DNA of 64,000 nt from Synechococcus sp. A10-1-5-1 (GTDB taxonomy: Bacteria; Cyanobacteriota; Cyanobacteriia; PCC-6307; Cyanobiaceae), in the NCBI RefSeq assembly GCF_023115425.1, contig NZ_CP096032.1:1364001-1428000 (forward strand). Reading direction: 5' to 3'. This document shows positions 1-64,000 of the stretch, one piece after another (positions within the stretch are counted from its first letter, which is position 1; the number at the start of each line of letters is the position of its first letter). The position numbers and the translations under genes were made by a program. Below the pieces are notes generated by a model, which was not told the origin of the DNA, did no database searches, and saw only the letters and a list, made by a program, of their open reading frames with translations.

Positions 1-525
1 GCCATACACCCCCACGTGTTGCTCAAAGCAACTGGATCCGTAGGGAATCGGGCTGCGGCTGAAATAGAGGGCTCGGCCGTTCTGGCCGCGGGCCACCTTC
101 ACGCGGCTGGGCTCCTGGGCCTGCGCAGCAGTGATCGAATGACAGAGGCTCAGCACATCGGCGGCGTTGCTCTGCAACGCACCGATCAAACGATCCAAAT
201 AAGCGGGGTTCACCAGCGGCTCATCACCCTGGAGATTCAGGTAGTAGCTAGCGGGGAAATCGGCCGTGATCGCCAGCAGGCGCTCGGTGCCATTGCGCAG
301 TGCGCTGCTGGTGAGCGCCACTTGCGCTCCGGCCGCCTGGGCGGCCTCCGCAATCTCAGGGTGATCAGTGGCCACCACCACACCGCAGGCCTTTTGAGCT
401 TGCAGGGCTGCTTCCACCACCCAGGCAATCAGGGGCTTGCCCGCCAGATGCAGCAACGGCTTCCCCGGTAAGCGAGTGGAGCCATACCGCGCAGGAATCA
501 CGATCAGGCAGTCGCCGGAAGTCAT
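1..525 (-). CDS. kdsB: 3-deoxy-manno-octulosonate cytidylyltransferase (CMP-Kdo synthetase), 3' end cut by window edge
   Basis: Activates Kdo with CTP to CMP-Kdo in the cytoplasm. The first 175 residues are visible. They hold the nucleotide-binding start IPARYGSTRLPGKPL (residues 10-24), the NLQGDEP motif (97-103) and the YFSRSPIPYG segment (154-163), all diagnostic of KdsB; the C-terminus lies beyond position 1. The ATG overlaps the kdsA stop by one base (TGATG), so the two are translationally coupled. Acceptors could be an inner-core-like or capsular glycan made by genes further along the window, which is inference. Confidence 0.95.
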   Translation of the reverse strand, partial: MTSGDCLIVIPARYGSTRLPGKPLLHLAGKPLIAWVVEAALQAQKACGVVVATDHPEIAEAAQAAGAQVALTSSALRNGTERLLAITADFPASYYLNLQGDEPLVNPAYLDRLIGALQSNAADVLSLCHSITAAQAQEPSRVKVARGQNGRALYFSRSPIPYGSSCFEQHVGVYG

Positions 526-1430
526 CAGGCGATCTCCAGGGCCGGCTGGGCCTTCACCAGCCGATCAATGGCGGCCAGTTGCTCCACAAACGCCGGGATC
601 TGCTGGCTCGGCAGTGCGCTTGGGCCATCGCAGAGGGCCTGATCCGGATCGGGATGCGCCTCCACAAACACCGCCGCAATCCCACTGGCCACCGCGGCTT
701 TCGCCAGGGGCATCAGCTGCTGACGCCGCCCTCCCGATTGCGCTTGCCCAGCCGAGCGGCACTGCAAAGCATGGGTGACATCCACGCTGATCGGCTTGCC
801 GCCACTCACCTGGCGCATCACCTCCAGGCCGAGCAGATCCACCACCTGGTTGTCGTAGCCAAACACCGTGCCCCGCTCGCAGAGCACCAGATCCCGGCAA
901 CCCTGCTGCTCAAACTTCTGCACCAGAGGCCCCATCTGCTGGGGCGAGAGAAACTGCGGTTTCTTGATGTGCACCGGCCGCCCGGAAGCCGCCATGGCCG
1001 CCACCAGATCGCTCTGCCGCGCCAGAAACGCTGGGAGCTGGAGCACATCACACACCGCCGCGGCCGGCTGCACCTGCCAGGGCTCATGCACATCCGTGAG
1101 CACAGGCACCTGCAGCTGCTGCTTCACCTGCTGCAACCAGGCGAGGCCTTGCTCTAGGCCAGGTCCACGAAAACTCGAGCCCGAGCTGCGGTTGGCTTTG
1201 TCAAAGCTGGCTTTGAAGACATAGCCCAAGCCCTGAACTCTGCAGGCCTCTCGGAACAGCTCACCAACCTCCAGCGCCAGCTCGAGGCTCTCGAGCACAT
1301 TGATCCCGCCGATCACCACCAAAGGCTGTTGTTGGCCGATTGGCACGGGGAAACCAACTTGGAGTCGAATAGACGGATCCACAACGAGTGGATGAACGAA
1401 CAGCGGATGGAGATCTAAGGAACGAATCAT
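525..1430 (-). CDS. kdsA: 3-deoxy-8-phosphooctulonate (Kdo-8-P) synthase
   Basis: Condenses phosphoenolpyruvate with arabinose 5-phosphate to Kdo 8-phosphate. The 301 residues include GGINVLES (41-48), FKASFDKANRSS (72-83), KKPQF (156-160), DVTHALQ (217-223) and a C-terminal VEAHPDPD...DGPSALP segment. Asn44 falls where E. coli KdsA has its Asn in GGMNVLES, which is the signature of the metal-independent class; this is an inference from motif memory. The N-terminus is about 15-20 residues longer than usual, so a GTG around codon 16 is an alternative start. The gene is first in the kdsA-kdsB pair. No arabinose-5-phosphate isomerase or Kdo-8-P phosphatase is seen in this window. Confidence 0.95.
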   Translation of the reverse strand: MIRSLDLHPLFVHPLVVDPSIRLQVGFPVPIGQQQPLVVIGGINVLESLELALEVGELFREACRVQGLGYVFKASFDKANRSSGSSFRGPGLEQGLAWLQQVKQQLQVPVLTDVHEPWQVQPAAAVCDVLQLPAFLARQSDLVAAMAASGRPVHIKKPQFLSPQQMGPLVQKFEQQGCRDLVLCERGTVFGYDNQVVDLLGLEVMRQVSGGKPISVDVTHALQCRSAGQAQSGGRRQQLMPLAKAAVASGIAAVFVEAHPDPDQALCDGPSALPSQQIPAFVEQLAAIDRLVKAQPALEIA

Positions 1431-1502
1431 CGTCCCCTATCAATGACCTTCGCGTATCAATCTCCACCACAACGGGGGCATCAGGGACTAGACCTGCAAA
1501 AC

Positions 1503-1534
1503 TGCGGTCCTGCGGTCCTGCAGTCCTGCGGTCC
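1503..1534. repeat. 8-bp tandem repeat, four copies
   Basis: Four head-to-tail units of TGCGGTCC; the third differs by one base (TGCAGTCC). It lies about 70 bp upstream of kdsA, between kdsA and the small plus-strand gene. It may be a slippage-prone spacer that tunes the kdsA upstream region. No protein binding is implied by the sequence alone. Confidence 0.85.
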
Positions 1535-1561
1535 TGTATGCCAAAAAGACACAATCGCACG

Positions 1562-1594
1562 CTACTGCTTATGCAGAATCCGCATAAGCAGTAG
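1562..1594. promoter_or_regulatory. Perfect 13-bp inverted repeat, operator candidate
   Basis: Arms CTACTGCTTATGC (1562-1574) and GCATAAGCAGTAG (1582-1594) match perfectly around a 7-base spacer. Neither strand has a U-tract after the stem, so it is not a typical intrinsic terminator. It ends 49 bp before the GTG of a ribbon-helix-helix gene. Such proteins often repress their own promoter by binding palindromes, so an auto-operator is the simplest reading (inference). Confidence 0.5.
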
Positions 1595-1643
1595 ACCTGG
1601 GACCAGCAATCTGCTACAAAAGCAATGTGAATATGCGCAATGG

Positions 1644-1820
1644 GTGGCCAAAAAACGAATCACCTTCGAAGTACCCGAAGAAACCCACAGGAGACTCAAG
1701 CTGCTGTGCTTCACAGATGGCTATACGATCGGAGAGGTGCTGAACCAATTGGTTAAGGACTTTTGCGATCTAAAAGAGGCAGATATGATACAACTCATAG
1801 ACAATCGCGACAAGAAATAA
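1644..1820 (+). CDS. Small ribbon-helix-helix (CopG/Arc-like) DNA-binding protein
   Basis: Predicted 58-residue protein from a GTG start. It opens with a basic stretch and a beta-strand-like RITFEVPEETHRRLKL, followed by two predicted helices (about residues 11-25 and 28-41) and a charged tail. This is the layout of MetJ/Arc dimers that insert a beta-ribbon in the DNA major groove. No in-frame ATG precedes the domain and the ribosome binding site is weak, so the start is uncertain. No toxin gene lies next to it. A perfect inverted repeat just upstream may be its operator. It could regulate the divergently oriented kdsA-kdsB or only itself. Confidence 0.6.
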   Translation: MAKKRITFEVPEETHRRLKLLCFTDGYTIGEVLNQLVKDFCDLKEADMIQLIDNRDKK

Positions 1821-1892
1821 CACATATACAGTCATACTTATAGTGATTTATTTTCCATCTCCCTGAAGTTTGCACTTTCCGCACTAGCTTCT

Positions 1893-2452
1893 TCATTTAT
1901 TAGCGTTTTTTCGTTGAAATACTAGTCCCTTGCAAGTGTCCCCACTTGGCCATGGACAAACCTCCATGGCATTGTTGCTGGGCCAATAGAACCAACTCAT
2001 GGGTGCGCTGCGAAGCTGATCACGCAGAACCCAGGCAGCCTTGAGCAATTTCTCTAGGGCTTGCGCGCTTGAAAGCCCCTCTTCCACCTGAGAAATACAG
2101 AACATTGCCCTCAGGAGCCACATCCCCCCATCACACCCAAGCGCTAACCCGCCAAGCGTTTTGCGTCCCCGCTGCCCTGCACCACCAAGCCCACACCACA
2201 GCCCAAGTGGCCGATCAAGCCGCAGAAATGGCTCCAGCGCTCGGTCTTCAACATAGGTTCCAGGCTGGGTTCAGCGCAAAGGCGGCCCAGTGCATCCCGC
2301 AAGCGCTCTGACTCCAAACCGGCAACGAGCTCCAGTGCTGCCATTAGCGGCTGTGGCGTGTGCCAGGAAATCTCAGGCCGCTGAAACGCCGTTTTGGCAG
2401 CTGCTTGAGTCATGGGATGAGCAAGCCAGGGCTTATCCAGCAAGCAGCACAC
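1893..2452 (-). pseudogene. Possible frameshifted gene downstream of the photolyase; family not recognised
   Basis: Two minus-strand frames abut. Frame one (2452 to 2144) gives about 102 residues and ends in a TAG. Frame two (to 1893) gives 76 residues from its first ATG, and stays open upstream past 2160, overlapping the end of frame one. Joining them near 2150-2160 would give a continuous protein of about 180 residues. That supports either one decayed gene with a frameshift or two small unrelated frames. The second frame contains a leucine/alanine-rich helix (LSSAQALEKLLKAAWVLRDQ). It follows phr by 45 bp on the same strand. I do not recognise a family. The rest of 1821-2497 shows nothing else. 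Confidence 0.3.
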
Positions 2453-2497
2453 TGCGCAGGGCCGTTGAGCTCGTGGATGAGACCAGAGGCAAGCCGA

Positions 2498-3949
2498 TCA
2501 AGCCTTCGGCAACGAGGCATAGAGCGCCTTGAAATGCGCCTGCTGCTTCTTGTGGCTGACGATCGGTGCGGGGTAGCCGCGGCGCTCCATCGGGGCGATC
2601 TCACCGCTGAGCAGGTCCTTGGTGTTGACGTGCTTCAACTCCGGTAGCCAGCTGCGGATGTAGTCGCCGTCTGGGTCGAACTTGCTGGCCTGCGTCGCCG
2701 GGTTAAAGATCCGCAGGGGCTTGGGATCCATCCCGCTGCTGGCGCTCCATTGCCAGCCACCGTTATTGGCAGCCAGATCGCCATCAACCAGGCGGGCCAT
2801 GAAAGCGGTCTCGCCCAGGCGCCAATCGCAGATGAGGTCCTTCACCAAATAGGAGGCCACGATCATCCGGCAGCGGTTGTGCATCCAGCCGCTCTCGTTG
2901 AGCTGTCGCATCGCCGCATCGATGATCGGCATGCCCGTCAGCCCATCGCACCAGGCCTGATAGCGATCAGGGTCGTTCTCCCAGGGGAAGAGCTTCCACT
3001 GGGGCCGGTAAGGACCATCGGCGAGCTCCGGGAAATGGAAGAGCGCCTGTTGGTAAAACTCGCGCCACGCCAACTCCTGCTCCCAAACCTGAATCGACTC
3101 GCGCTGCTCATCGCTGCGGGCCAAGGCCTTGGCTTGCTGCGCCGCATCCCAGGCCTGACGAGGACTGAGGGTCCCGAACTTCAACGCTGCCGAGAGGCCC
3201 GAAGTCCCCGCCTCTCCAGGCATGTTCCGGCCGGGCTCGTAATACAAGAGAGGGCCGCCATCACAGAAGGCCTGGAGTTGCTGCGCTGCCGCGGTCTCAC
3301 CCGGGCGACAGGGGCAGAGATCCTTTCCAGCAAAGGTTTTGCCAAAGGTCTCCAGGGACGGCAGCTCCCGGAGCAATGGCAGTCGCTCTGGCAGCTCGAC
3401 CCCATGGGCCAGAAGTCCCTGGGGAGCAGGCCGCAGCGCCAGTTCTCCTGCCGCAGCCCTGCGCTCAACCTGGCCAAACCAGTTGCGTTTGAACGGTCCG
3501 TACACCCTGTACGGATCTCCGGCGCCAGTCTTCAGGGCCTCTGGGGCGACCAAGAGCTGATCCCAGTCCACAAGGACCTTTTGCCCCTGGGCCTGCAGCG
3601 CCGCGGCCACTCGCCGATCGCGTTCACGCCCGTAGGGCTCCACATCACGGTTCCAGGCGACGACGCCTGCACCGATCGCCTCGGCCAACTGCGGCAAGAC
3701 CTCCGCGGGATCGCCTTGGAGCAGTAGCAACTCACTGCCGGCCTGGCGCCAATTGGCCTGGAGCTCCTTCAGGCTCTCGAGTAGAAACCAGACCCGCGCC
3801 GGGGCCATATCAGCCGCCGACAGGATCGCCGGATCCAGCACAAACACGCCGGTGACCGCAGGGGTAGCTGCCGCCGCTGCCGCCAAGCCGAGGTTGTCGG
3901 CCAGACGCAGATCACGGCGATGCCAAAACAGCCAACGCTCAGGTGCCAT
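2498..3949 (-). CDS. phrB: Deoxyribodipyrimidine photolyase (cryptochrome/photolyase family)
   Basis: Light-driven repair of cyclobutane pyrimidine dimers in DNA, using FAD and an antenna chromophore. The 483 residues begin with the photolyase alpha/beta domain (WLFWHRRDLRLADNLG). The C-terminal helical FAD domain carries WREFYQQALFHFPE, GWMHNRCRMIVASYLVKDL and the NNGGWQWSASSGMD core that contacts FAD and substrate. Length is normal for a class I CPD photolyase; the deazaflavin versus folate antenna cannot be decided. The ATG overlaps the NUDIX gene stop by one base (TGATG), so the two are co-transcribed. Confidence 0.95.
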   Translation of the reverse strand: MAPERWLFWHRRDLRLADNLGLAAAAAATPAVTGVFVLDPAILSAADMAPARVWFLLESLKELQANWRQAGSELLLLQGDPAEVLPQLAEAIGAGVVAWNRDVEPYGRERDRRVAAALQAQGQKVLVDWDQLLVAPEALKTGAGDPYRVYGPFKRNWFGQVERRAAAGELALRPAPQGLLAHGVELPERLPLLRELPSLETFGKTFAGKDLCPCRPGETAAAQQLQAFCDGGPLLYYEPGRNMPGEAGTSGLSAALKFGTLSPRQAWDAAQQAKALARSDEQRESIQVWEQELAWREFYQQALFHFPELADGPYRPQWKLFPWENDPDRYQAWCDGLTGMPIIDAAMRQLNESGWMHNRCRMIVASYLVKDLICDWRLGETAFMARLVDGDLAANNGGWQWSASSGMDPKPLRIFNPATQASKFDPDGDYIRSWLPELKHVNTKDLLSGEIAPMERRGYPAPIVSHKKQQAHFKALYASLPKA

Positions 3950-4509
3950 CAGATCCCCAGCACCTGCTTGGCGCGGAACCAGGCGGTCACGCTTTTTCCA
4001 TCGAGGTACTCGTCGCCGCTAGCGATCAGCTGATCAAGTTCAGCCGGCGTCATCAGCACCACCTCCAGATCCTCATCGTCATCCCCTGGAGGCCGCTCGC
4101 TCAGTTCCGTGAGATCGCGGGCCAAGAACAGGTGGATCACCTCATCGGAGTAGCCCGGACAAGGCAAGAGTGCCCCCAGTGCATCCCATTGGGTCGCGGA
4201 GTAACCGGCTTCCTCTTGCAGCTCCCGCTGCATCGTGCTGAGCGGGGTCTCACCAGGATCCAAGGTGCCGGCCGGGAACTCCAGCAACCGGGTCGCCACC
4301 GCAAAGCGGTACTGGCGCAGAACCACAACGCGACCATCGGCAAGCACCGGTACCGCCAGGGATGCACCCGGGTGCTTCACCATCCCGAAGGTTCCCTCGA
4401 CACCCATCGGGAGCTGCATCCGATTGACCTCAAAGCGCAGCTTGCGTACATCGAGACTGGCGGTGGTCTCGAGCTGGCGCGCAGGCTCTGGAGCGGGCAG
4501 TGGCGCCAT
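3949..4509 (-). CDS. NUDIX hydrolase, ADP-ribose pyrophosphatase-like
   Basis: Hydrolyses a nucleoside diphosphate linked to another group; ADP-ribose or a nucleotide sugar is likely. The NUDIX box G(x5)E(x7)REUxEExGU is clear: GTLDPGETPLSTMQRELQEE followed by AGY. The upstream strand LRQYRFAVATRLLEFPAG is typical of the ADP-ribose pyrophosphatase subgroup. The 186-residue length fits. It is co-directional with and overlaps phrB. In related picocyanobacteria, as I recall, this gene lies next to folK; here three glycan genes on the other strand separate them. Confidence 0.9.
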   Translation of the reverse strand: MAPLPAPEPARQLETTASLDVRKLRFEVNRMQLPMGVEGTFGMVKHPGASLAVPVLADGRVVVLRQYRFAVATRLLEFPAGTLDPGETPLSTMQRELQEEAGYSATQWDALGALLPCPGYSDEVIHLFLARDLTELSERPPGDDDEDLEVVLMTPAELDQLIASGDEYLDGKSVTAWFRAKQVLGI

Positions 4510-4568
4510 GGGGAACTAGAGGCTGGTCATGAAACTAGCCTCAGAAGAACCGAGCTTGCAGAAGACCC

Positions 4569-5414
4569 TTGGTCAGAGAGAACGATTCATGCCAATCCAG
4601 AGCTTTGGGTGAACTGAGAAAAAGGCGCGCTTTTTTCTTGCTTGACGAAATTGGCTGGAATCCACTCAAAACAGCCTCATTCGCAACTGGTCTTTCGAGA
4701 TATATCTTTCAATTCATCCGCTTCAGAGTCAGAAGCAAGAAAGCAAACATTGATCAAGACCTGAAGATCTCACCAATTCTGTCTGATTATGCGAAAGAAG
4801 CAGGAGACTCCAGATCTCTATACTTCCTTCAAGACCTTTCGTGCAGTCAATATGTTCTTAGCAAGGCGCCCAATCGCCATATCGACATCGGCTCAAGACT
4901 GGATGGCTTTGTAGCTCAGATCTGCGCATCTAGACCCATCGAAGTCATGGATATCCGACCCACCGAAACACAGATCAAAAACATTTATTTCACCCAAGCA
5001 GACATTTGCAAGCTCAAGCCTGAGCTTGCAGAGAGCTACGACCTAGTGACAAGCCTGCATGCGCTAGAACATATTGGGCTTGGTCGATACGGTGACCCAA
5101 TCGATCCCAATGGGTTTACAAAGGGGCTCGAGAACTGCAGGCGATTGGCAAGAAGTCAGGGGGAAGTCCTCATATCACTGCCAATCGCAAGCACCCCGAA
5201 AGACACAACAGAGTTCAACGCACAAAGAATCTTTAGCTCGAAGACAATCCTTGAAACACTTGCGCACTCATTCGCCAATGACGATCTCAGGTGGTGGTGC
5301 GCATGTGACTCATCGAGGCGACCGATTAGCGGATCAAGCGCTGAGCTTCTTCGATCAACACTCAACGACTTCAGGGGAGTTGGCTTTCTTGCTACCAGCT
5401 GGAAAAAGAAGTGA
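4569..5414 (+). CDS. DUF268-type class I SAM methyltransferase-like protein
   Basis: Probable SAM-dependent methyltransferase of the DUF268 group found in glycan clusters. A Rossmann start HIDIGSRLDGFVA (about 104-116), an acidic strand end (VMDIRP) and a DLVTSLHALEHIGLGRYGDP segment support this. There is no in-frame ATG at the 5' end. The given TTG is the longest option; TTGs at 4605 or 4638 are alternatives, the latter preceded by an AAAAAGG stretch. The 3' end overlaps the next GTG by four bases. The DNA is visibly more AT-rich than phr, folK and chlD around it, which suggests transfer as part of a three-gene cassette. Confidence 0.75.
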   Translation: MVRENDSCQSRALGELRKRRAFFLLDEIGWNPLKTASFATGLSRYIFQFIRFRVRSKKANIDQDLKISPILSDYAKEAGDSRSLYFLQDLSCSQYVLSKAPNRHIDIGSRLDGFVAQICASRPIEVMDIRPTETQIKNIYFTQADICKLKPELAESYDLVTSLHALEHIGLGRYGDPIDPNGFTKGLENCRRLARSQGEVLISLPIASTPKDTTEFNAQRIFSSKTILETLAHSFANDDLRWWCACDSSRRPISGSSAELLRSTLNDFRGVGFLATSWKKK

Positions 5415-6202
5415 AAACAGAACTAAGCATCATTATCGTCGTCAAAAACTCCAAAGACGATCTTAGGAAAACACTTCACTCCATCCGAGCGAACAACACA
5501 GAGCTCCTCAGAGCAAGCGCCGAAATTGTCATCATCGATGGCCTTTCTAGCGATGGCTCATGGGAACTTTCCACAAGAGCAGAGCAGATCACAGGGGTCA
5601 GAACGCAGTGCTACCAACAGCCACCGCAGGGCATTTACCCCGCGATGAACCTTGGCCAATACAAAAGCAGTGGCAACTGGCTGATTTATATCAACGCTGG
5701 AGACATCTTTCATGACTGCACCAATCTAAGCAATATCCTTCAACAATCAAGGAGTAGCGCAATTCAGTTCAAAAGCGCCATCAAGAGACCAAGCAGCAGG
5801 CATGCTTACACAAAAAGCAAGCAGTGGGACAGGTGCCATCAAGCACTGGTCTACAGAAAAGGTAATCACGAGATACTAGGAAGATACAATGAATCACTGA
5901 AGATTTGTTCAGACTCCCTCTTCATAAAGAATCTGGAAGAATCACGTATCGAATACGCAGATCAGATCCTTTCCATCACACAAGTCAGTCCCAACAACGC
6001 CTCAAGAAACCCAAGGCTGGTCAGGGAAGATCTTGAGTCTCTTGCTCGATTTAAAATTGATCACCAGCCCTGGAGAAAACCTCGACTCACCCTTACGGTT
6101 CTCCGCATCGAGGCCGCACTCGGCAGCAGCACGAGCGTGTGGGCGCTTTGCCATATAGGGCGCCTATTTTCTAAATACCAAAAAATAGATGTGAGCGATT
6201 AA
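5411..6202 (+). CDS. Glycosyltransferase family 2 (WcaA-like)
   Basis: Cytoplasmic inverting GT-A enzyme adding a sugar to a surface-glycan intermediate. The 263 residues start with ELSIIIVVKNSKDDLRKTLHS, then IIDGLSSDGSWE (the usual DGSxD variant) and QGIYPAMNLGQYKSSGNWL, the short WcaA-type GT2 pattern in which a YPAMNKG motif replaces the usual second half. GTG start inside GTGA, overlapping the upstream methyltransferase stop. Donor and acceptor are unknown. It is base-compositionally like the upstream gene and unlike the flanking housekeeping genes. Confidence 0.85.
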   Translation: MKTELSIIIVVKNSKDDLRKTLHSIRANNTELLRASAEIVIIDGLSSDGSWELSTRAEQITGVRTQCYQQPPQGIYPAMNLGQYKSSGNWLIYINAGDIFHDCTNLSNILQQSRSSAIQFKSAIKRPSSRHAYTKSKQWDRCHQALVYRKGNHEILGRYNESLKICSDSLFIKNLEESRIEYADQILSITQVSPNNASRNPRLVREDLESLARFKIDHQPWRKPRLTLTVLRIEAALGSSTSVWALCHIGRLFSKYQKIDVSD

Positions 6203-6213
6203 CAGCCTGATCG

Positions 6214-7053
6214 ATGAGGAAATTGGATCTATTAATACAAGGCGGCCTTGGGAACCAGCTACTGCAGTGGGTCCTTGCGAGCACCCTGGCCGCAGGAAAA
6301 CAACGCGAGGTGCGGATCGACACGACCCTGATGCGCTCCTGGAGCCGGTCCAAGCGTGGGCTGAGTCAACGGGAGATCAGTCCGCTACTCGATCCCGCCG
6401 ACAAGATCTGGCACCACTGGCTCCTTGCAAGGGCCCGTCGGCGCCTGCGCCCCCTGGATCGGTCGACGCTGACGGACGTACAACTGCTCGCCATCGCAAG
6501 CAGCGAAGAACTTTTGGCGCTGACCCCGGATCGACTGATCACCCACGGGACAACGCCACTGCTCTTTGAAGCGCCGTTCAAAGAGCAGTGGCTAGACGTC
6601 CACCGGCGTCTGCCTCGGGTCCGAGCACAGGCAGGGCTCGGGGTGCATCTACGCCGCGGCGACTACCTCAATCCGGCGTCAGGCTTCATGGCCATACCCC
6701 TGAGCTACTACCGCCGCGCCATCCAGCGGGTCTTTGAGCAGATGCCGCAGCTGGAACGCCGGATCGTGCTGTTCAGCGATGACCCGGACTGGGGCCAAGT
6801 CCATCTGAACGATGCCAGCTGGGAGCTGGAGATCGCCAGCGGCACACCGGAAGAAGACCTGGCCGCCATGGCCACGATGCGGGCTCTGGTAATCAGCAAC
6901 AGCAGTCTCTCCGCTATTGCCGCCCATCTCGGCGAGAGCTTTGGCGGACTGCAACTAGTCATCTGTCCTGATCAGTGGCTGAGCAATCCCGAGCGCAAAG
7001 CCCTGGGCGATCTGCGCAAACCCAGCTGGATCAGCCTGCCCATCCAGCCCTAG
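6214..7053 (+). CDS. GT11 alpha-1,2-fucosyltransferase-like glycosyltransferase
   Basis: Likely transfers L-fucose or a related 6-deoxyhexose from a GDP donor. The 279 residues carry the GT11 N-terminal GGLGNQLLQW (10-19), the HLRRGDY motif (145-151) that binds the nucleotide sugar, LFSDDPDW, and a C-terminal STSLSAIAA-like segment (ISNSSLSAIAAHLG). GDP-fucose could come from gmd and fcl at 39-41 kb. It is the third gene of the inserted cassette and is more GC-rich than its two partners. It converges on folK, and the 3' ends overlap by 23 bp with no terminator between them. Confidence 0.85.
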   Translation: MRKLDLLIQGGLGNQLLQWVLASTLAAGKQREVRIDTTLMRSWSRSKRGLSQREISPLLDPADKIWHHWLLARARRRLRPLDRSTLTDVQLLAIASSEELLALTPDRLITHGTTPLLFEAPFKEQWLDVHRRLPRVRAQAGLGVHLRRGDYLNPASGFMAIPLSYYRRAIQRVFEQMPQLERRIVLFSDDPDWGQVHLNDASWELEIASGTPEEDLAAMATMRALVISNSSLSAIAAHLGESFGGLQLVICPDQWLSNPERKALGDLRKPSWISLPIQP

Positions 7054-7600
7054 GGGCCATCAACAGCGGTTGCTGCTGCTCACCAGCCAAGACCTCCTCG
7101 AGCTGGGATTGAAAGCCTGCGTCGAGAGCCGCCAGCGGAGCCAGGACAAAAGCCCGCTCGCGCCAACGGGGATGGGGCAGTTCCAACTCAGGGCTTTCGA
7201 GCTGCAACCCGCCCCACCAGAGCAAATCCAGATCCAGCGTGCGCGGCCCCCAGCGCTCCTCTCGCACCCGACCAAATTGAAGTTCCAAGGCCTGCAGCCG
7301 GCGAAGTAACCCAAGCGCCACCGACGCGGTGGGCTCAGGTGGCTGATCCACGACCACCACCGCATTGATGTAGTCAGGCTGGTTCGGTGGGCCACCGACC
7401 GGAGCCGTGCGAAAGAGCGGTGACCAGCGCAGACGCACCTCGCCCAAACAGACCTGAATTTCGGTGCTCAAACGAGGCCGCAACGCGATCAGAGTCTCGA
7501 TCGGCCCGCCCGCTGCGCTGGGCAAATTGGCACCAAGCCCAATTGCCAGGCCTTGATCAGCGAGACTGGCGCCCACGACGAAGTCCTCCGGCGTCTCCAT
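7031..7600 (-). CDS. folK: 2-amino-4-hydroxy-6-hydroxymethyldihydropteridine pyrophosphokinase (HPPK)
   Basis: Transfers pyrophosphate from ATP to hydroxymethyl-dihydropterin in folate synthesis. Motifs: [10 protein letters not shown] near the start, [24 protein letters not shown] split around the pterin site, the HPPK signature [12 protein letters not shown], and [18 protein letters not shown]. An ATG at 7600 gives 189 residues. A GTG at 7576, closer to the conserved core, is the alternative. The 7598-7601 CCATGG core supplies both this ATG and the chlD ATG, so the two genes would overlap at their starts if both ATGs are used. Confidence 0.93.
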
Positions 7601-9659
7601 GGTTGCAAGTGGTACTGCCGCCAGGGCCTTTCCCCTGGCCGCCATCACCGGCCACGGCACCCTGAAACTCGCTCTCTTGCTGGCCGCCGTTGATCCCGGC
7701 CTGGGCGGTGTGGTGATCGCCGGCGGACGGGGCACCGGCAAATCCGTCTTGGCCCGAGGCCTGCATGCGCTGCTGCCGCCGATCGACGTCCTTGATGTCG
7801 CGGGCTACGGCCTGAACACCGATCCCCAAGCGCCGGAGGACTGGGATACCTCAACGCGAGCGCGGCTGACGGAACGGGGAGCCGAGGCCGAGCTGCCCAC
7901 CAAGGTCATTCCTGCACCGTTTGTGCAGGTCCCCCTGGGCATCACAGAAGACCGGCTGGTGGGCTCGGTCGATGTCACCGCCTCCCTCGCCAGTGGTGAA
8001 GCGGTCTTCCAGCCTGGCCTGCTGGCAGAAGCCCACCGCGGCGTGCTCTATGTCGATGAGCTGAATCTGCTGGATGACAACGTCACCAACCTGCTTCTAG
8101 CGGCCATCGGCAGCGGCGAAAACCGCGTCGAACGCGAAGGCCTGAGCCTCTCGCACCCATGCCGCTGCCTGCTGATCGCCACCTACAACCCAGAAGAAGG
8201 AGCCATCCGCGATCACCTGCTGGATCGCTTTGCTATCGCCCTCTCGGCCAACCAAGTTCTGGAGCTGGATCAACGGGTCGAGATCACCCGCAGTGCCATC
8301 GGCCACGCCGAATCCAGCGATGCCTTCCGCCAGCGCTGGCAAGAGGAAACCGACGCCCTCTCTACCCAGCTGCTACTGGCGCGCCAGTGGCTGCCGGACG
8401 TCCAGATCAGCCGTGAGCAGATCGCCTATCTGGTGAACGAGGCCCTGCGCGGCGGCGTCGAAGGCCACCGCAGCGAGCTCTACGCCGTGCGCGTCGCCCG
8501 CGCCCACGCTGCCCTCAGCGGCCGGGACCAGGTCGAAGCCGAAGACCTGCAAGTGGCCGTGCGCCTGGTGATCGCTCCGCGGGCGATGCAGCTGCCTCCA
8601 CAGGATCCCGATCAGCAGATGGAGCCACCTCCTCCGCCACCGCCGCCGCAGGGCGAGGAGCCCCCGGAGAACAACGAGCAGGAGCCGGACGAACCCGAAG
8701 AGGACAACGAGAAGGAGGACGAGCAGGAGGAAGAAGACACCCCGGAAGATCAGGCGCCGCCCTCGATCCCCGAGGAGTTCATGCTCGATCCCGAGGCGAT
8801 CGCGATCGATCCGGACCTGCTGCTGTTCAACGCCGGCAAGGCCAAGACCGGTAGCAGCGGCAGCCGGGCGGTGGTCTTCAGTGACTCCCGCGGCCGCTAC
8901 GTCAAGCCGATGCTCCCCCGCGGACCGGTGAAGCGGATTGCTGTGGACGCCACGCTGCGTGCCGCTGCGCCCTATCAAAAAACCCGGCGTGAGCGGGAAC
9001 CACACCGCAAGGTCGTTGTGGAAGACGGAGACCTGCGAGCCAAGCAACTGCAGCGCAAAGCCGGGGCCCTGGTGATCTTCCTGGTGGATGCCAGTGGATC
9101 CATGGCTCTCAACCGGATGCAAAGCGCCAAAGGTGCCGTGATTCGCCTGTTGACCGAGGCCTACGAGAACCGGGACGAAGTCGCCCTGATCCCCTTCCGC
9201 GGTGAAGCCGCAGAAGTGCTCCTACCGCCAACCCGCTCGATCACCGCCGCCCGCCGGCGCCTGGAGTCGATGCCCTGCGGCGGCGGCTCGCCCCTGGCCC
9301 ATGGACTCTCCCAGGCCGCCCGCGTTGGTGCCAATGCCATGGCCACAGGAGAACTGGGCCAGGTGGTGGTTGTGGCCATCACCGACGGCCGCGGGAATGT
9401 GCCCCTGAGCCGCTCCCTGGGTCAGCCCCAGTTGGAAGGCGAAGAGCCGGTGGATCTCAAGGAAGAGGTCAAGCAGGTCGCCAGCAAGTACCGCTCCCTC
9501 GGCATCAAGCTGCTGGTGATCGACACCGAGCGCAAGTTCATCGGCAGCGGCATGGGCAAGGACCTCGCCGACTCCGCCGGCGGCAAGTACGTCCAACTGC
9601 CTAAGGCCAGTGATCAAGCGATCGCGGCGATCGCCATGGAGGCCATCAGCGGGGTCTGA
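7599..9659 (+). CDS. chlD: Magnesium chelatase subunit D
   Basis: With ChlI and ChlH, inserts Mg2+ into protoporphyrin IX, the first chlorophyll-specific step. The 686 residues show an AAA+ domain with GGRGTGKS (42-49), a polyproline stretch then a long acidic linker (about 343-385), and a C-terminal von Willebrand A domain whose MIDAS motif reads DASGSM (about 496-501), with a later TDGRGN. This order is standard for ChlD. The start shares bases with the folK start. It converges on the mlaD-like gene with no intergenic base. Confidence 0.97.
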
Positions 9660-10547
9660 TCAACGGCTGGTTTCGGTCTTCTCGGGATAAACCTCGTCAA
9701 AGAAGGCCCCTAGGCCAATGGCCACGCTGCGCAGGCCATCCATGAAGCGCTTGTCGGAGGTCAGTTTCTCGATGTCACCACCCACCCGATCCAGGGTGGT
9801 GGTCAGGTCTTCCAAGTTGGCAACCGTCCCCTTGAGTTCGCTCAGGGTTTTGGGGTTATCCAGGGCGCGCACGAAGTTGAGGATGTGCGCTGTGGACGCG
9901 TTGAGGTTGTTGATCGTCGGCTTGACGTCACGAACAGTGGTCTGGAGCTCGCCGATCAATCCCTGACCGTCCTTCATGAAGGCCGTGGCTTCTTGGGCCG
10001 TGGTGTTGATGCTGCCGATCGTTGTGGAGAGCTTGGGAATCAGCTTCTCCTTCTCCGCCTGATCCAGCAGCTGCTGCAACGTCGCCGTCACCTGGCTCAA
10101 GGTCGCGGCGCTCTTGCCCTGAATGATCGAGCCATTGCAGACCGTCAGCGCACGGTTGCAGTTGATCGCTTTGGGGCCCGGGGTCCCCTTGGGCAGTGGC
10201 TTGATCGGCGCCGTCAGAGCCACAACCGCATCCCCACCAAGCAGCGAGGCCGCCTCGACCCGCGCGTCCAAGGGTTGTGGCAGCTGCAGGTTGGCTTTGT
10301 CGATATCGATCTGCACTTCCACCGCCGTGGCCGTGGGTGTCACTTCCTGTACGTGGCCCACGGATACACCGCGGTAAGTGACCGCCGAGCGCGGGGCCAA
10401 GCCAGCGGCGTCAGAAAAGTTGACCTGGAAACGCCAGGTGCGATTGCTCACCGACACCCCTTTGAGCCAAAGCCAGAACAACCCCGCCGAGCTCACTGCC
10501 GCCAGCAGCGTGAAGCCGACGATTGCTTCTTTCACACTGCGGCGCAT
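9660..10547 (-). CDS. MlaD/Mce-domain lipid transporter, periplasmic substrate-binding subunit (TGD2-like)
   Basis: Membrane-anchored subunit of a lipid ABC transporter of the MlaFED/TGD type that moves phospholipids or glycolipids between membranes. One N-terminal TM helix (about 9-29, TLLAAVSSAGLFWLWLKG) is followed by the MlaD domain (FSDAAGLAPRSAVTYRGVSVG) and a long helical tail. The 295-residue length fits the cyanobacterial family. It lies 5 bp after the ATPase gene in the same operon. The permease (MlaE-like) is not in this window, which is the usual arrangement in cyanobacteria. Confidence 0.85.
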   Translation of the reverse strand: MRRSVKEAIVGFTLLAAVSSAGLFWLWLKGVSVSNRTWRFQVNFSDAAGLAPRSAVTYRGVSVGHVQEVTPTATAVEVQIDIDKANLQLPQPLDARVEAASLLGGDAVVALTAPIKPLPKGTPGPKAINCNRALTVCNGSIIQGKSAATLSQVTATLQQLLDQAEKEKLIPKLSTTIGSINTTAQEATAFMKDGQGLIGELQTTVRDVKPTINNLNASTAHILNFVRALDNPKTLSELKGTVANLEDLTTTLDRVGGDIEKLTSDKRFMDGLRSVAIGLGAFFDEVYPEKTETSR

Positions 10548-10552
10548 GGGGT

Positions 10553-11359
10553 TTAGAGCTCCGCGGGTTGCATCGGTCCGCTGAGACTAGCCGTGCGGAA
10601 CTGAAGCACATAGGGATTGGTTGTGGTCCGAAAGTCCTCCACAGTTCCTTGCCAGCGGAATAAGCCGTCGTAGAGCAAGACCACCTGATCGGCGGTGCGC
10701 TCAATCGTGCTCATCACGTGACTGACCACCACCGAACTACCACCAGCCATTTGGGTGGTTTGAACGATCAGATCTTCAATCCGGGTGCAGGCCACCGGAT
10801 CCAGGCCCGCAGTGGGTTCATCGAAGAGCAGCAACGGCACCTTCCCCGCCGATTGGCTGGGGTCACTGATCACAGCGCGGGCAAAGCTGACCCGCTTCTG
10901 CATCCCGCCGCTGAGTTCTCCTGGATAGAGGTCTTCTGTCCCCGACAGGCCAACCGCTTCAAGGGCATCAGCCACCCGCGCGCGAATCTCCCGCTCGCTC
11001 AGCCGACTGAAGCGATCAAGCAAAAAGCCCACGTTCTGGCGGACGGTCAATGACGCCAGCAGGGCCGGGTTCTGGAACACCATCCGCACATCGGGCGGGT
11101 TGCGCTGATCCAGCCGCAGATAGGCCTGGGGCACGCCATGGATCTTCAGGTGGCCACTGCTGGGCAAAAGCAAGCCCGACAGGAGCCGCAGAATCGTGGA
11201 CTTGCCCGCACCCGAAGGGCCCACCACCGCCAAACGCTCTCCCGCGTCCAGAGTCAAGTCGACGTCGCTCAGCACCGTGTTGCGGCCCCACCGCACGCTG
11301 ACGTCGTCCATCTGGACCACTGGGGTGGTTTGCACCGGATCCTTCACGAATGGGGGCAT
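10553..11359 (-). CDS. ABC transporter ATPase, MlaF/TGD3-like
   Basis: ATPase of the lipid transporter partnered with the MlaD-like protein. Walker A VVGPSGAGKST, signature LSGGMQKR and Walker B PLLLFDEPTAGLDP are all present, with the MlaF-type spacing. I chose the ATG at 11359 (268 residues, starting MPPFVKDP). An ATG at 11389 adds ten residues and would share its ATG bases with the start of the divergent YvcK-like gene. The operon order is ATPase then MlaD. Confidence 0.88.
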   Translation of the reverse strand: MPPFVKDPVQTTPVVQMDDVSVRWGRNTVLSDVDLTLDAGERLAVVGPSGAGKSTILRLLSGLLLPSSGHLKIHGVPQAYLRLDQRNPPDVRMVFQNPALLASLTVRQNVGFLLDRFSRLSEREIRARVADALEAVGLSGTEDLYPGELSGGMQKRVSFARAVISDPSQSAGKVPLLLFDEPTAGLDPVACTRIEDLIVQTTQMAGGSSVVVSHVMSTIERTADQVVLLYDGLFRWQGTVEDFRTTTNPYVLQFRTASLSGPMQPAEL

Positions 11360-11387
11360 CTTGGCGGTTTCTCCGTAACCTGGCCCC

Positions 11388-12815
11388 ATGCCGGCTCGAG
11401 GACAGCGCAGAGGGAACCGCTCGAGACCTCGCCCGAGCTGGGTCGGCAACGGCAATCTGCGTCAGAGGGACCTGGTCAGCCGCTCCAAGCGTGCCGCCCG
11501 TTGGCTGCAGCCCGGGCTGGTGGTCAAGCGATGGATGCTGACCTCCGGCGTTGGCCTATTCCTGCTCTTCCTTGGAGCCGCCGTTTGGGCTGACCTGCAG
11601 CCGATCTACTGGCTGCTGGAGTTCATCCGCTGGTCCCTGGCCAACATCACAATGGTCCTTCCCCGGGAAATCACCGGACCACTCGTTCTTGTGGTGGGCG
11701 GTGGGCTGATCTGGCTGGGACAAAGCCGCAGCTTTGGGGCGATCCAGCAGGCGCTGGCGCCAGATCGCGACACCTTGCTGGTGGATGCCCTGGCGGCCAA
11801 GAGCCGCCTGAACCGCGGCCCCTCGATCGTGGCCATCGGCGGCGGGACCGGGCTCTCCACCTTGCTGAGCGGGCTGAAGCGATACAGCAGCAACCTCACC
11901 GCCATCGTCACGGTCGCCGATGACGGCGGCAGCTCAGGCGTGTTGCGCCGCGAGCTCGGGGTCCAGCCCCCCGGCGACATCCGCAACTGCCTGGCGGCCC
12001 TGGCCACGGAAGAACCGCTCCTGACGCGACTCTTTCAGTACCGCTTCCGCGCAGGTACCGGCCTGGAGGGCCACAGCTTCGGGAACCTTTTCCTCTCGGC
12101 CCTGACCGCGATCACCGGAAGCTTGGAGGGCGCCATCACCGCCAGCAGTCGGGTTCTGGCGGTGCAGGGCACGGTGGTCCCCGCTACCAACGCCGACGTA
12201 AAGCTCTGGGCGGAACTGGCTGATGGGTGCCGGATTGAAGGGGAATCCCAGATCGGCCATGCCACCAGCCCAATCGTTCGGGTGGGCTGCATCCCCGAGC
12301 GGCCACCTGCTCTACCGAAGGCCCTCGAAGCGATCGCGAATGCCGACCTGATCGTGCTGGGACCCGGAAGTCTCTACACCTCACTACTGCCCAATCTCTT
12401 GGTGCCCGAGCTGGTGCAGGCGATCAGTCGCAGCAAGGCTCCGCGCCTGTACATCTGCAACCTGATGACCCAACCCGGGGAAACCGACGGCCTTGATGTG
12501 GAAGGGCATCTCCGGGCGATTGAGTCGCAGCTGGCCAGCCTGGGGATCCAACAGCGACTCTTCTCGTCGGTGCTGGCCCAAGAGGATCTGGGCACATCCA
12601 GCATTGTGGAGTACTACCGCCAGCGCGGGGCGGCCCCCGTTGAATGCGACAGCCGCAAGCTGCGCAGCCAGGGCTATGACGTCACCATCGCCCCCTTGCA
12701 GGGAGCGCGGCCCACTTCAACCCTGCGCCATGACCCCCGCAGCGTCGGCCTGGCGGTGATGCGCTTCTACAAGAAGCACCGCCGGGATAAGGAGAAAACG
12801 CAAACGCCTCAGTAG
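11388..12815 (+). CDS. YvcK/GlmR-like (CofD-fold, uridine diphosphate-binding) protein with N-terminal membrane anchor
   Basis: Family members bind UDP-GlcNAc and tune carbon flow to cell-wall precursors in Bacillus. The core starts [18 protein letters not shown] (about 147-164) and continues with [14 protein letters not shown] and [12 protein letters not shown]. The odd part is an N-terminal extension of about 140 residues with two predicted TM helices (51-69 and 94-111), so this version is membrane-tethered, as I recall for cyanobacterial members. The 3' end overlaps ndhJ tail to tail by seven bases. Confidence 0.85.
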
Positions 12816-12819
12816 GCGT
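12804..12819 (-). terminator. Hairpin at the convergent yvcK/ndhJ ends
   Basis: ACGCCT (12804-12809) pairs with AGGCGT (12814-12819) around a CAGT loop. Read on the minus strand, the stem is followed by TTTGCGTTTTC, a loose U-rich run, so it can end ndhC-K-J transcripts. It lies inside the last codons of both genes. No such run follows on the plus strand. Confidence 0.5.
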
Positions 12820-13360
12820 CCTGCATTTCGTAGAAGTCCGGCTGGACGTAGTCCTTGCGCAAGGGGAATCCCTTCCAGTCTTCGGGCATCAACAGGCGCT
12901 TGGGTTGAGGGTGCCCCTCAAAACCAATGCCGAACATGTCGAAGGTCTCACGCTCAGGCCAGTCAGCGCCTCGATAGAGCGGGTAGAGGCTTGGGATCGT
13001 GAGATCACCATCGCGGGAGAGGAAGACCTTCAGGCGCACCTCCTCAGGCTTGACGTCTGCAGGAAGGTGCTGCGACGCGGTGGACTGATCAGCCAGGCCA
13101 GCCAACTTGACCAGGTGATAGAAGCTCACCAGCTGGCCGCCGGGGCCTTCGTCGTAGCCACCCTGCACCTGCAGGTAATCGAAACCCGAGGCCTTCAAGG
13201 CCGCAGCGATCACGGGGAGGAAGGGCGCCTCAACGCCAATCACTTCAACGCCCAAGTGATCGGGCTCAAGCAGCTGGTGGTCGAAACCCTGGCTGGTGAG
13301 CCACTGGCTGACGGGGCCAGCCTGGGGTGCGGTAACGGCAGCGGTGTCCTCAGGCATCAA
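12809..13360 (-). CDS. ndhJ: NAD(P)H-quinone oxidoreductase subunit J
   Basis: Peripheral-arm subunit of thylakoid NDH-1 (homologue of NuoC, 30 kDa), needed for respiratory and cyclic electron flow. The 183 residues end with the family signature [20 protein letters not shown], then [25 protein letters not shown] (quoted in two parts of the same stretch). Last gene of ndhC-ndhK-ndhJ, two bases after ndhK. The N-terminus carries a short low-complexity lead. Confidence 0.96.
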
Positions 13361-13362
13361 TC

Positions 13363-14112
13363 TCAGGCTTGTTCAGCGGGAATGGAGGCTTTGGCGGACG
13401 CGGCAACGGGGAGGCCAGCGGCAGCCTGAAGGGCAGCCTGCTGGGTTTCAGCGCGCAGATAGCGACCATCCACGATCGGCTCCACCTGCTTCATTTCGTG
13501 GGCAACCGTGAAATAACGGTGCGTCGGCATCAGATTGCCGCGCTCGGAGAGGGCCTCGTTGCCGACCTTCTTACGCAGCTTGACCACCGCATCGAAGATC
13601 GCCTCAGGGCGGGGCGGGCAGCCAGGCAGATAGAGGTCAACCGGGATCAGCTTGTCCACACCGCGCACCGCGGTGGTGGAGTCCGCCGAGAACATGCCGC
13701 CGGTGATCGTGCAGGCGCCCATGGCGATCACGTACTTGGGCTCGGGCATCTGCTCGTAGAGACGCACGAGGGCCGGAGCCATCTTCATGGTCACGGTGCC
13801 AGCAACGATCAACAAGTCCGCCTGGCGCGGACTGGAGCGAGGAACAAGGCCAAAGCGATCAAAATCGAAACGCGAGCCGATCAGGGCCGCGAACTCGATA
13901 AAGCAGCAGGCGGTGCCGTAGAGCAGCGGCCAGAGGCTGCTGAGGCGGGCCCAGTTGTGCAGGTCATCCAGAGTGGTCAGGATGACGTTCTCGGAGAGAT
14001 CCGAGGTGACAGCCGGGGCACCGACGGGGTTGCAGCTGGATTCGCGTTGATCGCGAAGGGCGGCGACCGAAAGGGCTTCGGCCATGCCGGACGTGACAGG
14101 GGAGGGGGTCAT
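13363..14112 (-). CDS. ndhK: NAD(P)H-quinone oxidoreductase subunit K
   Basis: NDH-1 subunit that carries the N2-type 4Fe-4S cluster (NuoB homologue). Ligand cysteines are visible in [19 protein letters not shown] and LPGCPPRPE. The 249 residues include an N-terminal lead of about 35 residues before [20 protein letters not shown]; shorter starts are possible. It lies six bases after ndhC in the same operon. Confidence 0.96.
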
Positions 14113-14118
14113 CTCAGA

Positions 14119-14481
14119 TCAGCTCCACTCAAGGGCGCCCTTGCGCCAGGCGTAGGCCAGGGCCACCACCAGGATGGCGATAAAGACCAGGGCTTCGATG
14201 AAGGCCAGTAGCCCCAAGCGGTGAAAGGCCACCGCCCAGGGATAGAGAAAGACGGTCTCCACGTCGAAGATCACGAAGACCAGGGCGAACATGTAGTAGC
14301 GGATGTTGAACTGAATCCAGGCACCGCCGATGGGCTCCATGCCCGACTCGTAGGTGAGATCCCGTTCTCCCACCCGTGACTTGGGGGAGACGACCTTGTT
14401 GGTGACGAGCGCCAGCACAGGCACCGCCGCTGCAATCAGCAGGAAGCCGAGGAAGGCGTCGTAACCGGAGAGAACGAACAC
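14119..14481 (-). CDS. ndhC: NAD(P)H-quinone oxidoreductase subunit 3
   Basis: Membrane subunit of NDH-1 (NuoA homologue) with three TM helices. I chose the GTG at 14481, giving 120 residues beginning (M)[14 protein letters not shown], which matches the family length. An upstream ATG at 14523 would add 14 residues with no conservation that I recognise. Motifs [17 protein letters not shown] and [21 protein letters not shown] (quoted shortened here as [12 protein letters not shown] plus FDVE) are typical. First gene of the operon; a region of 188 bp separates it from the divergent rubA gene and should hold both promoters. Confidence 0.95.
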
Positions 14482-14669
14482 AGGGCGAAAGCGGCCCAAC
14501 CTGGGGGGCAGTCTGGCATCCACCTGTCAGGACTGGGAACGGGCTGGGAGCTCAGACAATCCTTCTCTCAGTACGGAGAGCGTCTGAGAAGAAGCAGCCT
14601 CAACCTTGAAGACGCTGCCTAGCCGGACTCGACCTTCTTAGAGTCCTCGACACAGATCCGTGGTTGCCG

Positions 14670-15071
14670 ATGAGCGAGGACACCCTCCCGGAGGAACTCA
14701 ATTCGCCAGAACCAACAGCAGAGAGCGCTGAGATCGCTGTTGAGGCCACTGACGACCCGGACACGCACCGATTCGAGTGCCGCGCCTGCGGCTTCGTCTA
14801 CGACCCCGATGAGGGTGTCAAAAAGCTCGCCATCCAAGCAGGGACGCCCTTCAGCGCTCTCGACCCCAACAGCTTCCGCTGCCCGGTCTGCCGCAGCAAA
14901 ACGCTCGCCTTCAAAGACATTGGGCCCCGGAACAAGCCCAGCGGCTTTGAAGAGAACCTTGGCTACGGGCTTGGCGTAAACACCCTGACGCCAGGACAGA
15001 AGAATGTCCTGATCTTTGGCGGCTTTGCTTTGGCGATCGCCTTTTTCCTCTCTCTGTATTCCCTTCGCTGA
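14670..15071 (+). CDS. rubA: Membrane-anchored rubredoxin for photosystem assembly
   Basis: Small iron protein needed for photosystem biogenesis in oxygenic phototrophs. From the ATG at 14670 it has 133 residues: an acidic lead, the rubredoxin domain with Cys37, Cys40, Cys71 and Cys74 (CRAC and CPVC), and a C-terminal TM helix (about 113-130). A TTG two codons earlier is unlikely. It leads the conserved rubA-ycf48-psbEFLJ group. Confidence 0.95.
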   Translation: MSEDTLPEELNSPEPTAESAEIAVEATDDPDTHRFECRACGFVYDPDEGVKKLAIQAGTPFSALDPNSFRCPVCRSKTLAFKDIGPRNKPSGFEENLGYGLGVNTLTPGQKNVLIFGGFALAIAFFLSLYSLR

Positions 15072-15080
15072 GTTCAATTG

Positions 15081-16064
15081 ATGAAACGCCTGCTCTCGTC
15101 GTTGACCGCGCTCCTGTTGGCGATTGCGCTGACTGGCTGCGTCAGCACCTCACTGCCGACGGCGCAAGCCAGTCCGTGGGAAGCCGTCGACATCCACACC
15201 AAGTCGAACCCGCTGGACCTGGCATTCACGAACAGCCAGCACGGTTTCCTTGTCGGCAGCAACCGCTTGATCCTTGAGACCAACGACGGCGGTGCGTCCT
15301 GGACGGAAATGGCCCTGGACCTGCCTGAGGAAGAGAACTTCCGTCTGATCAGCGTCGATTTCTCAGGGGACGAAGGCTGGATCGTCGGTCAACCCGGCCT
15401 ACTGCTCCACAGCGAAGACGCTGGACAGAATTGGAGCCGTTTATTCCTCGACACGAAGCTGCCGGGCGAGCCGTACATGGTCACGGCTCTCGGCAGGAAC
15501 AGCGCGGAACTGGCAACCAATGTCGGTGCGGTGTATCGGACGAATGATGCGGGAAGCTCCTGGCAGGCCCAAGTGGAAGACGCCGCAGGGGCAGTGCGTG
15601 ATCTGCGCCGCAGCCCGGAAGGCAACTACATCAGCGTGAGCAGCCTCGGCAACTTCTTCGCGACCTGGAACGAAGGCGAGGCGCGTTGGACACCACATCA
15701 ACGGGAAAGCAGCCAACGCCTGCAGGCGATGGGATTCCAGCCCAATGGAAATCTCTGGATGGTGGCAAGGGGCGCTCAACTGCGTTTCAACGACGACGCC
15801 GCTAACCCCGACGAATGGAGCAAGCCGGTGGTGCCCATCACCAATGGCTATGGCTACCTCGATATGGCCTGGGATCCGAGCGGTGCGATCTGGGCCGGGG
15901 GCGGCAGTGGGACACTCTTGGTGAGTCAGGACGAGGGCAAAACCTGGCAGAAGGATCCTGTGGGCGAAAAGCAACCAACCAACTTCAGCCACATCGCTTT
16001 CTTCGCTGATGGCAAGGGCTTTGTCCTCGGCGAGCGAGGCTCGCTGCTCCGCTGGATCGGCTGA
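15081..16064 (+). CDS. ycf48: Photosystem II stability/assembly factor Ycf48 (HCF136)
   Basis: Luminal beta-propeller factor that binds D1 precursor during early PSII assembly. The 327 residues start with a lipoprotein signal (MKRLLSSLTALLLAIALTGC, lipobox Cys20), then BNR/Asp-box repeats such as TNDGGASWTEM, SEDAGQNWSRL, TNDAGSSWQAQ and SQDEGKTWQKD. The ATG at 15081 is preceded by an in-frame TTG that I rejected. It follows rubA by nine bases and precedes psbE by 88 bases. Confidence 0.96.
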   Translation: MKRLLSSLTALLLAIALTGCVSTSLPTAQASPWEAVDIHTKSNPLDLAFTNSQHGFLVGSNRLILETNDGGASWTEMALDLPEEENFRLISVDFSGDEGWIVGQPGLLLHSEDAGQNWSRLFLDTKLPGEPYMVTALGRNSAELATNVGAVYRTNDAGSSWQAQVEDAAGAVRDLRRSPEGNYISVSSLGNFFATWNEGEARWTPHQRESSQRLQAMGFQPNGNLWMVARGAQLRFNDDAANPDEWSKPVVPITNGYGYLDMAWDPSGAIWAGGGSGTLLVSQDEGKTWQKDPVGEKQPTNFSHIAFFADGKGFVLGERGSLLRWIG

Positions 16065-16152
16065 GCAACAACGCTCTGTAACCAAGCGGCCGGACACATC
16101 TCACTAGCCGCTTGCTTCCCTTTAAGATCGCACAGCTGAACGCTTCCAGACC

Positions 16153-16401
16153 ATGGCCGCCGGCTCTACGGGTGAACGCCCGTTCTTCGAAATCATTACG
16201 AGCATCCGCTACTGGGTGATCCACGCAGTGACCCTGCCGTCGATCTTCCTGGCAGGCTTCCTGTTCGTGTCGACCGGCCTCGCCTACGACGCCTTCGGCA
16301 CCCCTCGTCCGGATGCTTACTTCCAGGCTCAAGACGCCAAGGCACCTGTGGTTAGTCAGCGCTATGACGCAAAGTCCTCGCTCGACCAGCGCCTGAAATA
16401 A
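16153..16401 (+). CDS. psbE: Cytochrome b559 subunit alpha
   Basis: PSII core subunit that, with PsbF, ligates the b559 heme. 82 residues. The heme ligand is His24 in [12 protein letters not shown], followed by the single TM helix and the luminal tail with PRPDAYFQ. The psbE-F-L-J order and very short gaps show one transcription unit. Confidence 0.98.
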
Positions 16402-16404
16402 GCC

Positions 16405-16542
16405 ATGACTCAAGTCCCCGCAAGCACCACTCCGCGCAACTACCCGATCTTCACGGTCCGGTGGCTCGCAGTACACGCCCTTGGCATACCCACGGTGTTC
16501 TTCCTGGGTGCCCTGGCTGCGATGCAATTCGTCCGCCGCTGA
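16405..16542 (+). CDS. psbF: Cytochrome b559 subunit beta
   Basis: 45-residue PSII subunit. Heme ligand His24 in [11 protein letters not shown], then the TM helix and the C-terminal MQFVRR. Begins three bases after the psbE stop. Sequence and length are canonical. Confidence 0.98.
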
Positions 16543-16553
16543 GGTCCAAGTCA

Positions 16554-16673
16554 ATGGAACGCAACCCCAACCCGAACAACCTGCCGGTTGAACTGAACCG
16601 CACGAGCCTCTACCTGGGCCTGCTGTTCGTCTTCACCTGCGGGATTCTGTTCTCCAGCTACTTCTTCAACTGA
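16554..16673 (+). CDS. psbL: Photosystem II protein L
   Basis: 39-residue single-TM PSII subunit near the QA site and dimer interface. Starts [20 protein letters not shown] and ends SSYFFN, the canonical ends. A GAGG box lies just upstream of the ATG. Confidence 0.97.
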
Positions 16674-16688
16674 TCAGGAGGATCTGAG

Positions 16689-16889
16689 ATGAGCGGCAAG
16701 AAATCCGGACTTCCTGACGGAAGAATCCCTGATCGCCTCCCTGATGGCCGGCCCGCTGTGGCCTGGAAATCGCGATGGACTGAAGGAGTACTTCCACTCT
16801 GGCTTGTGGCCACTGCGGGAGGCATGGCTGTTATCTTCGTAGTAGGTCTATTCTTTTATGGTGCCTATACCGGCGTTGGTTCCGCCTGA
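16689..16889 (+). CDS. psbJ: Photosystem II protein J
   Basis: 66-residue PSII subunit with one TM helix ([19 protein letters not shown]) and C-terminal GVGSA. The N-terminal lead of about 25 residues ([20 protein letters not shown]) is typical of picocyanobacterial PsbJ. A strong AGGAGG box precedes the ATG. Last gene of the operon, followed by an intrinsic terminator. Confidence 0.96.
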
Positions 16890-16915
16890 AACACTTTAAT
16901 TGGCTGAGTCTTCTG

Positions 16916-16945
16916 AGCCCGTTCTCAAAGAGTGCGGGCTTTTTA
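16916..16945 (+). terminator. Intrinsic terminator after psbJ
   Basis: AGCCCG (16916-16921) pairs with CGGGCT (16935-16940) and is followed by TTTTTATT. It ends psbEFLJ transcripts and separates the conserved photosystem block from the polysaccharide island. Confidence 0.85.
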
Positions 16946-16947
16946 TT

Positions 16948-17173
16948 AGATACATCAAAGAGGAATCAGAAACTAACCATTAGTAGCAACAACTAGGATA
17001 TCAGAATAGTTGATATATTCATTGATTTCGAATGGGTGCAGTTGAGGTTGTCGCCCCGTTTGAGAGCCGTGTGCTCATGTCTAAGGACACGAAGTGAACG
17101 AGACAAAGTGTCTCATGCTCATTCTGAAAACCGGAGAGAGAAGAGTTAAGGTCTTATTGGTTGGTTCAGGTAA
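16948..17173 (+). promoter_or_regulatory. Leader region of the polysaccharide island, with hairpin 17100-17114
   Basis: AT-rich after the psbJ terminator, then a long leader before the initiating sugar transferase. It holds a tight hairpin GAGACA-AAG-TGTCTC (17100-17114), a repeated TGCTCAT motif on either side of it, and an AACTA/TAGTT inverted repeat near 16991-17011. An AGG lies four bases before the ATG at 17174. A promoter is expected here but no clear -35/-10 pair stands out. Confidence 0.35.
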
Positions 17174-18529
17174 ATGCTTTGGAGAGCCCCCTGGCTCAAG
17201 CGCCGTATCGCCTTAATGGGCTTAGCCGCATGGGACGTGGGCTCGCTCTACATCAGCTACAACCTCACTTACCTGAGACGCCTGGGGGAATGGGAGGGCT
17301 GGAGCCAAGGGTTGCTCGTCATCACAGCGACATGGCTGAGTATTTCCTATCTCTCTGGGCGCTACTCACTGGCAGAGACCAAAGGCAAGAACTATGGACT
17401 AAGTCGTTTCGTTGAAACCTTACTGGCCGCCTGCGGAGTTCTGCTGGTTTTCATCGGCCACTCCTGGATGTATCAGATCGTCGATGCGGAAACCCGCTTT
17501 CGTGGCTTCATGATCCCGTTAGTGGGATATGCCGTAGCCTTCTCGAGTCTGGGACAGATGGGCGCTCTGAAGCTCTCTAGTAAGAGGAAGAAGTGGATCC
17601 TGGTTAGCAATGAAAGCGAGTGCAGTGTAATCAAGCGAGAACTTGGCAATGAGTCGCTGACTACAAAGAGGAACTGTTTGATCTGCAATACAGATCAGAT
17701 AGGCGAGAGGTTTCGAGTTCCCAGTGGTGAGGGATTATCAATCGGGGTAGGGAATCTGCAGACCTCAGATCAAGAGCTGATCACAAGGCTTCTTCGTCTT
17801 AGGGAAAATGGAGAGCAAATCGTCCCGCTGCTGAGCTGGTGCGAGCAAGAACTGCAACGGATACCGCCTGAGCTGATTCAGGCGAAATGGCTCATTCAGG
17901 CCGAGGGCTTTGGACTACGTCCTGGGAGCTTGAACTGGCGGGTGAAGCGACTATACGATGTGTGTGGCGCAGCTGCACTGCTGATCATCTCCACTCCACT
18001 TCTGATTCTTGGAGGGCTACTCGTCTGGCTGGAAGATCGGGGTCCAGTGTTCTACTGCCAGATCAGAAGCGGTCTCTATGGGCGACCGATAAGCATCTGG
18101 AAACTACGCAGCATGAGGGTCAACGCAGAAGCCCTTGGTGCCCAATGGGCTTCACAACGAGATCCAAGGATTACCAACGTGGGGAGAATCCTTCGAGCCA
18201 CGCGAATCGATGAACTACCTCAACTCATCAGCGTCATCAATGGGGATCTGAGTCTGATCGGACCTCGGCCCGAGAGACCCGAAATCGAGCAGGACCTGGA
18301 ACGGCTTATCCCTCACTACCGGATACGACACTGGATTCGCCCAGGACTCAGCGGATGGGCCCAGGTTTGCTATCCATATGGGGCAAGTGTTGAAGACAGT
18401 CGAATGAAACTGAGCTACGACCTCTACTACCTTCGCAATTCCAGCCTATTCCTTGATTTCCTGATTACGCTCAAAACCATTCGACTCGTTTCAGGAGCAA
18501 AGGGGGCCTCCCCAAAAGCTCCTCAATAG
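17174..18529 (+). CDS. Undecaprenyl-phosphate sugar-1-phosphate transferase (WbaP/WcaJ-type polyprenol phosphate glycosyltransferase)
   Basis: Initiates repeat-unit synthesis by moving a sugar 1-phosphate from a UDP donor to undecaprenyl phosphate at the inner membrane. The 451 residues show N-terminal TM helices (first about 150 residues), a central soluble part, then the catalytic C-terminal domain: KRLYDVCGAAALL, a re-entrant hydrophobic helix, KLRSMR, RIDELPQL, SLIGPRPERP and GLSGWAQV. This matches the long, multi-TM form. First gene of the island and the only plus-strand gene before a long minus-strand run; its 3' end overlaps the next, convergent gene by 59 bp. Confidence 0.93.
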   Translation: MLWRAPWLKRRIALMGLAAWDVGSLYISYNLTYLRRLGEWEGWSQGLLVITATWLSISYLSGRYSLAETKGKNYGLSRFVETLLAACGVLLVFIGHSWMYQIVDAETRFRGFMIPLVGYAVAFSSLGQMGALKLSSKRKKWILVSNESECSVIKRELGNESLTTKRNCLICNTDQIGERFRVPSGEGLSIGVGNLQTSDQELITRLLRLRENGEQIVPLLSWCEQELQRIPPELIQAKWLIQAEGFGLRPGSLNWRVKRLYDVCGAAALLIISTPLLILGGLLVWLEDRGPVFYCQIRSGLYGRPISIWKLRSMRVNAEALGAQWASQRDPRITNVGRILRATRIDELPQLISVINGDLSLIGPRPERPEIEQDLERLIPHYRIRHWIRPGLSGWAQVCYPYGASVEDSRMKLSYDLYYLRNSSLFLDFLITLKTIRLVSGAKGASPKAPQ

Positions 18530-19322
18530 AAAGCCTGGCCCCCACTGAACTCCTAAGAGCCAAGACTCTGCTCAAGATGTGGTCCATGACCCAGAAGAAG
18601 AGGGAAAATAGACTGCGACAACGAGATTGGTCAGAGTTCCTGAAGACTCGATAGGCCCAGAAAGGCATCGCGGCTTTCTGACTCGAGAGACTCCTTGGGT
18701 GAATGCAGTAGAAGGCAAGAATTTCAGGTAAACAGCCATAGCGTATCGAAGGGCGTGCCTTAAAGAGATCAAGCCAAAACAAGAAGTCCTCGTGGGAAAC
18801 TTCGGAAAAACCGATGCGTGCCAGGTCAGCTGAAAGGATAGCCGTCAGCATTGGGATTGGATTGTGACCAAAGAGATCCCGAGACACCAACTGTGCTGGC
18901 GGGCAAACAACACGTTGCGGTGGCTGATCAATCTGACCATCAATAAATCGAGCATACGCAGAAACCGTGAGCTCAAGATTATTAGAGCAATGAAATGCCA
19001 GCTGGCGCTCAAGTTTTTGGGGATGCCATAAATCGTCGACATCGCAAAAAGCTACATAATCAGTTGTAACATGCGCCAAGGCACAATTTCGAGCCGACGC
19101 CGGCCCAGGCCATTGCCTTAGATTGGTGTTGCTAATAAGCTGGAAACGCGGATCATCAGCGACTAGCTCCGCAAGAAATGAAGGCCCACCATCTGAGGAG
19201 CCATCGTCAACCATGATACAGGTCCAATCTTCAGAGGTTTGACATTGAAGCGAATCGACGAAGCCAGAGAGAAAGCGCTTGGCGTTCCGATAAGGAGTAA
19301 TGACTGAGACAAGAGGATTCAT
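18471..19322 (-). CDS. Glycosyltransferase family 2
   Basis: Inverting GT-A transferase for repeat-unit assembly. The 283 residues start NPLVSVITPYRNAKRFLSGF, with VDDGSSDGG and the metal-binding FCDVDDLW motif. The C-terminal third is hydrophobic/basic and probably membrane-associated. I chose the ATG at 19322, 11 bp after the upstream stop; a GTG at 19349 would overlap that gene. Last gene of the minus-strand run. Sugar specificity is not predictable. Confidence 0.88.
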   Translation of the reverse strand: MNPLVSVITPYRNAKRFLSGFVDSLQCQTSEDWTCIMVDDGSSDGGPSFLAELVADDPRFQLISNTNLRQWPGPASARNCALAHVTTDYVAFCDVDDLWHPQKLERQLAFHCSNNLELTVSAYARFIDGQIDQPPQRVVCPPAQLVSRDLFGHNPIPMLTAILSADLARIGFSEVSHEDFLFWLDLFKARPSIRYGCLPEILAFYCIHPRSLSSQKAAMPFWAYRVFRNSDQSRCRSLFSLFFWVMDHILSRVLALRSSVGARLSIEELLGRPPLLLKRVEWF

Positions 19323-19333
19323 AGACCGCAAGC

Positions 19334-20536
19334 TCAGATCATTTGGCACTGCCGGAAAAGATTTAAATAGGCCGCAGTGGATCGATCACGACCAAATTGA
19401 GATTGATAAAGAGCTCCAGCTTGCTCAGACATGGTAGCGACACGCTGGGGATCAGCTTGGAGCATGAGCAACGCACCCACAAGGCCTTGGACGTCTCCTT
19501 GCTGAATAACGACACCACAAGCTGCCTGGTCAATAATCCGGGCAAGTTCACACTCCTCGCTAGCAATTAACAAGACAGGCCTTGAGCAGGCAAGGATGCC
19601 GTAGAGCTTGCTAGGAGCAACAGTGTCCTCTGAACCGGAAATATGGCTGACAAGTGCAACATCACAGGCCGACAGGCTCGTCGACAGCTGCTCGCGCGGT
19701 TGATAGGGCTGAAGAATGACATTGGAAAGACCGTAGGCCTGACAATAGGCCTGAATCTGGGATCTTTTCGCTCCTCCCCCCACGAAGACGAACTTAAGGG
19801 GACGGTCCGCGAGCAAGCGTGCGGCCTCAAGGATCGTCAGAATGTCGTGAAGACGACCGAAGTTACCTGAATATTGGACAGTGAAGACTGAATCAATACC
19901 CCATTCTTGTGCCAAAGAATTAAGAGACTTCTGAGAAGAAGAAACAGGCACCACTGCCCAGTTAGGGATCGATACCAAACGGAAATGGTCACCAAATTCT
20001 TTGCGACATCGAGAAATCATCGAGGAGCTCAAGACAACCGTCGCCTGGCTGCCACTCAGAACTAGAGCAAGTAATTGTCGCCAGATCCAAGACAAAGGCC
20101 CCTTCGCCGGCAAAACTCCCGTTAAAACAGCGGAACGCGGAAAGATGTCTTGCAGCAAAAAGACGTAGGGTAGTTGCCTGAGGAGAGACATCAGTGGGCC
20201 AACGAGCCCTATAAAGGGTGGATTGGAGACAATGAGAAGACCTTGGTCAGTGCGGGCATATCGCAAAAGCCAATACGTACTTCCAAGAAAAAAATGAAGA
20301 CCATCAATGAGTTTTCCTAGGATGCCAACAGAGACCTTAGATGAAGACGAGAATCGATGAATCGGATAACTCGAGCGAGAAGAACCTGGAGTTGAGGTTA
20401 AGACACGCAGGCAACAACCTTGAGCGTGCAAGTCGTCAACCAGATCACTTACTAATTGGGCAGTCGCACCAGTACTTGGCCAGAAGTGCTCTGTAAGGAT
20501 GATCAGCTCCTTGGCCTGAGTAGAAGGTCCTGTCAT
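19334..20536 (-). CDS. Glycosyltransferase family 4, WbuB-like
   Basis: Retaining GT-B transferase. The 400 residues include an N-terminal acceptor domain (ILTEHFWPSTGATAQLV, VSNPPFIGLVGP, LLQDIFPRSAV) typical of the WbuB/WcaI-like subgroup that uses UDP-sugars, and a C-terminal nucleotide-sugar domain with VQYSGNFGRLHD, FVFVGGGAKR and a conserved APSKLYGILACSRPVL segment. The ATG overlaps the upstream stop by four bases (ATGA). Confidence 0.9.
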   Translation of the reverse strand: MTGPSTQAKELIILTEHFWPSTGATAQLVSDLVDDLHAQGCCLRVLTSTPGSSRSSYPIHRFSSSSKVSVGILGKLIDGLHFFLGSTYWLLRYARTDQGLLIVSNPPFIGLVGPLMSLLRQLPYVFLLQDIFPRSAVLTGVLPAKGPLSWIWRQLLALVLSGSQATVVLSSSMISRCRKEFGDHFRLVSIPNWAVVPVSSSQKSLNSLAQEWGIDSVFTVQYSGNFGRLHDILTILEAARLLADRPLKFVFVGGGAKRSQIQAYCQAYGLSNVILQPYQPREQLSTSLSACDVALVSHISGSEDTVAPSKLYGILACSRPVLLIASEECELARIIDQAACGVVIQQGDVQGLVGALLMLQADPQRVATMSEQAGALYQSQFGRDRSTAAYLNLFRQCQMI

Positions 20537-21369
20537 AAAGGCAACTCCTTCTGCCTACGCAGAAGCTCGATGACCTTGATCACTATAATTAGTTCATAAC
20601 CAGCCATCATCAGTGCGAACAGAAGACCCTGCCAGCCCTCAAGAAAACCTGTTTGAAGAAAATACTTTTGGAGAAATCGTAACGGCGGTCGTAGCCACCA
20701 AAGCTGGGAAAACAGCAGCCTGATCCTCCGCCAACGCCGGGTTGACAGGGTCGCGCTGCAACGGGTCGTTAAAAAGGCCACGATCTGCTGTGCATCCCAG
20801 CTGGCATAGCGCCGATGCCTCTCTATCCAGTCATCAAACCCTTTGCTGTATGCATAGTGTTCATAAGGAACCGATATCCGGCCTATATTAGAGCCGTCCA
20901 CAAAGCTTTCCCAAACGCCACCTTCAAAGCGGGTGTGTCCTCGGCGAACGAGACGAGGATGCCAGTTAGGGTAACCCTGGGTTCGCTTCAGCCATCGTCC
21001 CAAGAACCAATAGCGTGGTGTCAATTCATAAGCATCAATGGAAGTGCCGGACTTCACACATGCCTGTATCGCTTGAACCAAATGCGGCCCCACCTCTTCA
21101 TCGGCATCGAGGAAAAGAACCCAGTCACTGGATAATCCGCAGTTGTCAAGGGCCCAGTTGCGCTGGTTTGTAATCAAGAATGGGGCATCTTGGCGATGCT
21201 GAATAAAGGACGCCTGGTGGAGCTCTGCGACCTGATGAGTTAAGTCAGTACTACCGCTATCCAGCACAAGCAATTCATCGCACCAGCTCAGAGATTTCAG
21301 GGCACGACCAAGGTCTTGTTCTTCATTCAGGGTAAGGACTACCCCGGCGATCGTGGGCTGATCAGCCAT
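20533..21369 (-). CDS. Glycosyltransferase family 2, WaaE/KdtX-like
   Basis: Resembles beta-glucosyltransferases that modify the LPS core (WaaE/LgtF/KdtX group). The 278 residues contain GVVLTLNEEQDLGRALKSL, VLDSGSTDLT, WVLFLDADEEV, the RYWFLGRWLK strand and the HPRLVRRGHTRFEGGVWE block that marks this group, then a C-terminal hydrophobic helix. The ATG at 21369 gives an eight-base overlap with the upstream gene. With Kdo genes in the same window a core-like role is conceivable but unproved. Confidence 0.88.
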   Translation of the reverse strand: MADQPTIAGVVLTLNEEQDLGRALKSLSWCDELLVLDSGSTDLTHQVAELHQASFIQHRQDAPFLITNQRNWALDNCGLSSDWVLFLDADEEVGPHLVQAIQACVKSGTSIDAYELTPRYWFLGRWLKRTQGYPNWHPRLVRRGHTRFEGGVWESFVDGSNIGRISVPYEHYAYSKGFDDWIERHRRYASWDAQQIVAFLTTRCSATLSTRRWRRIRLLFSQLWWLRPPLRFLQKYFLQTGFLEGWQGLLFALMMAGYELIIVIKVIELLRRQKELPL

Positions 21370-22522
21370 GATTGAGTACAGCCGCGTACAGCTGCAGGGC
21401 TTCGCGCGCAATGAGCTGAGTAGAAAAGCGCTCCTTTACCCACTCCTCTGCACCTAGACCCGGCCTAGGTGAGCGCAAAGCACGCTCAAGCAGCTGGACC
21501 CAGGCGTGTTTCGACCGCTCTGCAACAAGAACTCCAGGAGAACCGCGCAATGAACCTGCCACACCGACCCGGTCAGAAATCAGAGAGCCAGAGCCACAGG
21601 CCAGAGCCTCTATAACCACATTGCCAAAATTCTCATGGCGACTGGGCAGAAGCAACCAATCAGCCGCGTTGTAGGGAGAAATCAGCTCTCTGGCCGGCAG
21701 AGCAGGGTGCCAATGGCAACGACTGGCCAAGCCCAAATCACCAAACTTTCGACGCAGGTTGCGGCCAGTACCATCGTCGTCATCGCCGAGAAATATGATC
21801 TGCCAGGGCATATGGGCGAGAGCGTTGAGCACCTCAGGAAGGAGGTCCAACCCCTTTTTATGATGCAGTCGACCAGCAACAAGGAGAAGTGGTTGATCAG
21901 TGGGCAACGACATTTGCTCACGCCAGGCCTTTCCAACAGCAGAATCAGAGTGCAGCTGGGACAGCGCGATCGGATTGGCAAGCACCTTCACAGGTGCTTT
22001 TAAGCGCAACCAACTGATCTCCCTGACTTCCTGATCAGTCGTGCAATGCAATGCAGCAGCCCGCTGCAGCAAAGGCCTCTCTTTGAGCAGAAAATAAGGA
22101 ATTTTTTTCCACCACCCACGTCTCCAAGAGTAGGGACCAAGGGCACCGCGCAAAGTCTGGATCACAGGGATCCCAGCGGCATAAGCGGCCCACTGTACTG
22201 ACAGACCTAGAGGCTGCCAGATCGAACTGAGATGGACCACTTCGGCCCAGGCCATCTGCTCTGGCAATGCCGCAACTAGCGCTTGAGATTGAATCGTCCC
22301 TGCGCACCGATCAACGGGGTAATAGGTGACATTGACACCATTCACAAGCTGAGACCTGCCAAGTTTTTCCACTGGGAAGTCAGGTAAACCGGCATTCGTG
22401 GTGATGACGCGCAGCTCGACTCCGAGCTGTACTAACCCCTCACAGAGTCGAGAGACACTCATCACAGGGCCGCCAAACTGCCAAGCGGGGGCGTACACCG
22501 GTAGAAAATGCAGCACTCTCAT
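21362..22522 (-). CDS. Glycosyltransferase family 4
   Basis: Retaining GT-B enzyme of 386 residues. N-terminal GGPVMSVSRLCEGL is the typical GT4 acceptor-side loop; the C-terminal domain has LLVAGRLHHKKGLDLLPEVL, the HENFGNVVIEALACG variant of the EX7E motif, and SDRVGVAGSLRG. The ATG at 22522 overlaps the flippase stop by one base (TGATG); an ORF extension upstream to 22546 is unlikely. Confidence 0.9.
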   Translation of the reverse strand: MRVLHFLPVYAPAWQFGGPVMSVSRLCEGLVQLGVELRVITTNAGLPDFPVEKLGRSQLVNGVNVTYYPVDRCAGTIQSQALVAALPEQMAWAEVVHLSSIWQPLGLSVQWAAYAAGIPVIQTLRGALGPYSWRRGWWKKIPYFLLKERPLLQRAAALHCTTDQEVREISWLRLKAPVKVLANPIALSQLHSDSAVGKAWREQMSLPTDQPLLLVAGRLHHKKGLDLLPEVLNALAHMPWQIIFLGDDDDGTGRNLRRKFGDLGLASRCHWHPALPARELISPYNAADWLLLPSRHENFGNVVIEALACGSGSLISDRVGVAGSLRGSPGVLVAERSKHAWVQLLERALRSPRPGLGAEEWVKERFSTQLIAREALQLYAAVLNHG

Positions 22523-23964
22523 CAGAGATGGTCCGGCATCAGCCACTGCGCAAACACCTTCACGTCACTCCATTGGAGCAGAAGGAGCAACATCGATCCA
22601 AACAGTGCTAATGGCATCGACCAAGACAAGCTAAGCAGGCTGAGCGCCTGAGCCAAAAGCACGAAACAGGTAGCCAAGCTCAAGAAGGCGAGGGGAAGCA
22701 TCTTCTCTGGAAACTGCAGATGTCGAAGGACGGGCCAAATAAAACCAAGCAAGGGGAGCAAAACATAGAGCAGACGAACCAGCAGATAGGCAGCTAGACC
22801 TGCATTGGGGATCCAGAGCCAGCCCACGAGTGCAGCCACGAGTGCGCTGCCGTTTTGCCAGAAACCGTAAAGACGAGTCTTTCCCTGGGCCAAGAGCGGT
22901 TGCACGATGAGTTGCGCGAGACATTCAAACAATGCAGTCAGTAAGAGGAGACGCGTGGGCAACAAGGCAGCCTCAAAACCAGCACCAAAAAGAATTCCCA
23001 GCAACCATTGATCACACAAGCAATAGACAAGAAGTACCTGCAACAGCAACAACCAGATCAGACGCAAGGGAATCTCTAGACGCTTGACTTGCACCTGAAA
23101 AGCGAGTTCCATACGAAGCTGAAGAAACAAGACTGGAACCAAGGTGGCGGGGAGAAAAGCAAACAACTGCTGCAAGATCTGACCAACCCGTAGATAACCA
23201 ACCTCCACCAGTCCGCTGCCACGAGCCACTTGCAACAGCAGCGGATAGAAAATCAATGAAGCGAGCAAGTTGGCCCCGTAGAAAGGCAAGCCCCGTTTCA
23301 GCAACTGACGTGCGCCGACATGCAACGGTGGCCATAGCCGCAACGGCGTCCACAGAGGGCCGAGCCTCTGCTTCAGCCAAAAACACTGGAGACAAGCCAC
23401 CAAGCACCACCCTCCCAACGCGCCTGAGACACCCAGCGTGAGGGAACCAACGGCAGCCATAAGCAGCCGTAACGGGAAAAACAGCCCTTGTCTCAAGGAG
23501 AGCAGGGCGGTCTGCCGGCTGACCAGGAGCACCTCCCAGGCAGAAGCCGAGACACCCTCGCAACCAACCATCACCAGGAGCATCAGACTCCAGACCCAAC
23601 GTTGCGGGGAAGTAATGGAAGCAGGAAAGAGAGCTCGACCGAACCAAAGCCAAATCCCCAGCGCAACACACAAGAGCAACGACACAGCGCTACAGATCTG
23701 GGAGAGGGACCTCACCAGCTGGATCCCAAATTCCCGCTGGGTAGCCTGAGGATCTCCTCCCAATTCATAATTCAGGGCGTAATCCGCACCGCACCGCACC
23801 AAGGTGTCACCGGTTTGGACCGTAGTTGTGACAAGGTTGAACAAACCCAGGTCTGTTGGCCCCAGCCAACGGCTGAGCAGCAGATTGCTGCCAAAGCTGA
23901 ACAGACGGCCTAGCCCAGCTCCGCTTGCCAAATGCAGCCAACCGCGACGCAAGGCTGAAGTCAT
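22522..23964 (-). CDS. Wzx-like polysaccharide flippase (MOP superfamily)
   Basis: Predicted to flip undecaprenyl-linked repeat units across the inner membrane. The 480 residues are nearly all hydrophobic, with about 12-14 TM segments and the N-terminal hallmark ASGAGLGRLFSFGSNLLLSRWLGPTDLG. That pattern, an early conserved motif and even helix spacing, fits MOP-family exporters. It lies in the middle of the glycosyltransferase run, overlapping both neighbours (ATGA and TGATG). It is the only clear flippase seen here, and no ABC-type glycan exporter is present. Confidence 0.88.
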   Translation of the reverse strand: MTSALRRGWLHLASGAGLGRLFSFGSNLLLSRWLGPTDLGLFNLVTTTVQTGDTLVRCGADYALNYELGGDPQATQREFGIQLVRSLSQICSAVSLLLCVALGIWLWFGRALFPASITSPQRWVWSLMLLVMVGCEGVSASAWEVLLVSRQTALLSLRQGLFFPLRLLMAAVGSLTLGVSGALGGWCLVACLQCFWLKQRLGPLWTPLRLWPPLHVGARQLLKRGLPFYGANLLASLIFYPLLLQVARGSGLVEVGYLRVGQILQQLFAFLPATLVPVLFLQLRMELAFQVQVKRLEIPLRLIWLLLLQVLLVYCLCDQWLLGILFGAGFEAALLPTRLLLLTALFECLAQLIVQPLLAQGKTRLYGFWQNGSALVAALVGWLWIPNAGLAAYLLVRLLYVLLPLLGFIWPVLRHLQFPEKMLPLAFLSLATCFVLLAQALSLLSLSWSMPLALFGSMLLLLLQWSDVKVFAQWLMPDHL

Positions 23965-24938
23965 GGCAAGGAAACAGCTTCAAGCAAACGCGCTGCCGAG
24001 GCAATCGTTGTGTGTTGAAGCACCCATTTCCGAGAGGCCTCAAGCAACTGTTGATAACCAGCTGGATCCGCATCCAATGCGTCCATTTGCTGCCGGAGAT
24101 CAGCCCATCTCTGATAACTGACGCAGTTGACACCCGCAAGCAGTCCATGAGGAGCACAAGCAGCAGGTTTGGCCTCTAACTGCCTGAGACAGGGAACAGC
24201 ACCGGCTGCCGCGATCTCGTAGTGCCTGAGGCAGTCCCAGCCCCCCCGCTTCGTCGTCACAGCAAAGCGCGATGCTGCCAGATCGTCGTAGTAAGCCTGC
24301 TCGGAGGCAAAAGCGTAGGAGGTATGCAAACCGCAGGCTTGGGCGACCTCAGGATCCACGCAATGGCTAGCCAACCGCTGCTGTTTGCTAGAAAGGTCAA
24401 ACGGACGAAGCTTCTCCGCGGGGATAGAAAAACTCGCTGGCAACACTCGACATCGACGGCCTTTACCGGCCTCCCCCTGCCACTCCCGCTTGAAGTAGAG
24501 GCAGAGTCCTGAGCGTATGGGGAAAGGCTGCCAGCCATAACGCCGAACCCGGGTACCGCTGCGGTGAAAAAGACGCGTATCGTCATCCCCATCGAGCAGC
24601 ACTACGGGAACCTGTTGCAGCAGAGGCGCTAAATCCAGGAGTTGCCCCCACTGACGCCAAATCTGACCAATCACAACCAGATCAAACCAACCAGTCTCAA
24701 GCCGCTGGATCACAAAGGTTCGGTCAACCGGACGATCCGATAACAATCCGTAGAGGGTGAACCCATGGCCACGGACGCCAAGTTGTGGTGCAACGGAACA
24801 CGTCTCCTGCCCCGCATACAACACATGCTTACGCGGGTAGTCGACAACTTCAAGCCCCAAGGAAACCAGACCATGCAGAAGGGAGTCGGCGAGATAGTCC
24901 TCTCGAGACTCTGTGAGGAACAAAACCCGGGATATCAA
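23961..24938 (-). CDS. Predicted glycosyltransferase-like protein, unclassified
   Basis: 325 residues from a TTG start (24938) that sits in TTGA, overlapping the stop of the upstream polymerase fragment by four bases. The N-terminus reads ISRVLFLTESREDYLADSLLHGL. The C-terminal half has VTTKRGGWDCLRHYEIAAAGAVPCL, here read as the nucleotide-sugar-facing part of a CgeB/GT-B-like fold (quote split: VTTKRGGWDCLRHYE then IAAAGAVP), and CVSYQRWADLRQQM. The TTG start is supported because a diverged copy of the same N-terminus and the same overlap is found at 31576-31695. I assign it to glycan synthesis by context; donor unknown. Confidence 0.7.
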   Translation of the reverse strand: MISRVLFLTESREDYLADSLLHGLVSLGLEVVDYPRKHVLYAGQETCSVAPQLGVRGHGFTLYGLLSDRPVDRTFVIQRLETGWFDLVVIGQIWRQWGQLLDLAPLLQQVPVVLLDGDDDTRLFHRSGTRVRRYGWQPFPIRSGLCLYFKREWQGEAGKGRRCRVLPASFSIPAEKLRPFDLSSKQQRLASHCVDPEVAQACGLHTSYAFASEQAYYDDLAASRFAVTTKRGGWDCLRHYEIAAAGAVPCLRQLEAKPAACAPHGLLAGVNCVSYQRWADLRQQMDALDADPAGYQQLLEASRKWVLQHTTIASAARLLEAVSLP

Positions 24939-25229
24939 ACCTCTGCCCTCCTCAACCAGCAATAAACAGCGGCACCAATGACCCAAAACAAGAGCAGGTA
25001 TTTCTGTCGTACCCAAAAGGGAGACCACTGCGTATCCGAAGCCGTTCTAAAGGGAAAGGATTGAAGATAGGTAGACGGCAAATGAGCCAGGAAGAGATGG
25101 AAAGAGATGCCAGAAAACCTGAGGCGGGGACAATAAAGATAAAGACGGAACAGAACTTGCACAACGGCTGACAAAAACAGCCAGCCAGCCAGCAAGAATC
25201 CAGGCACGGGGCGGCGCTGCTTGAGATCT
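24862..25229. repeat. Left copy of a diverged 0.37-kb direct repeat (polymerase/GT junction)
   Basis: Aligns almost collinearly with 31620-31977. Shared words include TGCACAACGGCTG (25158-25170 and 31909-31921) and CCTCTGCCCT (24940-24949 and 31697-31706). It spans the end of the polymerase reading frame and the start of the glycosyltransferase reading frame. It marks the left edge of an inserted cassette. Confidence 0.8.
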
Positions 25230-25285
25230 GTGCGGAAGTAAATACAGAAATTAAGTACAGGCTCAAAGTGTATTGCAAATGTCAA
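24935..25285 (-). pseudogene. C-terminal relict of a Wzy-like polymerase
   Basis: An open frame of 116 codons that begins TTG ACA within TTGA, overlapping the upstream GT4 stop by four bases. Its translation aligns with the last part of the full-length polymerase at 31692-33203: SAVVQVLFRL against AAVVQVFFRL, LPSTYLQSFPF against LPATYLQSFPF, LLLFWVIGAAV against LFVFWVIGTAI, ending RRAEV against TRAEA. The first three quarters of the gene are missing. It may still be translated by coupling, but alone it holds only one or two TM segments and cannot be a polymerase. Confidence 0.82.
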
Positions 25286-26514
25286 CGCCAGCAGGAACGA
25301 CGAGATCGAAACTCTTGCAGGATCTGCTGAAGAACTAGCAGAGAAGAACTTAAACTTTGCCTACGCTTTTCCATAAATGCTAAACCTGCCGAAGACAAGC
25401 GAGACCTCTCTAAAGGACTTGTGCAGATTTGAGATAACTTTGCGGCAAGATCAGAAGGGTCATTTAGGTCGACCAAAAGGGCAGCGCCTGCAACAAAAGC
25501 TGAAAGGCTTGGAGAACCAGAGTATATTAGTGGCGTTCCCATTGACAAAGCCTCAAGAGGTGGCAAGTTTGTAGGGCCAAAATAAGTAGGCATAACAAGT
25601 GCGAGTGCATTTTTGTACAAGAAAGTTATATCCGAAGAAGACACGAAGCCAGGCATAATAACTTGATCTTCGAGAGCCAAAGACCTTACTGTGTCTCGTA
25701 TGTACGAAAGATTACCCTTATCTCCACCAACAAAGACAGCCGGGAGGCAAACGTTGTGTTGCTCCCTCAAGATTGATAGGGCTCTTAGAATATATATGTG
25801 GTTCTTATGTGGCCAAAATTGTGCGGGGTAAAAAATAAATGTCTCGGGAACCGAGAACGAACATGTAGTCATATCAGTTGTGACACTCTCTGTTGTTTCT
25901 GTTAGTCGTCCTGACAAGTAAGGTGACTCTTCAAAGGGCACAACATGCACTCGTGACTCATCAAGACCGTATCGACGCTCAGCATTATGCTTACCTAAAG
26001 ATGAATCCACAAGGACAGCTGTTGCACGTGGAAGAGCTGACCGAAAAATACGTTCACGGTGGTGGAACTGACGACTATTACGAACTTCCGGAAACTCAGG
26101 GTCATCTCGATGGGAGAGATCCCAAAGTGTAATTATAAAGTTAAGAGAATCAAGGTCATTGGACCAAGAAGAAGGAGAAAGGAAGTAAACAAGATCAACA
26201 TCGTGGAGACGGAGAAAATGCTCGAAAGGACTATATGGGTAAAACTTACACAAGAAGTTGTAACAGTATGGTTCTGTTATGAATCTCCGAATATAAGAGA
26301 ATGCCAAAGTAAGTCTCGAGGGTGAGAATTCAATGGGAGTAATGTTGATACTACTAAGAGTCTGAAGATTGGAAGGGACAGTCGTAACGAACAGTGGATC
26401 GACTAGTGTTGCGGGAAGGGCTTTTACAAGAAGTACCGCATTAAGGGCTTGCTGAAAACCACCACCACTACGAATTGGCTGATCAAGAATAACAGCAACT
26501 TTAAGTGGCTTCAT
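25282..26514 (-). CDS. Glycosyltransferase family 4
   Basis: Retaining GT-B enzyme of 410 residues. The N-terminal half has ILDQPIRSGGGFQQALNAVL; the C-terminal half has FIFYPAQFWPHKNHIYILRAL, VFVGGDKGN, VIMPGFVSSSDI and a PTYFGPTNLPPLEALSMGTPL segment (the last is the donor-site EX7E region; motif split for length). This pattern matches mannosyltransferase-B-like GT4s. The DNA is AT-rich compared with the genes at 17-25 kb and 32-59 kb. It overlaps the perosamine synthase upstream (ATGA) and the polymerase relict downstream (TTGA). Confidence 0.88.
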   Translation of the reverse strand: MKPLKVAVILDQPIRSGGGFQQALNAVLLVKALPATLVDPLFVTTVPSNLQTLSSINITPIEFSPSRLTLAFSYIRRFITEPYCYNFLCKFYPYSPFEHFLRLHDVDLVYFLSPSSWSNDLDSLNFIITLWDLSHRDDPEFPEVRNSRQFHHRERIFRSALPRATAVLVDSSLGKHNAERRYGLDESRVHVVPFEESPYLSGRLTETTESVTTDMTTCSFSVPETFIFYPAQFWPHKNHIYILRALSILREQHNVCLPAVFVGGDKGNLSYIRDTVRSLALEDQVIMPGFVSSSDITFLYKNALALVMPTYFGPTNLPPLEALSMGTPLIYSGSPSLSAFVAGAALLVDLNDPSDLAAKLSQICTSPLERSRLSSAGLAFMEKRRQSLSSSLLVLQQILQEFRSRRSCWR

Positions 26515-27644
26515 GAGATATAGGGTTCCAAGATTAGATGAATAGACTCTGATACAATTGATATTTGATGGTCGTCAAGGCCGAGGCCAGATGGAATGTA
26601 AAGACCATATTCGTGTAGTGATTCACATGTGGTCAGGTCTGTAGAGTGACGACTCTCATAGTTAGAGAGAACTGGTTGAAGGTGTAACGGGTAGAAGAAT
26701 GGACGAGTTCCAATGCCGTGCCTCTTCAGAGAAGCTGCAAATTCCTTAGCTGAAAGACCAAGGTTGCTATCAAGTACAACAGGATAGACCCAGTAGATGT
26801 TTGAGGCATAAGAGGTTGATGCCACAGGTAGTTTTATTGCAGGAATATCAGAAAGCAACTGGTCATAAGTGGCTCCGATATAGCGTTTGCGGTCAAGTGC
26901 TGTGTCGATTTTTTCTAGCTGAGCAAGGCCGACTGCTGCCTGAAGATTAGACATACGATAATTCCAACCAAGTTCTGTATGTACAAATCGGTTAGATTCC
27001 GAAAAACAAAGATTACGCAGGCTTCTGCATCGTTCGGCAATTCCAGGGTCATCTGTAAGAATCATTCCACCCTCTCCTGTTGTAATGATCTTGTTGGGGT
27101 AGAAACTGAGGGTACTTATATCACCAAAAGAGCCACAACGACGCTCATAATACTTTTGCCCAAGCATCTCAGCAGTATCTTCGATAAGGTGGATACCGTA
27201 CGAATTGCAAATCTCAAGAATAGGGTTTAGATCTACCGGCAACCCGTATATATGAACAGCAATGATGGCTTTTGTACGTGGTGTTATAAGGGACTCGATC
27301 TGGAAAGAGTTGATATTAAATGTATCTGGAAAGCAATCAACAAAAACAGGGGTGGCCCCTGATCGAAGGACCTGGTGAATGCAGGATATGATTGTAAAGG
27401 AGGGAATGATTACTTCGTCACCTGGACCAATATTTAGAGATGCGACCGCTACATCTAGTGCTGCAGTTCCATTAGAAACGGCTATTGCGTATTTGCGGCC
27501 GACATATCGTGCAACATTTTCCTCAAATGCGGACACATAGCCGCCTTCTGAGGAAATCCAGCCAGTTTCGATGCAATCTTGCAGGTATAGAGACTCTTTG
27601 CCTTGCAAGAGAGGAGTATTTACAGGTATAAAGTCGCGCGTCAT
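26511..27644 (-). CDS. per: DegT/DnrJ/EryC1 aminotransferase, probable GDP-perosamine synthase
   Basis: PLP-dependent transamination of a 4-keto sugar nucleotide. The 377 residues include GWISSEGGYVSAFE, VSNGTAALDVAV, the PLP-phenol Asp156 in IEDTAEMLG, and the Schiff-base Lys185 in SFYPNKIITTGEGGM, followed by LGWNYRMSNLQAAVGLAQLE. Overall it reads closest to Per/RfbE proteins, which convert GDP-4-keto-6-deoxymannose and glutamate to GDP-perosamine. The gmd gene at 40298-41470 can supply that substrate. Other 4-amino sugars remain possible. First gene of the minus-strand part of the AT-rich cassette. Confidence 0.85.
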   Translation of the reverse strand: MTRDFIPVNTPLLQGKESLYLQDCIETGWISSEGGYVSAFEENVARYVGRKYAIAVSNGTAALDVAVASLNIGPGDEVIIPSFTIISCIHQVLRSGATPVFVDCFPDTFNINSFQIESLITPRTKAIIAVHIYGLPVDLNPILEICNSYGIHLIEDTAEMLGQKYYERRCGSFGDISTLSFYPNKIITTGEGGMILTDDPGIAERCRSLRNLCFSESNRFVHTELGWNYRMSNLQAAVGLAQLEKIDTALDRKRYIGATYDQLLSDIPAIKLPVASTSYASNIYWVYPVVLDSNLGLSAKEFAASLKRHGIGTRPFFYPLHLQPVLSNYESRHSTDLTTCESLHEYGLYIPSGLGLDDHQISIVSESIHLILEPYIS

Positions 27645-27682
27645 TGCAGTGGCTCTAATAGAGTAAGTGTAACGGAAAAAGG

Positions 27683-28105
27683 CTAAAACCGCTCCTTATC
27701 AGACTCCCCAGCATAGGGCCCCTGCTTGACTTCGATGATCTCGGCTTCTTCTAAGATTTTGAAACCATGACCTCCACGTGCCAATACTAATATATCGCCT
27801 GCACTTAGTATAAGACTAGAAATGTACTCTTTTGTCCTCTCATAGAAATCAACCTGCACGCGACCGGATCGAAGGATAAGCACTTCGCTGGTGAAGCTGA
27901 TGCTTCTCGATGTGGGAAGGTGAATATGTGGGGTAATAACGTGGCCGGAGGGTCTCCTCATAAGCCCAAGCTGTTGAGAAAATGAATCAGGAGTCAAGAA
28001 CTCAATAGGGGATTGCAAGGAGTATGAAGCTGACACATATATAGCAAGGATCTCGGATGGCGAATTACGAGACGCTATTTCGAGTATACCTCGGCTGTTG
28101 GTCAT
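27683..28105 (-). CDS. Cupin-fold protein of surface-glycan clusters
   Basis: 140 residues with a small beta-barrel pattern: HVITPHIHLPTSRSI, SEVLILRSGRVQVDFY, a LSAGDILVLARGGHGFKILE strand pair, and a conserved end EVKQGPYAGESDKERF. His residues in the first motif could bind a metal. This type often sits beside sugar aminotransferases and glycosyltransferases in O-antigen loci; its reaction is not known to me. It does not look like the FdtA 3,4-ketoisomerase. It lies 38 bp upstream of the perosamine synthase and diverges from the acyltransferase gene. Confidence 0.65.
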   Translation of the reverse strand: MTNSRGILEIASRNSPSEILAIYVSASYSLQSPIEFLTPDSFSQQLGLMRRPSGHVITPHIHLPTSRSISFTSEVLILRSGRVQVDFYERTKEYISSLILSAGDILVLARGGHGFKILEEAEIIEVKQGPYAGESDKERF

Positions 28106-28248
28106 CTTGTTAGAATGTACGCCTTATCTTAGCATGATAAGTGGGAGAACATGGGGATGAAAACCAGGAAAGGCGAATCTATTTTCGATTTTGTTGGGCG
28201 CAAAGGCGAGATTGTGCAAGAATGATCTGAACTAGGAGTTCAGAGCGC
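28106..28248. promoter_or_regulatory. Divergent promoter region with inverted repeat 28123-28141
   Basis: 143 bp between two divergent cassette genes. CTTATC (28123-28128) and GATAAG (28136-28141) form an inverted repeat around TTAGCAT. A GGAG box lies before the plus-strand ATG at 28249. Both promoters of the cassette should be here; no specific -10 is called. Confidence 0.4.
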
Positions 28249-28950
28249 ATGAGGCGTTCGTTCGTCAATCAAGTAGCAAAAGCTTTCTTGACGCCAGCGA
28301 TTATTGCTAGAGATGTGGCCAAGATGGTACTGATTTACATGCCTGGCACGACTGGCATAATATTAAGACGGGCTTATTACAAGCTAAGATTTAAGTCCTG
28401 CGGCAAAAGGTTTACTGTGCTATCTGGCGTTGAGATAGAAGGCTGCAAATTCATAAGCGTAGGGGACAACGTAATGATAGACCGTGGATGTATTATATCG
28501 TCTGGAGCAGAACTGTCCGGTAATGTGTTGCACGGAAAAGAAGTAGGCCTTTACAATCAGTTGGGTGCAGTGCACATTGGGGATAACGTGCATATATGTC
28601 AGCATTGCATATTAATGGGCTACGGAGGGATCTCGATTGGAGACAATTGCGTTCTAAGTGCATGCACAAAGCTATATTCACTGTCAAGCCTACACGTCAA
28701 CCCTAATGACAAGGCAGCGGTCATTTCGGTATATCCTTATGAGAAAGGATATTTCAGGCTAGGAAAGATTTCGATAGGCTTTAATACATGGATTGGGTTA
28801 AACTGTATAGTAATGCCAGGAGTAGATATAGGTGAGAATACTTTCTGCGTTTCAAACTCTGTGGTTACCCGTGACTTAGCAAGTAACTCATACGCGACCG
28901 GTCACCCAGCTCATGCCATTGGCTTACGTTTCCAGGAAAGTCCTTCATGA
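28249..28950 (+). CDS. Hexapeptide-repeat acyltransferase (left-handed beta-helix)
   Basis: Predicted O- or N-acetyltransferase. The 233 residues show an N-terminal helical part (about 1-50), then hexapeptide repeats such as VEIEGCKFISVGDNVMID, AVHIGDNVHICQHC, ISIGDNCVLSA, and ISIGFNTWIGLNCIVMPGVDIG (shortened), closing with the NSVVTRDLASNSYATGHPA cap. Such enzymes use acetyl-CoA. With perosamine synthase next door, N-acylation of perosamine is one option, but O-acetylation of the glycan is equally likely. AT-rich. Confidence 0.82.
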   Translation: MRRSFVNQVAKAFLTPAIIARDVAKMVLIYMPGTTGIILRRAYYKLRFKSCGKRFTVLSGVEIEGCKFISVGDNVMIDRGCIISSGAELSGNVLHGKEVGLYNQLGAVHIGDNVHICQHCILMGYGGISIGDNCVLSACTKLYSLSSLHVNPNDKAAVISVYPYEKGYFRLGKISIGFNTWIGLNCIVMPGVDIGENTFCVSNSVVTRDLASNSYATGHPAHAIGLRFQESPS

Positions 28951-29466
28951 ATGGATCTGTTGGAGAAAGCCAGCAGTAGAGTATCAACTGATTCTTAAGT
29001 TGTGATCTAAAAGCTTAGTAGCCGCCAAGATGCCAGAGGTATTCCCATATGAAGTATAAGAGACATTGGATGTAAAGGCAAAAGCATTTAAATGCACGAT
29101 ATAATTTACTCTCGACTACAGACCTTGCGGTGAGTTTAGATTTGACAACTCATATGGTTCAGATCGAATAGGCAATGGTCGGGCAGAATAGGACACTGCG
29201 GCTTGTGTTCAAACATTAAAGTGGGATAGCACCGGTGAAAATGCTGAATTCATAGCAAATGGAACAGATGGATCAGTAATGATAGATTTGTATTGTTGAT
29301 AGGCGATTAGACAGCAGGCTCTTTACAAGGACTAGCACCGCCAATATGGTAATGAGTACTTAATGGTATTATGTATTTGGGAATAATAGAGGTGGATACT
29401 TTATCCACGCATACACTGAGATGTATCCTACTCTTACGATAGGATGCATCAAGAGAGAGAGACTCC
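28951..29466. other. AT-rich intergenic stretch, probably decayed sequence
   Basis: No intact gene. One plus-strand frame at about 29115-29300 reads like protein (it includes FRFDNSYGSDRIGNGRAE and WDSTGENAEFIANGTDG) but has an internal TAG and ends in two stops, so it may be a gene remnant or chance. AGAGAGAGA before 29467 could act as the ribosome binding site for the next gene. Confidence 0.3.
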
Positions 29467-30687
29467 ATGAGCAGTTATTACAATGTCTATTGCATCTCAA
29501 GCCCGCAAGAAGCTCTGGCTGTTAAACGTGTCAGCAGAGATTTCCAGATTGACGTCTGTTATGCAATTAAGTATCAGGCTTGCACTGACGGATTATATTA
29601 TGACGTAATACGATCAATACTAAATGATCAAAAGGTCGAGTTCTTAGAGCTTGGTCTTCGCAATCATCGAATAGAAGTGAATAGTTGTCGGTTGGCCAAG
29701 GCTTTAAAAGCGGTCGTATGGAATTTACAAAGTATAAGAAGAGTCATTTCTCATATTGAGGAAGAAGTTGCTGCATCAGCACGAGGGCCTCAACCAGTTA
29801 TCAGATTGTTTGCTCAAAAAGATTCTCCTATCTTTGACCTTATGAAGTATCAGGGTGATTATGAGTGCATCAACATTGATCACTGTCCATCAGATGCAGG
29901 ATCCAGGGAGTTACTTGGTAGTCAAAGAATGCAAGACAATGGGTTCAAGATATTAAGCAAGTTCAGGCATATCTTATTAGAAGACGGTATCACACTAGAA
30001 AGTCTGCTAAAGGTTTGTCGGTGGTCTTGCAGGACTGTGTGTAGGTTTCTCTTTGTTGGTGCTGTACGTACCGTCTACACTGATTTTTGCAAAGATAGCA
30101 TCGCAAAGTGCGGGTATAGCTGGATCCCAGCACGAGCTCATAGTCTTTTAGAATATAAAGACCTGCAGGTCTTCGTAGAATTAAAGGATGGTGGCAGGTT
30201 GATTGCCAATGGAAGCTGCATCTTACTGGTTGAGCACATTGCTCAGTATACGAATATCCATGAGTTGCATGAGGAGTTGAGCAAGAAAGACATGGTATCT
30301 ATCTATACTCGGATGTGCAAGTATCACTGCTTTACAAATGAACTAATACTCTTAAAACTGCACCCGGCAGTTGAAGAGTTTGCTTCCAAGTCAAGCATTA
30401 GACTATATGCAGATAGCATAATTAGTCGCTTAGCGGAGATCGGCTACAATAGAGTGTACTTGATAAGCGACTACATAGATGATGAGGTGAAGTCTGTGTA
30501 CCCAATCGAGTGCCTAAAGAAGTGCCTGAGAGTAAAAAAAGTTGTTGGGATATACAGTTCTGTGATGGTTAACATGTCTTGCTTTGAAGACGTAAGGATA
30601 ATAAGTGACTGCAGGGAAGTATCGTTCTTTAGAGACTTGCGAGACCGTCAGTCACGATTGACGAACTTCACGTTCGAGGCTTATTGA
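29467..30687 (+). CDS. Possible sialyltransferase-fold (GT-B, GT52/polysialyltransferase-like) glycosyltransferase
   Basis: 406 residues, no TM helix and no signal peptide. Three short motifs fall in the order seen in bacterial CMP-sialic-acid GT-B enzymes: an acidic LLEDG (170-174), LKLHP (296-300) and a GIYSS pair (361-365, serines 364-365). In those families the D/E-D/E-G residue is the catalytic base, and HP and SS bind CMP. The rest of the protein is not recognisable to me, and no neuB/neuA is present. CMP-Kdo from kdsA-kdsB is a possible donor (inference). AT-rich, in a cassette that interrupts an older operon. Confidence in a nucleotide-sugar transferase is moderate, in the exact family low. 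Confidence 0.5.
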   Translation: MSSYYNVYCISSPQEALAVKRVSRDFQIDVCYAIKYQACTDGLYYDVIRSILNDQKVEFLELGLRNHRIEVNSCRLAKALKAVVWNLQSIRRVISHIEEEVAASARGPQPVIRLFAQKDSPIFDLMKYQGDYECINIDHCPSDAGSRELLGSQRMQDNGFKILSKFRHILLEDGITLESLLKVCRWSCRTVCRFLFVGAVRTVYTDFCKDSIAKCGYSWIPARAHSLLEYKDLQVFVELKDGGRLIANGSCILLVEHIAQYTNIHELHEELSKKDMVSIYTRMCKYHCFTNELILLKLHPAVEEFASKSSIRLYADSIISRLAEIGYNRVYLISDYIDDEVKSVYPIECLKKCLRVKKVVGIYSSVMVNMSCFEDVRIISDCREVSFFRDLRDRQSRLTNFTFEAY

Positions 30688-31575
30688 TGTTTACTGCGAA
30701 TAGGTTTGATAAAGTGGTTTTTCGTTGTCGCAGTCAGACACAGGAACGCGCCTGCAAAGTTGAACGGCTAGGATACATTATGAATAGATTAGATTAACGA
30801 TAAGCGTTGAAACACCTCTCTACGTAGACGCCTAAAGCAGCTCTAGCTTCTTTCGGCAAGAGGATTCTTCGTTGCAAATATAGAGATCCTATCTCATGAG
30901 TCCTTCTTTTTGGTCACCACTCAGATCGGTGAAGACTTTCCATAGAGATCACATTGACTTCTTGTATGACATGCTAAAGACTTATCTAGTTGCATTGTCT
31001 CGGCAGGATTTGCAGGAGAAGTGAGATTTCGAGTCGTCATGCTACAGGATTCAACTCCGACGCTCTAACCTCACATACCGTGCATACTCAGCCCAAGACC
31101 AGACTTATATCTATTAGTTGGGTCCTATGCATCGTTAAATTCAGAAAGCTGATCCATCGGTTGATCTATAAGAGCTGACGTTGATCAGCCCCGCACCACT
31201 GAAAAGTGGCTGGCCTGCAATTGCGCTGTCCACTCAGCCGCCTTAGTGGATCGACGCAAAAGGCAGCTCAGCCACCGGTTAACGCTCGATCAACAGCAAC
31301 TTCAGGAAGGCATAGGCGTCATCATCGCTGTACCCTCAGGCGCAGCACCAGGCTGATTGCCGCACCTCTTTCAACCGTGGGGCGCACCATCAGGGTCAGG
31401 GACTTTGCAAGTCTCAAACCCCTGCAGCAACCACCAATGCCGGATAAACCTTCAAGATGATCCATATCAATGTCAATCAGCTTGCAAGCATTAACAAATG
31501 GTGCACCGGATCACTGTGGAGAGCGTGGTCTTAGCCGCTGCAATAGTGAGGGCTTCGGAAGAAACCCGTCGATAT
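30688..31575. other. Cassette right flank without an intact gene
   Basis: Left part (to about 31180) is AT-rich and featureless apart from a 7-bp inverted repeat GCTGATC/GATCAGC (31148-31154 and 31183-31189). From about 31190 the DNA becomes GC-rich and full of stops on both strands. Short minus-strand runs read like protein (for example TKAAEWTAQLQASHFSVVRG, about 31192-31251), which may be the tail of a decayed mobile element or gene. I cannot assign it. Confidence 0.35.
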
Positions 31576-31695
31576 TCATGACTCAACATGGTGGATTAGA
31601 CGGAATTCTTCGGCGATGAGAATCAGACCACGCAGTAGTGAATGGGCGAGGCAGTCCTGACAGGACTCATTCAGATACAAGACCCTCGAAATCAA
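31576..31695 (-). pseudogene. 39-codon N-terminal relict of the glycosyltransferase at 23961-24938
   Basis: Starts TTG within TTGA at the stop of the intact polymerase, exactly as the intact gene does at its own polymerase fragment. It reads ISRVLYLNESCQDCLAHSLLRGL against ISRVLFLTESREDYLADSLLHGL in the intact copy (each part is about 23 residues; similarity covers the first 27 or so). It then loses similarity and ends at a TGA. It is a truncated duplicate that marks the right edge of the inserted cassette. Confidence 0.8.
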
Positions 31696-31977
31696 GCCTC
31701 TGCCCTAGTGAACCAATGGTCAATAGCGGTACCAATCACCCAGAAGACGAATAGGTATTTTGGCAATTCCCAAAGCAAAGCCCAGGCAGTCTCCGAAACA
31801 GTTCCGAAGGGAAAAGACTGCAGATAGGTCGCCGGCAGGAGAACCACCAAGATCTGGAATGTGCTTCCTGGAACGCTGATGCTGCGATACCAAAGACGGA
31901 AGAAGACCTGCACAACGGCTGCCACTACCAGCGAGCCCAGCAATAATCCAAGCACAGACCAGCGCCTCATGAGATCT
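31620..31977. repeat. Right copy of the diverged direct repeat (polymerase/GT junction)
   Basis: Partner of 24862-25229, about 6.75 kb away in the same orientation. The copies are clearly related but far from identical, so the event is old or joined DNA from diverged strains. Confidence 0.8.
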
Positions 31978-33203
31978 GCAGGCAGGCTGAAGCAGGGGAA
32001 CCAAACCTGGGTCAAAGGGCTGGGCTTCACCCGCTGAAGTTGCTTGGCAATCAGATGTCCATCAAATAGAACGGGTTGGTCAGGCAAGACATGCTTTGGC
32101 ACCCAGAGATAAACCAAGCTGCCTAAGCCCCGAGAACCGACCAGGGGCTGGTCTCGGTTTTCGGGGGTGAAGAGGTAGGGGTCATGGCAGGCATAGAGAT
32201 CCCGACCCAACCAGCGCGCCTTAGCCAACAACGGCTCTGGTTGTATCAAGGACGAACCAATAGACTGAAGGCGGCCAGTCCAGCTATCAGCCCGCTGAAA
32301 AGCGGAACTCTCCCGTACAACATAAATCAGCGGAGACAACACTAGAACAAGCACCGCCAAAGCCAGTGCAAAGCAACGCAAGCGGCGGGGGTCGCTCAGG
32401 ACAAACCAGAGGCCAAAAAGTAAAAGCAGAAATGGATAAAACAGCAACCCCCTTGATCCGCTCAACAGAGCTGCTGCCAGAAAAGCGAGCATCTCGGCGC
32501 CTAAAACCCAACGCCCCAAACGGTTCAGGAGTCGCCACCAGAGAGGAAATAGTAAAAACCAGAGGTCACGTAAGCGTGAAAATGCCGCCACAGGCGTGTC
32601 CAAGCGCCAAAGCTGCTGGGTCCAGCTCATATAGGCGTCGACCTGACGGTCAAAAGCACCGGAGAGCACTGACAGGGTGATGTAGACCGCCATGTAGAGG
32701 CTCAGAAGCACACCTAGAGCGGTCAGTTGCGCACGCAATCGAGGCTGGTTGATCGCTTCCACAGACCATGACGCCTGGGGCAGAGCCCTCGCCGCTTGGG
32801 CAATCGCCCGCCGCTGCGGCAAGGCCAATAGCAGCAATGCAGCCGTCAGGCTCAACCAAAGCAGCTGCGCCGGCGGCCCGTAGCGGATCCAGATCTCGAC
32901 AAAAGCATGACCTCCACTGCCTCCCAATGCCAAGAACAGTGGACCAAGCCCCCAGCGCAGACATAGGCCAATGAAAAGCACTGTGAGCGGTGGCAGGGGC
33001 AGTGCTTGAAGCAACGGTGCCTCTAACCACAACGCAACGGTCAAACCCCAGACCGCGGTGAATCCCAGCAATGCCAACCAGGGCTGCTGCCAGGTCAGCG
33101 GCAGGCTCAGCAGCCAAAGACCGAGACAAGCCAGCGCTGAGCGCTGGGGCTGCAGGACCCAGGGGGAAGCCTGACCCAATAGCTGCTGCAAACGGGAACG
33201 CAT
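31692..33203 (-). CDS. Wzy-like O-antigen/oligosaccharide polymerase (membrane protein)
   Basis: 503 residues from the ATG at 33203 (TGATG with the upstream GT2). About 11-12 TM helices, with a large periplasmic loop in the second half (about 320-400) carrying charged and aromatic residues (ARWLGRDLYACHDPYLFTP) and an SRGLLFYPFLLLLFG helix. The oligosaccharide-repeat-unit polymerase (OrfH/Wzy-like) family has this architecture but low sequence conservation, so the call rests on topology and place. A C-terminal fragment of a related gene is at 24935-25285. The glycosyltransferase that should follow it is reduced to a relict. Confidence 0.7.
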   Translation of the reverse strand: MRSRLQQLLGQASPWVLQPQRSALACLGLWLLSLPLTWQQPWLALLGFTAVWGLTVALWLEAPLLQALPLPPLTVLFIGLCLRWGLGPLFLALGGSGGHAFVEIWIRYGPPAQLLWLSLTAALLLLALPQRRAIAQAARALPQASWSVEAINQPRLRAQLTALGVLLSLYMAVYITLSVLSGAFDRQVDAYMSWTQQLWRLDTPVAAFSRLRDLWFLLFPLWWRLLNRLGRWVLGAEMLAFLAAALLSGSRGLLFYPFLLLLFGLWFVLSDPRRLRCFALALAVLVLVLSPLIYVVRESSAFQRADSWTGRLQSIGSSLIQPEPLLAKARWLGRDLYACHDPYLFTPENRDQPLVGSRGLGSLVYLWVPKHVLPDQPVLFDGHLIAKQLQRVKPSPLTQVWFPCFSLPADLMRRWSVLGLLLGSLVVAAVVQVFFRLWYRSISVPGSTFQILVVLLPATYLQSFPFGTVSETAWALLWELPKYLFVFWVIGTAIDHWFTRAEA

Positions 33204-34174
33204 CAGGTGGGCGGTAGCAGGGGGCGATCTGTACCGCGAATTCTGAAGCGCATTGGCAAAGTGCTCAGCAACGCAAACGCAGTCGGCACCAGACCCACGT
33301 GCCTTTGGATCAAAGCGAGTTGGTGGACAGTTGCTTTGATACCAAACCGCGGCAAAGCCTTGATCACATTCCACAACAAGAACTGCGCATGGTGCGCCGC
33401 CCACCGCCGGCGCCGGCCACAGCTCTGCAACTGGGGATGCCGTAGGAGCCCGCTGAGGACCTCAAGAGTTTCAAGGTTCTCGCGCTGTAACTTGCGATTG
33501 CTGACCGACAACTGCCACTCATGCACGCGCACTCGAGCGATGGGCTCGCGGCGCAAGAGCACGGAGGTTTGCGAGCTGGCCCGGATCAGCCATTCCCAAT
33601 CAGCGGATTGGCTCCAGTCGGCGCGCCACGGTCCTGCGTCACGGAACAACGATTGCCGGATCAGTAGGCCGGTGATGTTGCCGTTGATGCTCCCATATTG
33701 CAGCAACGGCTGAAGTAATGCACCGGGTTCGAACAATCGCGTGATGGGTGCAAAACGATCGTAAAAAGCGCCATTGACATCAGTGCGGAAGTCGCCATTG
33801 GCATCGATAGAGTGATAGCTCGACAGCATCAAGCTCACCTCCGGCGCAGAGGAAATCGCCTTCTTGAGCTGGCCAATCGCCTGGTGCTCTAGGCAATCAT
33901 CACTACAAAGAATCAATTGCCAAGGCGTCTCGACCTCATCGATCGCGGCATTGAGGTTGCCAAACAAGCCCAGGTTCGTCGGGCGCCTGACCACCTTGAC
34001 GCGGGAATCAGACCTTTGCTGCTGAATGAGCTCGGCTGTCTGCGCATCCGAACCATCATCAGCGATTAAAAGGCGCCAATCGGGATCATCTTGAAGATAA
34101 ACGCTCTCGAATGCCTCACGCAACAACTCAGGGCGCCCATAGACAGGAAGCACGATGGTGATGAGATCACTCAC
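33203..34174 (-). CDS. Glycosyltransferase family 2
   Basis: Inverting GT-A transferase, 323 residues, GTG start within GTGA. Motifs: ITIVLPVYGRPELLREAFES, IADDGSDAQT, the LILCSDDCLEH metal site and an ADWEWLIRASS acceptor-side helix. The C-terminal basic amphipathic stretch suggests membrane association. Encoded directly before the intact polymerase. Confidence 0.88.
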   Translation of the reverse strand: MSDLITIVLPVYGRPELLREAFESVYLQDDPDWRLLIADDGSDAQTAELIQQQRSDSRVKVVRRPTNLGLFGNLNAAIDEVETPWQLILCSDDCLEHQAIGQLKKAISSAPEVSLMLSSYHSIDANGDFRTDVNGAFYDRFAPITRLFEPGALLQPLLQYGSINGNITGLLIRQSLFRDAGPWRADWSQSADWEWLIRASSQTSVLLRREPIARVRVHEWQLSVSNRKLQRENLETLEVLSGLLRHPQLQSCGRRRRWAAHHAQFLLWNVIKALPRFGIKATVHQLALIQRHVGLVPTAFALLSTLPMRFRIRGTDRPLLPPT

Positions 34175-35271
34175 AACAATTCCATCTCCCGCAAAAGCTC
34201 AAGCAAATCCGCTGGAGCAACCGTGAAGTCATCGGTCTCCAAGTCGCAGCGAGTCGCCAAAAGATGCCCGTGGCTTAAGCCAAGGACATCCGCCATGGCG
34301 TAGTAATGGCAAAAGGCAGCCGGCCGAGGCAGGAACTCCACAATGCTCGCCTGAGGTCCACAAGCAACGAGGTTGCTGAAACCTGCCCCGTGGGCACCGA
34401 CCAACAGTGCACTTTCTGAGAACAAGCGCAGCTGCTCGGTCACGCTGAGGTCCTCCAAGCAGTGCCGTTCAAATCCATAGGGATCCAAGGCAGCAAGCAG
34501 CTGATCTTCGTTCAAACAACGGCGACGGCTACTTCGCTGCCGAGAGATCAAGACTCGACGCCAAGGTTGCCGTGAAGACTGAAGCTGATCGCGGCAACGG
34601 CGATGGAGCCAATGCAACTGAGCCGGACTGACCACTACCTCACTGCTGTGCTCCTGCACTGCGAACTGACAGAGAGACTCAGAGGCCAACGCAACGCCCT
34701 GGACCACAGGCAGTTCTGAAGCAAAAAACCCCAGCAGTGGTGCCACATAGGACGGGAGTAAACGCCTTGGCCGATGGCTCAAAGCCAGTGCCGCTCCCGG
34801 GAGTGGGTTAAGGCCGAAATGCTCCTGAAGGAACAAAGGGGATAAGCCCGGCTGCGTCAACCAGTGAAAGTAGTTGGGATTGTTGTGGGAGCTGAGGAAC
34901 AGCAAAGGCTGTTGGTAGCGCTGAGGATCACGAGTCCTGTGCCACCAGCCTGGAGGGAGAGCACCTGCACGCCTCCAACGGCGGACGTTGGCGACCGCAT
35001 TCGTTCTGTTGGACTCATAAAGGCGCCGCTGGCCAAATCGCAACAAGCCGGACTGCAAACTCACCTTGGCTATTGCTGAGGCTTGGATTAACCATTGCCG
35101 GCCACTGATCTTGAGCTCAGGCGTCAGACAGGCCATTGGTTCATGCAAACATGCTGAGACCTGTCTGGGCCGAAAGGTTTCTTCAAGGCACCAAGACTGA
35201 ACACCAGGCTGATCACACAACTCGGAAAGAGTTTCATCCGATGGATAGAACGGACGCACCAGATCGAGCAT
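34171..35271 (-). CDS. GT61-family glycosyltransferase (DUF563)
   Basis: 366 residues from the ATG at 35271 (TGATG). The NPNYFHWLTQ motif, the RVLISRQRSSRR segment and GAHGAGFSNLVACGP are the GT61 signature; members add xylose, N-acetylglucosamine or other sugars. With uxs nearby, UDP-xylose is a possible donor (inference). A second, weaker GT61 lies at 42726-43856. Confidence 0.85.
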   Translation of the reverse strand: MLDLVRPFYPSDETLSELCDQPGVQSWCLEETFRPRQVSACLHEPMACLTPELKISGRQWLIQASAIAKVSLQSGLLRFGQRRLYESNRTNAVANVRRWRRAGALPPGWWHRTRDPQRYQQPLLFLSSHNNPNYFHWLTQPGLSPLFLQEHFGLNPLPGAALALSHRPRRLLPSYVAPLLGFFASELPVVQGVALASESLCQFAVQEHSSEVVVSPAQLHWLHRRCRDQLQSSRQPWRRVLISRQRSSRRRCLNEDQLLAALDPYGFERHCLEDLSVTEQLRLFSESALLVGAHGAGFSNLVACGPQASIVEFLPRPAAFCHYYAMADVLGLSHGHLLATRCDLETDDFTVAPADLLELLREMELL

Positions 35272-36740
35272 CAGGTGACCCCCCTGGGCAACCGAAACCC
35301 GAGCAGGGCTGTTAACAGCATCAACTGAAGCCAAGCCTTCGGAAGATCCCATAACAGGAACCAAAGCATCGTGAGGGTCGTGTTGTTAACCCAAGTGCCT
35401 ACCAGGCTGAGCACGAGCAACTGCCCGAGCAGGCCAGCCATCGGTTGACGCGCGAGCATCCACAGCAGAATCGACTGGATCAGGGCAAGCAGAGCACCCA
35501 ATGCCGCACTGACGAAGATCACCCCAGGCCAGCGCCAGCGCCACCAGGCATCGGCAAAGAGGCTCAACGTGCCCTGGGAGATCTCACCTGGACGCAGGCC
35601 GAGCTCATCGGAAAGGGTCTGCACGAGCTCCTGACCGTCAAACAGGCTTGGGGCAGCTGGGACAAACGTGTTTGGGATCAAGCCCAATGGCAGGCTTTCG
35701 AAGCCTGAAAAACCCCTTCGGCTCAACTCACGCTGGCTACATGCTTCAAAGAGCCGCACAACGTTCCAGCGTTGAGAAGACACATCGGCCAGCTCGGATG
35801 CAGGGACACCGAGTAGACAACGGGCCTCGGGATCTTTTTCCAGTTGGCGTCCTAAATCGGCACTGCAATCAGAAGCCTGAAGCAATAGATAGAACTCGTG
35901 GGTTGTTCCCATGAGCTGCTTGCCAATCTGAAAGGTTTCAAACGTGCGCTGCAGCGCGGGATTGGTGGAGTCGCCTTCGCGCTGAACACGAATCACCTCC
36001 GCCACCGGTAGAAAAAGCAACCCACCCAGCACCAGAAGGAGTGCCGCCCGCTTCCAAGGCAAACGGCGCCAAATCACAGCACCGAGAAACAGATAGAGCG
36101 GAAGAGCCAGCAATTGGCCCCGACTCGACGAGCCCAGAACCAAGGCCGTCCAACTGGAGAGCAGCAGCACAACAGCAGACCGCTGCAAGCGAGACCAACC
36201 TGTCCAGGCAAATGGCAGGAGCACCAAACCAACCGGTGCCAGACGTGACAGCAACCCCGTCCCGATCAAGAGCTTGGCGATCCATGAAGCCTGCAGGGCC
36301 TGCTGCTGCTGTTGGGGATCCCGAAGAAACAAGCCCGTGGCGGTCATCCCCAATAAAACGATCACGCTTAAGACCACGAGGGCAAAACTCAGCCGCTGCA
36401 GCCTGAGCCGATGCCGCTCCGCAAGACGCAGCAAGGGCTCCTGCGGTTTCGGGCCAACCGCAGTTCGGACTAGGGAGTAACCACAAACCAAAGCCGGTAG
36501 GCCAAGCGCTAACAACAGCGCCAGGCGGTCCAAAGATCCAAGTGTTGAGGCTGTCCCATAGCCAAAAAGGCTGCTGGGATCCAGGCGCCAAAGGGTCCAG
36601 CCAAGTCCGTAGGTGAGGCTGTACATCACGGTCACAACCAAACCCAGGCTTGGCAGCCCCCGTTTCAGCAAATCCCAATCCGCTCTGCAGATCACCACCA
36701 GGGAGAAAGCAATGGCGACCCAGAGCACCGCAATGCTCAT
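35271..36740 (-). CDS. Second Wzy-like polysaccharide polymerase (O-antigen polymerase family)
   Basis: 489 residues with about 11-12 TM helices from the ATG at 36740. It includes VLGSSSRGQLLALPLYLFLG and a long periplasmic region around RRGFSGFESLPLGLIPNTFVP and DELGLRPGEISQGTLSLFAD, the FSDP/SQG-like loop typical of O-antigen polymerases (EpsG/OrfH type). It differs from the polymerase at 31692. Either the two act on different glycans or one replaced the other. Overlaps upstream by ATGA. Confidence 0.68.
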   Translation of the reverse strand: MSIAVLWVAIAFSLVVICRADWDLLKRGLPSLGLVVTVMYSLTYGLGWTLWRLDPSSLFGYGTASTLGSLDRLALLLALGLPALVCGYSLVRTAVGPKPQEPLLRLAERHRLRLQRLSFALVVLSVIVLLGMTATGLFLRDPQQQQQALQASWIAKLLIGTGLLSRLAPVGLVLLPFAWTGWSRLQRSAVVLLLSSWTALVLGSSSRGQLLALPLYLFLGAVIWRRLPWKRAALLLVLGGLLFLPVAEVIRVQREGDSTNPALQRTFETFQIGKQLMGTTHEFYLLLQASDCSADLGRQLEKDPEARCLLGVPASELADVSSQRWNVVRLFEACSQRELSRRGFSGFESLPLGLIPNTFVPAAPSLFDGQELVQTLSDELGLRPGEISQGTLSLFADAWWRWRWPGVIFVSAALGALLALIQSILLWMLARQPMAGLLGQLLVLSLVGTWVNNTTLTMLWFLLWDLPKAWLQLMLLTALLGFRLPRGVT

Positions 36741-38344
36741 GGGCAACTCCAGAGGCGACTCATCACCAAGCGATGCCCGGTCGACAGCGTTCGGGAGACC
36801 TCCGAAGCATGGGTGCAACCCTCAAGAGTGCTGAACGCAGGCACATCCCTGACCTGCAGCTTGAGCCTGGGACTGGCGTCCATTTCCACATGTCCAGCCA
36901 GCTGGCGGTAGCCAATAAACAACGGGAGCGGGCCAACACTGTCATCGACGGTTGGACTCAAAGGCAGGTTCCCATTGAGTTGGGCCTGACGCAGGCTTTC
37001 TTTGGCAGAGACAGCCCAGTAGTCCAATGCGGTGGTCTTGTGGTCGTGGCGGAGACGCCCCCACTCATTCAGATAAGCGCTCTGGTACGGGTTCAATGCG
37101 AGATCGTCAAGCACCAGAACGAAGGCCAACGCTGCGGCGAGGGCAAGCAGCGCCCGACGAAGCAAGAGCGGTCCTTGCCATTGCCAAAGACGCTGAAAGC
37201 CAAATGCGGCGACTACGGCCAAGGCGGGATAGACGAAAAGGGTGTGGCGATCAGCGTCGTAGAGATTCGACTGCCGCAACGCCGCCATACCTGGAACCAA
37301 TGCCGCCTGGGACAAGAGAAGCCACCAGGGGGTTCCCAACCTCAGACTTTTGGGGTCTCGGCGAAGGCGATGGAAACACCAGGCCGTTTGCAACGCCACC
37401 AGCAAGATCAGCAGCAACGGCCATTTGATGGACCACCAATTCCAGAGGTAACGGAGGGTTAGCCAGCCGGGTTGATTAATCCCGATACAGGAGCCACCCC
37501 ACCACATGCAGCCGCCCCATTCATGGCGAGCAAAGGTGTCAAACGCCTCGCGCAGATAGACCCAAGGCCACAGGCCCCAGCTGGCCGGCTGCAGGAGGAG
37601 GGCCAACAACAAACCTGCTGAGGGAACACAGACCGATCGCCACAACGATCGCCCCGCAGGAGGTTTCAGCCCAAAAAGCAATAGCTCTGTCAGGAGAACG
37701 GGAACAATCGCCACAAATTTCTGATTGATCAGCAGCCCGGAAGCAAAAACCGACCAACCAAACCAGCGCACGTCTGTGCTGCGATATCGCCTCAACAGGG
37801 TGAACGTAAAGGCCGTATAAAACAGCGCAAAGGGAATGTCCTTGGGATTCACAAATGAGTGCCCAAGAAGCGATGGGGTCAGTAAGGTGAGACAACCTGC
37901 TAACCAGGGGAAACGGGCACCCAGCTCGCGCGCGATGGCAGTCACCAGCCAGCTCAGGCCGAGAAACTCAGCGGCGAGAAGCAAATGGGAAGTGAAATAA
38001 AAACCCGTGAGCTGATGCTCGGCTGCGGGATAAAACAGTGCTTGTGGGAGTGTCAGACGACCAACCAACAGCGATTGCTGCAAGAACCAAAAGATCCACG
38101 CAGGCAGAAGACCGACGACTCCGTAATACTCAAGATTGGAGTGGATATTCCGGTAGTCCGGCGAGTCCCCGTGCAGCATTTGAGCGGCATGGGCAATCTG
38201 AGTCCGAATGCCAAGGTAATCGGTTTCCTCGTCCCATGAAGTAACTCCACTCGCCAAGGCGGCGACTGCCAGTACGACATACAGGCCAACAGCCCACCAA
38301 TACAGACGACGATCCCAGGCTTTCGGGATCAATGGTCTAGGCAC
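36737..38344 (-). CDS. GT39/GT-C type integral membrane glycosyltransferase
   Basis: 535 residues, about 12 TM helices, GTG start. The first periplasmic loop holds [20 protein letters not shown], the acidic DE motif used by polyprenyl-phosphate-sugar GT-C enzymes, and a later [15 protein letters not shown] segment. It probably moves a sugar from a polyprenyl-phosphate carrier to a periplasmic acceptor. It overlaps the end of uxs by eight bases. Confidence 0.72.
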
Positions 38345-39281
38345 TCAACCGCTCGCGGAAATCCGCAATCGTCCGATCTAATCCCTGCTCCAAGGCCACC
38401 GTGGGCTGCCAGCCCAAATGCTGTTGGGCCAAGGTGATCACCGGCTGTCGCTGCAGGGGGTCATCCTGAGGCAGAGGCTTGCAGATCAACTCGAGCGAAG
38501 GATTGATCTTGGCACGCACGAGTTCGGCCAACTGGCGAATGGTGAACTCACCCGGATTACCGATATTGATTGGTCCTGTTTCGGAACCATTCATCAAACG
38601 AATGATGCCCTCGACCAAATCATCGACATAGCAGAAGGACCGTGTCTGGGAGCCGTCGCCATAGAGCGTCAGGGGCTCACCCCGTAAAGCCTGGACGATA
38701 AAATTACTCACCACCCGACCATCATCGGGAAGCATGCGCGGGCCGTAGGTGTTAAAGATGCGCACCACGCGGATCTCCGTATCGTGCATCCGCTGATAGT
38801 CAAAACACAGGGTCTCAGCAATGCGCTTGCCCTCGTCGTAGCAGCTGCGGATTCCGATCGTGTTCACACAGCCGCGATAGCTCTCAGGCTGAGGGTGCAC
38901 ATCTGGATCGCCATACACCTCAGACGTACTGGCCAAGAGCAGCCGAGCACCGACCCGCCGGGCCAGGCCAAGCATGTTGTAGGTGCCAAGGAAACTGGTC
39001 TTGGCCGTCTTGATCGGATTGTGTTGGTAGTGAACCGGTGACGCCGGGCAAGCCAAGTGCCAGATGCGATCGACCTCCAAGCGGATCGGCTCGGTGACGT
39101 CGTGACGGATCAACTCGAAGCGTGGATGCCCCAGCCAACGCTCAATGTTCTGCTTGCGGCCGGTGAGGTAGTTATCCAGGCAAATCACTTCCTCTCCCGC
39201 TTCCATCAAACGGTCCACGAGATGGGAGCCGACAAAACCGGCTCCACCGGTGACCAGATTGCGTTTGATTGAAGAAGGCAT
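38337..39281 (-). CDS. uxs: UDP-glucuronate decarboxylase (UDP-xylose synthase)
   Basis: NAD+-dependent SDR enzyme making UDP-xylose from UDP-glucuronate. The 314 residues show [55 protein letters not shown], the catalytic YDEGKRIAE (YxxxK) and [10 protein letters not shown], all UXS-type. No UDP-glucose dehydrogenase is seen in the window, so UDP-glucuronate must come from elsewhere. Confidence 0.93.
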
Positions 39282-39299
39282 GGAACCAGCGGAGCGGGT

Positions 39300-40298
39300 T
39301 TAAAGGCGAACGAGCTGTTGTTTGAGCTGCTCGCGGAAGAGAGCCACGGTGCTGACCAAGCCTTCTTCCAAGGGGATTCGGGCGGTCCAACCCAACGAGG
39401 CTAAGCGGCTCACATCGAGTTGCTTCTTGGGCGTTCCATCGGGCTTCGACGCATCCCAGATGATCTCGCCCGAGAATCCAGTGGCGCGGGCTACCGCCTC
39501 CGCCAGCTGGCGGATGGTGAGGTCCAAACCAGTGCCGACGTTGAGGAACGGCAAGGGCTGGCCGGCATCATCCAAGGGGGCCGACGCTGAGCTGGGGTCC
39601 CAATGCTCCAATGCGAAAACACAGGCCTCACCCAGGTCGTCCACGTGCAAAAACTCCCGCAGGGGGGAGCCCGTCCCCCAGCAGGTCACCGTGGCATCAC
39701 CGCGCTCGGCTGCTTCATGAAAACGGCGGATCAACGCCGGCAACACATGGCTATGGGTGGGGTGATAGTTGTCGCCCGGCCCGTAGAGGTTGGTGGGCAT
39801 CAGGCTGACGGCATCAAAACCATACTGCTGCCGTAGGGCCTGACCAAGCTTGATCCCAGCGATCTTGGCAATCGCGTACCACTCATTGGTGGGCTCAAGA
39901 GCCCCCGTCAGCAAAGCCTCCTCGCGAATGGGCTGCTGGGCAAACTTGGGGTAAATGCAGCTGCTGCCCAGAAACAAGAGGCGGCGCACACCGGCTTGCC
40001 AGGCCGCTTCGATGACATGGTTCTGAATTTTCAGGTTGGAGAGCAAGAAATCGGCTGGATAGCTGCTGTTGGCCTGAATGCCCCCGACCTTGGCTGCAGC
40101 CAACACGACCACGTCCGGGCGTTCAGCCTCGAAGCAAGCTTTCACCGCCGAGGGGTCCTCGAGGTCCAAGGCCGCCCGATCCAACAGCACCTGCTGGCCA
40201 TAACCAGCGCGCTGCAAAGCGCGGGAGATGGCACCTCCGGCCATGCCGCGATGCCCCGCGATGAAAAAGCGGTCCTCGCTGGAAATCAACGTGCCCAT
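39300..40298 (-). CDS. fcl: GDP-L-fucose synthase
   Basis: Epimerase/reductase (WcaG) that turns GDP-4-keto-6-deoxymannose into GDP-L-fucose with NADPH. The 332 residues include the Rossmann start FIAGHRGMAGGAI, GSSCIYPKFAQQPI, the YAIAKIAG catalytic YxxxK and LMPTNLYGPGDNY. It overlaps gmd by one base (TGATG), so both activities are produced together. GDP-fucose may feed the GT11-like gene at 6214. Confidence 0.95.
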   Translation of the reverse strand: MGTLISSEDRFFIAGHRGMAGGAISRALQRAGYGQQVLLDRAALDLEDPSAVKACFEAERPDVVVLAAAKVGGIQANSSYPADFLLSNLKIQNHVIEAAWQAGVRRLLFLGSSCIYPKFAQQPIREEALLTGALEPTNEWYAIAKIAGIKLGQALRQQYGFDAVSLMPTNLYGPGDNYHPTHSHVLPALIRRFHEAAERGDATVTCWGTGSPLREFLHVDDLGEACVFALEHWDPSSASAPLDDAGQPLPFLNVGTGLDLTIRQLAEAVARATGFSGEIIWDASKPDGTPKKQLDVSRLASLGWTARIPLEEGLVSTVALFREQLKQQLVRL

Positions 40299-41470
40299 CA
40301 GGCCTTCGGTCCCTTGCTCGCGGCAACGGCGGAAGGATTGGTGGGGGGATTTTCCATCGAGCCCACCACTTGATACCCCTGCTGCCGCAGCAGCGCTTCC
40401 TTCGCAGCCTCCTCTTTATCCGTTGCCACCATCTCAGCCACCAGTTCTTCCAGGGTGGTGGTGGGGGTCCAGCCAAGCTTCTCCCTTGCCTTGGCGGGAT
40501 CCCCGAGCAGGGTCTCCACTTCAGCTGGCCTGAAGTAACGCGGGTCAATCCGGACAACAACGGTGCCGGTGTCCGAGCGCCTGCCAACTTCATCGACACC
40601 ACTGCCTTCCCACTGGATGGCGCCCCAACCCAGCTGCTCAGCCGTGAGCTCAATGAAGCGGCGCACGCTTTCTTGACGGCCTGTGGCGATCACGAAGTCT
40701 TCTGGGATCTGCTGCTGAAGCATCCGCCACTGCATCTCGACGTAGTCGCGCGCGTGGCCCCAATCCCGCAGGGAATCGATGTTGCCCATGAACAGACACT
40801 GATCCAGGCCCGCATCAATGCGGGCGAGGCCCCTGGTGATCTTCCTGGTGACAAAGGTTTCGCCTCGGCGCGGCGATTCGTGGTTAAAGAGCACGCCATT
40901 GCAGGCGTACATGCCATAACTCTCGCGGTAATTAACCGTGATCCAGTAGCCGTACAACTTGGCTACGGCGTAGGGGCTACGGGGGTAGAAGGGCGTGGTT
41001 TCCTTCTGGGGAATCTCCTGAACCAGGCCGTACAACTCGCTGGTGCTGGCCTGATAAATCTTGGTGGAATCCGTGAGGCCCAGCATGCGCACCGCCTCAA
41101 GAATCCGCAATGTCCCCAAGGCATCGCTGTTGGCGGTGTACTCAGGAGCCTCAAAACTCACCGCCACGTGGCTCTGAGCACCAAGGTTGTAGATCTCGTC
41201 GGGCTGCACCTGCTCAATGATGCGGATCAGGTTGGTGCTGTCCGTCAGGTCCCCGTAGTGCAGGACCAAACGAGGGTCAGCCTCGTGCGGGTCTTGATAG
41301 AGGTGGTCGATCCGGCTGGTGTTGAAGCTGCTGGCCCGGCGCTTGATGCCGTGAACAACGTAACCCTTCTCAAGGAGCAGTTCGGCCAAATAACTGCCGT
41401 CTTGGCCTGTGATCCCGGTGATCAGAGCCTTGCGCCCGGCGCAATCAATCGAGGCGGGATCGAAACTCAT
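40298..41470 (-). CDS. gmd: GDP-mannose 4,6-dehydratase
   Basis: Makes GDP-4-keto-6-deoxymannose, the shared precursor of GDP-L-fucose and GDP-perosamine. The 390 residues start [20 protein letters not shown] and carry [20 protein letters not shown], the [10 protein letters not shown] active-site YxxxK and [16 protein letters not shown]. The C-terminal tail of about 20 residues ([17 protein letters not shown]) is longer than usual. Its ATG overlaps the stop of the ligase-like gene (ATGA). Confidence 0.96.
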
Positions 41471-42729
41471 GACTCTCTATCCAACGGAGGCAAGACCGCT
41501 GGCGAGAAGGCCAGGGCTCCTAAGCCGAAGAACCCAAAGTAAAAGAGCAACCCGTCGGCATAGATCAGAGGCTGGAACAGCCATTGCACTGTCAACACAA
41601 TCAAGAAGCCAGCACTGATCAGTGCATGTCCACGCGATGCGGGGTCTCTGAGCAGCTGACCGAGCTGCCGTAACGACCGACACAGGAGCGGAACGACGGC
41701 GAGCAGGAGCGCGATGGCTGGGATCAGGCCGGCTCTCACCACGAGGTCAAACGGCACGTTGTGAAGAAGGTCACCCGCAGAAGCGTCGAAACCAACCCAA
41801 ACCTGGCGTTGTTGCTCGAAATACTCAAGGCTCAATCGCTGGCCACCCCAAAGCGTGTCTGGAATGTGCGTCAGGAATGCGAGGAAGCGATCGAGACGCT
41901 CGTCGTAGACACGGGCCAAGAGACGGGAGGTGATGTCGCCGCGCCCCCAAAGCAACGAGACAAGCGACAACAGCAGAAAACCGCCAAGGCCTGACAAAGC
42001 CAAGAGGCTCAGCTTGAGGGATTGATGCGCGGCCTGACGCTCCGAGGTCGCTACCCAAGCCAGAGGCAGCAACGACAGCAAACCAACCAAAAGCCCAATC
42101 CGGCCATGGAAGGCCAACACAGCCAGCAGACCAAGCAGTCCCGCTCCCACCATCAGCTGGGCAAGTCGCGATTGCTCCTTGCGCAAACGCAACCAGAGGC
42201 CAGGGAACATCCAAGCCACCGCAAAAGAAGCGTTCTGCTCGACCGAACGCACGTTCATCACCCCTTGCTGCCCCCAGGGCACAGCAATGCTCAAATCCCT
42301 GTGCTGACTCCAGATCTCCAGCAATGAACTGGACAAAGCATCCCGACCCAGGAGGAGAACCAGCCAGACGTAAGCCAGCGCTCCAAGGCCATAGGCCAAC
42401 CAAATCCAGCTGAGTTGACGCGGCGTCCAGCACTGGGCCAAGCGCGCACCCAACCAGACGCCCCCGATGGGCAGCGCGAGCATGGAGATCAGGTCGAGAA
42501 GATCACGGCCCTGCAGCGACCACAGGCCGTAGTGGAGGGACGTCCAGGTGTAGCCGACACTGAAGACCGCAAGGGCTAAGAGCGGCCACACCCGACGGGG
42601 AGCCACGAGGGGAGCATTACGGGTCTGCCAAAACAGGACCGCATAAAGCAGATACAGCAGTGTGAAGGCCTTCGGCAGGTGTAGACCCACCAAAAATACG
42701 AGCAGTAAAGGGGTCCATCGCGAATTCAT
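41467..42729 (-). CDS. O-antigen ligase-like membrane protein (WaaL/Wzy_C family)
   Basis: 420 residues with about 11 TM helices and a periplasmic loop before the last helices ([20 protein letters not shown], then [20 protein letters not shown]). The HN residues in [14 protein letters not shown] match the conserved loop of the ligase family. A role in attaching finished glycan to a lipid anchor is likely; polymerase activity cannot be excluded. Confidence 0.78.
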
Positions 42730-43856
42730 TGATCACCTCTAGCTTCACGAGACAGTTCCTGACGTAAGGCATCCAGGTCAACAACGAGCTGCCGTTGATA
42801 GGGGTGCAGTTGGCGGTCCAAGCGCGCTGAATCCACAGCAGGCTGACAATAAAAAGGTTTGATCAAGCCGAGGTGAAAGCTGTTGTAGACACCACCACCC
42901 AACATCCGCAATTCACTGGGATAGCGACAGGAATTCAACGGGCTCAGCTCCAGGAGACGGTAAGGACGATCACGCGAAAGCAAGGCATTCATCACCATCG
43001 AACCGTGCTCACACCAGAAGCTGGATGCCTGTCGAATCCAATGCAGAAGCTGTTGCGGCGAATGAGAGATTGGATTCAAGACGGCATAGCCATGGTCTCG
43101 AAAGAGGTCTTCAACAGCTTCAAGATTCAGGATTCGCTCCTGACGCTGAGAGCAGAGAAAGATGCGCCCAGGACCGCAAGACTCTGAGAGGTGCTCAGCA
43201 CTAGGCAAGTGCGTGGCCAGGCAGTTGCGAAGCAGCGATAGGTTCTGCCAGGGACTCAAGCGAGGAAGCACCTTGGCGCGCTGCAAGACCCAGTTGACCT
43301 CCAGGAACTGCTGCGGAGTCATCACAGCAAGGGAGTCCTTCGGACAAAGCTCGATCAAAAACTCGGCCCAGCTCTGAGAGGGCGCAATGGCAATCAGTCG
43401 GGGTGGATTCGACAGTGCATGCAACTGACGCGCATACCAAAGAAAGGCACCCAATTGATCACCAACCCAATGGCCGAAGTGACTGGTGAGATGGGGGAAT
43501 ACGGCGTAGGAACCCTCAAGCAGTTTGATGGGCTTGTTGAGCTGCTTGCGAATGGTGTGGTATTGAATCCGTCGGTACGGAGCTGCTTGGCCTCTGCTAA
43601 CGCCCTTTGCAAGAGCCCACGTTTCGATGCACGGATAGTGGGCAATCGATGAGCTCCGGTAGGCGTGACTCACCAGCCGAACATCATCCATATATGAGGG
43701 GAGCCCCGACGGATTCGCGAGAATCGATTGCGGATAGGACCCTGTAGACCCTCTTGAGCCATCAAGAACATGGCGATAGCCCAAGAGACCTGTATCAGCT
43801 AGGCGCAGCCACAGTTCTCGCACACACTCGCCAGACAAGTCTCTGAGGCTTCTCAC
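42726..43856 (-). CDS. GT61-family glycosyltransferase, divergent
   Basis: 376 residues from a GTG in GTGA at 43856; a TTG at 43865 is possible. Motifs SHFGHWVGDQLG and WCEHGSMVMNALLSRDRP correspond to the NYFHW and GAHGAGLTN blocks of GT61, but the usual Gly-Ala before the His is replaced by Cys-Glu. It is likely a catalytically similar, divergent member. Its neighbour 43853-44776 probably acts on the same glycan. Confidence 0.72.
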   Translation of the reverse strand: MRSLRDLSGECVRELWLRLADTGLLGYRHVLDGSRGSTGSYPQSILANPSGLPSYMDDVRLVSHAYRSSSIAHYPCIETWALAKGVSRGQAAPYRRIQYHTIRKQLNKPIKLLEGSYAVFPHLTSHFGHWVGDQLGAFLWYARQLHALSNPPRLIAIAPSQSWAEFLIELCPKDSLAVMTPQQFLEVNWVLQRAKVLPRLSPWQNLSLLRNCLATHLPSAEHLSESCGPGRIFLCSQRQERILNLEAVEDLFRDHGYAVLNPISHSPQQLLHWIRQASSFWCEHGSMVMNALLSRDRPYRLLELSPLNSCRYPSELRMLGGGVYNSFHLGLIKPFYCQPAVDSARLDRQLHPYQRQLVVDLDALRQELSREARGDQ

Positions 43857-44776
43857 CAGTAACAACCTCCGTCCACTGTTTCAGCGAGTGGAGGCGTCTC
43901 AGTAGACGATGGACGTACCCAAGCATCATTCATCAGTGGGAGATATTGCGGCATAGCCTCCCAACGACGTCCTCGAATACCAAATAAAAGCTGCAAAGCA
44001 CCACCAAGATGCACAGCCGGCTTGCCCATCTGCTTAATTGCGGCACCGAGTGGCAACCCATAAGCACCACACCCAATCAATGCTATGTCGAAAGGGACCA
44101 TGGATACACGCTCGATGAGCTGACTCAGAGCATCATTCCAGGATCGAAAACCTTCTCGATCATGGCCGAGGGTTTGAGGCGGACGTACACAAATCAAATC
44201 GAATCGGGGTAGTAGTGATGGAGAATCAGGATGAATATGGTTAAACATTAAATGTTGGCTTTCGATAGTCTCGACGAATGGGTGAACGACCAAGACACGC
44301 TTACCACTAAGCGATCGCGACCAAGGCTCTACAGACCACCAAGGCTCTAAAGCAGCTAAATCACAGATCTTGGGATGGCTAGAAAGGCGGCTAACCATTT
44401 TGTACTGATAAGGGCTGTCCCAGATGCCCAAGAGATCGACTAGTTGCAGCGATGAATAAAGCCTGTTCGCGACTTCGTCAAGGGACTCTTTACCCAAGGG
44501 GAAGATACCTGCATTGCAATGGGCCTGATTGAGAGTCAAGCGCGAATAGGAGGATCCCTTAAATAGATATTCACCCACTAACCTGGACTCAACCGAACCT
44601 AAGCGGCCGACCAAATAAGGTTTCCCCTCTGAGATTGATATCTCTATCAGACGGGCTGCCGACTCAGTGGTCAGCTGACCAAGCAAAAGCTTCTTGAAGC
44701 GATAACGCCTTAAAGAAGCAGGCAGGTATTGCAGAGTGCGCTTCAATTCATGCTTAAGACGCCATGTGTAAGTCAT
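43853..44776 (-). CDS. GT-D fold glycosyltransferase-like protein
   Basis: 307 residues. VGRLGSVESRLVGEY corresponds to the FARYGDGE-type donor loop of GT-D proteins (DUF1792-like), and the end ALIGCGAYGLPLGAAIKQMG followed by AVHLGGALQLLFGIRGRRWE is conserved in this group. The start at 44776 is the ATG; a TTG at 44788 overlaps the previous gene. A transfer to a protein- or lipid-linked glycan is presumed; the acceptor is unknown. Confidence 0.65.
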   Translation of the reverse strand: MTYTWRLKHELKRTLQYLPASLRRYRFKKLLLGQLTTESAARLIEISISEGKPYLVGRLGSVESRLVGEYLFKGSSYSRLTLNQAHCNAGIFPLGKESLDEVANRLYSSLQLVDLLGIWDSPYQYKMVSRLSSHPKICDLAALEPWWSVEPWSRSLSGKRVLVVHPFVETIESQHLMFNHIHPDSPSLLPRFDLICVRPPQTLGHDREGFRSWNDALSQLIERVSMVPFDIALIGCGAYGLPLGAAIKQMGKPAVHLGGALQLLFGIRGRRWEAMPQYLPLMNDAWVRPSSTETPPLAETVDGGCYW

Positions 44777-44784
44777 TCCAGTTC

Positions 44785-46428
44785 TCAACGAACCATGTGC
44801 TCATCGGCCAGGCTTCTATCTACGTCATAAACGACGTTGCCTGCGTCGTCAGCAGTAGCTCGTATGCCACAAAGGACATCATCAGAAGAGATTGCATCGG
44901 GAGACTTATAGTTTTTTTGTCCAAGATTCGAGAAAGCCCAGCTGAATGCGTCCCGGGATTGCATACCAGGCTGCCAGCCATTACGGGGCTGCCAACCGGA
45001 GTAGCCCGAAACGCTCTTCAAGCCTGGGACATGAAGCAATGCATGCATGGCGAAGACATCAGCATGCCATGGAAATGCTTCCTTCACCACAAGATGGAAG
45101 ACATCGCAACCTTGCTCAAGCAACTCTGTCCGAAAAGCGTTTTGGTCTTTCTGCCATGCAGCAACATCAAGAGCAAGAACACTTCTAGGTAGAAGCGAAA
45201 TCCACAACAGTGGAAGAGAGCAAACAAACAGAAAGAGTGGGCCTTGCCTCCAACGTCTTACGAGTGTTTGCTCCAAATCATGAATCAGTCCGGACAGAGG
45301 GAACGCCGAAAGGAACCAGAGCACTGATGCAATCCTTCCAGCCGCATTGACGGCTCGAACCGATGGAACCAAAAGCATGGGCCACCACCACAGGGTGATG
45401 AAGCCAAATGAGGTGACCGATAGACCCAGAAAAAGCAGAGACTTTGCCAGCAACTGATCTTCCTGAGAGATTTTTCTCCAAAAGACGAGGCTTGCAAAAG
45501 ACAAAGAAAACAGCAATATGCCTGGAAACAGAAAGGGTTCGCTTCCGGAGGCGTGCGGATGAACAGGTAAACCTAGATGCTGACGACCAGAACCGCTTAA
45601 CCAAGCCCATATGTTTGGTAGGTTTTTTGTAATTTCATCCGCACCCCGGGCTCCCATTACTAGAGACGTGTTCAGATAAGGAAGGATCAGAACAACATTG
45701 AGTACGAGCAAAGCGGCAAGGATTATCCTTTGGAACTTGGTCAAAGAGTGAAACCAAGACAGCCAGAAGCTCTTACGTCTGAAGCGATACAGACCACGCC
45801 CTGAAAGGAGATAGGTTGAGACGACAATCAGCAGAGCAAAGACACCTATATACGGCCCAACCAGCCAGTTCAAGAGTAGAAAAATAAAAGCCCAGGTTTT
45901 TTGTCTATGTAACAACGCAAATACAAGTGGCGGCAAAAACCAAAGAGTCAATAACTGAAGATGATTAAGCTGCGCGAGAACAACGTGATTAAAAGCAGCT
46001 AAAAGGCAAACCGCCGATACAAGCCAGCTTTTGCGATTTAACCTCCAAAGACAGTTTCGAAGGCTGATATAGTTAAAGGTCATGGTTAAGGTGAACCAAA
46101 GCAGTAGCGCCTGGTTCGGATGATAACCAAGGAGCCTAAAGAAGCCGTATAAAATGCTGGGTAGGAATAAATGATCACTCCAGCCACGAACACCATCAAC
46201 GGGAAAATAAAAGGCAGGAGAAGACCAGGCTTGATTCGAGAAAAGATCTGAAGAAGCAAACGGAAGGCTTGCAAGGTTATGCTCAAAAAACCAAAGGTTC
46301 AGAAGCGTGTCACCACTATCCCCAGGGAGAAGCTCTCCGAAATCATGAAGATATGGCCACAACGCGACGACCGTTGAAACAGCTCCTATAACAATGATGT
46401 GAAAGATCCTCGAGAGTTGCTGCTTCAT
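44785..46428 (-). CDS. GT-C-like polytopic membrane protein
   Basis: 547 residues, about 12 TM helices, large C-terminal soluble part. GDSGDTLLNLWFFEHNL in the first loop carries an acidic motif typical of YfhO/GT-C-like membrane glycosyltransferases of unknown specificity. The ATG at 46428 is chosen, since a longer start overlaps the upstream gene. Together with the next two genes it forms a run of three large membrane proteins. AT-richer than genes to either side. Confidence 0.6.
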   Translation of the reverse strand: MKQQLSRIFHIIVIGAVSTVVALWPYLHDFGELLPGDSGDTLLNLWFFEHNLASLPFASSDLFSNQAWSSPAFYFPVDGVRGWSDHLFLPSILYGFFRLLGYHPNQALLLWFTLTMTFNYISLRNCLWRLNRKSWLVSAVCLLAAFNHVVLAQLNHLQLLTLWFLPPLVFALLHRQKTWAFIFLLLNWLVGPYIGVFALLIVVSTYLLSGRGLYRFRRKSFWLSWFHSLTKFQRIILAALLVLNVVLILPYLNTSLVMGARGADEITKNLPNIWAWLSGSGRQHLGLPVHPHASGSEPFLFPGILLFSLSFASLVFWRKISQEDQLLAKSLLFLGLSVTSFGFITLWWWPMLLVPSVRAVNAAGRIASVLWFLSAFPLSGLIHDLEQTLVRRWRQGPLFLFVCSLPLLWISLLPRSVLALDVAAWQKDQNAFRTELLEQGCDVFHLVVKEAFPWHADVFAMHALLHVPGLKSVSGYSGWQPRNGWQPGMQSRDAFSWAFSNLGQKNYKSPDAISSDDVLCGIRATADDAGNVVYDVDRSLADEHMVR

Positions 46429-46432
46429 GAGA

Positions 46433-47695
46433 CTAGGAAAGTAAGATCTGCTTCCAAACACTCAGACCTGCATAGGGGACAGAAGCGAAGATTTGGCTGG
46501 ATTGATATGTACAGCAGTGAGAGGGAATAACAATTAAAGCAGAAACAGCCAGAATAACTAGTGGCCAGTGATTGGCCATGCCGCACTTTGCGGAATCTGC
46601 CAAAGAGATTTGCTGAGCAGGCGCCATCTCATTCTTTGAAATAGCGAGTAATGCGAGCATACCTGCACAGGCCAACATTGCAAACCATCGGCCATAGTCA
46701 ATCGTGGCCATAAACAAAGGTAGAGCAATCAGAATCTGAGAAAATAAGAAGACTCCGGCTTTCCTGCTTGGCAAAATACGGTGGCTGAGTTGCCTGACAA
46801 TCAAGACGTAACACGCCCAAGTAATGCACACAGCAAGGAATCCATGGAGGAGCGACCAACCTAACTGGCCTGCGCTCAAATCCCAGGTAAAGAAGCTAGG
46901 CTTCGTGAGGGCGAGTTCGGTTATAGAAGAGCCAGGACGTGTATTTACAGGCAGTAACTCAACGGAGCGAAGGCTTGCTTGGAGGCAGTTCACATCCTCT
47001 AATCGACCTTTGTTTAAGACTGCAAGCACAAACGCAACCGCACTGGGCATAACGAGAAGAAGGGATTGCAGATAGCCCTTGCGAGACAGCAATCTTGCAA
47101 GAAACAGTGCAGGGGTGATCAGGAGTGCAAATGGCTCATGATTGAATACCGCAGCGACCTGCACAACAGCGGCAAGCCCATATAAGAAAGTTTTCCTCCG
47201 AGAAGAAGACGCGACATCAAAGTGGTGAACTAGAAAAAGTATTAGTGCAAACAAGCAAAGCTGAAATGCGTCTTTACGAAATAATGACCCTGCATGCGTA
47301 AGCATGACAGGCATTGCTGTTGGCGCAGAGAGAATAAGAAGAGAAGGAAGTAAATCTAATTTAGATCTCAAAGACCGATAAAGGATGAAGCCTAGAACGA
47401 GTACAGATGCAGCCATCAAAGCCGCAAGAACCGCAACGTATGCGGACTGCTGATCAACTAATCGAGTTAACAACCAACTTGTCTGGCCCAGGAGGCCACG
47501 CCTAACAAACCCTGCGCAATAGCGAATCGCAAGCTCAGATCCCCACCATTCAGAGACGCCAACATTGGAGGGATAGGCGAGAATATTTTGAACATACAGG
47601 CCAACGTCATAGATCGCTGCTCCAGCTATCGATAGCCAAGCAAGGCCAATCAGTCCAAGACGAGCTATGGGGTGAACTGGCCGCGAAGCAGTCAT
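46433..47695 (-). CDS. Polytopic membrane protein, unclassified
   Basis: 420 residues, about 9-10 TM helices. The first periplasmic loop reads GVSEWWGSELAIRYCAGFVRRGLLGQTSW; a VRRG(L)LG motif after the first TM helix recurs in a group of uncharacterised bacterial membrane proteins. GT-C-like fold is possible from the topology. I do not recognise a named family. Overlaps the upstream DUF2079 gene by ATGA. Confidence 0.5.
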   Translation of the reverse strand: MTASRPVHPIARLGLIGLAWLSIAGAAIYDVGLYVQNILAYPSNVGVSEWWGSELAIRYCAGFVRRGLLGQTSWLLTRLVDQQSAYVAVLAALMAASVLVLGFILYRSLRSKLDLLPSLLILSAPTAMPVMLTHAGSLFRKDAFQLCLFALILFLVHHFDVASSSRRKTFLYGLAAVVQVAAVFNHEPFALLITPALFLARLLSRKGYLQSLLLVMPSAVAFVLAVLNKGRLEDVNCLQASLRSVELLPVNTRPGSSITELALTKPSFFTWDLSAGQLGWSLLHGFLAVCITWACYVLIVRQLSHRILPSRKAGVFLFSQILIALPLFMATIDYGRWFAMLACAGMLALLAISKNEMAPAQQISLADSAKCGMANHWPLVILAVSALIVIPSHCCTYQSSQIFASVPYAGLSVWKQILLS

Positions 47696-49098
47696 TTAAT
47701 TGCACACTCCTGGATTGCAAGATGACCAACGCTTAAAGCATCACATGTCCAACCTGATTTCTTTGCTGCTTGTATCAATAGATCCGTCTTGTGAGGGGAT
47801 GAGCCAAATCCAGGATCTGTTTGGTTGAGAATCAGCATATCAAACCCTTCCGGAAACAACTGAGCTGCGGGTCTGGCAACAAAGTCAGCCTCACGGCGAT
47901 TAGCAATATGCGCAGAGAGGCCATTGGATGTTAGTACGCGTTTTTCAGCTGGGATGCTGGATAGACGCTCGTAATATTGCAAAAATGGCAACGGGTTGCG
48001 CCAGAAAACAATCCAACCAGAGTTTAAATTCAGATTAACTATGAAATTAATAACTGAAATCAGACCAAAGGCAAAAAGTATTTGCTTCAGTCGAGCAGTG
48101 GAGAAGCTCAGAAAGAAGGCAGTATGGGCGGATTCAAGTGCTGCCAGGGCGAAGAACGGAGCAATCATCATTCCATAGTGGTAAAGAATGGAAACCTGAT
48201 TGGGATTGCCAGAAAGGGCAAGCGGGGTCAAAACAACCAACGAACCAGCAATCCATGCCGTTGAACTCTTATCCAAAAAGATCAGCCATGGAACTATTAA
48301 TACCAGGAAAAACACGGGAGCCATAGAGAGGCTCGTAGCATGAAATGCCTGAATCAAATGGTGAAAAGCGAGAGGTTGCCGATAAAAACCAAGAACCACG
48401 TCAAACAGATGTGCATAGTTGCCAGAATTGTGGTGACCATCTGGGAAGAAGAGTGGATACCAGAAACCTGATAAAAAGAAGGTCCACGCAATGGCAAAGA
48501 AAGCCAACAGCGCAGAGAGCTTTCGTTTTCCCTGAAGAAAGCAAGTCAGTGACAAGCCCGCCACAACAAGAACACTCGTCTCCCGGATCGAGAGGATAAA
48601 GATTAAAGAAATGATGGTCCAGAGGAGTTTTTCATGACGGACCTGGAGCCAAAAGAAAAACACTGCCAGAGGAAAAAGCGAGTCAGGATGAAAGTCAAAC
48701 CAACACGCATTCCAAAGAACTGGTTGGAAGAAATAAGCCAATAAAACCAGAGTTTGCACTTTTGGTGGAACTCTTGAAATCTTTGCCAGCCGCAGAAGAA
48801 CAAGTGACGCTCCTGCCAAGGCCAAGACCTGAATTGTCAGCAAGTAAGCTGGACTACTCCAAAACCGATACAACAAGGAGATGGGAACAAGAACAAACGA
48901 GGCATGATCGGCTAGAACAGGCCAACCGGTTAATGACGCTGGTTCCGAGAAATATCCACGACTCAGCATCCATGAGAATTGGGTGAAGATACCCAAATCC
49001 CAAGCATTCGAGGCCAAGCTCAGCCAACGCCCTAAAGCGATGACGAGCATCAAGCACGCCGCCAAGGCAATAAGGAGACAATCCAGCCGTTTCGTCAT
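47692..49098 (-). CDS. DUF2079 membrane protein
   Basis: 468 residues, about 11 TM helices. The DUF2079 hallmark LGRWLSLASNAWDLGIFTQF (a variant of the DLGIFDQ motif), followed by LSRGYFSEPASLTGWPVLADHASFVLV-type loop (shortened), is clear. The family is often linked to GT-C glycosyltransferases. No defined substrate. Confidence 0.8.
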   Translation of the reverse strand: MTKRLDCLLIALAACLMLVIALGRWLSLASNAWDLGIFTQFSWMLSRGYFSEPASLTGWPVLADHASFVLVPISLLYRFWSSPAYLLTIQVLALAGASLVLLRLAKISRVPPKVQTLVLLAYFFQPVLWNACWFDFHPDSLFPLAVFFFWLQVRHEKLLWTIISLIFILSIRETSVLVVAGLSLTCFLQGKRKLSALLAFFAIAWTFFLSGFWYPLFFPDGHHNSGNYAHLFDVVLGFYRQPLAFHHLIQAFHATSLSMAPVFFLVLIVPWLIFLDKSSTAWIAGSLVVLTPLALSGNPNQVSILYHYGMMIAPFFALAALESAHTAFFLSFSTARLKQILFAFGLISVINFIVNLNLNSGWIVFWRNPLPFLQYYERLSSIPAEKRVLTSNGLSAHIANRREADFVARPAAQLFPEGFDMLILNQTDPGFGSSPHKTDLLIQAAKKSGWTCDALSVGHLAIQECAIK

Positions 49099-50162
49099 TG
49101 CTCGGCCAACAACACCGCGAGTTGAGCGGCTTGCTGCCCTCGGGTAAACCCGGTCTGAGCTCTTAAGTACGCAGCTTCCCCTCGCTCAGCAACCAGGCTC
49201 CTTTGCGCAGAGAGTGGAACCAATAAGTCAGCCAATGCGTGTGCTGATGAAGAGACAAGCCAACCCGTCTCACCATCGATGATCAAATCCTGCTGACCGC
49301 CTAAAAGCGCACCGATCGAAGCGCGTCCAGCCATTGCGGCCTCCAGATAGGCAATTCCAAAGCCTTCACCAGTGGCTTGACCTGCAGCATCAATAGAAAA
49401 CCCGCTGGGCATGACAAACACACTGCAACGCCCAAACTCCTCAATCAACTGCTGGTCGCTTAAGCGACCTCGCCAATCAATCTGAACGGCTACACCCAAG
49501 CGGAGAGCTTTCTCCTGCAGCCTCGTGCGGTCATTGCCGTCACCGACCACGATCCAGCGGAATTCAGGGTCCAAAACACCTTGCTGCTTGAGCAGATGCA
49601 AAGCATCCAGGATCTGGTCATGTCCTTTGTATCGCTCACCCGCATCAAGCCTCGCAACCGTCAATAGGCGAAGGGGCAACCCTGGTGGCTGGATCTGGTC
49701 AGGGAACTTCAGATCCGAACACGGATGCACCACGGTGATCGGTGGGCAAGCAGGAAGCCCATCCCGGACCTGCTGGGCCGTAAAAGTGCTGCTTGCAGCC
49801 AAAGCCGTGCAGGCGCGTAGATCCCGGCGTGCCGCGGCCAACGCCTGGCCCCACACCTCAATCCCATGCAGCCAGCAATAGAGGGGCCTGGCAGCCAGAG
49901 CAGGGAACAGCGCACGGAGCTTCAGCGGCTTGAGCAGCAGCACATGCATGCAGAACACACTCTTGGCCTGGGGAAGCCACCAGAGGAGCTGCAGCAAGAA
50001 CCAAAACCGACCAAGCCAACGCCCCAGCACTCCAGGCCCGAGGTGACGTGTTGCTAGGAGCCGCGGTTGGAGTCCCAACTGCTGGAGCTGCTCAAAAACC
50101 TGCAAGCTCAGCCGCTCGATGCCACCAGGTCGACGAACGTCGTAGGTCACCAGCAAGATCAC
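49095..50162 (-). CDS. Glycosyltransferase family 4
   Basis: 355 residues, GTG start in GTGA. N-terminal LLVTYDVRRPGGIERLSLQV; C-terminal TVARLDAGERYKGHDQILDAL, WIVVGDGNDRTRLQEKA and GEGFGIAYLEAAMAGRASIG, the EX7E donor motif. Retaining GT-B for glycan assembly. Codon use and GC resemble the core genome. Confidence 0.9.
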   Translation of the reverse strand: MILLVTYDVRRPGGIERLSLQVFEQLQQLGLQPRLLATRHLGPGVLGRWLGRFWFLLQLLWWLPQAKSVFCMHVLLLKPLKLRALFPALAARPLYCWLHGIEVWGQALAAARRDLRACTALAASSTFTAQQVRDGLPACPPITVVHPCSDLKFPDQIQPPGLPLRLLTVARLDAGERYKGHDQILDALHLLKQQGVLDPEFRWIVVGDGNDRTRLQEKALRLGVAVQIDWRGRLSDQQLIEEFGRCSVFVMPSGFSIDAAGQATGEGFGIAYLEAAMAGRASIGALLGGQQDLIIDGETGWLVSSSAHALADLLVPLSAQRSLVAERGEAAYLRAQTGFTRGQQAAQLAVLLAEQ

Positions 50163-51394
50163 CGGCTCAACACCTCGGCATAGAGATCCATGTGGGTTCG
50201 GGCCACTGCGTCAGAACGCCACCGGTCGAGATTCTCAGAGAGCACCGGTTGGTCCTGAGGGCGCTGCAAGGCCCAACGGATTCCTTGAGCCAACGCTTCT
50301 GGGTCGAAGGGCTCAGCCAGCCAGCCACTTTGCTGATGGGCGATGACGTCCGCCATCCCTCCCTGGTCAAAGGCCACAACAGGTGTGCCACAGGCAATCG
50401 CTTCAGTGGCGGATTGGGGCAGGTTGTCCATCCGAGAGGGGACCAAAACGACATCCGCCGCGGCATAGGCCAAGGCGAGGCTGACGTCGTCATGGAGACG
50501 ACCGCTGTAGAGAACCGGAATTGGCCAATCCTGGGGCTGCCTGGGCTGGGATTGCCCAAGGATCACTGCCATCAGCTGATCGGAGTTTTGGAGGACCAAG
50601 CGTCGAAGCGCCGCCTGCAGCAAATCAGCCCCCTTACGGGGATCCGTTGCATCGATCGCTCCGAACAAAATCAGGCGCTTGTCTTGAGGCCAACCGAGGG
50701 CAGCTCGCGCTTGTGCAGATTCATTGGGTCGAAAAACCTCGGGAATGGCGTTGGGCAGGACCTGGCAAGGCACCCCACGCAACAACGCAGAACGCGAAGC
50801 CTGCTCAGCCATCCAGCGGGACGGAGCGATCAACTGCAGCCGAGGCAACAACGATCGCCAGGCCTTGCCTTTGCGCAGCCAAGTCCATCGATCCAGATCC
50901 AGCCCGCGATCCAGCTCCGAGCGATTGCCGCGGCTGTAGCCCAAAGCAAAGCGCTGATCCTGCGCATCAAGGGGATAGTGCTCACTGCCGCAAAACGGCC
51001 AGGTGTCATGAAGGGTCCAAACCACCGGCCCGCGCAGACGACCAATGGCCTCCACCGACAGGAATTCATCTTGGAGCCAGTGCAAATGCAGCAGATCGGC
51101 CCCTTTGGCATTGAGCTCACGGTCGAGCCCTGAGGGCAGAGCCGCCACCGAATGGGTGACCGGGTTAGCGCTGCGCTGCGGTTTGCTGAGCCACCAACTG
51201 GCGGTACTTCGCAAAAACGCCATGGCCTGACGAGGCTTAGAGCGGGGAGCTTGCACCCAGGCGTCACCGCTGCTGGCGTGGGCCACGCGCATGGAGCTGT
51301 CGATGCCCTGATCCCGTAGGGCGCGATGCAAGCGGAAGGCTGCCCGTGCAGCGCCTTGTCCGCCGTCGTAAGTAGAGACCTGAACAACGCGCAT
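50159..51394 (-). CDS. Glycosyltransferase family 4
   Basis: 411 residues. Begins RVVQVSTYDGGQGAARAAFRLH, typical of the WbuF/WcaC-like GT4 group in which a GGAA loop faces the acceptor. Later ILFGAIDATDPRKGADLLQAAL, VVLVPSRMDNLPQSATEAIACG and VVAFDQGGMADVI form the donor site. Overlaps the next gene by TGATG. Confidence 0.9.
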   Translation of the reverse strand: MRVVQVSTYDGGQGAARAAFRLHRALRDQGIDSSMRVAHASSGDAWVQAPRSKPRQAMAFLRSTASWWLSKPQRSANPVTHSVAALPSGLDRELNAKGADLLHLHWLQDEFLSVEAIGRLRGPVVWTLHDTWPFCGSEHYPLDAQDQRFALGYSRGNRSELDRGLDLDRWTWLRKGKAWRSLLPRLQLIAPSRWMAEQASRSALLRGVPCQVLPNAIPEVFRPNESAQARAALGWPQDKRLILFGAIDATDPRKGADLLQAALRRLVLQNSDQLMAVILGQSQPRQPQDWPIPVLYSGRLHDDVSLALAYAAADVVLVPSRMDNLPQSATEAIACGTPVVAFDQGGMADVIAHQQSGWLAEPFDPEALAQGIRWALQRPQDQPVLSENLDRWRSDAVARTHMDLYAEVLSR

Positions 51395-52311
51395 CAGGAC
51401 CTCCAGCCCAGCAAGCGCAGCGCTTTTCTGCCCTTGCGCAACCAGTTAGCTCGGCGGCTGTGCTGGAAGAGTCGCCGAAACGTGTCTTGGTCGCGGAGAC
51501 GATCAGCTTGCATCACCGTTGGATGGCGCAAGGGGAAGCTGAGCGATCCAGGCGTCCCAAGAGGAGAGCGCTCATCGAGGGTGTGGGTGGCATCCACGCC
51601 AAAACCAATGTTCTCAACGAGCTCGACCGCAGGGATCACGGTCAAGAACCCCTGCTGCCAGCAGCTGAACTGCCAGACCATGTCCCAAGTGTCGATCTGC
51701 CCAGCCGCGAGCTGATCCAACCATTGACCCCAACGCCGCGCCAAGGGCTCTCCCCCCAGTTGCTCCAGCCATTGACCATCGCGAAAGGCCGGCCAACCGT
51801 TTAGGTCAGGGTCGTTGCAACGCCAAGCCCGACGCCAGCTGGCCCAACCCCAGCAATGGCTGTAGATCGAGAACCGATAACTGCTGCCATCGCTGGGGGG
51901 CAGGCGCTGATGGTTGTTGGCCGCAATCACGCCAACGCGCTCGTCATGGCGGTAACGCTCGAGCAACTCCTGACAGAAGGGGAAAAAGCTCGGGTCGGCA
52001 ACGATGTCGTCCTCCAGAACAATCCCCTCCTCCTCCTGCTCAAAAAACCAATCCAGCGCTGCGGTGACCCCAGCCCGGCAGCCCAGGTTGGTGGGCTGAA
52101 ACAAGGTCCGCAGTTGGCAGGGCCAATCCAGCTGAGACACCAACGCGCGAACGGCATCGCAGCGCCGGACTTCATCCGGCCGCTCAAGTCTTGGACCATC
52201 GCAAGCCACGTAGAGCTTTGGGGGCCTGATCTCAGCCAAAGACCGCAACACCTGGGCTGTGCTCTCAGGGCGATTGAACACAATCAAGAGAACGGGAGTG
52301 CTGAAACTCAT
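51394..52311 (-). CDS. GT2-like nucleotide-diphospho-sugar transferase (HlpA-like family)
   Basis: 305 residues. Begins TPVLLIVFNRPESTAQVLRS, then YVACDGPRL and VLEDDIVADPSFFPFCQELL with the DD metal motif; SHCWGWASWRRAW is a strong marker of this subgroup, which is common in O-antigen clusters. Sugar specificity is unknown. ATGA overlap with the fused gene upstream. Confidence 0.85.
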   Translation of the reverse strand: MSFSTPVLLIVFNRPESTAQVLRSLAEIRPPKLYVACDGPRLERPDEVRRCDAVRALVSQLDWPCQLRTLFQPTNLGCRAGVTAALDWFFEQEEEGIVLEDDIVADPSFFPFCQELLERYRHDERVGVIAANNHQRLPPSDGSSYRFSIYSHCWGWASWRRAWRCNDPDLNGWPAFRDGQWLEQLGGEPLARRWGQWLDQLAAGQIDTWDMVWQFSCWQQGFLTVIPAVELVENIGFGVDATHTLDERSPLGTPGSLSFPLRHPTVMQADRLRDQDTFRRLFQHSRRANWLRKGRKALRLLGWRS

Positions 52312-54710
52312 GGCGCTAACCAGCAGTAACCCGCCCAGTAGCCCAGGCTGATGCAGCTACAGGCCGCCAGCCAAGGTTTCAACCAACGGCTACGGAGTTG
52401 CAGCAAGCCCAAGAGGGCCAGGCTCGCCAAATCAATCCACACCCGGGTGTAATCCGGGAAACGGGCCAGGATTTGGGTACTCGTGCACAGCGCCGGAAGG
52501 AGATAGACCGCGGAGGTGAGCCGCAACCAACGGGAGGCCCGAGTGCTCAGGGCAACCGCGGCAAGCACCAGCAATGTGGCGACCCAAAGGCCGAAGCTCG
52601 CGGCATCAAAAAGGCGCTCGAGAAGCGACGGTTCATGCCCCGGCAAGGTGTAAAAGCCCAGCAACTGCCCCAATTTCTGCAGCAAGCCAACCCCAGGCCA
52701 GCCGAAATGAACCGAGGCCAGCAAACCGTCTCGAGTTTGGGCAAAGCGGGTGTTCAAGACCTGGGTCCACAGCAACAACGGCAGTGGTACGCAGGCCAAC
52801 GGTAGAAGCCAGGTCCAACGGCGCTGCCATAGGGCGGTCAAGCTCGTTGAGGCCCAAGCCAACAGGGATGTCTCTCGACTGAGCAACGCAGCGGCAAGCG
52901 CGAACACGGTCCATCCCCTTCGCTGGGCAGACCACATGACCGCCACAGCCAACAATCCAACCGTTGCCAAGAGATCCGCGGTGTCCAGGCTGAGGGTGAT
53001 CCAGTAACCCGGCAGCAGCAGCGCTGCGAAACCCCATTGGGGCGTGCGTTGATGCTGCTGCGCCCAAAGGGCTATCAGCGCCGCTGCACTCCCAATCGCC
53101 AGAACATTGAGGCCGGCCAAGGACCAAGCGATCAACCCCGGCTGGCCCAAACCCAAGACCCAAGCAAGCAGGGGATAAAGCAACCGCTTGCCGCGATAGA
53201 TCGGGTTATCGAGGGCCTGACTCGTTCCCGGGTCCGCTTGCCAGGGATCCAGGGCCAAGGCGAGGTACTGCTGCCCGTCATTACCCCGCTTGCCGGCCAA
53301 GACAACCAATTCCTGCTGCGCGACCCGCGGAGAGAGGGGGAATTGGTCCCCCACCCTGGCCAAACCGGTCGGGTTGCCGTTGTACTTGCCAAAGACCACC
53401 AGCAGCATCACGGTCAACGCCGCCAAGGTCGACAGCAGACCAACGCCAAGAGGGGTGATGGCCCGGCTACTCCCTTGCACCAGGTGTTTCACTCCGGACT
53501 TGAGCACGGGCCAACTGGGCCAAAGCGGAAAGGCCAAGGGCAGGCCCCAAAGCTCTCTGAGCCAACGTCCTTCATGCCACCAGGGCGTCGATGGCGGTGT
53601 TGGGACGACCTGCAGATCAGCTTTGAGTTCAGCGGCCAACTGGGTCCAGAGACTGGTCAATTGCCCCGAGCCATAGGCGAGCTGCATGTGACTCCGGCCC
53701 GCCTGACCGAGAGACGCCCGGCGCGCCGGGTCTTGAAGCAGGGCGATGCAGTGCTGGGCAAACTCTGCATCACTTCCCGCGAGCAAACCAGTGGTGCCAT
53801 CCAGCACGGTTTGAACGAGGGCATGGCGCCGGGGACCCACCACGGGGATCCCGCAGGCGCTGAATTCGGCGGCACTCAAACAGAACGTTTCATCCCGACC
53901 CGAGGGATTCACCGCTCCAACCGCAACATCCGCAAAAGCGGCGTAACGCTCCAAACCAAGGCTGCCTTCAAAGACGACCCGATCGCCGTAACCACCCCGG
54001 TCCAAGAGATCCCGGCAGTAGCGCTCATAGGGGGTCAGCGCAGATGCTCCGCCTCCGGCATAGAGATCAGCACCACCGAAAACCCGCAAACGCGCCTCTG
54101 GACAGGAACGGGCGATCTCAGGCCAGATCCGTGCGAGGCGATCAAAGGCTTTGAAGGGCGTGATCGCACCGACATACGCAAGATCCGTTGGCGTTGGACC
54201 TAGCTGAGCGGCAGCTGGAACCAGGACTGGGTTGGGAATGACGCAGGCCCGCTGAACCAAGCGGCTGTGACGGAAGGCGTCCAGCTGCGCGCCACTGACC
54301 AGGACCCAGCGCTTCAGGGAAGTGAGTCCCTCAAAGAAGCCCTGTTGATCGCAACCCAGGTTGTGGCACCAGGCCACAAGCGGCAGGGTGTTTTGCAATA
54401 ACGCCTGCTGATCAACCGGCGACACGCAACCGGGGCGAAACACCAAGGCGACAGCCCCCAGAGTCCTGGCCGTCATGAGCGCGTCCGCCAACCCAGCGAC
54501 CTGATGGCTGGTTTGCTCCAAACCAGCGACGGGCTGCGGAGCGGTCAGCAACAGGAGGGGCGTGCAGGCGTCGGGATCCGCAGCCAAAAGTGCGATCGAC
54601 GCCAAAAAGGCGAATTCCGTGCCGCCAATGCCAGGGTTCCCAAGGCGGGGATCCTCCAGCGGACCCTTGGCGGCAAAACCTCGGTTGTCGAGAAAGAACG
54701 CGAGGCGCAT
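52308..54710 (-). CDS. Fusion of a GT4 glycosyltransferase and a polytopic glycopolymer membrane domain
   Basis: 800 residues from the ATG at 54710. Residues about 1-370 are a GT4 transferase: AYVGAITPFKAFDRLARIWP (178-197), RVFGGADLY, and GRDETFCLSAAEFSACGIPV (271-290), the donor motif. From about 420 to 800 follows a membrane domain of about 10 TM helices. Its entry KYNGNPTGLARVGDQF (442-457) and GNDGQQYLALALDP (476-489) match proteins annotated elsewhere as AZOBR_p60025-type glycopolymer formation proteins. The two parts usually are separate genes, so this is a natural fusion that could couple cytoplasmic transfer with membrane translocation or polymerisation. Confidence 0.72.
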   Translation of the reverse strand: MRLAFFLDNRGFAAKGPLEDPRLGNPGIGGTEFAFLASIALLAADPDACTPLLLLTAPQPVAGLEQTSHQVAGLADALMTARTLGAVALVFRPGCVSPVDQQALLQNTLPLVAWCHNLGCDQQGFFEGLTSLKRWVLVSGAQLDAFRHSRLVQRACVIPNPVLVPAAAQLGPTPTDLAYVGAITPFKAFDRLARIWPEIARSCPEARLRVFGGADLYAGGGASALTPYERYCRDLLDRGGYGDRVVFEGSLGLERYAAFADVAVGAVNPSGRDETFCLSAAEFSACGIPVVGPRRHALVQTVLDGTTGLLAGSDAEFAQHCIALLQDPARRASLGQAGRSHMQLAYGSGQLTSLWTQLAAELKADLQVVPTPPSTPWWHEGRWLRELWGLPLAFPLWPSWPVLKSGVKHLVQGSSRAITPLGVGLLSTLAALTVMLLVVFGKYNGNPTGLARVGDQFPLSPRVAQQELVVLAGKRGNDGQQYLALALDPWQADPGTSQALDNPIYRGKRLLYPLLAWVLGLGQPGLIAWSLAGLNVLAIGSAAALIALWAQQHQRTPQWGFAALLLPGYWITLSLDTADLLATVGLLAVAVMWSAQRRGWTVFALAAALLSRETSLLAWASTSLTALWQRRWTWLLPLACVPLPLLLWTQVLNTRFAQTRDGLLASVHFGWPGVGLLQKLGQLLGFYTLPGHEPSLLERLFDAASFGLWVATLLVLAAVALSTRASRWLRLTSAVYLLPALCTSTQILARFPDYTRVWIDLASLALLGLLQLRSRWLKPWLAACSCISLGYWAGYCWLAP

Positions 54711-54743
54711 CGCCCCAGAATGCCAGGAGATTTTTGAGGGGCG

Positions 54744-56423
54744 ATGGGGCGACGGGCACTGTTGCTGGCGGCAGTGGGCCTGGCGCTTGTCAGCTGGCTG
54801 CCCCTGGGGATCGCCGGGGTTCCCCTGGATACGCCCGATGGCTTCCTGCATCTGGGCTGGGCTGTGGCTTGGGCCAAAGCCGTCCAAGGTGGCTGGCTCT
54901 GGCCGACGTGGAGTGATCTGCCCTGGGCCGGGGCGGGCAGTCATGCCCTCTTGATCTACCCGCCCCTATTCAGGCTTTTGGTTGGCTTGCCGTTGGTTGC
55001 CGGCGTCCCGCCAGACCATGCCCTCGCCAGTGGCTTGCTGGTGGTGACGCTGGTCAACGCGGTGGGAGCCGCAGTGCTCGCCAAACACTGGTTGCGCCAA
55101 GAGAGATGGCGCTGGGCCCTGCTGTGGGGGGCAGTCCTGAACCCCTACTTCCTGGTGAACCTCTATGTCCGGGGCGCCTGGCCCGAAGCCTTGGCGCAAG
55201 GATTGCTGTGGTGGCTCACCCTGGGCCTGCTGGGGCTGAAGCAAGAGAAGCGCTGGGGGATCGCTCTCAGCAGCACAGCCTTGGCTGGGGTGATCTTGAG
55301 CAACTGGAACGCCAGCCTGCTCACGGCTCTGATCTGGCTGATGGCCGCTGGAGTGGTCTTGCGGGGATCGCGGCAATGGCGCAATTGGCTCTGGATTGGA
55401 CTCCTGGCGCTGACCGTGACCTCACCGTTCTGGCTGCCAGCCCTCTTGGCCTTGCCAACCGTCAGGCCTCCGATTCCAGAGGGCCTACTGCCCGGAGAGT
55501 TCTTTGGTTCAGGCCAGGCCGGTCAGTTCAGCTTCGGGCGCTTGATTTGGATTCAAGCCGTGGTGATCAGCTCGATCCTCATCATCAGGTGGCTGGGGTG
55601 GGGCCGCTCCGTTGATCCCATTGGGCGCTGGGGATTGGTTCTCGCCGCAAGCGGTATGGTCCTGATGCTCCCTGTGAGTGCGCCTGTTTATGAACTCGTG
55701 AGTCCGCTCCAGCGGATTCAATTCCCGTGGCGCTGGCTCAGTCCAACCTGGATGGGCGCCTTGCTCTGGTGGGCCTCGGTAGGAGTTCAACCCAACGCGA
55801 GACTGAGCCCTTCGACTTGGAGACGCGTGGCCTTGCTACTGACTGCGCTGGCTGCAGTCGGCGCATGGTTCGACTCGCTCTGGAGGTTTCGCACCAACCT
55901 CGTCGGACACGCACCAAGCCGTAAGGAGATCCAAGCGAATCGGACGCTGCTGGCCTGTGACCCTCTGGTTCCTTGTCCAATAGGGGTGGCGGCACTGCCA
56001 AGCACTGGAGAGCTCAGCAAACGATTTACAGCGACACGCGATGGGCGAATCGCCCTCTCTGGCGTCCCGGACTACAGCCCCGCCACGATTCCGGAGAGCT
56101 CGTGGAATAAACGGCTGGCCATTTTTTGGCTACCAAACTGGCCCCAGAGGGACTGGTCGGCTTTCTCGGGTGCAGGCACGGTCGAGGTGACGTTCAAGTC
56201 ACCAACGGAACGGCGGTTACTGGTGGACGCAAAGAGCCCGGGGAACTTGAGACTGATGCAGTGGGCTGACCCGCGCTGGACAGTGCTGGTCAGACCGTCT
56301 GATGCGTCCGAGGAATGGAATCAACAACCGTTTGAACTGACGAGAGCTCCAGACGGATGGACGATGATTCCACTTCAAGCAGGAACTTGGGAGGTTGCGC
56401 TGCGCTATGGCAATGGAGGCTGA
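54744..56423 (+). CDS. PTPS-related (6-pyruvoyl-tetrahydropterin synthase-related) polytopic membrane protein
   Basis: 559 residues, about 11 TM helices, then a soluble C-terminal part. DTPDGFLHLGWAVAWAKAV (loop 1, with the DxH-like acidic/His pair), WPTWSDLP and LLIYPPLFRLLVGLPL resemble the PTPS_related family of GT-C-like proteins. Despite the family name no pterin chemistry is implied. Divergent from the fused gene, 33 bp apart. Paired with the GtrB-like gene that overlaps its end. Confidence 0.65.
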   Translation: MGRRALLLAAVGLALVSWLPLGIAGVPLDTPDGFLHLGWAVAWAKAVQGGWLWPTWSDLPWAGAGSHALLIYPPLFRLLVGLPLVAGVPPDHALASGLLVVTLVNAVGAAVLAKHWLRQERWRWALLWGAVLNPYFLVNLYVRGAWPEALAQGLLWWLTLGLLGLKQEKRWGIALSSTALAGVILSNWNASLLTALIWLMAAGVVLRGSRQWRNWLWIGLLALTVTSPFWLPALLALPTVRPPIPEGLLPGEFFGSGQAGQFSFGRLIWIQAVVISSILIIRWLGWGRSVDPIGRWGLVLAASGMVLMLPVSAPVYELVSPLQRIQFPWRWLSPTWMGALLWWASVGVQPNARLSPSTWRRVALLLTALAAVGAWFDSLWRFRTNLVGHAPSRKEIQANRTLLACDPLVPCPIGVAALPSTGELSKRFTATRDGRIALSGVPDYSPATIPESSWNKRLAIFWLPNWPQRDWSAFSGAGTVEVTFKSPTERRLLVDAKSPGNLRLMQWADPRWTVLVRPSDASEEWNQQPFELTRAPDGWTMIPLQAGTWEVALRYGNGG

Positions 56424-57369
56424 ACAACGCGGGAAACAGCCACTGCTCAGCGCGGTCATCCCCTTCCTCAACGAAGAGCAGTGCATTCCTGCACTCATTG
56501 CGGAGCTCGATGACAGCCTGACCCAGATAGGGATTGGCTTCGAGCTCGTGCTCGTCGACGACGGAAGCCGAGATCAGTCCGTTGCAGTGGCCAAAGAAGA
56601 GCTAAGGAAGCGGCCTCAGATCACGGCAACAATCATCAGCCTCTCGCGGAATTTCGGCAAAGAAGCAGCACTAACAGCTGGCTTGGAAGCCGCCAATGGT
56701 GATGTTGTCGTTCCCCTCGATGCAGACCTGCAAGATCCGCCCTCGGTCATCGAAGGAATGCTGGCCCGCTGGCGGGAGGGCTACGACGTTGTCTATGCCG
56801 TGAGACGGCAGCGCGCTGGAGAAAGCAAGACAAAGCGTTTCACCGCCTATGGCTTCTATCGGCTCATGGGTCGTTTGAGCAAAACAGGAATACCAGCCGA
56901 TACAGGGGACTTCAGACTGATGGATCGCTGTGTTGTTGATGCACTACTCAAGCTGCCCGAACGCAGCCGCTTTATGAAGGGACTCTTCGCTTGGGTTGGC
57001 TTTCGACAAACCGCGATTTATTACGACCGAGATCCACGAAAACTCGGTCAAACCAACTGGAACTATTGGAAGCTCTGGAACTTTGCAATTGACGGAGTCA
57101 CCTCCTTCAGTCGGATGCCATTGCAGGTTTGGAGCTATGCAGGCCTCGCCATTGCACTGCTTGCCTTGGGTTACGGAGGATGGATGGTTCTACGGACACT
57201 GCTATTCGGGATTGACTTGCCCGGCTACGCTTCCCTGATGACAGCAGTGCTATTTATGGGAGGGGTTCAATTAATCGGAATGGGTGTTCTTGGAGAATAC
57301 CTTGGGAGAATCTTTGAAGAAGTAAAAGCCAGACCCCTATATCTGATTAGGGAAGAATGGAAGCAATAG
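56407..57369 (+). CDS. Polyprenyl-phosphate glycosyltransferase, GtrB/DPM1-like
   Basis: GT2 enzyme that makes undecaprenyl-phosphate-linked hexose used by GT-C transferases in the periplasm. The 320 residues show AVIPFLNEEQCIPALIAELD, VDDGSRDQS, ISLSRNFGKEAALTAGLE, PLDADLQDPPSVI, and two C-terminal TM helices. The neighbouring GT-C-like membrane proteins would be the users (inference). ATG 56407 overlaps the upstream gene by 17 bases; 56413 is an alternative. Confidence 0.9.
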   Translation: MAMEAEQRGKQPLLSAVIPFLNEEQCIPALIAELDDSLTQIGIGFELVLVDDGSRDQSVAVAKEELRKRPQITATIISLSRNFGKEAALTAGLEAANGDVVVPLDADLQDPPSVIEGMLARWREGYDVVYAVRRQRAGESKTKRFTAYGFYRLMGRLSKTGIPADTGDFRLMDRCVVDALLKLPERSRFMKGLFAWVGFRQTAIYYDRDPRKLGQTNWNYWKLWNFAIDGVTSFSRMPLQVWSYAGLAIALLALGYGGWMVLRTLLFGIDLPGYASLMTAVLFMGGVQLIGMGVLGEYLGRIFEEVKARPLYLIREEWKQ

Positions 57370-57375
57370 TACCGG

Positions 57376-58419
57376 TTAAGCCAACGCAAGGATAGTGTCC
57401 ATCACTGCAGCTGTCCTCCGGGTAGTTACATCCCAAGAAAATTGAGACGTCCTCTCAAGGCCCAACCTAGAAAACGCATCGCGGGTTTTTTTCGAATCCA
57501 ATAATTGAGAAATTTTTTCTTGAATATCAGGGGCCGAGAAAGGATCAACTAACAGCGCATGGGTTCCTGCGACTTCCTGCGTACCCGATCCCAGACTTGT
57601 AATCACAGGACAACCGCAAGCCATCGCCTCAAGAATCGGGAGGCCAAACCCCTCCCAAAGGCTAGGGTAAACAAAGGCCAGAGCTCCTCGATACCAATTC
57701 GGAAGATCCCCATAAGACACATAGCTTTTGAATATCACTCGAGTAGATAAGCCCAGTTCGGATGTCAACTGTTGGAGCTTTTGTGTCTCAGAGGGGTGCG
57801 GCTTCCCAAGCAAAACCAAATCAACCGCAGGAAAGCGATGCTCGATCGCATTGAAAGCATGAATCAGGCGTTGAAGATTTTTATGGGGGTAAGCCTGGCC
57901 AACATGAAGCAGATAGGGACGGTGATGAAGCGTCTGCTTTGTCTCTGATGGATAGAAGTGTTCAGAATCATATCCGAGAGGTATCGCACTGATTTTGTCT
58001 TCAGGTACACCTGTAGCCTTGCAGATTTCCAAAGACGTAAATGTAGAATTGGTGATGATATGCCTAGACTGCCTTAGGAGTTGTGGGACCCAGTTTTTAA
58101 AGTAAAGCGATTGAAGGGAGCATTCTGGATGACTTAAGGGCCTTAAGTCATGGACCATGACAACCTGCGGCACAACCTGTTTGCCGAGATAACCCTCCGG
58201 CGCAGGGGTGAAGATCAGATCTGCCTTCACTTGCTTTGCCAATCTCGGCAATTGAAATTGAGACCAGGCCAAACGCCTTAAACGCTGCTTGCCACCTCCG
58301 GATCCCCCTCCTGGAATGACAACGTGCTCAAAGTCCTGAAGCACGGGTAGAACAGCATTGGCATATACACCAATTCCTGTCGGGTGATGCAAAACGGGCT
58401 TGTAATTCAGAAGAAGCAT
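57376..58419 (-). CDS. Glycosyltransferase family 4
   Basis: 347 residues. Acceptor side GIGVYANAVLPVLQDF; donor side LHVGQAYPHKNLQRLIHAF, VFVYPSLWEGFGLPILEAMACG (split EX7E motif) and TSLGSGTQEVAGTHALLVDP. Resembles mannosyltransferases of the WbaZ/MtfB kind. The ATG at 58419 starts four bases after the upstream stop. Converges with the GtrB-like gene; the stops are six bases apart. Confidence 0.9.
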   Translation of the reverse strand: MLLLNYKPVLHHPTGIGVYANAVLPVLQDFEHVVIPGGGSGGGKQRLRRLAWSQFQLPRLAKQVKADLIFTPAPEGYLGKQVVPQVVMVHDLRPLSHPECSLQSLYFKNWVPQLLRQSRHIITNSTFTSLEICKATGVPEDKISAIPLGYDSEHFYPSETKQTLHHRPYLLHVGQAYPHKNLQRLIHAFNAIEHRFPAVDLVLLGKPHPSETQKLQQLTSELGLSTRVIFKSYVSYGDLPNWYRGALAFVYPSLWEGFGLPILEAMACGCPVITSLGSGTQEVAGTHALLVDPFSAPDIQEKISQLLDSKKTRDAFSRLGLERTSQFSWDVTTRRTAAVMDTILALA

Positions 58420-58423
58420 GGTC

Positions 58424-59197
58424 TCAAGCCAGGCCAATCAAGCGCCGGCGACCATATTTCAACCAATTGAGAAGCCAACATGCCGCACTCCAAAGAAAGC
58501 TGAGATGACGTGCCTGAGCACGAAAGGTTTCCGCATACACAGCACCAATCTTGGTATGACTCACCCCAGCTTGAACAATTTTAAGAATTGAAATCTGGCT
58601 ATGAACTGAAGACACTGCGGGTGTAAGACGCAAGAACCATTCGTAATCGCCACAGATTTTGAATCTTGGATCAAACAAACCAAATCGCTCAAATAAGTCA
58701 CGTCGCACAAGCATTCCTGGATGCGCAATATTCATCGACTCCCGCATCCTTTTCCAATTCCAGGAGGCACCCCAGTCTCTCAAGAAACGACCATCTGACG
58801 AGTAGTAACAGTTCCGGCATGTAATCAATTCTGCAGACGAGCTTGTCAGATCAAGCAGCTGCTGCAAGCTCTCAGAGCAGACAAACGTATCATCGGCACC
58901 GATGAAACACAGATAGGTCCCTCCCGCCAACTTGATTCCTCGATTCCAAGCGTCATAGATCCCTACATCAACCTGAGAGCTGAACCGAATCAGGTAATCC
59001 GGGTGAGCTGCTTGGTATTGCCGAACGAGTTGCGGCAGGCCGTCGGAGGAACAATTATCGAGAATCAACAACTCCCAGTCCCCTGGGCTTTGCTCCTCGA
59101 GACTCCTGAAAAAGTTGGCCAATAACGCAGAGCAATTCCAGGTTGCCATCAAGACTGAAATCTTGGGTGCGGCAACACGCTCCTGGGTCCCCGACAT
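58424..59197 (-). CDS. Glycosyltransferase family 2 (WcaA-like)
   Basis: 257 residues. KISVLMATWNCSALLANFFRSL, LILDNCSSDGLPQL, VGIYDAWNRGIKLAGGTYL and FIGADDTF show the short GT2 type with YDAxNxG. Ends at the start of the hisS region; only two bases separate its ATG from the hisS stop, so the glycan gene is read from the hisS transcript. Last gene of the island. Confidence 0.87.
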   Translation of the reverse strand: MSGTQERVAAPKISVLMATWNCSALLANFFRSLEEQSPGDWELLILDNCSSDGLPQLVRQYQAAHPDYLIRFSSQVDVGIYDAWNRGIKLAGGTYLCFIGADDTFVCSESLQQLLDLTSSSAELITCRNCYYSSDGRFLRDWGASWNWKRMRESMNIAHPGMLVRRDLFERFGLFDPRFKICGDYEWFLRLTPAVSSVHSQISILKIVQAGVSHTKIGAVYAETFRAQARHLSFLWSAACWLLNWLKYGRRRLIGLA

Positions 59198-59199
59198 GC

Positions 59200-60468
59200 T
59201 CAAGCCGAGAGGATGCTGACCAGCTGATCAATCTCGGTCAACTTAAAGGTCCGCTCCTTCGGAAGTTCCGTGTCCGGATGTAGTGCCTTCAACGTCACGA
59301 TTCCCTGCTCCACCTCGCCATCGCCTAGCACGGCAGCCCAGGCTGAACCGCTTCGATCAGCTCGTTTGAACTGCTTGCCAAAGGCTGAACCCGAGGAATC
59401 CATCTCGACCCTCAATCCACGCTGCCTGAGCTGCCTCGCCAGAACAAGCGCAGACCATTGAGCCTGCTCACCGCGATTCACCACATACAGATCGGGAGCA
59501 TCAGTAGTCACTGGGGCCAGCTGCGAAAGCAGAAGCACCAAACGCTCTAAGCCAATCGCCCAGCCAATGGCGGGCGTCGATGCCCCACCGAGCTGCTCAA
59601 CAAGACCGTCGTAGCGGCCGCCACCACACACGGTGGCCTGAGCCCCGAGCTGATCACTAGTGATTTCAAATGCAGTGTGGCTGTAGTAATCCAAACCACG
59701 TACCAGCCGAGGATTCAAAGCAAAAGGAATTCCAAGAGCTGTCAAGCCGGAGCACACCTGCGCAAAGCGCTCCTGGCTCTCTGGGGACAAGGCATCGGCA
59801 AGCGTCGGGGCATCCACCAATAAGGCTTGGGTGTCCTTGTTCTTGCTGTCGAGAATGCGCAGGGGATTGGTACGCAAGCGCGCCTGAGAATCCTCATCCA
59901 ATTGGGTCTCGCGAGCTGAGAGCCAAGCCACGAGTTCTTCGCGGTAGCGAGCGCGATCTGACGCACTGCCAAGAGAGTTCAGCTCCAGCACCAAACCCTG
60001 GACACCCAAGTCCTGGAGCAGATCCCAAGCTGTCGCAATCGCCTCAACGTCGGAACGCGCTGAGTCAAAGCCCAACATTTCCAGGCCAATCTGGTGAAAC
60101 TGGCGCTGCCGGCCAGCTTGGGGGCGCTCATAGCGGAACATCGGCCCCCCATACCAGAGCCGTTGCGGGCCCTGGCTCAGCAATCCGTGCTGAATCGCTG
60201 CTCGGACCACGGAGGCGGTGCCCTCCGGCCTCAATGTGCAGCTGCGATCCCCACGATCGCTGAAGGTGTACATCTCCTTGCCGACCACATCGGTGGCTTC
60301 GCCGATGCCGCGGGCAAAGAGTTCAGTGGTTTCCAGAACCGGTGTTCGAATCTCCGCGACACGCGCTCTTACGAAGTGGTCACGGGCCGTGGCTTCCACC
60401 CGCTGCCAGAGGCCGATCTGCTCGGGCAACAGATCGACCATGCCCCGCAGACTCTGCAGCTTCGCCAC
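59200..60468 (-). CDS. hisS: Histidyl-tRNA synthetase
   Basis: Charges tRNA-His. 422 residues from a GTG at 60468, reading (M)[16 protein letters not shown]. Class II motif 2 ([19 protein letters not shown]), HisA motif [29 protein letters not shown] and the C-terminal anticodon-binding domain are complete. Two further GTGs lie just upstream, so the start is within two codons. It is divergent from the SGNH gene across a 58-bp gap. Confidence 0.97.
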
Positions 60469-60526
60469 CACCACTCCTGAACTGAGGCCAGTTTGGAGGA
60501 TCAGCGGAAACGGCGACAATGCTGGG

Positions 60527-61744
60527 GTGACTGGACAACCCCACACCTCGCGGCGGCAAGCTGCAGCACTGCTACTGGGCTCAGTGGCCTTCTCAGTGGC
60601 GGCCTTGGAGTTGGGCTGCCGTCTCGTTGGCGTCCAGGCACCCAGGCTTTACCGAACTGATTCCGATCGCGGCTGGACCCTCAAATCCAACGTGCGCACC
60701 CACTGGAGTCAGGAGGGATCCGCTCCAGTGCACACCAATTCCCAGGGCTATCGAGACAGCGAATGGGCCTTGGTGAAGGAGCCGGGCGTTTTGCGCATTG
60801 CCGTTCTTGGCGATTCCTTCACCGAAGCCCTGCAGGTGCCACTGGAGCAAACCTGGGTGAATCAACTGCCCGCGGCGATGGCGGCTGTGCCGGGATGTCG
60901 TCTGCTGAAAGGGTTTCCCAAAGGCGCTGAAACCCTGAATTTCGGAGTCGGCGGTTACGGAACGGGGCAGAGCTGGCTGACCTGGCAAAAGGACGCCCAG
61001 CGGTTTCAACCGCAAGTTGTCCTTCACGCCGTCTACTTCGAAAACGACCTCAGGGACAACATTAAGAGCGAACGGGGGAGTGGCTCCGGACCAACGTTTT
61101 CACTCCATCAAGGCAACCTGAATCGCAGCGACGCCTTCCGCAGCAGCCCGGACTATCGCTTCAGACAGTCCTTTGCCGGACGACTGAGCGACTGGGTCCT
61201 GAGCTGGAGCCGTCTCGCCCAGTTGATCAACCAACTCAAGAATCTGCACAATGCTCGGGCTGGGGAAGAGTGCGATGCAGCTGGCTGCACTTTTTTCCCG
61301 CTGGGTCCTGATGGAACCAAGCTCTATGGACAAGACCCAGCCGACCTGAGACAGGGATGGGAGGTCTTCTGGGCCATCCTGAAAACCTGGAAGCAAGAAG
61401 CCCAGGTTGCTGGGAGCCAGCTTGTTGTGACCAGTGTGACCACACCGCCGCAGCTCTGGCCCAAACCAGAGGACCGTCAGGCAGAGATCAACAAGCACGG
61501 TCTGGACTGGTTCAAACCGGAGAAGCAGCTCGGAGCGGTCCTCAAAGCCGATGGCATCCCGTATCTGCCGCTTGCCCAGGACCTGCAGCAACAGGCGGAT
61601 GAACAAGGTTTAATTGCCCATGGTTTTGCCGGACAAAAACCTGGACCTGGCTATGGCCATTGGAACCGAGAGGGGCACAAAGCAGCCGCAACCGTTCTTG
61701 CCCGAAAGCTCTGCTCCCTGGACCTGCCCCTGATCAATGGTTGA
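60527..61744 (+). CDS. SGNH/GDSL hydrolase-like protein with N-terminal membrane anchor
   Basis: 405 residues from a GTG. An N-terminal TM helix or uncleaved signal (about 11-31) is followed by a stretch typical of the family and the nucleophile block [12 protein letters not shown] (Ser97). A later [11 protein letters not shown] supplies the catalytic His. Such anchored enzymes remove or transfer acyl groups on surface glycans or lipids. The neighbouring galE and polysaccharide genes support that role, but the substrate is unknown. RBS weak; no in-frame ATG nearby. Confidence 0.75.
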
Positions 61745-61774
61745 ATCCAACACAAAGCGGAGCACAAAAGCCCC

Positions 61775-62815
61775 TTGGCACAACTGCTGATCACAGGCGG
61801 AGCAGGCTTTATCGGCAGCCACACCTGCCTGGTGTTGCTGGAGGCCGGTCACGATCTCGTTGTGCTGGATGACTTCAGCAACAGCTCACCTGAATCGCTC
61901 AAGCGCGTCCGTCAACTCGCAAATCTGGAGGGCAGCTCGCCGCGACTCCAGGTTGTGGAAGGAGACATCAGAAGCAAAAGCGACCTACGCAAAGGGTTCC
62001 GAGCGGGGAAAGGCATCGACGCAGTCATCCATTTCGCCGGCCTCAAAGCCGTGGGTGAGTCGGTGCGTGAGCCCCTGCGCTATTGGGATGTGAATGTCGC
62101 CGGCAGTCAGTCCCTGCTCTCTGTCATGCAGGAGGAGAACTGCCGGACCCTGGCCTTCAGCAGCAGCGCCACCCTCTACGGCCTGCCCGAGCGTGTCCCC
62201 GTGACTGAAGCCGATCCAGTCCAGCCCATCAACCCGTACGGCTTCACCAAAGCGGCTGTTGAGCAAATGCTGGAGGACCTCAGCAGCAGCGAACAGGGTT
62301 GGCGAATCGCGCGTTTGCGCTACTTCAACCCCGTCGGAGCCCATCCCAGCGGACAGATCGGCGAAGACCCCAACGGCATTCCCAACAACCTCTTCCCCTT
62401 TGTCTCTCAAGTGGCGGTTGGACGGCGCCAAGAGCTCAAAGTCTTTGGAAACGACTGGCCAACCCCCGATGGCACAGGCGTCCGGGACTACATCCACGTC
62501 ATGGACCTGGCCGAGGGACACCTCGCCGCCATTCAGCACCTGATGGAGCAGAGACCTCAGTTACTCACCGTCAATCTGGGCAGCGGGCAGGGTCATTCCG
62601 TCTTGGAGGTGGTCCAAGCCTTTGAGAAGGCCTCAAGCAGACCAGTGGCTTACCAACTCGTCGAGCGACGACCGGGAGATGCCGCAACCACCGTGGCCGA
62701 CCCGTCCTTGGCCAATCGTCTACTGGGGTGGCAGACGAAGCGATCGCTGGCAGAGATCTGCCGCGATGGCTGGTCCTGGCAGTCCCAAAACCCGGAGGGC
62801 TACCGGGGCAGCTGA
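61775..62815 (+). CDS. galE: UDP-glucose 4-epimerase
   Basis: Interconverts UDP-glucose and UDP-galactose. The 346 residues include LLITGGAGFIGSHTCLVLLE, LDDFSNSS, FAGLKAVGESVREPLRYW (HFAGLKAV), SSSATLYG, YGFTKAAVE (YxxxK) and RYFNPVGAHPSG. It begins at a TTG at 61775, since no ATG is available before the Rossmann motif; GGAG lies about 12 bases upstream. The 3' end overlaps the tRNA nucleotidyltransferase by 16 bases. Confidence 0.95.
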   Translation: MAQLLITGGAGFIGSHTCLVLLEAGHDLVVLDDFSNSSPESLKRVRQLANLEGSSPRLQVVEGDIRSKSDLRKGFRAGKGIDAVIHFAGLKAVGESVREPLRYWDVNVAGSQSLLSVMQEENCRTLAFSSSATLYGLPERVPVTEADPVQPINPYGFTKAAVEQMLEDLSSSEQGWRIARLRYFNPVGAHPSGQIGEDPNGIPNNLFPFVSQVAVGRRQELKVFGNDWPTPDGTGVRDYIHVMDLAEGHLAAIQHLMEQRPQLLTVNLGSGQGHSVLEVVQAFEKASSRPVAYQLVERRPGDAATTVADPSLANRLLGWQTKRSLAEICRDGWSWQSQNPEGYRGS

Positions 62816-64000
62816 TCCAACGCCGCAAGACGCAAAGCCTTAAGCCGAGAACCGAGTTCCGGCCCAGGTCTCAACCCCTCCTCCTGCATCAAGACCGCCG
62901 CTGAGATCGGTGAACGCACATGCCGCCATCGGCCCCACCAACGCAGCAGTGGATGCCAGTGGGGACCACCCAACGTGATGGCCAAAGCCACTGCCTCAGG
63001 ACTAAGCCCGGGGCCTTCTAAAAACTCAGCCCACCACGAGGGCAGTAGTGCATCGGTCGGGACTGCGTTGAGTCGCTTCTTCAACTCTTGGAGTTGCACC
63101 AAGAGCTTGTGCTGACGGTGCGGCAACTGCAGCCGTTCCGCTAGACCCAAAGGATCAGCAGCCCCTGCGACCAGCGCCGGCAACAAAGGCACTGCCAAGC
63201 GCTGAGCCCAGTGGAGACGACGGGCCCATGAAGCGTCCTGCTGCAACTGGGTGTCGAGCAGAACCAATCCGCCTGTCTGCTGAAGCACCTGCACTGCCAC
63301 CCGCCATGGCTCTCGCTGGAACAGCAGTTCCAGCTCCATGCGCAGACGCGTCCCCAAAGCCGGTGGGGCATGACCTGGATCATCACCAGGCCGCCAAATC
63401 CAGGGCCATTGACTCAGGGTGCTCAGGGCTTGTTGCTGAGCCGCTGCCGAGAACTGAAAGCCAAGCCGAGCCGCGTAGCGAGCACCGCGGACCCACCGCG
63501 TGGGGTCATCCCTAAGGCTGCTGGGGTGCAGCAAATTGAGTTGGCGTGCCGCGAGGTCGGCTTGACCGTGGTGGAGATCGAGTAACTCCCCACTGGCGAG
63601 CTCCAAGGCCATGGCATTCACCGTGAAATCACGGCGAGCCAGGTCATCCTTCAGGCTTCCGAGGCGAACGCTGGGGTTCTCTCCTGGTTCGGGATACGTC
63701 TCCTGACGGGCGGAGGCGACATCCAAGAGCCAGGTGCCACCGAATTCGGCGGGAAGCTGCAGCTCCAACTCGAAGGTGCCAAACGCTCCGTGCTCTTGAA
63801 GGCTGAGGGGGATCGAGCATGCGAACTGGCTCTCCAGCGCTTCGGGGAGACGCTGAACTAATTCGGCCGCGCGACCCTCAACGACGATGTCCAGATCGGG
63901 TAGACCGCGCCAGGGATCTTCGTGGTGGCGGTGCAGGAGGAGATCACGCACCACACCGCCGACAAGGGCACAGCGCTCGCCAGCTGCCGCCTGAGTCAAC
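62800..64000 (-). CDS. tRNA nucleotidyltransferase/poly(A) polymerase family protein, 5' end cut by window edge
   Basis: Class II nucleotidyltransferase adding CCA, or only CC or A, to tRNA 3' ends. About 400 residues are visible: LVGGVVRDLLLH, DLDIVVEG (two catalytic acids), RRDFTVNAMALE, the HPSSLRDDPTRWVRGARYAARL ruler helix and a C-terminal helical domain. The N-terminus lies beyond 64000. Cyanobacteria may use two split-activity enzymes, and the sequence here does not settle which. Confidence 0.9.
   Translation of the reverse strand, partial: LTQAAAGERCALVGGVVRDLLLHRHHEDPWRGLPDLDIVVEGRAAELVQRLPEALESQFACSIPLSLQEHGAFGTFELELQLPAEFGGTWLLDVASARQETYPEPGENPSVRLGSLKDDLARRDFTVNAMALELASGELLDLHHGQADLAARQLNLLHPSSLRDDPTRWVRGARYAARLGFQFSAAAQQQALSTLSQWPWIWRPGDDPGHAPPALGTRLRMELELLFQREPWRVAVQVLQQTGGLVLLDTQLQQDASWARRLHWAQRLAVPLLPALVAGAADPLGLAERLQLPHRQHKLLVQLQELKKRLNAVPTDALLPSWWAEFLEGPGLSPEAVALAITLGGPHWHPLLRWWGRWRHVRSPISAAVLMQEEGLRPGPELGSRLKALRLAALDQLPR

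Follow-up and report, generated by a model that had tools for sequence, protein, structure and literature searches.

Accessory-gene integration hotspots have the same core borders among strains and carry unrelated cargo between them, and mobile islands of the tycheposon type are associated with a tRNA. For the surface islands of picocyanobacteria, escape from phages or grazers is a plausible benefit. In the parts of PMC7522525 that we draw on, the genomic islands of marine picocyanobacteria consist of laterally gained genes, some of them glycan genes, at places that vary among strains, and they were called in 10-kb windows in which more than half of the coding bases had been gained. Here we describe a small cassette of three glycan genes in the intergenic slot between folK and a NUDIX hydrolase gene of Synechococcus sp. 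A10-1-5-1 (the host), whose genome is a single contig of 2.40 Mb. The analysis covered a 64-kb stretch of this contig (the window), and all coordinates are positions within it. In this family the junction of folK and NUDIX has repeatedly taken up insertions, and we consider it likely that the cargo of this hotspot in the host is an old GT2-GT11 pair whose upstream part has been replaced, the whole forming a glycan-tailoring operon.

Gene content and borders of the slot

The original prediction placed three plus-strand glycan genes between NUDIX and folK, and open reading frames with Pfam matches above the gathering score bear this out. From left to right, they encode a DUF268-family methyltransferase (MT; 4569..5414; Pfam DUF268, E = 2.7e-10), an AT-rich GT2 glycosyltransferase (5411..6202; Glycos_transf_2, 9e-11) and a fucosyltransferase-like GT11 protein (6214..7053; Glyco_transf_11, 9.6e-12). 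A 4-bp overlap (GTGA) joins MT to GT2, and only 11 bp separate GT2 from GT11, so that the three genes look like one operon. The slot is bordered on the left by the NUDIX hydrolase gene (3949..4509, minus strand; Pfam NUDIX, 6.8e-17), beyond which lies the DNA photolyase gene phr (2498..3949, minus strand; Pfam FAD_binding_7 and DNA_photolyase, with a TIGR03556 match under its cut-off). The right border is folK (7031..7600, minus strand; TIGR01498, 1.7e-29), flanked by a plus-strand gene (7599..9659; Pfam Mg_chelatase and VWA) that we take to be chlD, the name it was given in the original prediction. The longest folK reading frame reaches 7741, with the HPPK match beginning at residue 67 of this long frame, and a predicted start near 7600 fits HPPK better.

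GT11 and folK meet tail to tail in a 23-bp overlap (7031..7053), GT11 ending at 7053 and folK at 7031, just as had been claimed. The claim that GT11 ends without a terminator also holds, as a scan of the plus strand around the GT11 end returned no terminator-like site. A 9-bp hairpin (4519..4542) lies in the leader upstream of the MT, where folding is not unusual (z = -1.34). No tRNA was found within the 64-kb window, the proteins scanned at the locus include none from a mobile element, and the two insert ends share no stretch of 6 bp or more of the kind that a target-site duplication would leave.

A recurrent insertion site in the family

To place the slot in context, we searched 201 genomes of the family including the host, with a NUDIX match in 181 and a folK match in 184, and counted gene pairs among the 150 matches listed for each gene. 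On that basis 132 genomes have both genes listed, 127 of them on one contig, and every one of these 127 has folK upstream of NUDIX in the same orientation. Among these listed matches the two genes lie within 5 kb of each other in 126 of 127 genomes (17.4 kb in the exception, G075), in agreement with the original view that this is a conserved housekeeping block. The gap is smaller than 300 bp in 105 of the 126 and spans 592-2524 bp in the other 21, of which the host slot is the largest (again among the matches listed).

All 21 filled slots were viewed, and their cargo is of at least seven kinds: six hold an ABC transporter, five a PIN-domain protein, three a membrane protein, two a deaminase, and one each the glycan operon described here, a virginiamycin-B-lyase-like protein and a PPC-repeat protein, with two left without assignment. 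In classes with several members, one was assigned by Pfam (by eye for the membrane protein) and the others through tblastn to it, the weakest such assignment being one PIN protein at 40% identity. The same core borders, different cargo and empty sites of an integration hotspot are thus all found here. The tRNA border of tRNA-associated mobile islands is missing, with no tRNA in 31 slot loci, filled and empty.

Within the genus sample, NUDIX was matched in 18 of 25 genomes, and 16 of these have both borders in the examined stretch. Seven of these 16 slots are empty (<300 bp; G009, G092, G064, G177, G211, G213 and G210). The nine filled ones are those of the host, four genomes with a PIN-domain protein (G115, G150, G200, G189), three with a virginiamycin-B-lyase-like protein (G165, G208, G206) and one with a membrane protein (G214); the slots of G207 and G134 are cut by contig ends. 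No GT11 match was found at the slot in the 24 other genus genomes, seven of which have no NUDIX match, so that their slot is out of view. Comparing the NUDIX-folK spacing, as had been proposed alongside the original prediction, therefore yields empty sites, and MT, GT2 and GT11 have no match there (E≤1e-5) in the 200 family genomes sampled besides the host.

Empty sites and a differently filled site

In the closest complete congeners, G092 and G009, about 50 bp lie between folK and NUDIX. Homology to the host by blastn stops at 4513 (G092) or 4511 (G009), just past the NUDIX start codon, which is the left edge of the conserved DNA, and it resumes at 7038 or 7040. A short, partly GT11-like stretch adjoins the end of folK at these empty sites, and the conserved folK end explains part of it. 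The GT11 stop codon (TAG, 7051-7053) is in folK coding DNA, and the empty sites of G092 and G009 have this DNA too, as CCCTAG, which indicates that GT11 ends in host sequence. We dropped the idea that folK had its stop codon swapped, as its end position is identical in the host, L068 (described below), G092, G009 and G211 when the aligned ends are read by eye.

A scan of genome contigs for GT11 found one relative, a 5,256-bp contig (L068) of the MAG Synechococcus sp. BS301-5m-G53. The gene order is phr, NUDIX (97% identical to that of the host), GT2, GT11, folK and chlD, and no match to the methyltransferase was found in the contig. The GT11 proteins of the host and L068 are 77% identical and their genes are GC-rich in both, while the GC-rich GT2 of L068 shares only about 37-38% identity with the host GT2. 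Host-L068 DNA homology detected by blastn is confined to 3372-4523 and 6235-9483, with none between 4523 and 6235. The two GT2 proteins find each other first: searched against 170 family genomes, the L068 GT2 scores highest with the host GT2 (E = 1.7e-56; runner-up 2.9e-17), and the host GT2, searched against 11 loci, scores highest with L068 (4.5e-59; runner-up 7.6e-14). Additionally, the right-hand junction and the GT11 stop in folK DNA are common to host and L068. The proposal to look for the three genes elsewhere was therefore answered in part, by GT2 and GT11 at the same site in L068; no MT match was found there, and neither the GT11 protein nor the MT DNA has a second copy in the host genome. 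A 5.1-kb contig of G144 carries one GT11 and one GT2, both of them distant, and was rejected as a relative, as it shows none of the slot border genes.

The insertion proposed in the original prediction stands in that the cassette is accessory, with near-empty sites in G092 and G009, but the GT2-GT11 pair of L068 speaks against a single three-gene event.

Two probable layers within the cassette

Two AT-rich genes had been contrasted with a GC-rich GT11, and the contrast is real (GC 0.478 for MT and 0.472 for GT2 vs 0.625 for GT11; GC3 0.50, 0.53 and 0.74). The break, however, falls within GT11 and not on a gene boundary. The GC change-point in the insert is at 6241 (support 6234-6277), near GT11 codons 8-10, at the QGGLGNQ motif. 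In the first 15 columns of the GT11 alignment the host has 39% GC and L068 62%, with both GC-rich thereafter, and the 5' end of the host GT11 is apparently chimeric. As delimited by the L068 blastn gap and the GC change-point, a putative newer AT-rich module runs from 4514 to 6240 on the plus strand, comprising the leader and the MT and GT2 genes as well as the opening 8-9 codons of GT11.

Codon usage divides the genes in the same manner. GT11 scores 0.154, inside the span (0.061-0.306) obtained for 16 core genes, several with presumptive names, when each is left out in turn, while MT (-0.223) and GT2 (-0.195) are outside the core range, like many island genes. Between host and L068, dS is 0.78 for GT11, 0.71 for folK, 0.58 for chlD and 0.48 for NUDIX, and dN/dS is 0.19 for GT11 and 0.18 for folK. 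The dN of GT2 reaches 0.79, with silent sites saturated, against 0.148 for GT11. Because its codon usage is host-like, its dN/dS is 0.19 and its dS resembles that of folK, GT11 is probably an older resident whose time next to folK reaches back about as far as the split of the lineages, and it is probably under purifying selection. The MT and the AT-rich GT2 look like newcomers that took the place of an older GT2. The suggestion that GT11 was a separate arrival is not supported by these comparisons, since L068 has a GT11 at the same site and GT11 is as diverged as folK.

One could instead regard the cassette as decaying cargo without function. The region 4300-7300 has no promoter- or terminator-like sites above chance level, which might be expected of such a remnant; however, all three frames are open, GT11 has a dN/dS of 0.19, and both GT11 and MT retain their conserved motifs, making decay highly improbable.

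A second alternative is that all three genes came in one recent insertion from a donor of mixed composition, the L068 cassette having arrived independently at the same hotspot. The compact plus-strand operon and a site open to repeated hits would suit this explanation. It is nevertheless unlikely, given that GT11 is about as diverged between host and L068 as folK is, that both genomes have the same right junction and GT11 stop in folK DNA, and that composition breaks inside GT11 and not at a gene boundary.

It is also conceivable that the GT2-GT11 pair was ancestral to the clade of four genomes, was deleted in G092 and G009, and that the host GT2 diverged fast in place. The divergence of GT11 fits vertical descent, and the short, partly GT11-like stretch near the folK end is what deletion could leave behind at the empty sites. 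A GT2 at 37% identity beside a GT11 at 77%, together with the changed AT-rich leader, the extra MT and the sharp GC break, points to replacement and not drift, and we doubt this account. Ancestral presence followed by losses is in any case also compatible with a later replacement.

Our preferred reading of an old pair with a replaced upstream part would then proceed as follows. An older GC-rich GT2-GT11 pair would have been in the slot first, as it still is in L068, and in the host its upstream part would later have been exchanged for an AT-rich module with an MT and a diverged GT2. The crossovers would lie between the NUDIX start and the DNA for the GT11 QGGLGNQ motif, and exchange would have taken place by homologous recombination in the flanks. 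As the GC break is in a conserved GT11 motif, the donor probably had a GT11 downstream as well. No donor with an AT-rich MT-GT2-GT11 order was found, and the arrangement seen in L068 is represented by a single short MAG contig. With no shared end stretch of 6 bp or more, the mechanism of exchange is one that we infer.

Trees of the flanking genes

Trees of chlD and folK give ((host,G092),(G009,L068)) with strong support. The NUDIX tree has the same topology, with 89/87 for the host-G092 pair, and the phr tree, in which G092 has no row, is consistent with it. The filled and empty states split both pairs, so that slot content conflicts with the flank trees. Either an ancestral pair disappeared, or gave way to an empty allele, on more than one occasion, or recombination in the flanks carried alleles from one lineage to another. 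The leaders were compared with shuffled sequences: those of the empty G092 and G009 sites are clearly similar (0 of 500 shuffles reach the score), the L068 leader resembles that of G009 (1/500) and G092 (6/500), and the host leader is weakly similar to L068 (9/500) and G092 (11/500), with 152/500 for G009. These similarities favour a single origin of the empty allele with exchange between lineages. Since the two empty alleles are alike, gain and loss are not cleanly ordered, and four genomes are too few to order them on the tree.

The MT, GT2 and GT11 proteins

The MT reading frame starts at TTG 4569; similarity to its relatives sets in only at about residue 20, and a start at TTG 4605 is thus possible. 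The protein scores 40.8 bits against PF03269 (gathering score 25). An alignment of nine proteins including the MT has 30 invariant columns and the EHIGLGRYGD and FNA.R motifs that it shares with DUF268 proteins; unlike the eight others, which have H at this position, the MT has Q at residue 219, and its C-terminus is divergent. The structure model is of moderate quality (pLDDT 69.8) and has 1051 PDB matches at E≤0.001, the best being RebM (1.1e-08), with NodS reaching a TM score of 0.70 (normalized by target length). From this model the MT is predicted to have the class I SAM methyltransferase fold. The parts of the literature mentioning DUF268 that we drew on contain no assay of any member that we could find; by analogy with the glycan-gene neighbourhoods of the family, the MT may methylate a sugar.

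GT2 had been called WcaA-like. Its membership of GT2 is supported by Pfam, but no WcaA model matched in NCBIfam, where at E≤1e-4 only TIGR04283, WcaE, TIGR03111 and PRK10073 were returned, all far under cut-off, with TIGR04283 and WcaE the best.

GT11 scores 45.2 bits against PF01531 (cut-off 23.9), over the C-terminal half of the profile. CAZy GT11 and PF01531 presumably correspond to fucosyltransferases of the FUT1/FUT2 type, and we take an N-terminal GGLGNQ and HxRRxDY to be the motif set of GT11 fucosyltransferases. The slot protein has QGGLGNQ and HLRRGDY, and in an alignment of 10 sequences R147 and D150 are invariant and H145 and G149 nearly so. It shares the Glyco_transf_11 domain, GGLGNQ and HxRRGDY with known GT11 (PF01531) fucosyltransferases and with cyanophage GT11 proteins (phrog_2644). 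L068 aside, its identity is 30-33% to the best family match (G158) and about 29% to the best cyanophage matches. The sequence has no match in the PDB. A model of moderate quality (pLDDT 70.5, residues 62-112 modelled poorly) has the GDP-fucose fucosyltransferases FUT8, POFUT2 and FUT1 as its first 14 PDB matches, with TM scores of just 0.33-0.46, and NodZ at rank 16. The gene also contains a perfect 16-bp inverted repeat with a 6-nt loop (6555..6592), the longest perfect inverted repeat (3-30-nt loop) in the window; across 200 synonymous shuffles of GT11 the best arm was 13 bp.

Searches for a phage source gave no MT match in 50,697 phage records and only distant cyanophage matches to GT11 (29%, 77 records). 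Single-protein queries with MT, GT2 and GT11 led to no confirmed relatives in viral contigs, while alignment queries showed that distant DUF268 and GT11 relatives are present there. Among plasmid records there was no MT and one distant Prevotella GT11.

Glycan context and a possible DUF268-GT11 link

A glycan island with several GT2-, GT4- and GT61-type genes occupies about 17-59 kb of the window and starts 10 kb from the slot. It had been argued that GT11 is far from its donor genes, which is weak evidence of origin, as an fcl-like (GDP-fucose-synthase-like) gene lies 32 kb off in the same window (39300-40298; 446.7 bits vs a 500-bit cut-off). The window was found to encode three proteins of the dehydratase/epimerase type, and not one of them was recognised as Gmd. 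We hypothesize that the three slot genes most likely tailor a surface glycan as a satellite of this island. GT2 and GT11 would add a side branch, a GDP-sugar serving GT11 as donor of fucose or a similar residue, and the MT would cap a sugar by methylation. Jointly with the island, this could alter a cell-surface polysaccharide or glycoprotein and provide antigen-type variation under phage or grazer pressure.

A more specific proposal, which we regard as a long shot, is that DUF268 proteins are O-methyltransferases acting on the sugar added by GT11 (e.g. giving 2-O-methyl-fucose) and that the pair travels as a module from cyanobacteria to viruses. GT11 is found within 3 kb of DUF268 in five of ten cyanobacterial contexts (L051, L053, L086, L087 and L089; of the remaining five, L054 and L063 at least are cut by contig ends) and in 30 of 90 loci overall, these being the 10 cyanobacterial loci and the best 80 of 94 confirmed viral ones. 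In all 36 loci with a GT11, the closest one has the same orientation as DUF268, and GT11 matches lie nearer to DUF268 than GT2 matches do (12 of 14 vs 7 of 16 within 2 kb). The pairing is weaker than the 30 of 90 first made it seem, because after clustering at 50% identity GT11 is near DUF268 in 11 of 36 clusters, GT2 in 9 and GT4 in 2, and because the converse test, on the best 80 of the listed viral loci centred on GT11, found no DUF268. With such modest support, the link is a lead, not a demonstration. The portion of PMC7614267 that we used describes Caenorhabditis DUF268 proteins in glycosylation gene clusters and a worm methyltransferase modifying alpha-1,2-fucose that was still to be found; if the link is true, DUF268 would be a candidate for this enzyme. 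The slot offers a compact three-gene test system for DUF268 function.

Comparison with known systems

Like the islands described in the portion of PMC7522525 used here, the slot cassette combines lateral gain, glycan genes and a strain-variable position; it differs from them in being about 2.5 kb long and confined to a single intergenic slot, and, going by the calling procedure given there, island calling in 10-kb windows would probably miss it. This suggests that large islands are not the only source of surface-glycan diversity in picocyanobacteria, and that two housekeeping genes about 50 bp apart can enclose a plug-in site, with a resident glycosyltransferase as the anchor while its upstream partners are exchanged. 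The locus is of a known kind, an accessory glycan cassette in a core-flanked hotspot, and gives an unusually clear view of an apparent modular swap. As in other core-flanked integration hotspots, core genes border strain-specific, unrelated cargo in the folK-NUDIX slot, which differs from them in additionally showing what appears to be a second exchange within the resident cargo.

Variable cargo between folK and the NUDIX hydrolase gene

The slot between folK and the NUDIX hydrolase gene holds different cargo among the family genomes compared. PIN-domain (toxin-type) genes occupy it in five genomes (loci L028, L029, L030, L032 and L036), and in some of these loci an antitoxin-like reading frame was recognized by eye upstream of the PIN-domain gene. 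The cargo of three further genomes (G072, G121 and G099) is a membrane protein, relatives of which lie across folK, adjoining chlD, in several congeners; these relatives were located between folK and chlD at loci L027, L028, L029, L030 and L031. The distance from folK to the NUDIX gene reaches 17.4 kb in G075 (L055), where a big insertion, AT-rich in part, carries an ABC transporter. Other genomes have an ABC transporter as their slot cargo, and a short remnant of that one is also present in the G075 insertion.

The glycan island and its hisS border

The glycan island (17174–59203, ~42 kb) is strongly mixed in gene GC (42–63%), and it contains GT2-, GT4- and GT61-type genes, a bacterial sugar transferase, an aminotransferase and an fcl-like gene. 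It is bordered by hisS (59200–60546). An apparent hisS, judged by eye, also occurs in a 5.1-kb locus of G144 (L250), where it adjoins a GT2, further glycosyltransferase-like frames and a distant GT11.

Inverted repeats

The second-best perfect hairpin in the window (1562–1594) has 13-bp arms and a 7-nt loop, and sits inside a small ParG-like ORF (1443–1820).

Within the fucosyltransferase-like GT11 gene lies a perfect inverted repeat (6555–6592) whose 16-bp arms enclose a loop of 6 nt. Its counterpart in L068, a metagenome-assembled contig that carries GT2 and GT11 in the same slot, is imperfect, and the differences between the two, judged by eye, are grouped in the right arm. Such a grouping of changes is what a template-switch mutation would be expected to leave.

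Follow-up and report, generated by a model that had tools for sequence, protein, structure and literature searches.

A sialyltransferase-like reading frame in a low-GC block

The window analysed here, a stretch of 64,000 nt from Synechococcus sp. A10-1-5-1 (contig NZ_CP096032.1, positions 1,364,001 to 1,428,000), contains an open reading frame, hereafter the target, that lies within a block of low GC content (Table 1). The reading frame had been proposed in an earlier note on the same DNA and proved to be real. It is stop-free over 406 codons at 41.5% GC, shows codon-position GC structure with the lowest GC at position 2, and is preceded directly 5′ of its ATG by the purine-rich stretch AAGAGAGAGAG.

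The low-GC block is enclosed by two diverged direct copies of the terminal (3′) part of a polymerase-like gene (24864–25230 and 31621–31978; 69% identical), the left one of which is a remnant. We considered the DegT-family aminotransferase of the block as a LegC and dropped this assignment, since it shares 30% identity with the LegC found elsewhere in this genome and scores under the cut-off. The target has no orthologue in the 24 other genomes of the genus, so that the block looks acquired or strain-variable. Close homologues were found neither in plasmids or phages nor in viral or genome contigs, the latter searched with poor patterns derived from a two-row alignment, and 299 other genomes of the family and 385 of the phylum gave weak matches at most. 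Four individual matches were taken to be due to chance, three of them (G122, G307, G461) with frames broken by stops and one (G499) falling in an oxidoreductase-like ORF. Likewise, neither the target nor the DNA around it had a significant match in PHROGs, NCBIfam or Rfam.

Table 1. Features of the low-GC block and motif boxes of the target protein (coordinates are window positions; residue numbers refer to the target protein)
Feature	Coordinates	Strand	Remarks
Low-GC block holding the target	25231..31620		43.9% GC vs 54–58% in the flanks
GT4-type glycosyltransferase	25282..26514	-	
DegT-family aminotransferase, LegC-like	26511..27644	-	325 bits vs LegC cut-off of 420
WbuC-like cupin	27683..28105	-	29 bits vs cut-off of 42
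Hexapeptide-repeat acyltransferase	28249..28950	+	Upstream of the target on the same strand
Target, sialyltransferase-like protein of predicted GT-B fold	29467..30687	+	ORF, 406 aa, ATG start
N-terminal box SSPQ, residues 11–14	29497..29508	+	In register with the TSGN/NGxWQ box of relatives
EDG, residues 172–174 (D/E-D/E-G motif)	29980..29988	+	D173, presumed catalytic base (MhPST E153); E172, MhPST E152
KLHP, residues 297–300 ((K/R)XHP motif)	30355..30366	+	K297, presumed cytosine contact (MhPST K289); H299, presumed phosphate contact (MhPST H291)
PIE, residues 346–348	30502..30510	+	E348, presumed ribose-binding glutamate (MhPST E323)
SS, residues 364–365 (phosphate-binding S-S/T motif)	30556..30561	+	MhPST S339/T340

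Motif boxes, family relationship and predicted fold

Three motifs had led the earlier note to see in the target a GT-B transferase for CMP-sugars that resembles the bacterial sialyltransferases, and their positions are exact (LLEDG at residues 170–174, LKLHP at 296–300, GIYSS at 361–365). Shuffling the target protein reproduced their order and rough spacing in 0.19% of cases. Among the 91 stop-to-stop frames of the window with at least 150 aa, two had it, namely the target and one on the reverse strand that lacks the fuller pattern. The SSPQ and PIE boxes come in addition to these three and went unremarked in the earlier note. A stricter pattern, [DE][DE]G ... [KR]xHP ... P[ILV]E-15-S[ST], occurred in none of 200,000 shuffles and, among the frames of the window, in the target ORF alone; it is descriptive, since it was drawn up after seeing the target protein.

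The boxes can be read against MhPST, a GT38 enzyme of solved structure, in which K289 contacts the cytosine, E323 the ribose and H291, S339 and T340 the phosphate, and in which E153 is the catalytic base, helped by E152 (PMC5517516). In the meningococcal enzyme, mutations in the D/E-D/E-G and HP motifs abolish or impair activity (PMC2169525). By alignment, each of the seven MhPST residues for donor binding and catalysis has a match in the target (K297, H299, E348, S364, S365, E172 and D173). The distance from the glutamate to the serine is 16 residues in both proteins, whereas the distance from the histidine to the glutamate is 49 residues in the target and 32 in MhPST, so that the segment from HP to PIE is longer by ∼17 residues in the target. 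More generally, the polysialyltransferases of GT38/PF07388 (MhPST 5wc6/5wcn, NmB-polyST, NeuS) share with the target EDG, KxHP, P[IV]E and S-S/T in the same order; in contrast to them, nothing here points to the target being a polymerase or using Neu5Ac.

The single relevant Pfam match of the target was to PF07388 (alpha-2,8-polysialyltransferase; E 0.07, residues 271–377). At 13.1 bits it misses the gathering cut-off of 23.3, and the target is therefore not a formal member of this family. A phylum-wide search with the PF07388 model turned up relatives in 41 of 386 genomes, and a few were also seen in the family of the host. Against a profile of 24 relatives, the single target sequence aligned over residues 269–375, that is, in its C-terminal half, with P = 1.5e-5 (hhalign), well apart from the values of 0.11–0.91 obtained with five shuffles and the reversed target; profile homology to PF07388-type proteins thus exceeds the shuffled controls. 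A narrower profile gave P = 0.0027 with the HP region shifted, and in an hmmsearch with the profile of 12 relatives alone the target was not picked out of its own genome. In a default MAFFT alignment of the target with 12 PF07388 relatives, SSPQ, EDG, KLHP, PIE and SS were all in register, so that D/E-D/E-G, (K/R)XHP, the ribose-binding glutamate and S-S/T line up with those of members. Of nine columns invariant among the 12 relatives, seven hold the same residue in the target (G174, K297, H299, P300, P346, E348 and S364), at an overall identity of 11–16%. An initial alignment with the highest-scoring relatives was discarded because its HP box was misaligned. The nearest relative, L041, was found with an E-value of 1.8e-4 in a small set.

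Other families gave no match to the target. This holds for the GT52/GT80 models PF07922, PF11477 and PF05855 up to E 10 (the HMMER filters may lose weak matches), for PF04464 and other GT-B families of Pfam even at E 10, and for PF01973 (Maf). The three motifs are genuine and in register with a known family, and PF07388/GT38 is detectably the nearest one, although the earlier note had held that no family could be recognised. The best reading of the sequence is that of a strongly diverged protein that would work like an inverting CMP-sugar transferase of the GT38/GT52 type. PF07388-like domains abound in f31, a different family of this phylum (L029, L030, L036, L037, L039, L042), where some form the C-terminus of ∼650–830-aa proteins, behind another N-terminal part.

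A structure predicted with AlphaFold2 on a 13-row alignment (mean pLDDT 59, pTM 0.62) is compatible with a GT-B fold. In this model, the boxes lie at strand ends as expected: a strand at 167–171 is followed by EDG and a strand at 293–297 by HP, PIE lies at the start of a helix at 347–354, and a strand at 356–361 leads to SS. The best solved match was MhPST (5wc6; Z 15.3, 292 residues aligned) for a model built on the same relatives; since the alignment behind it consists of the PF07388-type proteins themselves, the fold evidence is partly circular. UDP-GlcNAc 2-epimerases and other GT-B folds followed with Z of at most 13.9, and GT80 sialyltransferases with ∼12, whereas in the ranking by Foldseek alone 2-epimerases came out on top, with a GT52 enzyme in fourth place. 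Folded alone, without an alignment, the target reached a pLDDT of 31 and gave no usable model. The lipooligosaccharide sialyltransferases of GT52/GT80 (NST 2yk5, PmST1 2ihk) resemble the target in D/E-D/E-G, HP and the predicted GT-B fold and are among its fold neighbours; they differ in the missing Pfam match up to E 10 and in fold scores lower than that of MhPST.

Nonulosonate and Kdo genes in the genome and around relatives

No gene for a nonulosonate synthase or CMP-synthetase adjoins the target. As far as tested, the window as a whole also lacks sialic acid genes, as the earlier note had stated; the rest of the genome does have them. On the same contig, outside the window and ∼90 kb from the target, a Leg-type cluster (∼1.482–1.491 Mb; L017:10041-18924) encodes LegB, LegC, NeuB, NeuC and NeuD above curated cut-offs, together with a PseF/PtmB-like CMP-synthetase and PtmA-like and PtmE-like genes. 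It lies between purF-like and lysC-like genes and contains no glycosyltransferase. From pathway knowledge, we take the cluster to be a CMP-legionaminic-acid-type set, with the exact sugar presumed. The genome thus holds a complete-looking CMP-legionaminate-type pathway and, as expected for the host of a CMP-nonulosonate transferase, CMP-nonulosonate biosynthesis and the target occur together. LegB is present in 3 of 25 genomes of the genus. Two genus mates have it without the target and without any PF07388 match, so that the pairing of target and Leg genes is not obligatory and the use of Leg does not need the target. In a second low-GC block at ∼1.355–1.358 Mb (L016:5097-8261), an 811-aa MptE-like/Maf-like protein is encoded beside a PseF-like CMP-synthetase and is another possible user of a CMP-nonulosonate.

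The neighbourhoods of the relatives are also rich in nonulosonate genes. NeuB/NeuC/NeuA-like genes were found around 11 of 20 relatives (∼7 kb on each side where the contig allows); 20 control stretches taken from these genomes, some of them shorter, had none. Indeed, L041, the relative nearest to the target, directly follows a NeuB gene. Two other relatives, L026 and L034, adjoin kdsA and a kdsC-like gene, and for this reason Kdo-linked members may exist within the bacterial sialyltransferase superfamily. Such a tandem of kdsA, a kdsC-like gene and a PF07388-like gene stands in two cyanobacteria besides the host (L067:6994-9590 and L072:5347-7992).

The window carries kdsA and kdsB, as the earlier note had reported; they lie at its left end. 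From these genes, and from the lack of sialic acid genes in the window, it had inferred CMP-Kdo as the donor. However, the genome encodes KpsC and KpsS ∼30–34 kb left of the window, which accounts for the kds genes; with KpsM/T/E/D-like export genes, the kps genes lie ∼23–34 kb left of the window.

Proposed function and alternative readings

We propose, with a probability of about 0.62, that the target is an inverting GT-B CMP-nonulosonate transferase in the bacterial sialyltransferase superfamily, near PF07388/GT38, that acts on a surface polysaccharide and most likely uses a legionaminic-type donor. Here we infer the fold, the activity, the donor and the acceptor, and likewise whether a single sugar or a polymer is added. 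By analogy with MhPST, CMP would bind to the C-terminal Rossmann domain, with K297 on the cytosine and E348 on the ribose, while H299 together with S364/S365 would hold the phosphate. The base would be D173 in the EDG loop: once deprotonated by it, the acceptor hydroxyl would attack the donor at C2 and invert its configuration. The CMP leaving group would be stabilised by H299. A legionaminic-type acid could in this way pass from a CMP donor made elsewhere in the genome to a growing surface polysaccharide.

The same CMP site could instead accept CMP-Kdo, making the target a Kdo transferase that acts on LPS or capsule. Several observations fit this reading, which we nevertheless consider improbable: the kds genes in the window, the tandem genes of the two other cyanobacteria, and the (K/R)XHP motif, common to sialyl- and Kdo transferases and present in the target as K297-L-H299-P300. 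Some Kdo transferases, too, have a C-terminal domain like that of GT38, and one of this class, KrkA, matches GT38 (5wcn) with a DALI Z of 10.2, so that likeness to GT38 alone cannot separate the two classes. Nor can EDG plus HP, since the KpsC of this genome has both. A QXXXD motif ∼33 residues before HP is common to the known retaining Kdo transferases (PMC12887879, PMC9587256). In the target, QXXXD is absent 20–45 residues before KxHP, whereas in this genome it is found in KpsS and in each of the two KpsC modules. The retaining beta-Kdo transferases of GT99/GT107/GT140 (WbbB, KpsC, KrkA) thus share (K/R)XHP with the target, and their QXXXD nucleophile is missing from it. Furthermore, the target showed no similarity above shuffles to the profile of the kdsA-linked relatives L026 and L034 (score 14.5, shuffles up to 22.1). 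Kdo is therefore the weaker donor, with QXXXD missing from the target and present in KpsC and KpsS, which already explain the kds genes; together with the CMP-legionaminate-type pathway elsewhere in the genome, this speaks against CMP-Kdo as the favoured donor, though an inverting Kdo transferase would still be conceivable. The L067 and L072 genes would be better candidates than the target for the branch of Kdo transferases that the earlier note had suggested.

A GT-B transferase with another donor (TagB/TagF-like CDP-glycerol or a nucleotide-diphosphate sugar), carrying DEG and HP by chance, has a slim probability. There is a precedent in SpsB of B. subtilis, whose TagB domain has DEG and HP and which is dispensable for legionaminic acid transfer (PMC7439481), and the solved neighbours of the model include UDP-GlcNAc 2-epimerases and UDP-sugar transferases. 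Against this, PF04464 and the other GT-B families of Pfam remained unmatched, and the PIE glutamate with its 16-residue spacing to SS fits the CMP site of MhPST. Slimmer still is the chance that the legionaminic-type sugar is used by the 811-aa protein only, with the target idle or working on another nonulosonate. This would agree with the CMP-synthetase beside the gene for that protein (L016 5097-7532), the MptE-like match of which is weak, and with LegB in genus mates that lack the target; the intact reading frame and catalytic positions of the target, on the other hand, make a dead gene unlikely.

If a legionaminic-type CMP-nonulosonate transferase is indeed encoded, it would share its likely donor class with the Maf-type legionaminyl/pseudaminyl transferases (PF01973), which belong to a different family and have protein acceptors. 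According to a 2020 paper, no bacterial enzyme that moves Leg to the cell surface had been reported by then (PMC7439481); later work points to Maf proteins that act on flagellin. Polysaccharide-directed legionaminic-type transferases are poorly known, and a picocyanobacterium that is free-living and non-pathogenic, and that combines a seemingly complete set of CMP-Leg-type genes with a kps capsule locus and an enzyme resembling sialyltransferases, would be a clean test system. It is a doubtful further step that the target founds a new glycosyltransferase family, one of legionaminic-type transferases that act on a kps-type capsule and draw their donor from an unlinked cluster without a transferase. 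Poly-Kdo-linked capsules in cyanobacteria were called into question by a 2015 survey (PMC4594306), to which the kps capsule locus described here is also relevant. As a side observation on this system, KpsS (L057:9922-11955) apparently carries a fused acyltransferase domain of the PlsC type (PF01553, residues 492–602), which perhaps acts on the lipid anchor.
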